Shown: piece by piece, positions 1 through 31,854 of the stretch
Layout of the letters: every line of letters begins with the position of its first letter
Position numbering within the stretch: the stretch's first letter is position 1
DNA from: a virus
IMG/VR virus record: IMGVR_UViG_3300034051_000058
Coordinates: 1-31,854 of that record
DNA length: 31,854 nt
Reading direction: 5' to 3' (one strand)
Notes under the pieces: model-generated
Seen by the model: the letters and a program-made list of their open reading frames with translations, nothing else
Database searches by the model: none
Told to the model about the DNA's origin: nothing
Program-made: the position numbers and the translations under genes

Positions 1-71
1 GGTATATCTTCAAGGAAATCTGCTAAAGTTGGCAGCACTTGGATAGCTAGTATTTTTTCGTTTGTTGTCAT
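1..71 (-). CDS. Small unknown gene, 5' part only (cut by the window edge)
   Basis: The first 23-24 codons of a minus-strand gene starting at 71, running off the left edge. The codons are identical to the start of the complete 79-aa gene at 29462-29701, so this is its allele A counterpart. Its ATG overlaps the TGA of the gene upstream (68-286), a coupling repeated throughout this block. Function unknown. Confidence 0.75.
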   Translation of the reverse strand, partial: MTTNEKILAIQVLPTLADFLEDI

Positions 72-286
72 AATGCTCTTATTTCTCGTTTAACATCAAA
101 CCAATAAATTGCTAGTTCGTGATTTTGCAGTTTAACCATTTCTATTCGAATATCCTCAGCTGCAAATAATGCGCATTGTTTAGCATCATCATGAATAACT
201 ACATCGTAATTAACATTTTTATCTATTCCGTAAAAATAACAAGAGTATTTTTTAACTAGTTCTTTGGCTTTTTCTTTTGCTATCAT
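68..286 (-). CDS. Small unknown early protein, 72 aa (allele A)
   Basis: A charged, soluble 72-aa protein with no recognised domain. Its counterpart in allele B (29698-29907, 69 aa) has an identical C-terminal stretch of about 25 residues starting at RIEMVKLQ, while the N-terminal 40 residues are largely unrelated apart from an initial KEKA and a later AK-AL pattern. The gene is therefore mosaic between alleles. The ATG (284-286) overlaps the stop of 283-453, and its own stop overlaps the start of the next gene. The leader is A-rich, as usual for Bacteroidota. Confidence 0.75.
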   Translation of the reverse strand: MIAKEKAKELVKKYSCYFYGIDKNVNYDVVIHDDAKQCALFAAEDIRIEMVKLQNHELAIYWFDVKREIRAL

Positions 287-453
287 TTGTTTTCGTTTAA
301 TTTGATTCTACGAATTTCATTCATTAACTCCAGGTTGTAAGTTGTGAAATGCTGCTTTCTGTGCGCATCGTTAACTCCCATTGGAGGAGTATAGGTATTT
401 TCTGCCTTTGTAGGCTTTACATTTTTGTTCAAAAAGTTCTTAATTATCTGCAT
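283..453 (-). CDS. Small unknown basic protein, 56 aa (allele A)
   Basis: Reads MQIIKNFLNKNVKP at the start and NENK at the end. The allele B homologue at 29904-30074 has the same length and about 80% identity, mostly with conservative changes, which supports a real coding gene. It overlaps the 65-aa gene upstream by 14 bases, and its TGA overlaps the ATG of the next gene. A central TPPMGVNDAHRKQ stretch is the best conserved part. No known domain or membrane segment; function unknown. Confidence 0.7.
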   Translation of the reverse strand: MQIIKNFLNKNVKPTKAENTYTPPMGVNDAHRKQHFTTYNLELMNEIRRIKLNENK

Positions 454-637
454 TGTGTTTTAGTTTTTCGTAAATTAATGATTCAATTGTTTCAATGTAT
501 TTATCTAGTAAAGAAAATACGTCTTGTTTTCCTATTTCTACTTCAAGAATATCAATGTAGTTTACATCGTCTTCAATTATTTCGTAGGTAACGTCTATGT
601 CTACTCCTTCAATTGTTACTGTTGTTTCGTGTGTCAT
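440..637 (-). CDS. Small acidic protein, 65 aa, VDIDV family (allele A)
   Basis: An acidic beta-rich 65-aa protein with the core VEGVDIDVTYEI-like strand, then DILEVEI and DVFSLLDKYIE. The allele B copy (30061-30258) is nearly identical. Allele B also carries a second, diverged family member (30255-30440) with the same VDIDV, I-EISE-I and DV-LLD landmarks; allele A has only one. Similar small proteins are, to my knowledge, common in Bacteroidota phages, without known function. The start overlaps the stop of 634-774 as ATGA. Confidence 0.75.
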   Translation of the reverse strand: MTHETTVTIEGVDIDVTYEIIEDDVNYIDILEVEIGKQDVFSLLDKYIETIESLIYEKLKHNADN

Positions 638-774
638 TCTGCGTTTTGTTTAAGTGTAAAATAATAGTTTTCTGCAACATCAATAGCTAAAGTAATTTGA
701 TTAGCTGAAATCCAATCTCCTTGCTCAAGATAAAATTCTTTGATAATCTCTAGTTGTTTAATTGTTTCGTTCAT
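634..774 (-). CDS. Small unknown protein, 46 aa (allele A)
   Basis: Reads MNETIKQLEIIKEFYLEQGD and ends in LKQNAE. It is predicted helical and soluble. The allele B copy (30437-30577) has the same length and differs at few residues (for example EI to EL, EQ to EK), while the DNA carries several silent changes, which is good evidence for coding. The TGA overlaps the next ATG at 635-637. Function unknown. Confidence 0.75.
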   Translation of the reverse strand: MNETIKQLEIIKEFYLEQGDWISANQITLAIDVAENYYFTLKQNAE

Positions 775-831
775 ATCTTTTTGTTTTTAAAGGTTAAAAT
801 TAATGCGCTTAACGTTGTCGCCCAACGCTTG

Positions 832-1032
832 TTATTTATTTTTTATTAGATAATAATTTTGTTTTGTTGCCAATCTAATGTTTTTTTTTGCTTGATTAAA
901 ATTACAATCAAATATTCGCACTCCTATTGTAGCCATTAATTGAATGTTATCAACTCTTATACTTGGTTTTGTTAATTCTACCACCTTTCTAATGTCGTAT
1001 AGAATAACAACATATTTTTTTCTAATTTTCAT
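832..1032 (-). CDS. Small basic protein, 66 aa, present only in allele A
   Basis: A lysine-rich, probably soluble 66-aa protein starting MKIRKKYVVILYD and ending LIKNK. Allele B has no counterpart: there the space between the 46-aa gene and the promoter holds a different 46-aa gene (30592-30732). It sits second in the leftward operon driven by the promoter at 1318-1346. No recognisable domain. It could be a host-takeover or defence-related accessory gene, but only its position and variability suggest that. Confidence 0.55.
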   Translation of the reverse strand: MKIRKKYVVILYDIRKVVELTKPSIRVDNIQLMATIGVRIFDCNFNQAKKNIRLATKQNYYLIKNK

Positions 1033-1050
1033 TTTACTTTTATTTAATGT

Positions 1051-1281
1051 TTATAACCACCAATCAAGTTTTGTTGTTCTTTCATCAGTCAATAAAGAAC
1101 CTTCTTGTCTTTCCCATAAATTAATATCTGACCAAATCATTTGAACTTCAACGTCTACCAAGTTTTCAATTTTAATAAAGTGCATTGATTCTTCAATATC
1201 TAAACAGTGGCTTTTTGCCATAAAACATACTTTAACTCTTTGGTTTTTAAGTTCTTGTCTTTTTGTTTCGATAGTTTTCAT
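1051..1281 (-). CDS. Small unknown protein, 76 aa, first gene of the allele A operon
   Basis: Starts MKTIETKRQELK and ends TKLDWWL; mixed charge, no membrane segment or known domain. It is the first gene after the promoter at 1318-1346, with a leader of about 30 A-rich bases. Allele B lacks it. First-gene position behind a strong promoter, small size and absence from the sister allele fit an early accessory gene; the role is unknown. Confidence 0.6.
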   Translation of the reverse strand: MKTIETKRQELKNQRVKVCFMAKSHCLDIEESMHFIKIENLVDVEVQMIWSDINLWERQEGSLLTDERTTKLDWWL

Positions 1282-1317
1282 AACTTTTATTTTTTGTGTT
1301 GTGCCTTATTGACCTTA

Positions 1318-1346
1318 CAAATGTACGTAATTGTTTATAACTACAA
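1318..1346 (-). promoter_or_regulatory. Bacteroidota-type promoter of the leftward early operon (allele A)
   Basis: Read on the minus strand: TTG (1346-1344), 18 bases, then TACATTTG (1325-1318), matching the TTG / TAnnTTTG consensus of Bacteroidota vegetative promoters. Transcription would begin near 1312, about 30 bases before the ATG at 1281. Allele B has an equivalent promoter at 30757-30786 with a different core (TATATTTG) and a 19-base spacer, so the signal is kept although the sequence changed. Confidence 0.7.
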
Positions 1347-1423
1347 TACTTTTTCACAATTATTTTTCATTTATTTTTAGTTTCTCAATGTTTTCAATAC
1401 TTTCAGCGCATAAAAAAGATACT

Positions 1424-1472
1424 TAATTTAAGGTTATAGCTTTAAAATCTTGAAATAATTTAAGGTTATAGC
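1424..1472. repeat. Pair of 17-bp direct repeats (allele A)
   Basis: TAATTTAAGGTTATAGC occurs at 1424-1440 and 1456-1472, a 32-base period (about three helical turns). Allele B carries the same two copies with the same period (30864-30880 and 30896-30912). They lie between a terminator and the early promoter. Same-face spacing and preservation in both alleles suggest a protein-binding site, either for a regulator or for replication initiation. Confidence 0.65.
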
Positions 1473-1473
1473 A

Positions 1474-1500
1474 TAAAAAAAGGAGACTTTTACATCTCCT
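1474..1500 (-). terminator. Rho-independent terminator (allele A)
   Basis: On the minus strand AGGAGA (1500-1495), an 8-base loop, TCTCCT (1486-1481), then a run of seven T (1480-1474). It follows the exonuclease gene at 1587-2360 and separates it from the early promoter. Allele B keeps the hairpin position and T-run with a changed loop (30921-30940). Confidence 0.7.
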
Positions 1501-1547
1501 CTTAACCTAAACATGAAAAACAAAACTTGTTAACTGTCACAAATATA
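1474..1547 (-). ncRNA. Candidate ~60-nt small RNA: promoter box directly before a terminator (allele A)
   Basis: A TATATTTG box (1547-1540, minus strand) lies about 40 bases before the terminator hairpin, with TTTG at 1566-1563 (15-base spacer, shorter than ideal). A transcript would run from about 1534 to 1474 and encodes no credible peptide. It would contain a small hairpin (AACAA-GTT-TTGTT) and end in the terminator. The intervening block of about 30 bases is almost unchanged in allele B (30915-30986), while the terminator loop there differs. Conserved non-coding sequence between diverged alleles is the main support. It could instead simply be the 3' end of the exonuclease transcript. Confidence 0.3.
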
Positions 1548-1586
1548 GTAAAATACTCTTTACAAAATCATATCTTTATGTATAAA

Positions 1587-2360
1587 CTATTTTATGTTAT
1601 TCTTCATTTTCCATTGTAACCAATCAATGAAAGTCTTATTGTTTATTTTGTACGAACTATTCCCACATTCACAACTCATGTAATGTTGGATTGTTCCCGC
1701 TGCAGTTGTGTATGTTTTACGCATTCTTATATTGTAGCTTCCACATTCAGGACATTCAAACTTTTCTCCACCTCTTAATACTGCATAGTTTACTTTTTTC
1801 TTCGAATATGGTGCTATCTTTTCAAATACTTTCTCCAGGACAATTACATCCATGTCGCAATATTCAACCATTCGCTTTAAGGCTTCAGCATCTTTGTCGA
1901 AGATAATACTTTTCCACATATCCATGCCTTCATGTTTTAGCTTTGCTCCAACTCCAAGAAACTTTGCGATGTAATCTAACTTATTGGAATTAAAATTAAA
2001 CTGCGATTTGGCGTGTTTAAGCGTATCTATTGACTGATACTGTGGAAACATCTCTATACCATGAAATAAGCAGCGTGTTCGAAGCCATTTGATGTCGAAT
2101 CTATCACCGTTGTGTGCAATAACTTCGTCGGCTTTGTTTAGTTGTTTGATGAATGCTTTAAGTAGCTTTTTGTCGCATTGATTTTCATCCCATTGTAAAT
2201 GGTGTACTTCGTCTTTTCCTTCCCATTTCCAACTAACGCAAATAATTGCTCTTTCTTTAATTATATCGTCAGGCTGAATAGTCAGGTTGTAACCACTTCG
2301 CCAAAAGATACCGATATTAAATGAGGTCTCAATATCGAAAAATAATCTTTTTCTTATCAT
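1587..2360 (-). CDS. DEDDy 3'-5' exonuclease-like protein with C-terminal zinc ribbon (allele A)
   Basis: A 257-aa protein with an RNase H-fold exonuclease domain: Exo I FFDIET (D9, E11), Exo II AHNGDRFD (N84-D89), Exo III YCDMD (Y167, D171), the tyrosine marking a DEDDy type. A zinc ribbon follows with CPEC (203, 206) and CEC (230, 232). No polymerase domain is present, so it is a free-standing nuclease; DNA degradation, repair or proofreading in trans are possible. It differs from the allele B protein (31064-31837) at five residues, all between 161 and 186, while silent DNA changes are spread over the gene, so both are under purifying selection. It begins about 14 bases after the hairpin of the late-operon terminator (2375-2392). 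Confidence 0.85.
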   Translation of the reverse strand: MIRKRLFFDIETSFNIGIFWRSGYNLTIQPDDIIKERAIICVSWKWEGKDEVHHLQWDENQCDKKLLKAFIKQLNKADEVIAHNGDRFDIKWLRTRCLFHGIEMFPQYQSIDTLKHAKSQFNFNSNKLDYIAKFLGVGAKLKHEGMDMWKSIIFDKDAEALKRMVEYCDMDVIVLEKVFEKIAPYSKKKVNYAVLRGGEKFECPECGSYNIRMRKTYTTAAGTIQHYMSCECGNSSYKINNKTFIDWLQWKMKNNIK

Positions 2361-2368
2361 TAGGTATA

Positions 2369-2392
2369 ATTAAAAAGCCCAATTAAGGGCTT
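2369..2392 (-). terminator. Terminator after the endolysin gene
   Basis: On the minus strand AAGCCC (2392-2387), loop TTAATT, GGGCTT (2380-2375), followed by a short T-rich tail. It sits between the endolysin stop (2397) and the exonuclease start (2360), closing the late operon. The exonuclease ATG is so close that the hairpin lies in its leader. The window's right-hand end stops inside the equivalent terminator. Confidence 0.75.
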
Positions 2393-2396
2393 GTTG

Positions 2397-2852
2397 TTAC
2401 TGTGCTATCTCAAAATGCATCCAATCGTAATTCTTCTCCCTACCTAAACTTAGGAATCCATGCTTGTAGAAAATATCAATCATTGCTTTATATTCAGGTC
2501 TTGCAAACCTAGCAGTTTTAGAAGTTTCTTTTAATAGGTTTCTTTGAGGGTCTAAATCAATTGCTACCCCCCAAGAATGTCGACTCAATTGTGTGCCTCC
2601 TCGCATTACTCGGTAGTTGAAACAACCTCCGTATTTGTTTATACCAAGTCGATTAATTTCTTCTAAACCATAGTGCGCTAAAATATCATTGAATACTGCT
2701 AGGAATTTATCCGCTACTAGCTTATGGCATCGCATCTTTGAAACTGGTTTGCCATCGTATAAGAATGGATAAGGTAACACAATAGTTTTTAAATAAGTCC
2801 CTTCAGGATTAGGCGCACCATATTTGGCAATTAATTCTTTCGTTGTCAGCAT
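2397..2852 (-). CDS. Endolysin, M15-family peptidase
   Basis: A 151-aa peptidase of the M15 (VanY/D-Ala-D-Ala carboxypeptidase-like, Zn-dependent) family, which cuts peptide cross-links of peptidoglycan. The zinc site is visible as [10 protein letters not shown] (H92, D99) and DWMHFE (H146). It has no signal peptide, so it needs a holin to reach the wall. It is the last gene of the lysis cassette, after two holin-like proteins and a spanin candidate, and is followed by a terminator. Length is normal for a single-domain phage M15 endolysin; no separate wall-binding domain is seen. Confidence 0.9.
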
Positions 2853-2966
2853 CTATTTACATTTAGTTGTTTACTGTAAACATATTAATTGTGCAATATA
2901 TCACACTTTCAATAGTTATTTCTGCTTAATCTTGGTGAAATTTACTTAATAGTATACTATAATGCA

Positions 2967-3404
2967 CTATCTTCTTAAATAAACTTTTGCCAAAGCTATC
3001 ACAAATCCAAGCGCAAAGCAAATAATTAGAATTTTAATAGGGAAATTCCACTTTTTCTTGATTGTTTTATACTCTATTTTCGTCTTGTATTTTACAACTT
3101 CAATCGAATCTCGTTTAATTTTATATTCCGTTTTAATCTGATACCTCGTTTTAGGCACAAATACTTGATTGTAACGCACTATCGTATCGTACTTGGTAAC
3201 ATACTTTACCCATTCATTATTTATGTAAACTGAATCAATCTTTTGAATCTCGATAGTATCGGAAATTGTTTCACATCTCATTCCTTTTTTAACTGCTTTT
3301 CCGTAGTGATACGAAGCTGAGCAGCCAGTCATAAATAAAAGCCAAAGAAATGATATTAAACAAGCCCAAATAAACGCTAATAAATGATTGAAATTTATTT
3401 TCAT
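2967..3404 (-). CDS. Candidate u-spanin (lipoprotein with C-terminal membrane anchor)
   Basis: A 145-aa protein with a hydrophobic N-terminus ending in a lipobox (LFMTGC, acylated Cys28) and a C-terminal transmembrane segment (about 118-141) followed by a basic RR end. The middle is a charged, beta-prone periplasmic span rich in Lys, Thr and Tyr. An outer-membrane lipid anchor plus an inner-membrane anchor in one chain is the topology of unimolecular spanins such as phage T1 gp11, which fuse the two membranes at lysis. It lies between a holin-like gene (ATGA overlap at 3401-3404) and the endolysin. The family assignment is by topology and place, not by sequence similarity. Confidence 0.65.
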   Translation of the reverse strand: MKINFNHLLAFIWACLISFLWLLFMTGCSASYHYGKAVKKGMRCETISDTIEIQKIDSVYINNEWVKYVTKYDTIVRYNQVFVPKTRYQIKTEYKIKRDSIEVVKYKTKIEYKTIKKKWNFPIKILIICFALGFVIALAKVYLRR

Positions 3405-3622
3405 TTTTCTAATTTTTTACTGAATGAATCTGAAATCTTACTACCTACCGCAACTGAAAGAAAACCGAAGAATACTTCACTATTAAAACCATGCATAAAG
3501 AAATCTATTAAGCCAACAAGCACACAAATAGAAAAAGAAGTAAACATTGTAAGCGAAGTTCTTGACCATTTGCCTTCCTTTTTTAAAGTATCACGAAATA
3601 ACTCTTTTATTTTTTCTATCAT
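3401..3622 (-). CDS. Holin-like membrane protein, 73 aa
   Basis: Start chosen at the ATG at 3622 (MIEKIKELFRD); an upstream TTG would add five residues. It has a short amphipathic N-terminus and two hydrophobic segments (about residues 26-44 and 49-66), then a basic tail (KKLEK). Size, topology and location just before the spanin candidate and endolysin fit a small phage holin. It overlaps the preceding 75-aa gene by 32 bases. No family motif identified. Confidence 0.6.
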   Translation of the reverse strand: MIEKIKELFRDTLKKEGKWSRTSLTMFTSFSICVLVGLIDFFMHGFNSEVFFGFLSVAVGSKISDSFSKKLEK

Positions 3623-3818
3623 TTGGGAGTATCGCAATTAGTTTTTCTTTTATCTCCACCTTACTATGCGTTGATGCTTGACGTATTTCTTGGTTTGCGC
3701 TTAGGCAATTGAATAGTTTGTCTTCTACGGAGTTCAACCTGGAGTTCATCCAAATCAATGCGATGACAGTCATTCCTAAAGCACCATGTTTTTTAATAGT
3801 TTCTAAAATTTCAAGCAT
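3591..3818 (-). CDS. Small membrane-anchored lysis protein, 75 aa (second holin or antiholin candidate)
   Basis: One N-terminal hydrophobic segment (about residues 12-26, GALGMTVIALIWM) followed by a charged helical cytoplasmic part. This resembles the layout of BhlA/UviB- or XhlA-type phage lysis proteins, though I see no diagnostic motif. First gene of the lysis cassette, just after the adaptor gene, overlapping the holin-like gene. It may be a holin partner or antiholin. Confidence 0.5.
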   Translation of the reverse strand: MLEILETIKKHGALGMTVIALIWMNSRLNSVEDKLFNCLSANQEIRQASTHSKVEIKEKLIAILPNDRKNKRVIS

Positions 3819-3828
3819 TGGTTGTGGT

Positions 3829-4338
3829 TTATAAAAATAGTATTGAATCGTTGAATCCTTGCGTTTGTTGGATAGATGGTCTAATGTCCGAATCTCTATT
3901 TAAAGGTGAAATAAAGTTAGGAAATAAGTCTTTGTTCATGTCTAGGTATTTCCATAAACGTGACTCATAGAAACTAGCTTTTTGTGCGTAATGGTCTTGT
4001 ACAAAGTTGACCTCTCCTTGACTTACGTTATTCGAATAGTCTCCATTTTGCGTTTGGATTCCTTTATTCTTTAATTGGTATGATAAGCCAAAAGCAGCAT
4101 CTTCAGCACTCCTCCAGGCAATAGCGGGTTGAATATAAGTAACTAATTCTTCTTCGTCAACTGTTAATGTTTGATTGTTATAAGCGGCCAAAACGTAGTT
4201 ATAAAAATAAGTACCTAAAATAGGCATTATTCTCATGTCGCTTTGAGTCTTTATGAAAGGTACAATATTATTCACGTCAATGTTTGCAGTAATTGGCGTT
4301 TGTGTTTTTAGGTAATTTTCAGTTACAAAGTAAATCAT
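3829..4338 (-). CDS. Head-tail adaptor-like protein, 169 aa
   Basis: A 169-aa, mostly helical, soluble protein starting MIYFVTENYLKTQTP. Its place directly after the portal gene (4-base overlap at 4335-4338) is where head-completion adaptors usually sit, and the sequence resembles DUF6712-type Bacteroidota phage proteins as I remember them. It probably joins the portal to the tail. Confidence in the precise role is moderate. Confidence 0.5.
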   Translation of the reverse strand: MIYFVTENYLKTQTPITANIDVNNIVPFIKTQSDMRIMPILGTYFYNYVLAAYNNQTLTVDEEELVTYIQPAIAWRSAEDAAFGLSYQLKNKGIQTQNGDYSNNVSQGEVNFVQDHYAQKASFYESRLWKYLDMNKDLFPNFISPLNRDSDIRPSIQQTQGFNDSILFL

Positions 4339-5630
4339 AGTGCAGGAGGTGTTTCAATTGGTTTTAATCCTAGTAATTCTCTCAACTCGTTTTGAGTCAT
4401 TGAATCAATTAATTTAGTAGCTAAAGCAGGATTTACATTTGCAATAATGTTAGAAATTTCATTTGTTCTTTCATCCATTTCTACAATTGTATCGTTAACG
4501 ATTTGGAAATTATTAATTACTAGATTTGCATTGATGTTGCAAATAGCTAAAATCTCATTGAAGATTTCTTCGACTGAGTTACGAAGCGGAATGATACTAT
4601 TCTTTTCAAAAATTACATAAGATTGCTTTATGTCTGAGCCACTTCCTAATTTACCGCTTACTCTAATTCCCATTAAGATAGGGTCAATAATATGCGCTTG
4701 ACAAATCTTTGAGTCAATGCTCTCAGTTGTTACTTGAAAAAGATTATCGTTTGAATTCGTAGGAATTGCTTCAATCGTTGGAAGAGATTCTTTATTGTTA
4801 GCAAAGAATGCGATTGCTTTACCCGCATTTGTAGCACCTTTTGCTCTATCGATTGTTGTTTTAATAGAGTTTTTTTCTTCTTCATTTTGTGGCTTCTTCG
4901 GAAACATCATTGCAAACGATGGGAAGATACTATTTTGAATGTTTGACTTTTGAAGATATGACATTTCACCATCTAAAAAAGCCCAATTCATACAAGAAGA
5001 ATACTGCGGTAACGTGTAAACGTCTTGACCTACTGAATAGTCCTCATAACAATAAAGAAATTCAAGGTCTTTTGTATTGAATCTATAAGGCTTGATTGTT
5101 TGTATGTTTATTTGAGTAGACCAATCATCGCAGATGTAGTATAAATCATTTGTAGCGTTCTTTCTAACCTTATCCGCTGCGATGTGCTTACAAAATATTA
5201 GCGTACCCGTTTGATTGAATCGCAAGTGAAAGTAAACTCTTCCATGAATGATTTTTTCTTTAGTAACTGCGGGAAGTATCTTCTTTAGATTCATTCGCTT
5301 TTCAAATGCGTAGATGTCTACCTTTTCCATTGGTGAACAAGTAGCAGAATATTGCAATTCATAACCACCGCCTACCGTAGCGTTTGTTTTAAAGTCTACA
5401 ATCGCACCATGCAAAGGCGAAGTGTAATACATTTGATTTAGTAACTGTGGGTAAAGGTTATCATTGCCAAATCTAACGTAGTTACCAACGTTTAAACGGG
5501 CATTGACGTAAGGTAGAGACAAATCTCCTTTACCTACTTTTAAGAATGGTGTAGAGAATGCTTGATATCCTCCTAATTCTTGTACTTCTACGGCTTTATT
5601 TGCACCGAATTCAAATCCTAAAATCTTCAT
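4335..5630 (-). CDS. Portal protein
   Basis: A 431-aa protein with portal-like features: N-terminal FGNDNLYPQLLNQMYYTSP, then a region like HGAIVDFKTNATVGGG, a wing/stem region rich in aromatic residues, and a C-terminal helical part with QSYVIFEKN and clip/crown-like helices. It forms the dodecameric ring at the head vertex through which the terminase packages DNA. It overlaps the upstream 118-aa gene by one base and the adaptor by four. It lies about 14 kb from the terminase genes, which is unusual because the two normally neighbour each other. Confidence 0.8.
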   Translation of the reverse strand: MKILGFEFGANKAVEVQELGGYQAFSTPFLKVGKGDLSLPYVNARLNVGNYVRFGNDNLYPQLLNQMYYTSPLHGAIVDFKTNATVGGGYELQYSATCSPMEKVDIYAFEKRMNLKKILPAVTKEKIIHGRVYFHLRFNQTGTLIFCKHIAADKVRKNATNDLYYICDDWSTQINIQTIKPYRFNTKDLEFLYCYEDYSVGQDVYTLPQYSSCMNWAFLDGEMSYLQKSNIQNSIFPSFAMMFPKKPQNEEEKNSIKTTIDRAKGATNAGKAIAFFANNKESLPTIEAIPTNSNDNLFQVTTESIDSKICQAHIIDPILMGIRVSGKLGSGSDIKQSYVIFEKNSIIPLRNSVEEIFNEILAICNINANLVINNFQIVNDTIVEMDERTNEISNIIANVNPALATKLIDSMTQNELRELLGLKPIETPPAL

Positions 5631-5986
5631 TAATCGTAAATTGTGTTTGTTACTACTCCAGCTACTACCATTCTGCCCTCTTCTACTACATTTAAACCAG
5701 TATAGTAATCTATATTTTGGTCTACAATGACGATAGGGTCGGCAGATTCGTAAACAGTATAGGTATATTGTCCAAGAATAAAGGTCGCATCAACTCCCTC
5801 CCTTAACTCAAACAAATTGTATCTTTCTTTATAGTCTGAAGTATCTACTCCTACCCATTGGAAGCCTTGTGAACTTTTATTAAATTCATTTTGGAATAAA
5901 AATAAGTAGGTTGGATTCGAAATAGTTGAACTCTCAGTAAGCGTGAGAACAAAAGTATTTCTAAAATCTTTTTCTAAGTATATCAT
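5630..5986 (-). CDS. Unknown structural-type protein, 118 aa, heading the portal operon
   Basis: A beta-rich, acidic 118-aa protein (MIYLEKDFRNTFVLTLTE...) of a kind I associate with small head or head-tail proteins of Bacteroidota phages. It is the first gene of the unit portal-adaptor-lysis: the terminator at 6240-6274 lies upstream, so this unit needs its own minus-strand promoter between 5987 and 6240. Immediately before the ATG is the two-part element AACAA, 13 bases, ACCATTATA, shared with other late genes. Confidence 0.6.
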   Translation of the reverse strand: MIYLEKDFRNTFVLTLTESSTISNPTYLFLFQNEFNKSSQGFQWVGVDTSDYKERYNLFELREGVDATFILGQYTYTVYESADPIVIVDQNIDYYTGLNVVEEGRMVVAGVVTNTIYD

Positions 5987-5990
5987 ATAT

Positions 5991-6017
5991 TATAATGGTC
6001 TTTAATTACGATTTGTT
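5991..6017 (-). promoter_or_regulatory. Late two-part element at the head of the portal operon
   Basis: Minus strand: AACAA (6017-6013), 13 bases, ACCATTATA (5999-5991), ATAT, then ATG. The same design with the same spacing to the start codon occurs at 15478 and 19579, with a 12-base spacer at 8749 and a shifted start at 21923. Because a terminator lies upstream, this short gap must contain whatever starts transcription of the portal operon. It overlaps the -33 box of the plus-strand promoter at 6012-6041. Confidence 0.5.
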
Positions 6018-6041
6018 ATAAAACAATCTTTTATATATTTG
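6012..6041 (+). promoter_or_regulatory. Bacteroidota-type promoter for the plus-strand 65-aa gene
   Basis: TTTG (6012-6015), 18 bases, TATATTTG (6034-6041): an almost ideal Bacteroidota vegetative promoter. The ATG at 6046 lies only four bases after the box, so the message would be leaderless or nearly so, unless a later start is used. Confidence 0.7.
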
Positions 6042-6045
6042 TCTT

Positions 6046-6243
6046 ATGGTAGATTACAAGCAAACAAGAAAGATTCTAAATGATATGTTAGAAGCCTCAC
6101 CTAAAAGAATGAGAGATTATGTATTTGTAATGAGTACCGATTTTGAATATCCGCATAAAACATTCAAAAGAATCAAAGTCATAAAGATGATTTTATGTCC
6201 TAAAGAAAAAATTTACTATTGTCCTAATGTTATGTGGAAATAA
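6046..6243 (+). CDS. Plus-strand 65-aa gene inserted in the late block (moron-like)
   Basis: A basic 65-aa protein (MVDYKQTRKILNDML... to NVMWK) with no recognised domain; the C-terminal part has two Cys (CPKEKIYYCP), which could bind metal but are too few for a clear finger. It is alone on the plus strand between the tail tube and portal genes, with its own good promoter and a convergent terminator just past its end. A self-contained cassette of opposite orientation inside a structural operon is the usual form of a moron (accessory gene). Possible later starts: M14 or M22. Confidence 0.6.
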   Translation: MVDYKQTRKILNDMLEASPKRMRDYVFVMSTDFEYPHKTFKRIKVIKMILCPKEKIYYCPNVMWK

Positions 6244-6274
6244 AACAAAAAACCCCCACTAATTAAAGCGAGGG
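6240..6274 (-). terminator. Terminator after the tail tube gene
   Basis: Minus strand: CCCTCGCT (6274-6267), loop TTAATT, AGTGGGGG (6260-6253), with all eight positions pairing if G-T wobbles are allowed, followed by TTTTTTGTTTT. It ends the protease-capsid-tube unit and overlaps the 3' end of the plus-strand gene at 6046-6243. Confidence 0.8.
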
Positions 6275-6295
6275 TGAGGATAGCAAAGTTTACTT

Positions 6296-6805
6296 TTAAA
6301 CTAGTAAAGCTGCAATAATAGTAGGGTCAACTTCGTAAGCTAAATTCTCTGATTCAGCAACGATAGTAATACTGTACTTTGAGCCATCTGCTTTAGCAGT
6401 TCCTGAGCCTTCAGCTACCGCAGTTACTTGTGCATTCGGGAAATACCAATATTTACCGTTTGCATCTAAAACGATAATAGCAAGGTCTCTTTGTCCTTCT
6501 CCTAAAATCTTGATAGAACGAGACTTCGCTGCTTCTCTACGGTGAAACATTAAAGTAATCGTAGCAGTTACAAATGAAGAGCCATTGATTAAATCATTTG
6601 CTTGGTCTTCAACATAGTTACCCGTATTGCGTTTAAATTCAAAAGGAATGAAAGGGTCTCCCGCAGTAATTGCAGTTATTTCCCAATTAGGTTCGTCAAC
6701 CGTAATTGAAGTAACTTCGCTTTGGTCATTTATGTAAACTGTTTGGATGCCTCCGATGTTGTTATCGCATCCTTTTGTGATTGTTGTGATTGTATTACAA
6801 GGCAT
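6296..6805 (-). CDS. Major tail tube protein (probable)
   Basis: A 169-aa beta-rich protein with a size and strand pattern typical of phage tail tube proteins: N-terminal MPCNTITTITKGCDNNIGG, a central FKRNTGNYVEDQAND loop and a C-terminal ADGSKYSITIVAES strand resembling the GKEYTV-type hairpins of the fold. It lies directly after the major capsid gene and is enclosed by terminators on both sides, consistent with separately tuned high expression. A second capsid decoration protein is the main alternative. Confidence 0.6.
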   Translation of the reverse strand: MPCNTITTITKGCDNNIGGIQTVYINDQSEVTSITVDEPNWEITAITAGDPFIPFEFKRNTGNYVEDQANDLINGSSFVTATITLMFHRREAAKSRSIKILGEGQRDLAIIVLDANGKYWYFPNAQVTAVAEGSGTAKADGSKYSITIVAESENLAYEVDPTIIAALLV

Positions 6806-6820
6806 AATTTTTATGTATTA

Positions 6821-6852
6821 AAAAAGGGTAGGCGAATCCACCCACCCTTTTT
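6821..6852. terminator. Strong hairpin between capsid and tail tube genes (bidirectional)
   Basis: Long inverted repeat with A-run on the left and T-run on the right: AAAAAGGGT (6821-6829) pairs with ACCCTTTTT (6844-6852), extended inside by GG/CC. On the minus strand it forms a terminator after the major capsid gene; read-through would supply the tail tube gene, since no promoter is evident between them. Confidence 0.75.
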
Positions 6853-6872
6853 AGTTAGTAATTAATTCTTAA

Positions 6873-7790
6873 TTAAGAGTAAAGAACGATTTCAGTTGGG
6901 TTTGTATACCAGAATCCAACTTTCAAGTTAGCACGAGTTCTCAAATATGGCTCTGCAACTGTATCATTCAAGTTAACTGCTCTTAACGCTTTAGCATCAG
7001 ATTCTGAATCGAAAGCATAAATAAGGTTATTCTTCAAAGTCAATACCGCAGTATCGTTAGGAAGACCTTCAGCAACTACCATCTTAATACCTAAGAACGT
7101 CAACGCTAAAGGAAGCGTAACAAACGTTTGAGTGTTACCTGAAGCAGCAGCTAATTCGTAAGCAGTTGCGATGTTAGAAGAAACGTAAAAACGTAAATCT
7201 GCTTTCTTACGCTTGATTGTTGCAGGAGCAGCATTCAAAATCGCAGTCAATTGTGCGATTACGTTAGAAGAAGTAATAGCAACATTTGCAACATCAACTA
7301 CATCAGCGTCAGCCAACAAACGCTTAAGGTAACCATCACACAAAGACAATAGAGGGTCTACGCTAAGTGTATCACCTTGCCATCTTAACAACTCAACATC
7401 TTCTCCAATTTGCATTGACATTGTCTCCCAATAGTAAGACATGAAAGAAGCAACTTCGAAACTTCCGTTTGAACCCGCAGCCATTTGTAAAGAAAGGAAA
7501 GATTGCTCTAAATCAAACTGACAAATTTGAGCCATTGCTGACAAAGCACAAACGTCAATGTCGATAGCGTCCAATGCATCCGTTGGAGCAGAGAAAGCAC
7601 AAGAAGAAGATTGTAAGATGTTACCAAAAGTAACGTTAGCTAATTTAGTAGCTGACTTGATACCTGGCAAAGTACGGTAGTTGTCTACGATATCTTCAGT
7701 AATATACGCACGAGAGTAGAACTCGTTAGGATTAGCACAAAGTAGTGCGTTTGTTTCGATGTCTAAATCGAATTTTAATTTTCTTGACAT
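6873..7790 (-). CDS. Major capsid protein (HK97-fold, probable)
   Basis: A 305-aa protein immediately after the protease/scaffold gene (two-base gap), the standard place for an HK97-type major capsid protein. Sequence character fits: helical N-terminal part, central alpha/beta P-domain with DADVVDVANVAI and a long KADLRFYVSSNIATAYE stretch, and a C-terminal segment RTRANLKVGFWYTNPTEIVLY typical of capsid termini. No clear cleaved delta domain is visible at the N-terminus, so scaffolding is probably supplied by the upstream protein. Followed by a strong terminator. Confidence 0.8.
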   Translation of the reverse strand: MSRKLKFDLDIETNALLCANPNEFYSRAYITEDIVDNYRTLPGIKSATKLANVTFGNILQSSSCAFSAPTDALDAIDIDVCALSAMAQICQFDLEQSFLSLQMAAGSNGSFEVASFMSYYWETMSMQIGEDVELLRWQGDTLSVDPLLSLCDGYLKRLLADADVVDVANVAITSSNVIAQLTAILNAAPATIKRKKADLRFYVSSNIATAYELAAASGNTQTFVTLPLALTFLGIKMVVAEGLPNDTAVLTLKNNLIYAFDSESDAKALRAVNLNDTVAEPYLRTRANLKVGFWYTNPTEIVLYS

Positions 7791-7792
7791 TT

Positions 7793-8749
7793 TTAATCTT
7801 GATTAAATTTATTAAACTTCATTAACTTTTCATGAGCAGTTAATTTTTGCTCGGTAACTTCCGTCACTTCTTCTTCAAGTGTAGGAATCATTGCTTTTAC
7901 TTCAGCTATTAACTGAATAAGTTCGTTGTACTTTTCGTCAATTGTAGGCATAACGATTGCAAGGATAGCTTCAGCGTCTGCTGTTGGGTCAACTGCCATT
8001 GCAGTTTCAACAACTTCTTCTTCTACAACTTCCTCAGCCATTGCTACCTCTTCTTCAACTACTTCTTCGGTAGATGCCATTTCGACTTCCACTTCAGCTT
8101 CGGGTGCATCCTTAATCTCAACAACTACTCCGTCTTTAACAACGTAGATTTTGCCTTCAATCAGATGTTCTCCATCAGGTAAATTCATACTGTTTTCTAT
8201 TTGTTTATTAATACTTAATTTTAAGCCTAAAAACCCCTCAATTGAGAAACCAACTTGTCCGCTTTCAACAAGTTTATTATAATATTCTTTGTCCGTTATT
8301 TGAGCAGTTAGCATAAGCGTTCCCTTTGGTACTTCAATACCATACGAACTATATGATTTATCTAACTTTGGATTTTGAACGAGCCAACTTTCAAGAATGT
8401 AAGCGGGAACAATTTGCCCAGCGTCATGCTCTAAATTGAATAAATTATTATTATTTAAATTCTGCATAAAATCGGAATAAATTGTTTCTATTTCTTCTTC
8501 AGAAAATTGTACAAAATATTCTCCTTCTTCATCGTTGCGGTAAATGTCCATCGGAATCATGGCGGGTGCTACGATTCTCATCTTTGGCTCATCCGCAAAC
8601 TGCATTACTTTAGAGTGACTATTAAACGCCATTCCTTTAACTAAAATTGCGGGTTTACTAGTGAATGCTACTTGCTCAATTCCTAATACTTCGCCATCGG
8701 AATAGTCTTCGTCAATCGTAACTTTAAAAATAGGAATGTCATTAGCCAT
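7793..8749 (-). CDS. Prohead serine protease (XkdF-like) fused to scaffold domain
   Basis: A 318-aa protein. Residues 1-185 match the XkdF-type phage serine protease pattern: LEHDAGQIVPAYILESW with H108, then GTLMLTAQI and VGFSIEGF with S169 as likely catalytic Ser. Residues 216-300 are a highly acidic low-complexity and helical region (EEVVEEEV repeated at 228-235 and 239-246), as in internal scaffolds that fill the prohead and are then degraded. The last 20 residues are basic-helical and could bind the capsid. It heads the unit protease-capsid-tube and carries the two-part late element before its start. Divergent from the plus-strand pair at 8810. Confidence 0.8.
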   Translation of the reverse strand: MANDIPIFKVTIDEDYSDGEVLGIEQVAFTSKPAILVKGMAFNSHSKVMQFADEPKMRIVAPAMIPMDIYRNDEEGEYFVQFSEEEIETIYSDFMQNLNNNNLFNLEHDAGQIVPAYILESWLVQNPKLDKSYSSYGIEVPKGTLMLTAQITDKEYYNKLVESGQVGFSIEGFLGLKLSINKQIENSMNLPDGEHLIEGKIYVVKDGVVVEIKDAPEAEVEVEMASTEEVVEEEVAMAEEVVEEEVVETAMAVDPTADAEAILAIVMPTIDEKYNELIQLIAEVKAMIPTLEEEVTEVTEQKLTAHEKLMKFNKFNQD

Positions 8750-8753
8750 ACTT

Positions 8754-8779
8754 TATAATGGTATACATTTTTTTTTGTT
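8754..8779 (-). promoter_or_regulatory. Late two-part element before the protease/capsid unit
   Basis: Minus strand: AACAA (8779-8775), 12 bases, ACCATTATA (8762-8754), AAGT, ATG at 8749. The gene upstream is divergent, so the 60-base gap 8750-8809 (or the first part of the divergent gene) must hold the minus-strand promoter of the capsid genes. The element is the only shared signal seen there. Confidence 0.5.
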
Positions 8780-8788
8780 ATATTTTTG

Positions 8789-8796
8789 TATATTTG
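8789..8796 (+). promoter_or_regulatory. TAnnTTTG promoter box for the plus-strand pair
   Basis: TATATTTG 13 bases before the ATG at 8810. No good -33 TTG is found at the usual distance (the nearest, 8775-8777, is 11 bases away), so the promoter is weaker or unusual. The base run just before the ATG, AAAACACT (8802-8809), resembles the AAAACAC element found before minus-strand genes. Confidence 0.5.
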
Positions 8797-8809
8797 CTAA
8801 AAAAACACT

Positions 8810-9367
8810 ATGGTAAAAATCGGAACAACTAAGATTAACAACGAAGTAACTGAACTTACAATTGAGCAGTTTGAGAAACTTAGCGCAACAATGAATAACC
8901 TGGAACTTGACCAATTCGAAAAGTGGGCTAAAATATTTATAGATTTAGGCGCAAATGAAGATGAAGTTTATGATTTGGATTTTGAAAAGTTTACGGAAAT
9001 CGTGAAAGAATTTTGCGACACAAACAAAAAGCCTACAAAAAAGTTTCTTAAATCAATTGAATTCGATGGATATACTTACCAAGCCTACGAAGATGAGTTT
9101 AAATTAAACGTTCGTGATTTAAAAATGATTGAAAAAGCAGTTTCTACATCTCCCGAAAATTATATTTCTCGTGTTATGGCTATTATTTTCAAACGAACTG
9201 ACCTAACTAAAGCGGAACATTACGGAGATTCACACATAGCTTTAAAGTCGAAGATGTTTAAGGAGCAAAAAGCAAATATTGCTATTCCTTTTATTGCTTA
9301 TATTGGTCAAAAGTTAGGTAAAACCGCTAAAGATATTCAAGTTGAAGCTACCGAAATCGTGGAATGA
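8810..9367 (+). CDS. Plus-strand protein 1 of a paralogous pair, tail-assembly-chaperone-like, 185 aa
   Basis: An acidic helical 185-aa protein: ELTIEQFEKL near the N-terminus, then DLDFEKFTEIVKEF, KKPTKKFLKSIEFDGYTY and KLNVRDLKMIEKA. The same landmarks in the same order recur in the next gene, so the two look like paralogues. Overlapping reading frames, a second frame without an ATG, and a position between tube and tape measure genes all fit the tail-assembly chaperones (lambda G/GT type) that coat the tape measure protein. The strand is opposite to the rest of the late genes, which is unusual. Assignment is an inference. Confidence 0.5.
   Translation: MVKIGTTKINNEVTELTIEQFEKLSATMNNLELDQFEKWAKIFIDLGANEDEVYDLDFEKFTEIVKEFCDTNKKPTKKFLKSIEFDGYTYQAYEDEFKLNVRDLKMIEKAVSTSPENYISRVMAIIFKRTDLTKAEHYGDSHIALKSKMFKEQKANIAIPFIAYIGQKLGKTAKDIQVEATEIVE
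9320..9323 (+). other. Possible +1 frameshift site linking the two plus-strand genes
   Basis: The second frame is open from 9318 (after a TAG at 9315-9317) and the first ends at 9367, so a frame change must occur within 9318-9367. At 9320 the codon AAA is followed by A, so a lysine tRNA could re-pair one base forward on AAA and continue in the second frame (AAA then CCG). This is the only site in the overlap where I find exact re-pairing. It gives a fusion of about 420 residues. Confidence 0.3.
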
Positions 9368-10079
9368 TATAAGTGTCGAACAGTTTATTGAGTTGAGGTC
9401 TTTAAATAACGAAGACTTTGACTCTTTATTCAGTTATGAAATAGAATGCTTATCTATTTTGACCGACATAGACGTAGATGAATTTGACGATATGGAAATA
9501 GACGAACTTTCCAAGATTGTTAAGCAAGTAACATTTATAAAAAAGCAGCCTTCAAATATCTTCAAGAATGAGATAAACAATCTTACCTATATTGGTTTAG
9601 ACAATCTAAAGTTAGGGGAGTTTATTGACCTGGAATACTACTTTGCTAATGACTACGTTAAACACTTGACTTATATTAGTTCAGTTTTGTATCGAAAAAG
9701 TAAATTAAGCGAATGGGAAGAAGTTGTTTATGAAGATTATTCGTTTAACATTGAAAAACGAAAGGAGCAGTTTAACGATTTGCCAATCACATCAATCTAC
9801 GGAATCATAGCGGAATACATTAAGTTTCGGGAGAACTTTTTAAAAGTATATGAAAATCTATTCAATCCAATCTTTGATGAAGACGAACTTGACGAAGCTG
9901 AACTAGACGAAGAAGATTTAAAAGAGCAAGAAGCTGAAGATAAAATTAACCGATGGTCTTGGGAGCATACGCTCTACAATTTAGCGAATGAAGATGTCAC
10001 TAAAATAAAAGACGTACTAGAACTTAATCTAGTATTCGCCTTTAATATTTTAGGAATGAAGAAAGAACTAGAAATCTAA
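9342..10079 (+). CDS. Plus-strand protein 2 of the pair, tail-assembly-chaperone-like, 245 aa
   Basis: Open frame from 9318; the only nearby start is a TTG at 9342 (KLPKSWNDISVEQF follows), and the first ATG is about 50 codons in (near 9492), after the conserved start of the domain. It shares with the preceding protein the pattern SVEQF-EL, EIDELSKIVKQV, KKQPSNIFKNEI, NLTYIGL-NLKLGEFIDLE. Residues about 180-200 are very acidic (DEDELDEAELDEEDLKEQEAED). The stop overlaps the convergent end of 10068-10502 by 12 bases. It is probably made mainly as a frameshift fusion with the first protein, or from the TTG by coupling. Confidence 0.5.
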   Translation: MKLPKSWNDISVEQFIELRSLNNEDFDSLFSYEIECLSILTDIDVDEFDDMEIDELSKIVKQVTFIKKQPSNIFKNEINNLTYIGLDNLKLGEFIDLEYYFANDYVKHLTYISSVLYRKSKLSEWEEVVYEDYSFNIEKRKEQFNDLPITSIYGIIAEYIKFRENFLKVYENLFNPIFDEDELDEAELDEEDLKEQEAEDKINRWSWEHTLYNLANEDVTKIKDVLELNLVFAFNILGMKKELEI

Positions 10080-10502
10080 GTTCTGAATGTTTCTATTTGG
10101 TAGCGTATACGGTAAAGCGTTTTCGTCTATCCAATTAAAGTTTACAAATACTTTAGGATTGTTTAGGATTCTTGCCATTTCAAGTAACGGGTATTTCTCG
10201 AACTGCCATTGAATGTAGTCTTGCACAATTTCCCCGATTATACCTTGAACAATTGGACTATCAAGCCATCTATCAGTTATGTCGAAAGCATCAATGTAAA
10301 TTGTTCCTTCATCTAAAAAGAAATAATAGTACATAACGCTTACAGTAATATCAATTCTATTTAGTTCCGTTCCAGTCATCGCAGAAATACGCACACTATC
10401 GTACATCGTACCATAGTCGATTAAACCAAGTTTCTTGATTTCCATCTGCAAGGCTCTTGCGAGTTTATTCCTCGTTGCGTATTTTACTTTGAACGTAGCC
10501 AT
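10068..10502 (-). CDS. Neck / tail-completion protein, HK97 gp10-like (tentative), 144 aa
   Basis: A 144-aa protein with the look of gp10-type head-tail completion proteins: a basic N-terminal helix (KYATRNKLARALQMEIKKLG), a beta region (YDSVRISAMTG then RIDITVSVMYYYFFLDEGT), and a C-terminal helix. Minor motif TMYDSVRI is typical for this group. Its place after the fibre gene, away from portal and adaptor, is atypical. Convergent with the plus-strand pair, with no terminator visible between them. Confidence 0.4.
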   Translation of the reverse strand: MATFKVKYATRNKLARALQMEIKKLGLIDYGTMYDSVRISAMTGTELNRIDITVSVMYYYFFLDEGTIYIDAFDITDRWLDSPIVQGIIGEIVQDYIQWQFEKYPLLEMARILNNPKVFVNFNWIDENALPYTLPNRNIQNLDF

Positions 10503-10562
10503 TTAAAATTTATATTAGCAAGGTGTGAAGTACTGAGTTCGTTAGTTGGGCTTTAAAGGTCA

Positions 10563-10862
10563 TTACATATCTATTTCTACTGTGTAACCTAATTGCTCAA
10601 AAGCTTGTTTACCGTACTCGTGTGCAGTATCAATTGACTGTAGTTCCGTTGGTAATATTTCAGCATTGAAAGTACCTTGTTGAACGGTTGTACTTAGCAC
10701 ACTTGCACCACTTGTGAACGCTTCTTTACTTGCATACGTAGCTACTGCAACCTCTAATGTTTTACCATCTGCTCTACCAGCAAACTCTATTCGACCGTAA
10801 ACACTTGGCACTTCGATTTCTGTACCCGTAATTGTAATTTTTCCGCTAATAATTAATCCCAT
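10563..10862 (-). CDS. Small structural-type protein, 99 aa
   Basis: A 99-aa protein (MGLIISGKITITGTEIEVPS... to YTVEIDM), beta-strand rich in the first half and helical toward the end. It directly follows the large fibre-like gene (19-base gap) and precedes the neck-like gene by 60 bases. I associate such proteins with tails of Bacteroidota phages, but the function is unknown; a fibre attachment or assembly role is only a guess from position. Confidence 0.55.
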   Translation of the reverse strand: MGLIISGKITITGTEIEVPSVYGRIEFAGRADGKTLEVAVATYASKEAFTSGASVLSTTVQQGTFNAEILPTELQSIDTAHEYGKQAFEQLGYTVEIDM

Positions 10863-10881
10863 GATTTTTTTATTTGTAAAG

Positions 10882-12879
10882 TTAAGATAATAAACCTAAA
10901 TTTTGCAATACTGTAACTAATTGCGGTACTGTTAATATTCCCGCACTTGATTGTTTGTATAGTTTAATAATATCACCATTTTCAGTTCTAAAATGTGGTG
11001 CTGCGTTTCCTGCTGTTATGTCGGCTGAATAAAACTTAAACTGATTAGATGGATTTACACCTGTTGGAGCAATACCATTTTCTATATGAATAGTATTCGT
11101 TGCACCTCCTGAAACATTTAATCCACTTGCTATTTGTAATGTTCCGTCAAAAAGAAAAGCTGTAATATTTGTGCTATAAAAAGTAGAACCTGCAGTACCT
11201 CCAATTTCCCAACCATTAGCACCTCCAAATAATCTATTTTTTGTAGTACCACCGTTTAGCTCTATAAAATTACCTCCAGACTTTGATAAAAATAAACGTC
11301 CATCTGAAAGATAAGAAATGGAGTTGTTTAACCCACCGTTTCCATCTCCTATTCTAAAAGTTCCATTACCATTTACTTCTACAAAATTTGCAGTATTCGC
11401 ACTATTCCTAACCCTCAAAGCTACATCAGTTGACAAAGCACCTTGCGCTCTTACGTCTAAAGCAGCATTATAAGTAGGTGAGCCATATCCAATAGCTAAC
11501 TTTCCTTGTGTTGGGGACATAGTGATTAAATTACCACCTCCACTTTGATTTCCAAAAAGAATAGCATCGACACCAGTTCCAACTATACTATTCATATAAA
11601 CAGAACCCGTAAATTGACTTTTATATTCATCAACTTTAAACACTTCCGTAGCACCTCTAAAGATAGAAAACATAGAAGTAAATCCCGTTCCAGCACTTCC
11701 ATTTAATGCAAAAGAATTTGCAACAGTTAACTTTTTATTTGTGTTATTCCAAGATAATCCAGCATCCTGCTGAACAACATCTCCCGTTCCTTGAAAAAAT
11801 ACTCTCCCAACTGTTCCCGAAGTTACCGCAGTTGTACCTACTGTTACACCTCCACCGCCACTTATAACCAAATCACCGCTACCAAGTAAACTATTACCGT
11901 TAACTGTTTTTATGTTAGTCGCACTAACTAGAGCCGCTTGTTTAGAATTAAACGTTGTCCAATCGGCAGTACTCAAAGCACCTCTATTCGCAGCCGAAGC
12001 AGTTGGTAAATTGAATGTATGAGTTGAGCCGCTTGAGTTAATAGCAAAATCACTGCCACTTGTACCCGTTGCTAAGTTCTGTACTTGTGCAGTTATTCCA
12101 TTTAACGAAGTAAGTCCCGTTGAAAATGTAGTAATTATTTGGCTTAAGTTACTGTTTTCCGTATGCAGCTTTATTGTTCTTCCGCTATTGTTTACATAGA
12201 TACGAATAGCTAATCTATCAGTTAATGCTAAAGTTGTTTGAGGTACAGCCAATGCACTAATATATAAATCAGTCGCAGTCCCTCCCGTTATGATTTCAGG
12301 ATTAATTGAATTACTAGCAATTAAAGATAAGGTAGCACCATCCCATTTATACAACTCAATATAAAACGATGGATTCCCACCACTAGATGATGCAGAAAAA
12401 TATGTTTCAAAATTCCAATTTCCAGCAGGAATTTCTAATTGATTAGGATCGTTTGCATCTGTAATAAATGATTGAATGTAACCGTTTGATGAAATAGTAA
12501 AATCCGTACCCGCACCGATGACCGGGACTTTATTCATTTCACGCATAGCTACACCTCCAAATGTACCTTGAGCAACTGAGCCATTCAGATAGTAACTAAC
12601 AGACGCACCACCACCGCTTGACGTTGGAAAGTTAGCCAATGAACCATCACCTCTTACATATTGACTAGCTACACCCGCACCCGTTACAGCTATATCTCCA
12701 CTCGATGTGATTGGGCTATTTGCGACTGTAAATGCGCTCGGCATAGTCAAGCCTACCGAAGTTACTGTACCTGAAGGTAAAGCTGCTAAAGCGTCAAATA
12801 CTGCGTTACTAGTTACGGGATTTAAACTGCCATCCGTAACAGCGTCCTCGATTGGTATATTTATATCTATTATTGCCAT
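10882..12879 (-). CDS. Tail fibre / receptor-contact protein, 665 aa
   Basis: A Gly/Ser/Thr/Asn-rich 665-aa protein of fibre type. The N-terminal NPVTSNAVFDALAALPSGTV and SSGGGASVSYYLNG segments are seen in Bacteroidota phage fibres. A beta-sandwich-like middle (about 130-250) could bind glycans. The collagen- and helix-like repeat region contains STADWTTFNSKQAAL and KTVNGNSLLGSGDLVISGGGG, standard shaft motifs of phage fibres. The end is a short helical KLYKQSSAGILTVPQLVTVLQ. No Ser-rich autoproteolytic chaperone (S74) domain is seen. It overlaps the 210-aa gene by ten bases. Confidence 0.7.
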   Translation of the reverse strand: MAIIDINIPIEDAVTDGSLNPVTSNAVFDALAALPSGTVTSVGLTMPSAFTVANSPITSSGDIAVTGAGVASQYVRGDGSLANFPTSSGGGASVSYYLNGSVAQGTFGGVAMREMNKVPVIGAGTDFTISSNGYIQSFITDANDPNQLEIPAGNWNFETYFSASSSGGNPSFYIELYKWDGATLSLIASNSINPEIITGGTATDLYISALAVPQTTLALTDRLAIRIYVNNSGRTIKLHTENSNLSQIITTFSTGLTSLNGITAQVQNLATGTSGSDFAINSSGSTHTFNLPTASAANRGALSTADWTTFNSKQAALVSATNIKTVNGNSLLGSGDLVISGGGGVTVGTTAVTSGTVGRVFFQGTGDVVQQDAGLSWNNTNKKLTVANSFALNGSAGTGFTSMFSIFRGATEVFKVDEYKSQFTGSVYMNSIVGTGVDAILFGNQSGGGNLITMSPTQGKLAIGYGSPTYNAALDVRAQGALSTDVALRVRNSANTANFVEVNGNGTFRIGDGNGGLNNSISYLSDGRLFLSKSGGNFIELNGGTTKNRLFGGANGWEIGGTAGSTFYSTNITAFLFDGTLQIASGLNVSGGATNTIHIENGIAPTGVNPSNQFKFYSADITAGNAAPHFRTENGDIIKLYKQSSAGILTVPQLVTVLQNLGLLS

Positions 12880-13502
12880 ATTACATTGAATGTTTCATCT
12901 ATTAAACTTGGAATTGTTACGCTAGTTGTAACGCCGTTAACTATAAAGTTGTATGTTGTATCAGGTAAAATCAATGTACCACCACTAGCTACTGTCTCTG
13001 TATATGTACCGTCTGAATTTTCAACAGTCGCATCTTCACAAACAATCGGAGGATTTGGATTTATTGGATTCATAGGAATAGCACAACTTCCGTAACTTGC
13101 CACCTCAAAAGTAATACTCATTACCCAACCCGCAACGTAATCTAAATCCTGGTTATTTAATGGAGTCATACTTGCAGTACCTACTACATCTATTTCAACA
13201 TCGTTGTCATTCGTGTAATAAACATACATATCTTTTAGAATCAGCTGACAATCTGAAATAATACTGTTAAGATTTGCTCTATCTGCTTGTATAATATCTA
13301 CGCAATAAATATCTACAGTAAACTGATTCGTATTTAACGCTTCAGTATCAGATGTAGGAGTAACAAATACAACGGGATACTTCTCATCTTTCGTTGCAAA
13401 GTTAGGCATCTGCTCACGAAATTCCCCACCATACTTTTTTATTTGTAGGTGAGCATTGCAGAATGCTTCTATTTTAGATAATAGTGAAATATAGCTTGTC
13501 AT
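12870..13502 (-). CDS. Tail completion-like protein with C-terminal beta domain, 210 aa
   Basis: Residues 1-140 are an alpha/beta unit (ISLLSKIEAFCNAHLQIKKYGG; QFTVDIYCVDI; NLNSIISDCQLILKDMYVYY) resembling tail terminator or baseplate-type proteins. After a Pro/Asn linker (NPINPNPPIV), residues 153-210 form a separate beta-rich module with CEDATVENSDGTYTE, VASGGTLILPD and a final FNVIW, a module I recall at the ends of several Bacteroidota phage proteins. The module may be a surface-exposed adhesin-like domain. It overlaps the tape measure stop as ATGA. Confidence 0.5.
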   Translation of the reverse strand: MTSYISLLSKIEAFCNAHLQIKKYGGEFREQMPNFATKDEKYPVVFVTPTSDTEALNTNQFTVDIYCVDIIQADRANLNSIISDCQLILKDMYVYYTNDNDVEIDVVGTASMTPLNNQDLDYVAGWVMSITFEVASYGSCAIPMNPINPNPPIVCEDATVENSDGTYTETVASGGTLILPDTTYNFIVNGVTTSVTIPSLIDETFNVIWQ

Positions 13503-15478
13503 AATACTGCTGATTCTTGTACTTTATTCATCTTTTTCTGCATTGAAGTTACGTCTGATTCTACAACTACCGCCTTAACAATCATCTCCCCACCTTGATT
13601 AGAAGATTGACTTCCATTAATTGTATTGGCATTATTATTTGCACCGAACAAATTAACTTGCGGAGTAGCTTGTTGCGTTGAAGTTCCACCGCCACCGCCT
13701 CCACCTGGAGCAGTACCACCTACAGTTCCACCACCACCTAGAGCAGAAAGTCCTTTAGCAGTTGAAGCAACGATTGAAGCTATACTAATTCCCGCACTTA
13801 TTTTGTTTCTTGCGATTACGGGAATAGCTGAAACGCCACTTGTTGCTATTGCTTGTGGAGTTGCCAAAGCTGCTGCATTTGCTGCTGCTGTACTTATGAT
13901 TACTTTAGCCACCCCGATAGCATTCTCAGCTATCAATGCTGCTTTTTGAACTGCTTTATTCTTTTCGAATATAGATTTTATAACGCCTATTCCCGCACTA
14001 ACTCTTGCTATGTCTTCATTCTGAATTGCTGCCTTTGCATCCGCTACCGCTTTTGCTTCTGCTATTTCTTTAAGAGCATTTTCTTTCATCATAGCACCCA
14101 TCTTTGCATAGGTTTCTGCTTCTAATGCTAACTGCTCCGCTTTCTGCGCTGCTCTATTATCTTTAGATGTTTGAACTGCTGTGTCTAATTCTACTTGATA
14201 AGCTGCACGTAAAGCCTTGTCCGCTTGAAATTCTTCTTCAGCATATAATGCAGCAAGTCTAATCTTTTCGGCAGATGTTAATTTAGCATTAGTTTGTAAA
14301 TCTTCTAAAATTCTTTTGTACTTAGTTTGATTTAAAACGATTTCTTTTTGGATTCCCTCTTGCATTATAGAAATCTCAATGTCTTCAATTTGTCTAATAG
14401 CTGCTAATCTATCCGCTCTGAATTGTTTCTCCGCTGCGATTCTTGCTTTATACGCTTCTTGCGCTTTTTTAGCAGCATCTTGTGTTGACTTAGTTTCGTC
14501 TTCAGATTCTTTAGTTCGTTCTTCTTTTTTACGGTTAGATTCTTTTTTGTCTATTACTTCAATTTTATGTTTAGCATCTTCAACAACTTGAACTTGCTCA
14601 TTATATGTTTTTCTTAATTCAATTACTTCTTCTTTACTTAAATCACCGCTTATTTTTGCAGCATAAACTTTTGCCTTAATAGCTTCTAAACGCGCTTCGG
14701 CAGTTTTTAATATTTCAACTTGTTTTTCTTTTTCAAGTTGAACTGTATTTTTACCATCAAGTTCTGCAAGTTCTATCTCTCGGTCATAAGCTGCTACAAC
14801 TTTTTTACTTTTTTCTTCGTATGCATCCGCAGTTTTTTCTGCTGCTGCTGCTTGTTTATCTGCTGAATCTTCCGCTGCATTGTTTGTTATTCCTAACCAA
14901 TCAGTAAAGTCTTTAAGTCCTTGGATAACTACGTCTATAATATCACCAATAAATTCAAATGCTTTACCGACTGCGTTTAATATTGGCTTTAATATTCCCA
15001 GCTTATTCATTACTACTCCGATGATAGCAACGATAGCTACAATGGCAGCTACTAAAAGAAAGATAGGATTTGCAAGTAGTGCTACTCCAAATTGAATAAA
15101 CGCTTTAGTCAAAGTTCCAACTGTAGAAACTAAACCTTTGATACCGTTACCAATTGTTGAAGGGTCAATTGAGCCTAAAGCCTTTTTGAAAGTCAACGCT
15201 TTCTCCGCTGCTCCTTCAAAATCCATATTCATTAAATCTCCCTTAAGAGCCGAGAATGAATTAGATACCGCTTCAAATTTACTTCCCGTTGCAAAAACTG
15301 CAATTTGTTCGTTAGCGTCTTTTATTTGGTCTGATAGTTCACCCGCTTTCATAGCGAGTTCTTGCATTTGTTTAGGGTCAGTCGCATTTGCTAACTCTCC
15401 CTTCAACTCACGAAGTTCTGCTTTAATAGCTGCTAAGCCATTTAATTTAATAGGTATCTCAATCGGTGATGAAGCCAT
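13499..15478 (-). CDS. Tape measure protein
   Basis: A 659-aa protein with the tape measure pattern: N-terminal helices (LAAIKAELRELKGELANA), a hydrophobic membrane-active segment at about 132-162 (FGVALLANPIFLLVAAIVAI), a very long charged coiled-coil centre with AAEKTADAYEEKSKK and many Glu/Lys/Ala repeats, and a C-terminal Ala-rich hydrophobic and Gly-rich region ending in TSMQKKMNKVQESAVL. At about 0.15 nm per residue it predicts a tail near 100 nm, that is a siphovirus. The two-part late element precedes its start. Confidence 0.85.
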   Translation of the reverse strand: MASSPIEIPIKLNGLAAIKAELRELKGELANATDPKQMQELAMKAGELSDQIKDANEQIAVFATGSKFEAVSNSFSALKGDLMNMDFEGAAEKALTFKKALGSIDPSTIGNGIKGLVSTVGTLTKAFIQFGVALLANPIFLLVAAIVAIVAIIGVVMNKLGILKPILNAVGKAFEFIGDIIDVVIQGLKDFTDWLGITNNAAEDSADKQAAAAEKTADAYEEKSKKVVAAYDREIELAELDGKNTVQLEKEKQVEILKTAEARLEAIKAKVYAAKISGDLSKEEVIELRKTYNEQVQVVEDAKHKIEVIDKKESNRKKEERTKESEDETKSTQDAAKKAQEAYKARIAAEKQFRADRLAAIRQIEDIEISIMQEGIQKEIVLNQTKYKRILEDLQTNAKLTSAEKIRLAALYAEEEFQADKALRAAYQVELDTAVQTSKDNRAAQKAEQLALEAETYAKMGAMMKENALKEIAEAKAVADAKAAIQNEDIARVSAGIGVIKSIFEKNKAVQKAALIAENAIGVAKVIISTAAANAAALATPQAIATSGVSAIPVIARNKISAGISIASIVASTAKGLSALGGGGTVGGTAPGGGGGGGTSTQQATPQVNLFGANNNANTINGSQSSNQGGEMIVKAVVVESDVTSMQKKMNKVQESAVL

Positions 15479-15482
15479 ATCT

Positions 15483-15511
15483 TATAATGGTAATTTTTTA
15501 ATTAGTGTTTT
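15483..15511 (-). promoter_or_regulatory. Late two-part element before the tape measure gene
   Basis: Minus strand: AAAACACTAAT (15511-15501), then ACCATTATA (15491-15483), AGAT, ATG at 15478. AACAC to ACCATT spacing is 13 bases. It fills the 38-base gap after the upstream tail protein. Confidence 0.55.
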
Positions 15512-15516
15512 AAAGT

Positions 15517-18177
15517 TTAATATTGAGAGATTATCCACCAACCTACACCATCCGATACAATCATTCCCGCTCTACCCGTTGCGATTGTAATACTTGAAAG
15601 TCCTTCTATCTTATCAGTACCCGAAGCCAAAATAGTTAAGTTACCAGAACTAATATTTTTACCTATCAATATTCGACCTAAACTATCAGCTGCCAATGGT
15701 AAGGTAGTAGTTTTTGAAGGTGAGTTCATTATGAAGATTCTATCACTTGGCTCAATAGTAAATGATTCGCTTACCGTTCTAATGTCTCCACTCGGAGGAG
15801 TTATGTTTACATATCTTTCAGTTACTATGTTATCGTCTCCGATAATCATTCCTCTTGTACCGCTTAACACTACGTTATTGCGACCTTTAATAACTACGTC
15901 AGCGCCTGACATCACCACGTTGTTATTATCTACGCTCGTTTGAAGAATAGATTTTGTAATGTGACTTACTTGTGAAGCAACGGGTAATTTAGGAATCTTA
16001 TAATTGAATGGTGCAAAGTCAATTTCTGAATCTATGCTTATCAATTCAACCTTTGTAAATCCTTTTACATTTGCGTTATAGTCGATAATTTTGTTTATGT
16101 TCCACCATGAATTATCTATTCGAATTTTATCATTTAATCGCATTGCTTGGATGTCGCTTTCATTCAAATCAAAGTAAGCAATTAACATTTTACCCGTATT
16201 GATTTGGTTAACCGTTCTTCTCCAATACTTATTATACAAATTATTGTTCGTTGGATTGATTCCATTGTAGTAGTAGAAATCACAAGTCGCAAAGTTCAAG
16301 TCAAAAGTTGGATTCAATGGATTGTCAAAGTGACCTAACAAAGGGTAAGTTGTTAAACCTATTTCTCCCGTCGTGCCATAATCGTAAATATTATAAGCGT
16401 TACAAGTATCAACTCCACCATCTACTAAAATTCTAATGTTTGTTTTAGGCGCACTACCAGCTATAAATGGAACATATGCATCGAATGTTGTTTTACCTAC
16501 GGGAGTAGGACTAAAAATCATTTCTTTAACGTCTATTCCTTTCTGATATTCAGTATCAAAAATATATTCAAGTTGTCCGTAAATCTCATTAGTTGCTCCT
16601 ACATAATCTTTATTCGGTAAATCCTCATCCGCCTTGTACGTGAGAATCATTTTCTTTGCAGTAATGTCGGGAAGAAATACTAATTCTTGGTCAATGTCCT
16701 TGCATAACTTTTTAGTCCAATCTACTACGTTACCGCTATCGTAGTAATCGTCTCTATGCTGAAGTATTAAATTGTTAGGCGCAGTCTTATCAATCTCAAC
16801 GAATAGGTTAAACATCGAAAGTATACCTTTCACAAAATCACGCTGCTTTAATTTCTTAGGAATAAACCTATTCATTTCAATAGTCGAGCCTGAGCCAATT
16901 ATATTAGTTCCAGGTTGAACAGTCATTGTGAGACTATTCACGTCAAGTATCATGTCAACTTGTACGTTTGTACCGCCCAAACTATTTGCATCCTTCCAAA
17001 GTGGAGAAGTTCCGAATTGCTCTACTCTAACACCAATCTTTGCAGTAATAACATCGGTAGGTACTAAACCACTAACGGGTACACTTGCGTTAAATGTATC
17101 GTTTATAAATGTAGTTTGTCCCGAAGCTAAAGCAGAAGGTGAAGCGTTACGAATGTAACTACCTAAACCTAATATTGGAGTTGTATTATACAAAACTCCA
17201 TTCTTGTACATTTGAATAGTAGGGTAATATCTATTTCCCGCATTTAAAGAAGAAGAATATAAATAAGCACTTGCAGCAGTTGTATTGTCAAGTATAAACT
17301 CCAAATCAATATTGAAATTAAATACAATAGCCTCTCCTCCCGTTACATAAAATGGAACTGTATATTCTCCCGTTGTTGGATTGAATAATAATTCGTTATC
17401 TTGTATTTCAGTCAAGTTGATTAAAGGGTCAACACTTGTAACGTTTGTTCCCGATGCTTGAGTAAATGTAAAAGTACTTATATCCGTTGCTATAACCTCA
17501 AAGTTTGCATAGTCAAGAATCGGTAAGTCTCCATTGTAAGGTATAATCAATTGGTCAAATTTAGCAGCTGCGCTTGTCGACCAAGTATAGCTGAATCCAT
17601 TTGTTGCAAATATAGAATCGAAGTATCTCTTCACATAGATAGCAGGACGCATTTCTTTAAGCGGGTAAACATTGTCTCCCGACCAGGGCAACAAATATTT
17701 ATAACCATCCGTTACCGTATTAGTAAACGTAGCGACAACATTACTAGCAGTTATTATGTGGTCTAATTCACTAAAATCTAAATCAGTCAAGTATTTATTG
17801 TCTAACTTCGTGAACAAATCAGATGTAGCATCCTTGACCATTAACTGATACTCTACCTCTTGTTCGTAGTTGCTATTTGGCTGCGACTTGTTAACCGATA
17901 ATAGTTGTAGGTAACAATCTTCCATTATGGGAATGCCATCTTGAATTACCGCACATTTAGTCAAAGCGTTAATGTCAAATGTACCCGCTACTATGTTTAC
18001 ATCGTAGTAGTGATTAAGTAAATCATTATTGTTCTTGCTACCTATTGCAGTTAACGTTTTAGAGTTTGACCCTTTCTTTTGCGTCAAATCTCTAACATCT
18101 CCCGAAGCAAAGTTCAAAGGGAAATTACTCCCCTCTTTAATATCTATGAAACCATTTTCAAGCTGAATTCTAACCAT
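15517..18177 (-). CDS. Tail tip / baseplate hub-like protein with receptor-contact C-terminus, 886 aa
   Basis: The largest protein of the window. The N-terminus (MVRIQLENGFIDIKEGSNFPLNFASGD) resembles the start of distal-tail or hub proteins of Bacteroidota phages. The middle contains several beta-rich domains (for example around FVKGILSMFNLFVEIDKT, hub-like). The C-terminal 150 residues switch to repeats such as NNNVVMSGADVVIKGRNNVV, suggesting a beta-helix, then a compact domain TVSESFTIEPSDRIFIMNS and a final GVGWWIISQY. It overlaps the upstream gene by eight bases. Likely tail tip with a needle or adhesin end; no enzymatic motif seen. Confidence 0.6.
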   Translation of the reverse strand: MVRIQLENGFIDIKEGSNFPLNFASGDVRDLTQKKGSNSKTLTAIGSKNNNDLLNHYYDVNIVAGTFDINALTKCAVIQDGIPIMEDCYLQLLSVNKSQPNSNYEQEVEYQLMVKDATSDLFTKLDNKYLTDLDFSELDHIITASNVVATFTNTVTDGYKYLLPWSGDNVYPLKEMRPAIYVKRYFDSIFATNGFSYTWSTSAAAKFDQLIIPYNGDLPILDYANFEVIATDISTFTFTQASGTNVTSVDPLINLTEIQDNELLFNPTTGEYTVPFYVTGGEAIVFNFNIDLEFILDNTTAASAYLYSSSLNAGNRYYPTIQMYKNGVLYNTTPILGLGSYIRNASPSALASGQTTFINDTFNASVPVSGLVPTDVITAKIGVRVEQFGTSPLWKDANSLGGTNVQVDMILDVNSLTMTVQPGTNIIGSGSTIEMNRFIPKKLKQRDFVKGILSMFNLFVEIDKTAPNNLILQHRDDYYDSGNVVDWTKKLCKDIDQELVFLPDITAKKMILTYKADEDLPNKDYVGATNEIYGQLEYIFDTEYQKGIDVKEMIFSPTPVGKTTFDAYVPFIAGSAPKTNIRILVDGGVDTCNAYNIYDYGTTGEIGLTTYPLLGHFDNPLNPTFDLNFATCDFYYYNGINPTNNNLYNKYWRRTVNQINTGKMLIAYFDLNESDIQAMRLNDKIRIDNSWWNINKIIDYNANVKGFTKVELISIDSEIDFAPFNYKIPKLPVASQVSHITKSILQTSVDNNNVVMSGADVVIKGRNNVVLSGTRGMIIGDDNIVTERYVNITPPSGDIRTVSESFTIEPSDRIFIMNSPSKTTTLPLAADSLGRILIGKNISSGNLTILASGTDKIEGLSSITIATGRAGMIVSDGVGWWIISQY

Positions 18178-19579
18178 TGATTACGTTTTGATTTGATGGT
18201 TTAACTGTAAGTGATTTTCTGATTAGATTCTTGTTTCTTGACTTTTCAACTTCAAAGCTAGTATCTACAATTTGCACCGCCTGATATGTTTCTCCAATCT
18301 TTAAAAAAGCCAATGGAGTAGAAACCAATTCTTCAAATAGAACTGCCATTTCCTCAGTCATGTAGTTCGTGTTTAAGTCGATTGTACTTTCTAATAATAC
18401 ACTTGCGTTTGTCATTCCAAAATCAGTAGGGAAATAGTTCCAACGAGAAGAAGAAACATAACCCGCAACGTCTCGATTGAATTGAGTTCGTTGTACGTTT
18501 CCTTTGTCATAGCTTCTAAGTTGAAAAGCAAATGAAGGGAATGAGCCTTTTCTATCTAAAAACAAAATCTCGTAATCTTCAATTTTGCAACGCTTATCTA
18601 AGTTGACTCTATACTTAACTGAAAACTGCGCTCCTACGCTTGACGCATACCAAAAATCGTAGTAGGTAGTATCAGCTTCGACTAGTCCACCCGTTCCGCT
18701 CACCGTTGTCAATGCGCCTACATTATTCACTCCAACAGTCACCGCTGTGATTACATTGGCATTACTTACCGCTTTTTTAAATACGCTTCCATTACTATTC
18801 TCAAAGTACATGAAGCCCGTAGATACCGATTGATTCGGCACGTTTACGATTAGGTCTTGCTCAGGAGTCGCATAGAATCCCGTTTGCGGAATCGATGTTA
18901 AAAGTAAATCAGTAGCAGTATTTGAATTGTAGTTTGATTCGTTGTAGCTTATCCAATCAATCCAACTAAATGCAGCATTAAAGACAACCGCTCTTGATAC
19001 CGTTACAACTGCCAACGTTTGTGTCTTACGATTGTCAGCATAGTAGACACTCCCGTTTATCGTTGCATCCGTTACCTCCGACCATAAAGCCGAAACAGTA
19101 AAGTCAGTTGTTCCCGTAATCGCAGTAACTACGAACAAACCTTCCAATTGTGGATTGGCTACTCCGTTATCAGCTTGAACGATTCTCACTTGGTCACCAA
19201 CTACAAAAGAATGTGTAACTGTTACCTTGACGTTCCCTCCGTTGTTAGATAGTGAAGCGGTATAGTTTACTCCCGTAATGTATTCCTCTCCGATTCTCAC
19301 ATCGTATTCGTAGAAAGAATTTGCAGCATTGTACATCGTTCCACTCGGTAAATCATAGGAAACTTTATTGCTTAGTAGCTTCGATAAATCTTGCTCACCG
19401 TAGCCACTTGTTACCAAAGGAAGAACTCGATACTCAGCTATTTGTGAGCCACCGTATTGACGTACTTGAAAGATATATTTGAATCCTAATTGATTCTTGT
19501 TAGTAGAATCGTAGATGTACTTTAACTCATTGTAAGCGGGTGAGAAAGTAAAAGGTTTTGCGATTAGTGTTATTGCCAT
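18170..19579 (-). CDS. Distal tail / tail tip protein, 469 aa
   Basis: A 469-aa beta-rich protein (MAITLIAKPFTFSPAYNELKYIYDS at the start), which I recognise as a common tail gene in Bacteroidota phages, usually next to the terminase. The KRCKIEDYEILFLDRKGSFP stretch and ESTIDLNTNYMTEEMAVLFEEL near the C-terminus fit a tail-ring protein contacting the hub. A middle insertion (about 110-185, VKVTVTHSFVVGDQVRIVQ...) looks like an inserted Ig-like domain. The two-part late element lies in the 31-base gap upstream. Confidence 0.55.
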   Translation of the reverse strand: MAITLIAKPFTFSPAYNELKYIYDSTNKNQLGFKYIFQVRQYGGSQIAEYRVLPLVTSGYGEQDLSKLLSNKVSYDLPSGTMYNAANSFYEYDVRIGEEYITGVNYTASLSNNGGNVKVTVTHSFVVGDQVRIVQADNGVANPQLEGLFVVTAITGTTDFTVSALWSEVTDATINGSVYYADNRKTQTLAVVTVSRAVVFNAAFSWIDWISYNESNYNSNTATDLLLTSIPQTGFYATPEQDLIVNVPNQSVSTGFMYFENSNGSVFKKAVSNANVITAVTVGVNNVGALTTVSGTGGLVEADTTYYDFWYASSVGAQFSVKYRVNLDKRCKIEDYEILFLDRKGSFPSFAFQLRSYDKGNVQRTQFNRDVAGYVSSSRWNYFPTDFGMTNASVLLESTIDLNTNYMTEEMAVLFEELVSTPLAFLKIGETYQAVQIVDTSFEVEKSRNKNLIRKSLTVKPSNQNVING

Positions 19580-19583
19580 ATTC

Positions 19584-19612
19584 TATAATGGTGTTTATTT
19601 CATTCGTGTTTT
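19584..19612 (-). promoter_or_regulatory. Late two-part element after the terminase gene
   Basis: Minus strand: AAAACACGAAT (19612-19602), then ACCATTATA (19592-19584), GAAT, ATG at 19579. AACAC to ACCATT spacing is 13 bases. The AAAACACGAAT half starts inside the TAA of the large terminase gene. Confidence 0.55.
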
Positions 19613-20762
19613 AGAAGCTGAAGTATGAATCGTCAGTATAATAGTTGTCCTTTATAAATCTACCCGCATACTGAATAGCATCCATCGCATCGTCAAACAA
19701 CTTGATTGGCTCATCCGTAATTGCATCCCCGACTTTCTTCCATTTGTAGTTTTCGTATTCACGTTTCAAGTTAGGATTGTCAAGGCAGTAAACACCAAAA
19801 GTTTTGATATTGTCGATTCCTTTCTTGACTCCCTTTGTTGCGTTGTTTATGTTGTACCCCGCTATCTGAATTTCTGCTATTATCTCTGGTCTTGAATGGT
19901 CTCCTAATATATCAGCATTTTTGTCGATGCCTAATTCATTCATTCGCTCAATCAACATAGTAGTAGTCAAGTAAGATTCATAGATAACCGATTCAACGAA
20001 GATGTCCTTTTCATTCCAATAGACTTTCATTAATGCGGTAGGGTGATTGTACCCGAAGTCTAAACCGTAACAAAACGATTCAAACCTGGAAGGCTTCTCT
20101 TTCACAAACTGCCAATTCGAATAGATGTTTGTTTTGCTTATGGTCTTCTCACCTAGCGCATAGATTTGGTATAGTGCTTCATCCGTTCTTTTAAGGTCTT
20201 CGATTTGTCGCTTGATGCTATCGGGTAGGAATGGATTGTCTTTGTATGTTGATTTGATTAGTACGCTTTCGTCTTCGGGTAGTTCGTAAAGCCAGGATGA
20301 ACTATCAGATGGATTGTAATCGAATATCATTGTAGATTCAGTCCTCATGTTTAACTGCTGAAAGTCTTCAAACCAAAGTTCGTTCGCTTCATTGCACCAT
20401 CCAATGTCACGCTTTCTTCCTCGTATCTTCTGCTCGTCATCTACCGAAAAGAATTCAACGATTGAGCCATTGCCAAACCGATAAATATTCTCAGACTTAT
20501 TGTGGTTAGCCACGTCATAGATTCCCAAATCCTTCATAATCTCAAAGAAGTCTCGCATGACTGTTGCCCGTAAAGCTGGAAAAGTCTTCCTAACTATACT
20601 CACTACCTTGTTAGGATTTTGTAAGCAGTAGACGATTATAACCTGACAAATTGAATAGGTCTTAGAAGAACGTGAGCCACCTTGATTGATTATGAAACGA
20701 GTAGCTGAATCAGATAGCGCAGTAAAGTTCTGCTCAAAGATTTTAGTTGCCTTGATTTCCAC
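19611..20762 (-). CDS. terL: Terminase large subunit
   Basis: A 383-aa packaging ATPase/nuclease of the PBSX-like (Terminase_3) type. ATPase part: Walker A GGSRSSKT (28-35) and an acidic Walker B/catalytic motif in GWCNEANEL (E125). Nuclease part: GLDFGY (D235), LGDHS (D288) and FDDAMDA (D357-D361), the expected RNase H-like acid triad. Slightly short but complete. It cuts concatemeric DNA and pumps it through the portal. It overlaps the small subunit gene by 20 bases. Confidence 0.92.
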   Translation of the reverse strand: MEIKATKIFEQNFTALSDSATRFIINQGGSRSSKTYSICQVIIVYCLQNPNKVVSIVRKTFPALRATVMRDFFEIMKDLGIYDVANHNKSENIYRFGNGSIVEFFSVDDEQKIRGRKRDIGWCNEANELWFEDFQQLNMRTESTMIFDYNPSDSSSWLYELPEDESVLIKSTYKDNPFLPDSIKRQIEDLKRTDEALYQIYALGEKTISKTNIYSNWQFVKEKPSRFESFCYGLDFGYNHPTALMKVYWNEKDIFVESVIYESYLTTTMLIERMNELGIDKNADILGDHSRPEIIAEIQIAGYNINNATKGVKKGIDNIKTFGVYCLDNPNLKREYENYKWKKVGDAITDEPIKLFDDAMDAIQYAGRFIKDNYYTDDSYFSF

Positions 20763-21159
20763 TTACAATAGTTACTTTGATTTCGTTTATCTTTTCACCT
20801 TGACTTGTAACGTCAGTTTTCTCAGTTAACGAATTTAATCTTTGTGTGATTGATGGATTGAATTGCCCAACCATACCCCCCTCGATTTGGTCTTGACGAA
20901 TGATTCTCTTTATGCGTGAGCAGATAGTCAGATATTCTTTATACGCATTATCTTGATTATTGAAATATTGGTGAACGCATCCTATTTTCTCCTCGCAGTA
21001 ATTCTCAAAGCCTTCCATTGTATACGGAGGAATGTGAAACTCTGACTTCACTCCCGTTGCGGTAGCCTTTTGTATCTCTCTTGGTTTTAAGCTACTCTTG
21101 TACTCTTCGAATAGTTGATATAATTTCTCTGGTGTTTCTATGTATTTATGTTTTGCCAT
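20743..21159 (-). CDS. terS: Terminase small subunit, gp3-package-like
   Basis: A 138-aa protein starting MAKHKYIETPEKLYQLFEEY, with IPPYTMEGFENYCEEKIG and a long helix EYLTICSRIKRIIRQDQIEGG, matching the gp3-type DNA-packaging family of small terminases (DNA recognition, ring-forming). Its place directly before terL confirms the role. The start is preceded by AAAACACGAATC and overlaps no gene; the preceding gene ends 14 bases upstream. Confidence 0.8.
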   Translation of the reverse strand: MAKHKYIETPEKLYQLFEEYKSSLKPREIQKATATGVKSEFHIPPYTMEGFENYCEEKIGCVHQYFNNQDNAYKEYLTICSRIKRIIRQDQIEGGMVGQFNPSITQRLNSLTEKTDVTSQGEKINEIKVTIVSGNQGN

Positions 21160-21160
21160 G

Positions 21161-21171
21161 ATTCGTGTTTT
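21161..21171 (-). promoter_or_regulatory. AAAACACGAAT element directly before the terminase small-subunit start
   Basis: Minus strand AAAACACGAAT followed by C and the ATG at 21159. One of at least five exact copies of AAAACACGAAY (Y = C or T) just before minus-strand start codons (others at 19602, 21513, 21939, 24153; near-copies at 15501 and 22958). Confidence 0.5.
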
Positions 21172-21172
21172 T

Positions 21173-21361
21173 CTAGTTTTCTTGATAGCACATTTCTTGA
21201 AATACTTCTCTCGGTACTTCGTTGAATTCTATTTTCTTAATGTCTGAATAAAATACGCAGTAAGAATATTTAGCTGATTTTAGCAATTCTTTGATTCGCT
21301 TCCATTCATGAAAATGTAGTTCTTCATTGATTACTGCAATATAGTATTTATCCTTTGACAC
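21173..21361 (-). CDS. Small unknown protein, 62 aa, GTG start
   Basis: Start is GTG (21361-21359); no ATG lies near. A mixed-charge 62-aa protein with a beta-alpha look: KYYIAVINEELHFHEWK, then KYSYCVFYSDIKKIEF. It overlaps the end of the 51-aa gene by 14 bases. Follows a chain of tightly coupled small genes leading to the terminase. Function unknown. Confidence 0.55.
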   Translation of the reverse strand: MSKDKYYIAVINEELHFHEWKRIKELLKSAKYSYCVFYSDIKKIEFNEVPREVFQEMCYQEN

Positions 21362-21503
21362 TTTGAATATAGTTGAACGCTTGAAAAAGTAGTTGTATTT
21401 GTCTTACGTCTGATTTGATGAAGTTAGAATTCATCTCTATGACTACTCCCTTATGTTGAAATATGTATTCTTTCACCGTAGCAATCATTAAGTCGAAATT
21501 CAT
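21348..21503 (-). CDS. Small unknown protein, 51 aa
   Basis: ATG at 21503 overlaps the TGA of 21500-21784 as ATGA. Reads MNFDLMIATVKEYIFQHKG, then VIEMNSNFIKSDV and a terminal helix QIQLLFQAFNYIQSVKG. The start is preceded, nine bases away, by AAAACACGAAC, which forms part of the coding end of the gene upstream. Function unknown. Confidence 0.55.
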   Translation of the reverse strand: MNFDLMIATVKEYIFQHKGVVIEMNSNFIKSDVRQIQLLFQAFNYIQSVKG

Positions 21504-21784
21504 TTCTTTTTAGTTCGTGTTTTTTTAGTTGGTTGAATTTGACTGTTATAGTCATAAGATACTACTTTTGTATTCTCAGTTTCTTCTACACTTACAATTG
21601 TGTCTCCTACAATTTCTTCAACTGTTTCTTTAGCTTCAAAAATATGTTTCAATCCGTTTTTAAAATACCATTCATATTGTTTCTCTAGTATCTTGTCGAT
21701 TACTACACTTTGATTTCCTAAAACACTATTATAAATAATAACGGTCTTTCCTTTAAATTCATCTTTTATCTTCATTTTTCTCAT
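21500..21784 (-). CDS. Unknown protein, 94 aa, with basic tail
   Basis: A 94-aa protein with two possible starts (MRKMKIKD...; the second Met at 21775 is also plausible). Residues 5-50 form a beta-rich unit (DEFKGKTVIIYNSVLGNQSV), followed by an acidic stretch (EAKETVEEIVGD) and a strongly basic end KKTRTKKK. Its last codons contain the AAAACACGAAC element that precedes the next gene. Late-block neighbours suggest a head or DNA-associated protein, but this is only positional. Confidence 0.5.
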   Translation of the reverse strand: MRKMKIKDEFKGKTVIIYNSVLGNQSVVIDKILEKQYEWYFKNGLKHIFEAKETVEEIVGDTIVSVEETENTKVVSYDYNSQIQPTKKTRTKKK

Positions 21785-21923
21785 ATTCGTTTGTGATTAA
21801 AAACATTAAATAGCTAAAAATAGTCGCAGCTATAAATTTATTTTGGTATTCGTGGCTATTCCAAATCATTACGCTCATTCCAATTGCTAAAATAAACGTT
21901 ATTAGTGCTATCCATCTACTCAT
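21759..21923 (-). CDS. Small two-segment membrane protein, 54 aa
   Basis: ATG at 21923, inside the last codons of the sigma-like gene. Reads MSRWIALITFILAIGMSVMIW, then a short loop and a second hydrophobic segment (IAATIFSYLMFLI), then a charged tail ending EDKR. Two membrane spans and small size could be a second holin or an early membrane effector. It overlaps the next gene by 26 bases. Supported by the shared AACAC-N13-ACCATT element before it. Confidence 0.5.
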   Translation of the reverse strand: MSRWIALITFILAIGMSVMIWNSHEYQNKFIAATIFSYLMFLITNEYEKNEDKR

Positions 21924-22452
21924 AATGGTCTTTTTTTAGTTCGTGTTTTAATTGTCGAAGGTCATTCTTCATTTCAGTAATCATTGCATGGGCAGTAAAT
22001 ACCGAAATATTGAAATGTTCTGCTATGCTTCGGGTAGTATTATATCCTTTATCGTGATAAGTCTCAAAGAAAATTAACTTAATTCTATCGTCTACGGTAT
22101 TACGATATATTTCAATGACTGATTTCTGCTCTTGATAGTTCAACTCAAAAAGAATCTTGTCTTTTATTTCGTCTTCAGCTTCTTCAATCGGAAATTCATT
22201 CTCTACGCTATTTACTATCTCTATTTTGCTTTCAGTATCTCGGAATAGTAACTCGCATTTGATGAAATGAAAGAGAAAATCTTTAACATTTCCGTATTTA
22301 AACTTTGATTCGTTTTTTAGACAATTTAGATAAGCGTTTGATATTACAGTGTCGGCTTCAATTCGTAGATTGATACGATTCAATAGGTACATCGTGTATT
22401 TCTTTACATCAATGTAGTTTGTTTGTAGGTATTTATCTAGTAAGTCCTTCAT
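21916..22452 (-). CDS. Sigma-factor-like regulator, 178 aa (candidate late activator)
   Basis: A 178-aa helical protein built like a divergent ECF sigma factor: residues about 15-60 resemble region 2 (LLNRINLRIEADTVISNAYLNCLK, then a FKYGNVKDFLFHFIK helix), an acidic linker at about 80-100, and residues 127-170 resemble region 4 with a helix-turn-helix (TTRSIAEHFNISVFTAHAMITEM). It lies just before the terminase and late genes, where phage late activators often sit. It is weakly conserved, so a plain HTH regulator is an alternative. It overlaps the upstream gene by 20 bases. Confidence 0.45.
   Translation of the reverse strand: MKDLLDKYLQTNYIDVKKYTMYLLNRINLRIEADTVISNAYLNCLKNESKFKYGNVKDFLFHFIKCELLFRDTESKIEIVNSVENEFPIEEAEDEIKDKILFELNYQEQKSVIEIYRNTVDDRIKLIFFETYHDKGYNTTRSIAEHFNISVFTAHAMITEMKNDLRQLKHELKKDHYE
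21921..21947 (-). promoter_or_regulatory. Two-part element inside the end of the sigma-like gene
   Basis: Minus strand: AACAC (21947-21943), 13 bases, ACCATTATG (21929-21921), where the ATG is itself the start codon of the 54-aa membrane protein. The element forms coding sequence here and still keeps the 13-base spacing seen elsewhere. Confidence 0.5.
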
Positions 22453-22639
22453 ACCATATAAAAAAGTCCTTAATAAATATCTTCCGCCTTACCATAGAGC
22501 AGAAACAATCCTTGCTTTTGATTCCGTTTATTCTTGCATAAATAGCATCTAACTTTTTACATGATACTTTTGAAGTCTGAATAGTTGAATCAGCTAATTT
22601 GATTGATTCAATATAGTCTAGTTCATCTTGTTCAAACAT
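22433..22639 (-). CDS. Small Cys-containing unknown protein, 68 aa
   Basis: Start chosen at the ATG at 22639 (MFEQDELDYIESIK); an upstream ATG at 22675 would add 12 residues and overlap the previous gene more deeply. The C-terminal half SKDCFCSMVRRKIFIKDFFIWYE resembles small proteins I associate with Bacteroidota phages. CxC and nearby Cys27 could bind metal. It overlaps the sigma-like gene, so it may be translated together with it. Confidence 0.55.
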   Translation of the reverse strand: MFEQDELDYIESIKLADSTIQTSKVSCKKLDAIYARINGIKSKDCFCSMVRRKIFIKDFFIWYEGLTR

Positions 22640-22866
22640 AACGAAAGAATGTAAGTTGATAACGATGTGATACAAGCGAATGTAAAACTACCTGAGTAAA
22701 TCAATCCACTCCAAAAGCCAATACACTTGAAACAACCTAGTCCAGAATAAAACCAATTTGTTAAAAAGTTAATCGGTAAATGGTCAAAAATCCAATCTAT
22801 CACAAACTGAATAGGCTCAAATTCTACAAACCACCAAGCAAAAGCTACAATAATTAAATACTCCAT
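22618..22866 (-). CDS. Membrane protein, 82 aa
   Basis: An 82-aa hydrophobic protein with three or four membrane segments: residues 1-13, 16-35, a CFKC motif (45-48) with GFWSGLIYSG, and 60-78. Cysteine pair plus tryptophans recall small phage membrane proteins with a C-x-x-C...FW pattern. It begins a transcription unit with its own TATATTTG box and a palindrome at the start. Confidence 0.55.
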   Translation of the reverse strand: MEYLIIVAFAWWFVEFEPIQFVIDWIFDHLPINFLTNWFYSGLGCFKCIGFWSGLIYSGSFTFACITSLSTYILSLCLNKMN

Positions 22867-22888
22867 GACGTTTTTTTCGTCAAATATA
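22866..22888 (-). promoter_or_regulatory. Promoter box with palindrome before the 82-aa membrane protein
   Basis: Minus strand TATATTTG (22888-22881) followed immediately by the perfect inverted repeat TGACG, seven A, CGTCA (22882-22866), which touches the ATG at 22866. A weak TTG lies at 22906-22904 (15-base spacer). The palindrome sits where transcription starts, so it could be an operator or an mRNA hairpin covering the start codon. Confidence 0.5.
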
Positions 22889-22951
22889 TGATTAAATTCT
22901 AATCAATGCCTTTATAAAGCAAATTTATTATGAAAATGTAGATTAGATTTC

Positions 22952-23194
22952 TCATTCTTTCGTGTTTTTATAGGTTTCATTGTAGTATTGCTCTGCTCTT
23001 CCAATGTTAGGGTCAATGTTTGTTCCCATCGAATCATAGACCGCTTTTATTATCTGCTGCTTTTCCATTTCTAACCTTGATTGAGCATCAGATATACATA
23101 AATTAATACAATTAACTAATATTGGTGCATTTTCTTTACATATGTATAATGTATCTTTCAACCATTCAATGTGGTCTTGCATTGCTGTTTTCAT
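22952..23194 (-). CDS. Unknown protein, 80 aa, EKQQIIKA family
   Basis: An 80-aa helical protein. The C-terminal part EMEKQQIIKAVYDSMG...GRAEQYYNETYKN matches ERQQIIKA...YYNDNFKN of the 29215-29472 protein, so the genome has two relatives in separate blocks. Similar small proteins are, as far as I recall, frequent in Bacteroidota phages. ATG overlaps the stop of 23191-23376. Function unknown. Confidence 0.6.
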   Translation of the reverse strand: MKTAMQDHIEWLKDTLYICKENAPILVNCINLCISDAQSRLEMEKQQIIKAVYDSMGTNIDPNIGRAEQYYNETYKNTKE

Positions 23195-23376
23195 TCCGTT
23201 TCTTTTAAATATAATTCAATTACTCTAATGCTCTTCTCTAGGTCATCTCTGAATTGTCCTTTCTTGCGACATCTTACAATCCTTTTAATCACATCAAATT
23301 CATATGCGTTCAATTCGTGTTGACTGGCGAATAGGTAAAGGCTTCCATTCGTGTTATCGTAGTGAATATCTTTCAT
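23191..23376 (-). CDS. DUF3310-like small protein, 61 aa
   Basis: A 61-aa protein with AYEFDVIKRIVRCRKKGQF and DDLEKSIRVIELYLKE, the core pattern of the DUF3310 family (helical, sometimes labelled a nucleotide kinase, although it lacks any kinase motif). Shorter than typical members. ATG overlaps the stop of the NinG gene. Confidence 0.55.
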   Translation of the reverse strand: MKDIHYDNTNGSLYLFASQHELNAYEFDVIKRIVRCRKKGQFRDDLEKSIRVIELYLKETE

Positions 23377-23897
23377 TCCTTTAGTTTTAGTTTGTATTTC
23401 AAAAGTAATTCTTTTAATTCAATCTTCGTGAATTTTCTTGTTTCATATGCTTTTTCACGCAAAATAATGAATTCTTCTTTCCCTATTTTCTTCTCCAGGT
23501 TGATTCCGTATTCGATTAGATTTCCATGCAAAAATGTATTACAATATTCACATTGAAGATGAACGTTGTTTTCGTCAAATCTTACGTTGGCATGCCCTCC
23601 CGAACTAAAATAATGACCAGCATTTTCTTTCTTGCATGGCTTGTTACATGATATACAATTCAATCCTTTGTCTCTTTTCCGAATCCAAGAATTAAACACT
23701 TGCTGCGTTAACTTCAAATAGTCTTGCAGCGTCAATAAATCTTCTTTTTGTTTAATCTTCTTCTCCTTTTTGATAGCAGATAGATTCTTCAATGCTTGTG
23801 CAGTTTTCAAACATACACCGCAACGATTGGTCTTTATGGTTGAATTAAACTTTTGCTTTGGCTCAAATTGTTCTTTACAAGTCTTGCAATATTTCAT
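23373..23897 (-). CDS. ninG: NinG/Rap-like recombination nuclease
   Basis: A 174-aa protein of the lambda NinG (Rap) family, which cuts recombination and Holliday-type junctions. N-terminal zinc-binding pairs C4/C7 and C26/C29; a middle coiled region; then WIRKRDKGLNCISCNKPC (C81, C84), AGHYFSSG (H95), NVHLQCEYCN (H113, C116, C119, N120), the HNH-like core of the family, and a helical end. It belongs to the recombination set with ERF and YqaJ. Confidence 0.8.
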   Translation of the reverse strand: MKYCKTCKEQFEPKQKFNSTIKTNRCGVCLKTAQALKNLSAIKKEKKIKQKEDLLTLQDYLKLTQQVFNSWIRKRDKGLNCISCNKPCKKENAGHYFSSGGHANVRFDENNVHLQCEYCNTFLHGNLIEYGINLEKKIGKEEFIILREKAYETRKFTKIELKELLLKYKLKLKE

Positions 23898-24150
23898 CTT
23901 TTTGTTGTTTATTTAATTCTTGCTTCAAATATAAAATTTCCAATCGTAAACTACTATTAATTCGCTCAAAAGTAGCATTATCATCTTCAAGCATTTTAAA
24001 GACTTTTAAAGCATCGTTGAGGTCATTTGCTTCTCTTTCTATTGCTTTTACTTTTTCCTCGCTTAAATTGGCTAATTTCATTCTAAAAAGCAATCTATTG
24101 ATGCTTATCTTTATGTTTAGTCTTGCGATTAGTATATCAGTTGACTTCAT
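23875..24150 (-). CDS. Small coiled-coil protein, 91 aa
   Basis: A helical, probably coiled-coil 91-aa protein (MKSTDILIARLNIKISINRL; EEKVKAIEREANDLNDALKVFK; LRLEILYLKQELNKQQ). It follows the helicase-like gene after an 11-base gap containing AAAACACGAAT right before its ATG, and overlaps the ninG gene by 23 bases. It may be a partner of the replication proteins; unknown. Confidence 0.5.
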   Translation of the reverse strand: MKSTDILIARLNIKISINRLLFRMKLANLSEEKVKAIEREANDLNDALKVFKMLEDDNATFERINSSLRLEILYLKQELNKQQKDEILQDL

Positions 24151-24152
24151 TT

Positions 24153-24163
24153 ATTCGTGTTTT
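24153..24163 (-). promoter_or_regulatory. AAAACACGAAT element before the coiled-coil gene
   Basis: Minus strand AAAACACGAAT, then AA and the ATG at 24150. The element begins within the TAA stop of the helicase-like gene. Confidence 0.45.
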
Positions 24164-25160
24164 AAAATGGTAAACTATCGTCAAAATTATTATTTTGCTC
24201 CAATGCTTTATAAAAATTCTGCACTTCTCCAGGTAGTGGATTGTATTTTTTTACCTCACCTCTTTTTGCAGCGTAAATTTTATTATGAGTATTGGGTGCA
24301 GCAACATCAATGTCATAATACGTCAAAGTATTTAAATCAAAATGAATATCAATTTTACCTACACTACCAACTGAACGTGGTTTTATCTTATTAAAATGTA
24401 TTTCAGCTTGATTATGCTCAACGTCAGCACGATGTACCGTAATCATACATTTACCACTATTAAACCATTCACTACCTCCTTTTAAATCGTAAGGGCTTGG
24501 CGGATTTCTGACTCCGTTTATCTTTTCAGTAAGTTTAGGATGTATGATTGTATGCAAATGCAAGTTATGTTGTTCCGCTATGTGATTTCGATAAGGTAAA
24601 ACTACTTCTAAATATGTTGCATAACCTCCGTATTTTTCATAATCATGGCTCATATCTTTCCAGCTATCTATACTCGCAGTATGTAGTTCTTCAGTTTGTT
24701 TAATACTTGCTGCTATATCCCAAAACTGCATCGGAGTCAATTTTGCTTTAACATCCGTTTTAGTCAATACTTTAAAATGTTCCGTTACCCATTTGATGTT
24801 ATCTTCAATCTCAGCATCGGTAATTGAATTGACTTTTTTAGGGTCAAAAGTCTTGCTTGTCTTTTTATGAATGAAATCTGCAATTATTTCTACATTGTTA
24901 CCAACATCGGGAAAATATATTAAATGCTTCCATCCGTAAAATAAAGAAGTATTCATAAGTAACTCCATTAATACTTGAGTTTTACCGCTCATAGGAAACC
25001 CAGTCCAATCAGTACAATTACCTAACTGCATTGAATAGTGTTTATCTATCTTGTCAAATCCTAAATAAACTCCTTTATCGTGATAGTTATCTCTATATTC
25101 CTTTAGTTGTTTAATAACATCTTTAGGCTCTGTTATTTTAAATCCTTCCATTATTGCCAT
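24162..25160 (-). CDS. RecA-fold / DnaB-like helicase ATPase with an SSB-like C-terminal tail
   Basis: A 332-aa P-loop ATPase with Walker A TGFPMSGKT (53-61), a DnaB/KaiC-like hydrophobic strand LHTIIHPKL (likely Walker B/sensor region), KGGSEWFNSGKCMITVHR and KPRSVGSVGKIDIHFD, the order seen in compact phage replicative helicases. It ends in DDSLPF, which looks like the acidic tip of bacterial SSB proteins. It overlaps the replication gene upstream by ten bases. It probably unwinds DNA, perhaps loaded by the upstream protein. Confidence 0.7.
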   Translation of the reverse strand: MAIMEGFKITEPKDVIKQLKEYRDNYHDKGVYLGFDKIDKHYSMQLGNCTDWTGFPMSGKTQVLMELLMNTSLFYGWKHLIYFPDVGNNVEIIADFIHKKTSKTFDPKKVNSITDAEIEDNIKWVTEHFKVLTKTDVKAKLTPMQFWDIAASIKQTEELHTASIDSWKDMSHDYEKYGGYATYLEVVLPYRNHIAEQHNLHLHTIIHPKLTEKINGVRNPPSPYDLKGGSEWFNSGKCMITVHRADVEHNQAEIHFNKIKPRSVGSVGKIDIHFDLNTLTYYDIDVAAPNTHNKIYAAKRGEVKKYNPLPGEVQNFYKALEQNNNFDDSLPF

Positions 25161-25774
25161 GCTGCTTTAAATTTAACATTTGATTGTGTTGCTTGAGCAT
25201 TTAAATACCTTGTAAAATTATCGTTTCTTAAAAAGTGAGAAGGAGTACACATATTATTTTCATTTACCCAAGCAGAATTACACATTTCTTTAAAAGCAAT
25301 ATCAAAATCTTCAGCAGTATAATTTAATTTTTTAAGTAATAGTAAGTTGTTTATGTCGGTAGGATTTAAAGTCTTGAATTTACCTACTGAATTTTTATAT
25401 TTCAACTTAGTATTATTAAACCATAAAAGAAATTTATCTACATCTTTCTTTAATAATTTAACTTCTTCTTTCTCTTTCTCTTTCTCTTTCTCTTTCCCTT
25501 GTGCCTTACCCCCTTCGCTACCCCCTTCGCTACCCCCTTCGTTAGGGTTTAGAATTATTTTAGTTTTACCCTCAAAACCAAGCACTTGAGCATCTATACT
25601 ATGCTTTTGTGAAAGATACGCAAACTTAGACATTTTAGAAAGTTCATTAAAATCAGGCTCTATTCCTTCAAATTGTTTTTGTAACAACGCCCATAAAAAT
25701 TCACCCCTTTCATTTTTGGTAAGTTCTTTGGAAACATCATAATAACTTCGATAAAAGTTAAATGCTTTTCTCAT
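25151..25774 (-). CDS. Replication initiator / helicase-loader-like protein (DUF6291-type N-terminus), 207 aa
   Basis: Residues 1-70 (MRKAFNFYRSYYDVSKELTK, LWALLQKQFEGIEPDF, FAYLSQKHSIDAQVLG) match the DUF6291-type domain of phage replication proteins. A linker follows with Gly-Gly-Ser-Glu repeats and Lys-Glu repeats (about 78-103), encoded by two DNA tandem repeats. The C-terminal part (WVNENNMCTPSHFLRN) resembles the end of DnaD/helicase-loader-like proteins. It lies just before the helicase ATPase, and downstream of a structured leader with a terminator. Confidence 0.6.
   Translation of the reverse strand: MRKAFNFYRSYYDVSKELTKNERGEFLWALLQKQFEGIEPDFNELSKMSKFAYLSQKHSIDAQVLGFEGKTKIILNPNEGGSEGGSEGGKAQGKEKEKEKEKEEVKLLKKDVDKFLLWFNNTKLKYKNSVGKFKTLNPTDINNLLLLKKLNYTAEDFDIAFKEMCNSAWVNENNMCTPSHFLRNDNFTRYLNAQATQSNVKFKAAWQ
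25469..25543. repeat. Two adjacent tandem repeats in the replication gene
   Basis: TTTCTC is repeated four to five times (about 25469-25496) and ACCCCCTTCGCT three times (25508-25543, the last with one change). On the coding strand these give Lys-Glu and Gly-Gly-Ser-Glu repeats. The lengths are multiples of three, so copy number can change without breaking the frame. Confidence 0.8.
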
Positions 25775-25789
25775 AAATAATTTGTTAAA

Positions 25790-25883
25790 TAAAAAAGCCT
25801 TTGCAATCCATAGGGGTTCGACTTCCTACTTCATACAAAGGCTAATTAAAATTCCTTTCGTTACTTATTGTCGAACCGTAACG
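25790..25883 (-). promoter_or_regulatory. Two-hairpin leader with complementary loops and terminator (possible attenuator)
   Basis: Read on the minus strand. Hairpin 1: CGTTAC (25883-25878) with GTAACG (25864-25859), loop containing GGTTCGAC (25877-25870). Hairpin 2: AGCCTTTG (25843-25836) with CAAAGGCT (25803-25796), a 32-base loop containing GTCGAACC (25822-25815), followed by TTTTTTATTT, that is a terminator. The loop sequences of the two hairpins are exact complements over eight bases, allowing a kissing interaction or an alternative fold that competes with hairpin 2. It sits between a small gene (stop at 25909) and the replication gene (start 25774), so it can gate their expression. Confidence 0.55.
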
Positions 25884-25908
25884 TATACTATTAAGACGTA
25901 ATTTTTAA

Positions 25909-26118
25909 CTAAAGGTTGCTTTTCTTGATAAAGTTTTTTGAATAAATACCTCTTCTCGAATCACATTCGTCTTCCCATTCATCTAAAAGCCATACATCGT
26001 AGACTAAGTCGGGCAATATATCCGCCTTTTTGACTGCGTCTTCTTTACTGTTTGCATTACCAATCCAAAATGCTGGTTGATTCTCTCGGTAGTAAAACAC
26101 TTTGTAATAAGTTTTCAT
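25909..26118 (-). CDS. Small unknown protein, 69 aa
   Basis: A 69-aa soluble protein (MKTYYKVFYYRENQPAFWIG; KEDAVKKADILPDLVYDVWLL) ending in KNFIKKSNL. Aromatic-rich N-terminal strand and an acidic DEWEDECD stretch, with no known domain. ATG overlaps the previous stop as ATGA. Followed by the two-hairpin leader. Confidence 0.6.
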   Translation of the reverse strand: MKTYYKVFYYRENQPAFWIGNANSKEDAVKKADILPDLVYDVWLLDEWEDECDSRRGIYSKNFIKKSNL

Positions 26119-26336
26119 AGCACCAGGTTATTATCGTTTACAATTTCTCTTATTTGTTCTCGGAGATATTCAGCCATGTTATGTTCATCAGATGTTGCCT
26201 CTCGATTTTGGTAAATTCCATGCTTAGTAGTGTATCTTAGTAATTGGTCAAGCTGCATTACTGTATGTTTCCAATCGAAAGCCTCTAGTGCTAGTTTAGC
26301 ATCTTCTTGGTCATCGTATTCAATTGTTATCTTCAT
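26115..26336 (-). CDS. Small unknown protein, 73 aa
   Basis: An acidic 73-aa protein: MKITIEYDDQEDAKLALEAF, DWKHTVMQLDQLLRYTTKHG, AEYLREQIREIV. The WKH...LDQLLR-TTKHG pattern occurs in small proteins of many phages, without assigned function. It follows the hairpin after the ssDNA-binding gene. Confidence 0.6.
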   Translation of the reverse strand: MKITIEYDDQEDAKLALEAFDWKHTVMQLDQLLRYTTKHGIYQNREATSDEHNMAEYLREQIREIVNDNNLVL

Positions 26337-26386
26337 AGTTTTTAGATTTAAATGTCCAGTTTTTTAGTTAATAAACATGACAAAAT

Positions 26387-26404
26387 GGAGGCTTTTACAC
26401 CTCC
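26387..26404 (-). terminator. Hairpin after the ssDNA-binding protein gene
   Basis: Minus strand GGAGG (26404-26400), 8-base loop TGTAAAAG, CCTCC (26391-26387), followed by ATTTTG, a weak T-tract; probably a partial terminator or RNA-stabilising hairpin. The 8-base loop is identical to that of the terminator at 1481-1500. Confidence 0.5.
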
Positions 26405-26410
26405 GTTTTA

Positions 26411-26692
26411 TTAAAATGGTAAATCAGTATTTGAAGATTGCATTGACATTCCCGTAGGCTTTGCTTCCGTTTTTTCAACGTATTCCGCTTTTACAATCTT
26501 GCCATCAGTCCAAGCTACCTTTCCGTTACCTACATATTTCTTCGGCATTTTGGACTCTCGGTCTTCTTTCGACTGCGCTACGAAGATACTTGCGTTGTTT
26601 CCGTAATCGTCTTGTTTTTCGTTTACACTCATGGTATACTTATCGTAACCACCTTGTGCATTTTTGATACTGAAATTAATTAAGCTAGACAT
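26411..26692 (-). CDS. Phage single-stranded DNA-binding protein, 93 aa
   Basis: A 93-aa protein of the small OB-fold type seen in Bacteroidota phages: LINFSIKNAQ, then DDYGNNASIFVAQSKEDRES, the middle MPKKYVGNGKVAWTDGKIV, and a short flexible tail ending NTDLPF, an SSB-type acidic tip. It sits at the end of the recombination set and would protect ssDNA for ERF annealing and replication. Leader is an AAAT-rich repeat. Confidence 0.7.
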   Translation of the reverse strand: MSSLINFSIKNAQGGYDKYTMSVNEKQDDYGNNASIFVAQSKEDRESKMPKKYVGNGKVAWTDGKIVKAEYVEKTEAKPTGMSMQSSNTDLPF

Positions 26693-26704
26693 ATATTTAT
26701 TTAT

Positions 26705-27136
26705 TTATTTGTTACTATTTTTTTTCGGCTTGGACATTTTTCTTTTTGTTTCTTCAGAATGTTTTTTACCAAGCCTTGATAAACCTATTTTGTTTTTTGT
26801 TTCTTGAGAAACTTTAAAATTTAATACTTCAAATTTATGAATTACATTTTCACTTTGAGTACACCATTCTAAATTATCTACTCTATTATCATTTTTAATT
26901 CCATTAATATGATTAATTATAGGTTTATTATTTTCATTTTCTACAAAAGCAAAACCAACTAATCTATGAATTAAACAACTTTTACTAATGTTATTTTTAT
27001 ATAAAACAACTCTAACATATCCTTTATTGTGTCTATGTTTTAATTGAATGTTGTTTTTTAAACTAATTACATTACCTAAATTTGACACTTCATATAGTCC
27101 TTCATAGCCGACTACTGGCATCCATACTTCTTGCAT
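26705..27136 (-). CDS. HNH homing endonuclease (NUMOD4-HNH-NUMOD3)
   Basis: Start set at ATG 27136 (MQEVWMPVVGYEGLYEVSN), giving 143 aa; a start at 27193 would add 19 residues outside the NUMOD4 fold. NUMOD4 motif WMPVVGYEGLYEVSNLGNV, HNH core HRLVGFAF...INHINGIKNDNRVDNLEWCT, and a NUMOD3 DNA-contact stretch (NKIGLSRLGKKHSEETKRK). A free-standing homing nuclease between the exonuclease and ssDNA-binding genes, AT-richer than its neighbours. No interrupted gene or intron is evident nearby. Confidence 0.85.
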   Translation of the reverse strand: MQEVWMPVVGYEGLYEVSNLGNVISLKNNIQLKHRHNKGYVRVVLYKNNISKSCLIHRLVGFAFVENENNKPIINHINGIKNDNRVDNLEWCTQSENVIHKFEVLNFKVSQETKNKIGLSRLGKKHSEETKRKMSKPKKNSNK

Positions 27137-27168
27137 TTTTAAACAGTTAAATAACGCAGTTAAAAAGA

Positions 27169-27230
27169 AACGTGGAAGGTGTAACTGCTTCACTTTTCAA
27201 ACGGCTAATTACTTCCGTTCTATCCACGTT
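27169..27230. repeat. Nested inverted repeats between exonuclease and HNH genes
   Basis: AACGTGGA (27169-27176) pairs with TCCACGTT (27223-27230), and inside it AACGG (27200-27204) pairs with CCGTT (27215-27219). On the minus strand the outer stem is followed by TCTTTTT, so the structure could act as a terminator for the YqaJ exonuclease gene, or as a structured 5' leader of the HNH gene. Confidence 0.5.
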
Positions 27231-27254
27231 GCTAATATACAAAAAATTAAATGA

Positions 27255-27941
27255 TTAACAAAGTATTTTTTTAAGTGTATTATAATAATCTCGTGCCTCT
27301 TTGACCCGTTCAATTATCTTTGCTTGTGCTTCTTCGTCTTTTTGCACAATAAATCTTTTTATTCTTAACTCATTCGGTATTTGGTCAAAGTTATGTGAAA
27401 GCTGAACTGCATTTCTAACATCTAAATCTTCGTCAATTAAATGTAGTTTCCAATGCTCTCGTCTTACCTCATCTTCAACTATCTCAAACGGAGTATTCAT
27501 CAAACAATAAACCAATTCACTAGTATCGTGACCCGTTAGCATCATGTACCCTTGCAGTTGCCAATAGTAATCTTTATTCTTTAAAGTAGAATCAAACATC
27601 GGAAACGTTGAGCCATTCCAGGAGCATTTAATATCTGCTAATAGATTGTCGCTGCAAATGTCAGGCTCACCCGTTAACCATTCGTTATTAAATCTCGTTT
27701 CGTTCTTAACTACAAACTCCCAATTTAATACTTCAGAAGCAAATTGGATTGCTTGGTCTTCCATTTGTATACCTTTGTCAGTATATCTACTTGAAAAGTC
27801 CTTGTAGATACCTAATTCTTTTTCCTTAAACACCTCCTGGATGTATGTTTTTGCAGTTTCAGATAAAACTTCTGATTTTGTTCTTGCGTCAGTCATCAAC
27901 TTCCCAAGTGATGAACATCTAAATAAAATTTCTTTTTCCAT
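27255..27941 (-). CDS. YqaJ-type (lambda-exonuclease-like) recombination nuclease
   Basis: A 228-aa PD-(D/E)XK exonuclease: start FRCSSLGKLMTD, DKGIQMED (E61), GEPDI (D94), ADIKCSW (D103, K105) and WQLQGYMML (Q128), the YqaJ motif series. It degrades one strand of dsDNA ends to make tails for the ERF annealing protein, encoded two genes upstream. The two normally neighbour each other; here a GIY-YIG nuclease gene lies between. Confidence 0.88.
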   Translation of the reverse strand: MEKEILFRCSSLGKLMTDARTKSEVLSETAKTYIQEVFKEKELGIYKDFSSRYTDKGIQMEDQAIQFASEVLNWEFVVKNETRFNNEWLTGEPDICSDNLLADIKCSWNGSTFPMFDSTLKNKDYYWQLQGYMMLTGHDTSELVYCLMNTPFEIVEDEVRREHWKLHLIDEDLDVRNAVQLSHNFDQIPNELRIKRFIVQKDEEAQAKIIERVKEARDYYNTLKKILC

Positions 27942-27955
27942 TTTGTTTTAATTTA

Positions 27956-28246
27956 TTATAATAAATTTTTATTTAATATTGGTTTAAAATATTTAATTAA
28001 ACTTTTTTCTACTTTATTAATATAAGTCCAATTATAACTATCTAATTCATAACATAAAGCATAATCATAATCTTTTGAATATCTATGTTGATTTAATCTT
28101 GATAATATATTTGTACTTTGACCTATGTAAATGCATTGATTGTTTTTCATTAAAAAATAGATTCCACTTTTACGAAAATATTTCCAATCTGAACTATGAT
28201 ATAAAGGTTTTTTTTGAATCCATCTTTTGGTAAAATCAAATTCCAT
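27956..28246 (-). CDS. GIY-YIG endonuclease, 96 aa
   Basis: GIY (28-30) and YIG (40-42) in GIYFLMKNNQCIYIGQS, with conserved R50 in NILSRLNQH and E80 in NKVEKSLI; a minimal single-domain nuclease. Its ATG overlaps the ERF stop (TAATG), so it is translated in step with ERF. Markedly AT-rich compared with ERF. A mobile nuclease inserted precisely between ERF and YqaJ is likely; no DNA-binding add-on domain is seen. Confidence 0.85.
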   Translation of the reverse strand: MEFDFTKRWIQKKPLYHSSDWKYFRKSGIYFLMKNNQCIYIGQSTNILSRLNQHRYSKDYDYALCYELDSYNWTYINKVEKSLIKYFKPILNKNLL

Positions 28247-28794
28247 TATAACAAAGAGATTACTGCTTTTTGCACTTCCGTTAATTCAAATTGACTTAAT
28301 GGCTTTAAAAACTGCTCCTTTGTTATCTCGCCAGTGTCCACCTTTGTAAGTCCATTCTCAAATCGTTCTTGCGGCATTGTAGGTTTCTTGTTCACGTGTT
28401 TAGTCACATCGTTAGCGTCGTCATCTTGCATTGACAGAGAAAGCAATGATTGAACGGAGTAACGTCTAAAATAAGAAATACATCCGCCTAATTTTTGAGG
28501 GTCATTAATCTCAGGTAGTTTGATTTCAGAGATAAACTCCTCACCCGTTTCGATGTCAATTACTATGCTTTGCACACATCCATTTGCGATAGGTTGTAAG
28601 AGCAGTAAATTGTACTTGTGTAGGATTGGCTCAACTACATCTAAAATCGTGTTTAAATCAGCGTATTTAGATTTAAAAAAAGGATTGTCAGCTGACTTGT
28701 TAATCTTGCCGATTGCTTGTTTAGCTAAATGTAGCTTGTAATAGATTCCATTTACTCTTGGAATTGCGTCTTCAAATTTTTCTACGTTTTTCAT
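28246..28794 (-). CDS. erf: ERF-family ssDNA annealing protein
   Basis: A 182-aa ERF protein: residues 15-150 hold the fold, with KLHLAKQAIGKINKSADNPFFKSKYADL, the LLLLQPIANGCV strand, and GGCISYFRRYSVQSLLSLSMQDDD, a hallmark of ERF. It pairs complementary single strands during recombination-dependent replication and repair. Own promoter box at 28819-28826. Confidence 0.9.
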   Translation of the reverse strand: MKNVEKFEDAIPRVNGIYYKLHLAKQAIGKINKSADNPFFKSKYADLNTILDVVEPILHKYNLLLLQPIANGCVQSIVIDIETGEEFISEIKLPEINDPQKLGGCISYFRRYSVQSLLSLSMQDDDANDVTKHVNKKPTMPQERFENGLTKVDTGEITKEQFLKPLSQFELTEVQKAVISLL

Positions 28795-28818
28795 TTTGTT
28801 TTGGTTTTAAATTGTTTA

Positions 28819-28846
28819 CAAATATAATACTTATTAACTAATCAAA
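28819..28846 (-). promoter_or_regulatory. Promoter of the ERF / recombination operon
   Basis: Minus strand TTTG (28846-28843), 16 bases, TATATTTG (28826-28819), about 25 bases before the ERF ATG at 28794. Spacer slightly short for the consensus of 17-23. Confidence 0.55.
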
Positions 28847-28850
28847 CTAA

Positions 28851-29225
28851 TTAATTGTATTTTTTTATTAATTCTTCTTGTAATAATCGCATTTGAAAGT
28901 AGTTTTCACATTTTAAAACTCGCTCTTCAATATCTAAAATACAAGGATTCTCAATAGTCAATTCAGTTTCTTCTAAATCTCTTAAAATAACGGAATAAAC
29001 GTATTTAAAATCCATTTCGTTTTTTAAAAGTTCAAACTGTTTTAAACCGTAAACAATATTTGAATGGTCTCTATTTAATGCCTTTCCGATTTTACATAAA
29101 CTCCAACCTTTGTTTCTAAGGTATCTACTAATAACAAACCTGGCGTATACTTTGTCTCGTTTGCGTGATTTCGTGTTTACCTCATACTTTGCAATTACTT
29201 CGTTTAATAATTCTTTATTCTCCAT
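28851..29225 (-). CDS. Orphan DnaA domain-IV-like DNA-binding protein, 124 aa
   Basis: Start at ATG 29225 (MENKELLNEVIAKYE). Residues 20-62 carry the DnaA C-terminal signature: KRDKVYARFVISRYLRNKGWSL, then IGKALNRDHSNIVYG; the RDHS core contacts the DnaA box in the bacterial protein. There is no AAA+ ATPase domain, so it cannot act as a full initiator; it may mark the phage origin, capture host DnaA sites, or act as a regulator. The C-terminal 60 residues are unique helices. Confidence 0.7.
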   Translation of the reverse strand: MENKELLNEVIAKYEVNTKSRKRDKVYARFVISRYLRNKGWSLCKIGKALNRDHSNIVYGLKQFELLKNEMDFKYVYSVILRDLEETELTIENPCILDIEERVLKCENYFQMRLLQEELIKKYN

Positions 29226-29472
29226 TTTTTTTATTTTTAAAATTGTCATTATAATACATTTCTCCCGTATACCAAAATTCGTAATTAGTTACTCCTCTTG
29301 AATTTTTTAGTTTACTTCCATGCGCTTTTATTATCTGCTGCCTCTCAATTTCTAAAAACTTGTGAAAGTGATTTAAAAAATCTCTGCCTTCTTGCGTATA
29401 AATATTAAAAAGTTGAGGATGTAATTTTTCTAATTCTGAAAATACTTCTTGTAATGCTGTTTTATTCTCCAT
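29215..29472 (-). CDS. Unknown protein, 85 aa, ERQQIIKA family
   Basis: Start at ATG 29472 (MENKTALQEVFSELEK), overlapping the stop of the 79-aa gene. C-terminal ERQQIIKAHG and MYYNDNFKNKKNGE resemble 22952-23194. Its last codons GGAGAATAA overlap the next start, producing the same MENK N-terminus there, so the overlap sequence is re-used at two successive junctions. Function unknown. Confidence 0.6.
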   Translation of the reverse strand: MENKTALQEVFSELEKLHPQLFNIYTQEGRDFLNHFHKFLEIERQQIIKAHGSKLKNSRGVTNYEFWYTGEMYYNDNFKNKKNGE

Positions 29473-29701
29473 CTTCTTTAAAATTTTCGTCACACCATTT
29501 ACGGAATGACTGTTGTATTTTAATTTGTTGTTCCATTGCTTCAATGTCTGCGCTATCTACCATGTGAGAATCGAATGAGCGTATTGCATTTATTAAAAGA
29601 TTACGTTTCATTTTACTTACTCGTTGCATTGGTATATCTTCAAGGAAATCTGCTAAAGTTGGCAGCACTTGGATAGCTAGTATTTTTTCGTTTGTTGTCA
29701 T
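29462..29701 (-). CDS. Small unknown protein, 79 aa (complete copy)
   Basis: A helical 79-aa protein (MTTNEKILAIQVLPTLADFL; RNLLINAIRSFDSHM; QSFRKWCDENFKEDGE). The 5' part is also present at 1-71 with identical sequence, where the window edge cuts it. ATG overlaps the stop of 29698-29907. Function unknown. Confidence 0.65.
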   Translation of the reverse strand: MTTNEKILAIQVLPTLADFLEDIPMQRVSKMKRNLLINAIRSFDSHMVDSADIEAMEQQIKIQQSFRKWCDENFKEDGE

Positions 29702-29907
29702 AATGCTCTTATTTCTCGTTTAACATCAAACCAATAAATTGCTAGTTCGTGATTTTGTAGTTTAACCATTTCTATTCGAACATTCTCGGCAACATATAAC
29801 GCAGCTTGTTTAGCTACTGCATTAATTAACGCTTCAGTTCCACCTAATAAAGAAACGTCATATCTTGTAAATTCGTAAATGCTAAATGCTTTTTCTTTTG
29901 TTGTCAT
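29698..29907 (-). CDS. Small unknown early protein, 69 aa (allele B)
   Basis: Mosaic relative of 68-286: its last 25 or so residues are identical (RIEMVKLQNHELAIYWFD), while the first 40 (MTTKEKAFSIYEFTRYDVSL) are largely unrelated. It starts at ATG 29907, overlapping the stop of the 56-aa gene. Function unknown. Confidence 0.7.
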   Translation of the reverse strand: MTTKEKAFSIYEFTRYDVSLLGGTEALINAVAKQAALYVAENVRIEMVKLQNHELAIYWFDVKREIRAL

Positions 29908-30074
29908 TTGTTCTCGTTTAATTTGATTCGTCTTAACTCGTTAACTAACTCTACATTGTATGTAGTAAAAAATTGCTTTCGATGAGCATCGTTAACTCCC
30001 ATTGGAGGAAAATAAGTATTTTCTGCCTTTGTCGGCTTTACATTTTTGTTCAAAAAGTTCTTAATTAGCTGCAT
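29904..30074 (-). CDS. Small unknown basic protein, 56 aa (allele B)
   Basis: Homologue of 283-453 with the same length and the conserved core PPMGVNDAHRKQ; changes include HFTTYNLEL to FFTTYNVEL. Overlaps the VDIDV gene by 14 bases and the next ATG by four. Confidence 0.7.
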   Translation of the reverse strand: MQLIKNFLNKNVKPTKAENTYFPPMGVNDAHRKQFFTTYNVELVNELRRIKLNENK

Positions 30075-30258
30075 GATGTTTTAGTTTTTCGTAAATTAAT
30101 AATTCAACTGTTTCAATATATTTATCTAGTAAAGAAAATACGTCTTGTTTTCCTATTTCTACTTCAAGAATATCAATGTAGTTTACATCGTCTTCTATTA
30201 TTTCGTAGGTAACATCTATGTCTACTCCTTCAATTGTTACTGTTGTTTCGTGTTTCAT
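30061..30258 (-). CDS. Small acidic VDIDV-family protein, 65 aa (allele B)
   Basis: Nearly identical to 440-637 (changes only near the start and in the last 15 residues). It overlaps by four bases the second family member upstream (30255-30440), forming a tandem pair found only in this allele. Confidence 0.72.
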   Translation of the reverse strand: MKHETTVTIEGVDIDVTYEIIEDDVNYIDILEVEIGKQDVFSLLDKYIETVELLIYEKLKHHAAN

Positions 30259-30440
30259 GATTGTAATTGTGTTAAAGTTAATGTTTCTATTTCTTGGTAG
30301 CGTTCATCTAATAAATGACTTACATCTATACCAGCTATTAATAATTCAGATATTTCAATGCATCCTATATCTTTTGGATTCCATGTACCTATAACGTCAA
30401 TATCAACGTCATCTAGTTGTATTATTATTTCGTATCTCAT
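30255..30440 (-). CDS. Second VDIDV-family protein, 61 aa, allele B only
   Basis: Shares with its neighbour the order VDIDV, I-EISE-LI, DVSHLLD, EIETL, at low identity elsewhere, so it is a diverged tandem paralogue. It contains the WNPKDIG stretch seen in longer family members. Absent in allele A, where the upstream 46-aa gene joins directly to the single family copy. Function unknown. Confidence 0.65.
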   Translation of the reverse strand: MRYEIIIQLDDVDIDVIGTWNPKDIGCIEISELLIAGIDVSHLLDERYQEIETLTLTQLQS

Positions 30441-30577
30441 TGTTCGTTTTGTTTAAGCGTAAAATAATAGTTTTCTGCAACATCAATTGCTAAAGTGATT
30501 TGATTAGCTGAAATCCAATCGCCTTTCTCAAGATAAAATTCTTTGATTAATTCTAGTTGTTTAATTGTTTCGTTCAT
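30437..30577 (-). CDS. Small unknown protein, 46 aa (allele B)
   Basis: Homologue of 634-774 (MNETIKQLELIKEFYLEKGD, ending LKQNEQ). The TGA overlaps the ATG of the paralogue at 30440, so the same gene end has been joined to different followers in the two alleles. Confidence 0.72.
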   Translation of the reverse strand: MNETIKQLELIKEFYLEKGDWISANQITLAIDVAENYYFTLKQNEQ

Positions 30578-30591
30578 GTTTTTAAGATTTA

Positions 30592-30732
30592 TTATTTATT
30601 ATTAAATTTATCACACATTGCTATAAATTTTTTTCTTGGTAGTTTTTTAAATTGCTCAACTGTCAAATTATTTGCTGTTGCAATTTTTATCATTTTTAAA
30701 TCTAATTCTTTTATTGTACTCATGTTTTTCAT
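30592..30732 (-). CDS. Small basic helical protein, 46 aa, allele B only
   Basis: Reads MKNMSTIKELDLKMIKIA, then NNLTVEQFKKLPRKKF and ends DKFNNK; an alternative start is at MSTI (30723). First gene after the B promoter. It has no relation to the two genes at the same place in A. LTVEQFKKLPRKKF suggests a small helical domain, perhaps DNA- or protein-binding; unknown. Confidence 0.55.
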   Translation of the reverse strand: MKNMSTIKELDLKMIKIATANNLTVEQFKKLPRKKFIAMCDKFNNK

Positions 30733-30756
30733 AATGTTTTGTTTAATTGATATAGA

Positions 30757-30786
30757 CAAATATAAATATAATGTTTAAAACTACAA
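30757..30786 (-). promoter_or_regulatory. Promoter of the leftward early operon (allele B)
   Basis: Minus strand TTG (30786-30784), 19 bases, TATATTTG (30764-30757). Equivalent in place to 1318-1346 but with a different box and spacer. The sequence upstream (toward the repeats) is shared with A. Confidence 0.7.
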
Positions 30787-30863
30787 TACTTTTTAACAAT
30801 TATTTTTCATTTATTTTTAGTTTCTCAATGGTTTCAATACTTTCAGCGCATAAAAAAAATATT

Positions 30864-30912
30864 TAATTTAAGGTTATAGCTTTAAAATCTTGAAATAATT
30901 TAAGGTTATAGC
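30864..30912. repeat. Pair of 17-bp direct repeats (allele B)
   Basis: TAATTTAAGGTTATAGC at 30864-30880 and 30896-30912, same 32-base period as in allele A, with the flanking DNA partly changed. Confidence 0.65.
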
Positions 30913-30914
30913 AT

Positions 30915-30940
30915 AAAAAAAGGAGATATTTCTACCTCCT
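30915..30940 (-). terminator. Rho-independent terminator (allele B)
   Basis: Minus strand AGGAG (30940-30936), loop, CTCCT (30925-30921), then a T-run (30920-30915). Stem kept and loop changed relative to 1481-1500. A TATATTTG box at 30986-30979 precedes it, as in A, giving the same candidate short RNA. Confidence 0.65.
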
Positions 30941-30986
30941 TTAACCTAAACATGAAAAACAAAACTTGTTAACTGCTGCAAATATA
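30915..30986 (-). ncRNA. Candidate ~60-nt small RNA (allele B counterpart)
   Basis: Same arrangement as 1474-1547: TATATTTG box, a non-coding block of about 30 bases nearly unchanged, then the terminator. The same caution applies: it may just be the 3' end of the exonuclease message. Confidence 0.3.
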
Positions 30987-31063
30987 GTAAAATACTCTTT
31001 ACAAAATCATATGTTTTTGCATATAATATTTTACATTATGGCTTTTTTATATGTAATTGCATA

Positions 31064-31837
31064 TTATTTTATGTTATTCTTCATCTTCCATTGTAACCAA
31101 TCAATGAAAGTTTTGTTGTTTATTTTATACGAACTATTCCCACATTCACAACTCATATAATGTTGGATTGTTCCCGCTGCTGTTGTATATGTTTTACGCA
31201 TTCTTATATTGTAGCTTCCACATTCAGGGCATTCAAACTTTTCACCGCCTCTTAATACTGCATAGTTTACTTTCTTTTTTGTGTATGGCTGTAGTTTTTC
31301 AAATACTTTTTCTAAAACAATTACATCCATGTCGCAATATTCAACCATTCTACTCATGGCTTCAGCATCTTTGTCGAATATAATACTTTTCCACATATCC
31401 ATTCCTTCATGTTTCAACTTTGCGCCAACACCTAAAAACTTTGCGATGTAGTCCAACTTATTACTATTAAAATTAAACTGCGATTTAGCGTGTTTAAGCG
31501 TATCAATTGACTGATACTGCGGAAACATCTCTATACCATGAAATAAACATCTTGTTCGAAGCCATTTAATATCGAATCTATCTCCATTGTGTGCAATAAC
31601 TTCGTCGGCTTTGTTTAGTTGTTTGATGAATGCTTTAAGTAGTTTCTTGTCGCATTGATTTTCATCCCATTGTAAATGGTGTACTTCGTCTTTCCCTTCC
31701 CATTTCCAACTAACGCAAATAATTGCCCTTTCTTTAATTATATCGTCAGGCTGAATAGTCAGGTTGTAACCACTTCGCCAAAAGATACCGATATTAAATG
31801 AGGTCTCAATATCGAAAAATAATCTTTTTCTTATCAT
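31064..31837 (-). CDS. DEDDy exonuclease-like protein with zinc ribbon (allele B)
   Basis: The 257-aa allele B version of 1587-2360, with the same catalytic residues and the zinc-ribbon cysteines intact. Five residue differences fall between 161 and 186 (for example KIAPYS to KLQPYT), on the stretch around Exo III, while silent differences occur along the gene until the exact identity resumes at 31728. The start is preceded by a terminator cut by the window edge. Confidence 0.85.
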   Translation of the reverse strand: MIRKRLFFDIETSFNIGIFWRSGYNLTIQPDDIIKERAIICVSWKWEGKDEVHHLQWDENQCDKKLLKAFIKQLNKADEVIAHNGDRFDIKWLRTRCLFHGIEMFPQYQSIDTLKHAKSQFNFNSNKLDYIAKFLGVGAKLKHEGMDMWKSIIFDKDAEAMSRMVEYCDMDVIVLEKVFEKLQPYTKKKVNYAVLRGGEKFECPECGSYNIRMRKTYTTAAGTIQHYMSCECGNSSYKINNKTFIDWLQWKMKNNIK

Positions 31838-31854
31838 TAGGTATAATTAAAAAG

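Follow-up and report, generated by a model that had tools for sequence, protein, structure and literature searches.

What is the two-part sequence that recurs a few bases ahead of the start codons of several virion genes in this phage: a promoter, a signal to the ribosome, or a binding site for some other regulator? The window, by which we mean the whole stretch of DNA analysed, comprises 31,854 bases with 33.6% G+C and corresponds to a single IMG/VR virus record. Its genes, which lie mostly on the minus strand, include tail genes and those for a terminase, a portal, an S78-type head protease and a capsid-like structural protein. The phages that bear the element are uncultivated tailed phages whose host is probably Flavobacterium. 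Because the terminase had no relative in the bacterial genomes searched, and the sigma-like and capsid proteins had no match among isolated phages, this assignment is based only on AT-richness, host-type TAnnTTTG boxes and distant phage relatives.

The two-box element and its conservation

The sequence ACCATTAT occurs five times in the 31,854 bases, always on the minus strand, where a mean of 1.68 occurrences would be expected by chance. At all five sites it follows AACAM after 12–13 bases, an arrangement that did not appear in any of 100 shuffles of the window. The first-pass annotation had listed these five minus-strand copies with spacers of 13, 13, 12, 13 and 13 bases, and a gap of four bases between the end of ACCATTATA and the ATG at genes 19579, 15478, 8749 and 5986; both descriptions were correct. 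It had also placed all five copies at gene starts; four are in register with the ATG (Table 1), and at 21923 the ATG overlaps the second box (ACCATT-ATG). A sequence resembling the first box, AAAACACGAA, lies just before the ATGs at 21159, 21503 and 24150 without a second box, and may be a separate A-rich leader motif.

Table 1. Predicted late promoters and associated features of the window.
Feature	Position	Strand	Remarks
Two-box late promoter (predicted), gene 19579	19585..19610	-	AACACGAATGAAATAAACACCATTAT; predicted start ~19579 (A of ATG); conserved in close relatives
Two-box late promoter (predicted), tape-measure-like gene 15478	15484..15509	-	AACACTAATTAAAAAATTACCATTAT; predicted start ~15478; conserved in close and diverged relatives
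Two-box late promoter (predicted), head protease/capsid unit, gene 8749	8755..8779	-	AACAAAAAAAAATGTATACCATTAT; 12-nt spacer; predicted start ~8749; conserved; divergent gene (8810) upstream
Two-box late promoter (predicted), gene 5986 and portal gene	5992..6017	-	AACAAATCGTAATTAAAGACCATTAT; predicted start ~5986
Fifth copy, inside 3' end of sigma-like gene	21922..21947	-	predicted start ~21916
ECF-type sigma-like protein, 178 aa, proposed element reader	21916..22452	-	profile match, fold, co-occurrence
Host-type TATATTTG box	22881..22888	-	head of operon with sigma-like gene; 14 nt before ATG 22866
Terminator	6252..6275	-	upstream of gene 5986 promoter
65-aa divergent gene	6046..6243	+	between terminator and late promoter in window

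Relatives were gathered by terminase (80 loci) and by portal (80 loci), and those with terminases 92–100% and portals 88–100% identical form what we call the close clade. Here the element stands before the same four genes, and the letters of its spacer vary freely. A strict scan of the close clade returned 65 unique sites, of which 64 lie on the late strand, compared with an average of 2.6 redundant hits in shuffled sequence. Every gene-start copy (51/51) has exactly 5 nt from ACCATTAT to the ATG; the remaining sites comprise 13 copies located where the sigma-like gene ends and a single chance match in antisense orientation. Together, the shuffles of the window and the strict scan in relatives rule out a chance origin. 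Searching related phages for the motif had been suggested as a check on the element, and it does recur before the same genes in dozens of uncultivated relatives.

The consensus of the first box is TTTA(A/T)AACA(A/C) and that of the second is C(C/T)ATTATA. AAC is invariant in 72 aligned 26-nt sites, in whose selection it carried weight, and AACA is invariant in unselected upstream alignments. Over 2.05 Mb, a weight matrix made from the sites found 95 hits on the late strand and 0 on the opposite strand; the 95 include the training sites, and the strand contrast is the informative part.

Conserved DNA boxes alone cannot separate a promoter from an operator, that is, a site for a DNA-binding regulator beside an ordinary host promoter that drives transcription. 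Host-type promoters are found elsewhere in the phage, at genes 22866, 28794, 1281, 8810 and 6046. No TAnnTTTG box in the late orientation lies in the 90 nt that precede each of the four gene starts. The boxes of the element are also non-palindromic and point towards the gene (64/65 sites; 95 to 0 by strand), and the span between them fits −35/−10 spacing. We therefore regard an operator as very improbable.

Distance to the start codon and the predicted site of transcription initiation

The first-pass annotation had weighed a promoter against a translation signal that replaces Shine-Dalgarno pairing, on account of the constant distance to the ATG. That constancy was found within the close clade and breaks down between clades, where the distance ranges from 4 to 18 nt. 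In diverged relatives, the span from AAC to the (C/T)A(T/A)TAT box stays at 25–26 nt, whereas the ATG follows the second box by 4, 5, 6, 7 or 8 nt. A further clade carries a gene for about 90 aa after the terminase; there the terminase stop is immediately followed by the element, and 16–18 nt separate the box from the ATG. In addition, the T at +5 and the A at +6 past the box are kept in 11/11 sites at which the ATG is at +9, these being orthologous copies that are not independent. Because the span is fixed, the ATG distance drifts and the T-A stays at +5/+6, the element behaves as expected of a promoter rather than of a ribosome signal.

In favor of an mRNA signal to the ribosome are the exact 5-nt spacing of the close clade and the lack of Shine-Dalgarno sequences in Bacteroidota (PMC6847099). 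However, such a signal should hold its distance to the ATG, and it is the box span that stays constant. Seven Flavobacterium 16S rRNAs were compared with the complement of ACCATTATA: matching stretches did not exceed 7 nt, and none of them lay near the 3' end. Nor would a translation signal account for another box some 18 nt upstream, for the position immediately downstream of a terminator, or for the preservation of a fifth copy within a coding end, out of register with its ATG. We rejected this reading on the drifting distance and the lack of a convincing 16S complement, and consider it highly unlikely. The reading of the element as a phage-specific promoter of the late (virion) genes is well supported and almost certainly right.

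Where would transcription begin? In F. johnsoniae many start sites fall 4–5 nt after the −7 box (PMC6847099), and, measured from ACCATTATA, this host distance places +1 at the A of the ATG. Transcription is thus predicted to start about 6 nt after the second box, at the A of the ATG at the four sites of the window, and the usual −10 geometry would likewise allow a leader of at most a few nucleotides at these genes. Since the T-A at +5/+6 is kept where the ATG begins at +9, it is probably the boxes, not the ATG, that set the start site. A start at or next to the ATG would also better explain the constant ATG distance of the close clade than a translation signal does. Judged by this geometry, the late mRNAs probably lack a leader or have one of only a few nucleotides. 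Near-leaderless transcripts would not be universal in the wider group, because one clade has 16–18 nt between box and ATG.

Little or no leader would be unusual for this group of bacteria. In F. johnsoniae, leaders exceed 10 nt in 87% of transcripts with a probable promoter (PMC6847099), and in B. thetaiotaomicron 5' UTRs shorter than 10 nt make up only about 3.7% of the total (PMC7366714). The bases next to the start codon differ as well: A at −3, which the host favors, is present at 42% of element genes versus 63% of other genes of these phages, and T at −1 at 83% versus 45%. A broader proposal, in which a Bacteroidota phage family replaces host promoters by ECF-sigma promoters of its own, the start is the AUG, the virion mRNAs are leaderless, and promoter and sigma co-evolve by clade, seems to us evenly balanced between right and wrong. 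If true, it would mean leaderless virion mRNAs in bacteria whose messages otherwise carry leaders and lack Shine-Dalgarno sequences.

The fifth copy differs from the others in its position. Its boxes (21922–21947) are written within the last codons of the sigma-like gene (KHELKKDHYE-stop), and we at first favored a coding coincidence. Among 15 distinct close-clade sequences, however, the two six-codon windows over the boxes show synonymous variation of 0 and 0.02, compared with a gene mean of 0.29, and are the lowest in the entire gene; the leucine codon between the boxes varies. Part of this constraint, but not all of it, is explained by the overlap of the gene's last two codons with the start codon that follows. 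In one relative (locus L045), the sigma-like gene ends earlier and the same element is non-coding, with an ATG 5 nt after the box. The synonymous constraint and this non-coding copy rule out coincidence. As the fifth copy is out of register with the ATG at 21923 and its predicted start lies downstream of that ATG, it probably serves genes further down, the terminase included.

A sigma-like protein as candidate reader

Calling the product of 21916–22452 sigma-like, as the first-pass annotation did, is justified by an ECF-like fold in the structure model and by a full-length profile match that falls below the curated cut-off. The NCBIfam model TIGR02937 (sigma70-ECF) matches residues 4–167 with an E-value of 4.6e-5 and 23.1 bits, below the curated 42.9, and it matches 16/22 relatives. 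For one divergent relative there is a match to a PHROG sigma family (E 1.2e-5). Pfam sigma models did not match the protein, and a PDB sequence search with the sigma alignment found no sigma.

The structure model (mean pLDDT 77, pTM 0.41) has the sigma2-linker-sigma4 helix layout. Its best Foldseek matches in the PDB are mostly ECF sigmas, with probabilities of 0.99–1.00 and a best E-value of 1.6e-3. Whole-chain TM is low against the PDB ECF sigmas because the two domains are placed differently; the sigma4 domain on its own reaches a TM of 0.72 against RpoE region 4, which was solved on its −35 DNA. Among BFVD models, named phage RpoE homologues match at E 4–6e-4.

The gene neighborhood suggests how such a protein could be made ahead of the late genes. 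Its operon appears to begin at gene 22866, and the host-type box found there is also present in many relatives. With this box at the operon head, the polymerase of the host would be able to produce the sigma, which could then open the late genes.

Variation in the second box points to a shared reader. This box is CCATTAT, CTATTAT, CATTAT or CAATAT depending on the lineage, and in genomes with at least two sites all 53/53 pairs agree at position 22 (shuffle mean 35.8, maximum 44), with 50 and 49 concordant pairs at positions 19 and 20, although relatives are not independent of one another, and these figures partly reflect common descent. At the variable positions 3 and 4 of the first box, concordance is not clearly above shuffles. 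That several unlinked sites carry the same change calls for a single trans-acting reader, and the concordance within genomes is as expected if such a reader acts on all of them.

That reader could instead belong to the host. Flavobacteria have ECF sigmas of their own, and the phage sigma is tied to the element by co-occurrence, position and promoter type only; an alternative (ECF) sigma of the host, or host RNA polymerase with some other phage activator, might therefore read the late promoter. Against this, the sigma-like gene is present in 62/63 loci with enough sequence upstream of the terminase, the second box co-varies across the sites of each genome as expected from a changing phage-borne reader, and the sigma-like gene itself retains a copy of the element at its 3' end. 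We consider a host or other reader rather unlikely, and the sigma-like protein is the best candidate and likely the reader.

The fixed box span, the drifting ATG distance, the second-box concordance, the selection on the fifth copy and the ECF-like fold together give good support to the first-pass annotation's proposal of a late promoter, possibly one used by the sigma-like protein. What the sequence shows is the boxes, their spacing, their conservation and concordance, and the sigma-like fold; promoter activity, recognition by this protein, the exact start site and leaderless translation are inferred from these. In the mechanism we propose, the first box acts as a −35 element and the second as a −10 (or −7) element. 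The sigma, made from an operon with a host-type TAnnTTTG promoter, would direct the host's RNA polymerase to at least four late units, namely gene 19579, the tape measure, the head protease with the capsid, and gene 5986 with the portal. The fifth copy, located where the sigma's own gene ends, would feed the genes that follow, terminase among them. As a whole, a late promoter read by a phage ECF-type sigma, with transcription starting at or near the ATG, is in our judgment a likely explanation.

Comparison with known systems and the surrounding sequence

ECF (group IV) sigmas such as E. coli RpoE, B. subtilis SigW and M. tuberculosis SigH resemble the phage protein in their sigma2-linker-sigma4 layout and fold. 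The phage protein differs from them in being very diverged, without a Pfam match, phage-borne, and dedicated, as proposed, to late genes. AAC in the −35 box is a general rule for ECF sigmas, and CGT in the −10 box is a general, though not universal, feature (PMC4153023). The element shares the AAC and a comparable spacing of the two boxes. The CGT motif, in contrast, is absent, and the second box is C(C/T)ATTATA or CAATATA. The primary promoter of Bacteroidota, TTTG/TAnnTTTG, has a similar distance from proximal box to start (4–5 nt in F. johnsoniae), but its letters differ in both boxes (PMC6847099, PMC7366714).

The AR9 late promoter, AACA-N6-TA/G, shares with the element the letters AACA and a fixed-spacing late arrangement; its AACA lies about 10 nt before the start and its reader is a phage multisubunit polymerase (PMC5312081). 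In the present element AACA is about 31 nt before the start with the second box in between. We ruled out an AR9-type promoter because the distances that separate AACA from the second box and from the ATG are wrong for it.

T4 gp55 and SPO1 gp28 are phage-encoded late or middle sigmas; in such systems a sigma expressed from host-type promoters redirects the host polymerase to late genes. The scheme proposed here is the same, but with an ECF-type two-box promoter at the start codon and in a Bacteroidota phage of about 30 kb. SPO1 gp28 is a middle-transcription sigma (PMC3594737). Leaderless phage messages are known from the Thermus phage phiYS40, where they were linked to changes in IF2/IF3 (PMC3594737); in the present phage, which is not known to alter a translation factor, they are predicted from start placement. 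We found no description of a late promoter or late sigma of Flavobacterium-type phages in the open-access literature searched. If our reading is right, late transcription units become predictable in a common group of uncultivated phages, Bacteroidota gain a new sigma/promoter pair, and the phages offer a natural test of how Bacteroidota ribosomes, which work without Shine-Dalgarno pairing, handle leaderless messages.

The first-pass annotation had argued that the sites at 5986 and 8749 must contain a promoter, given what lies upstream. The terminator (6275–6252) and the divergent genes (6046–6243; 8810) are indeed there. The "must" is weakened by gene 6805, where a terminator-like hairpin with a T-run (6805–6847) stands immediately before the ATG, after the capsid-like gene, in the window and in related phages. 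This leaves no room for a promoter at gene 6805, so some read-through of a terminator is needed in this phage; perhaps it steps expression down after the capsid gene.

The 65-aa gene at 6046–6243 has a host-type promoter of its own (TTG-N18-TATATTTG, 6013–6041). It looks like a recent insertion, because in most close relatives it is absent and the T-run of the terminator directly adjoins the element of gene 5986.

The ends of the record (1–2377 and 29631–31854) repeat each other at 86–93% identity and include two near-identical genes for a 257-aa exonuclease. They may be either a diverged duplication or an assembly that wrapped round a circular genome using two strains. Two open reading frames, 26705–27193 (HNH-type) and 27956–28246 (GIY-YIG-type), look endonuclease-like by eye and are possibly homing endonucleases.
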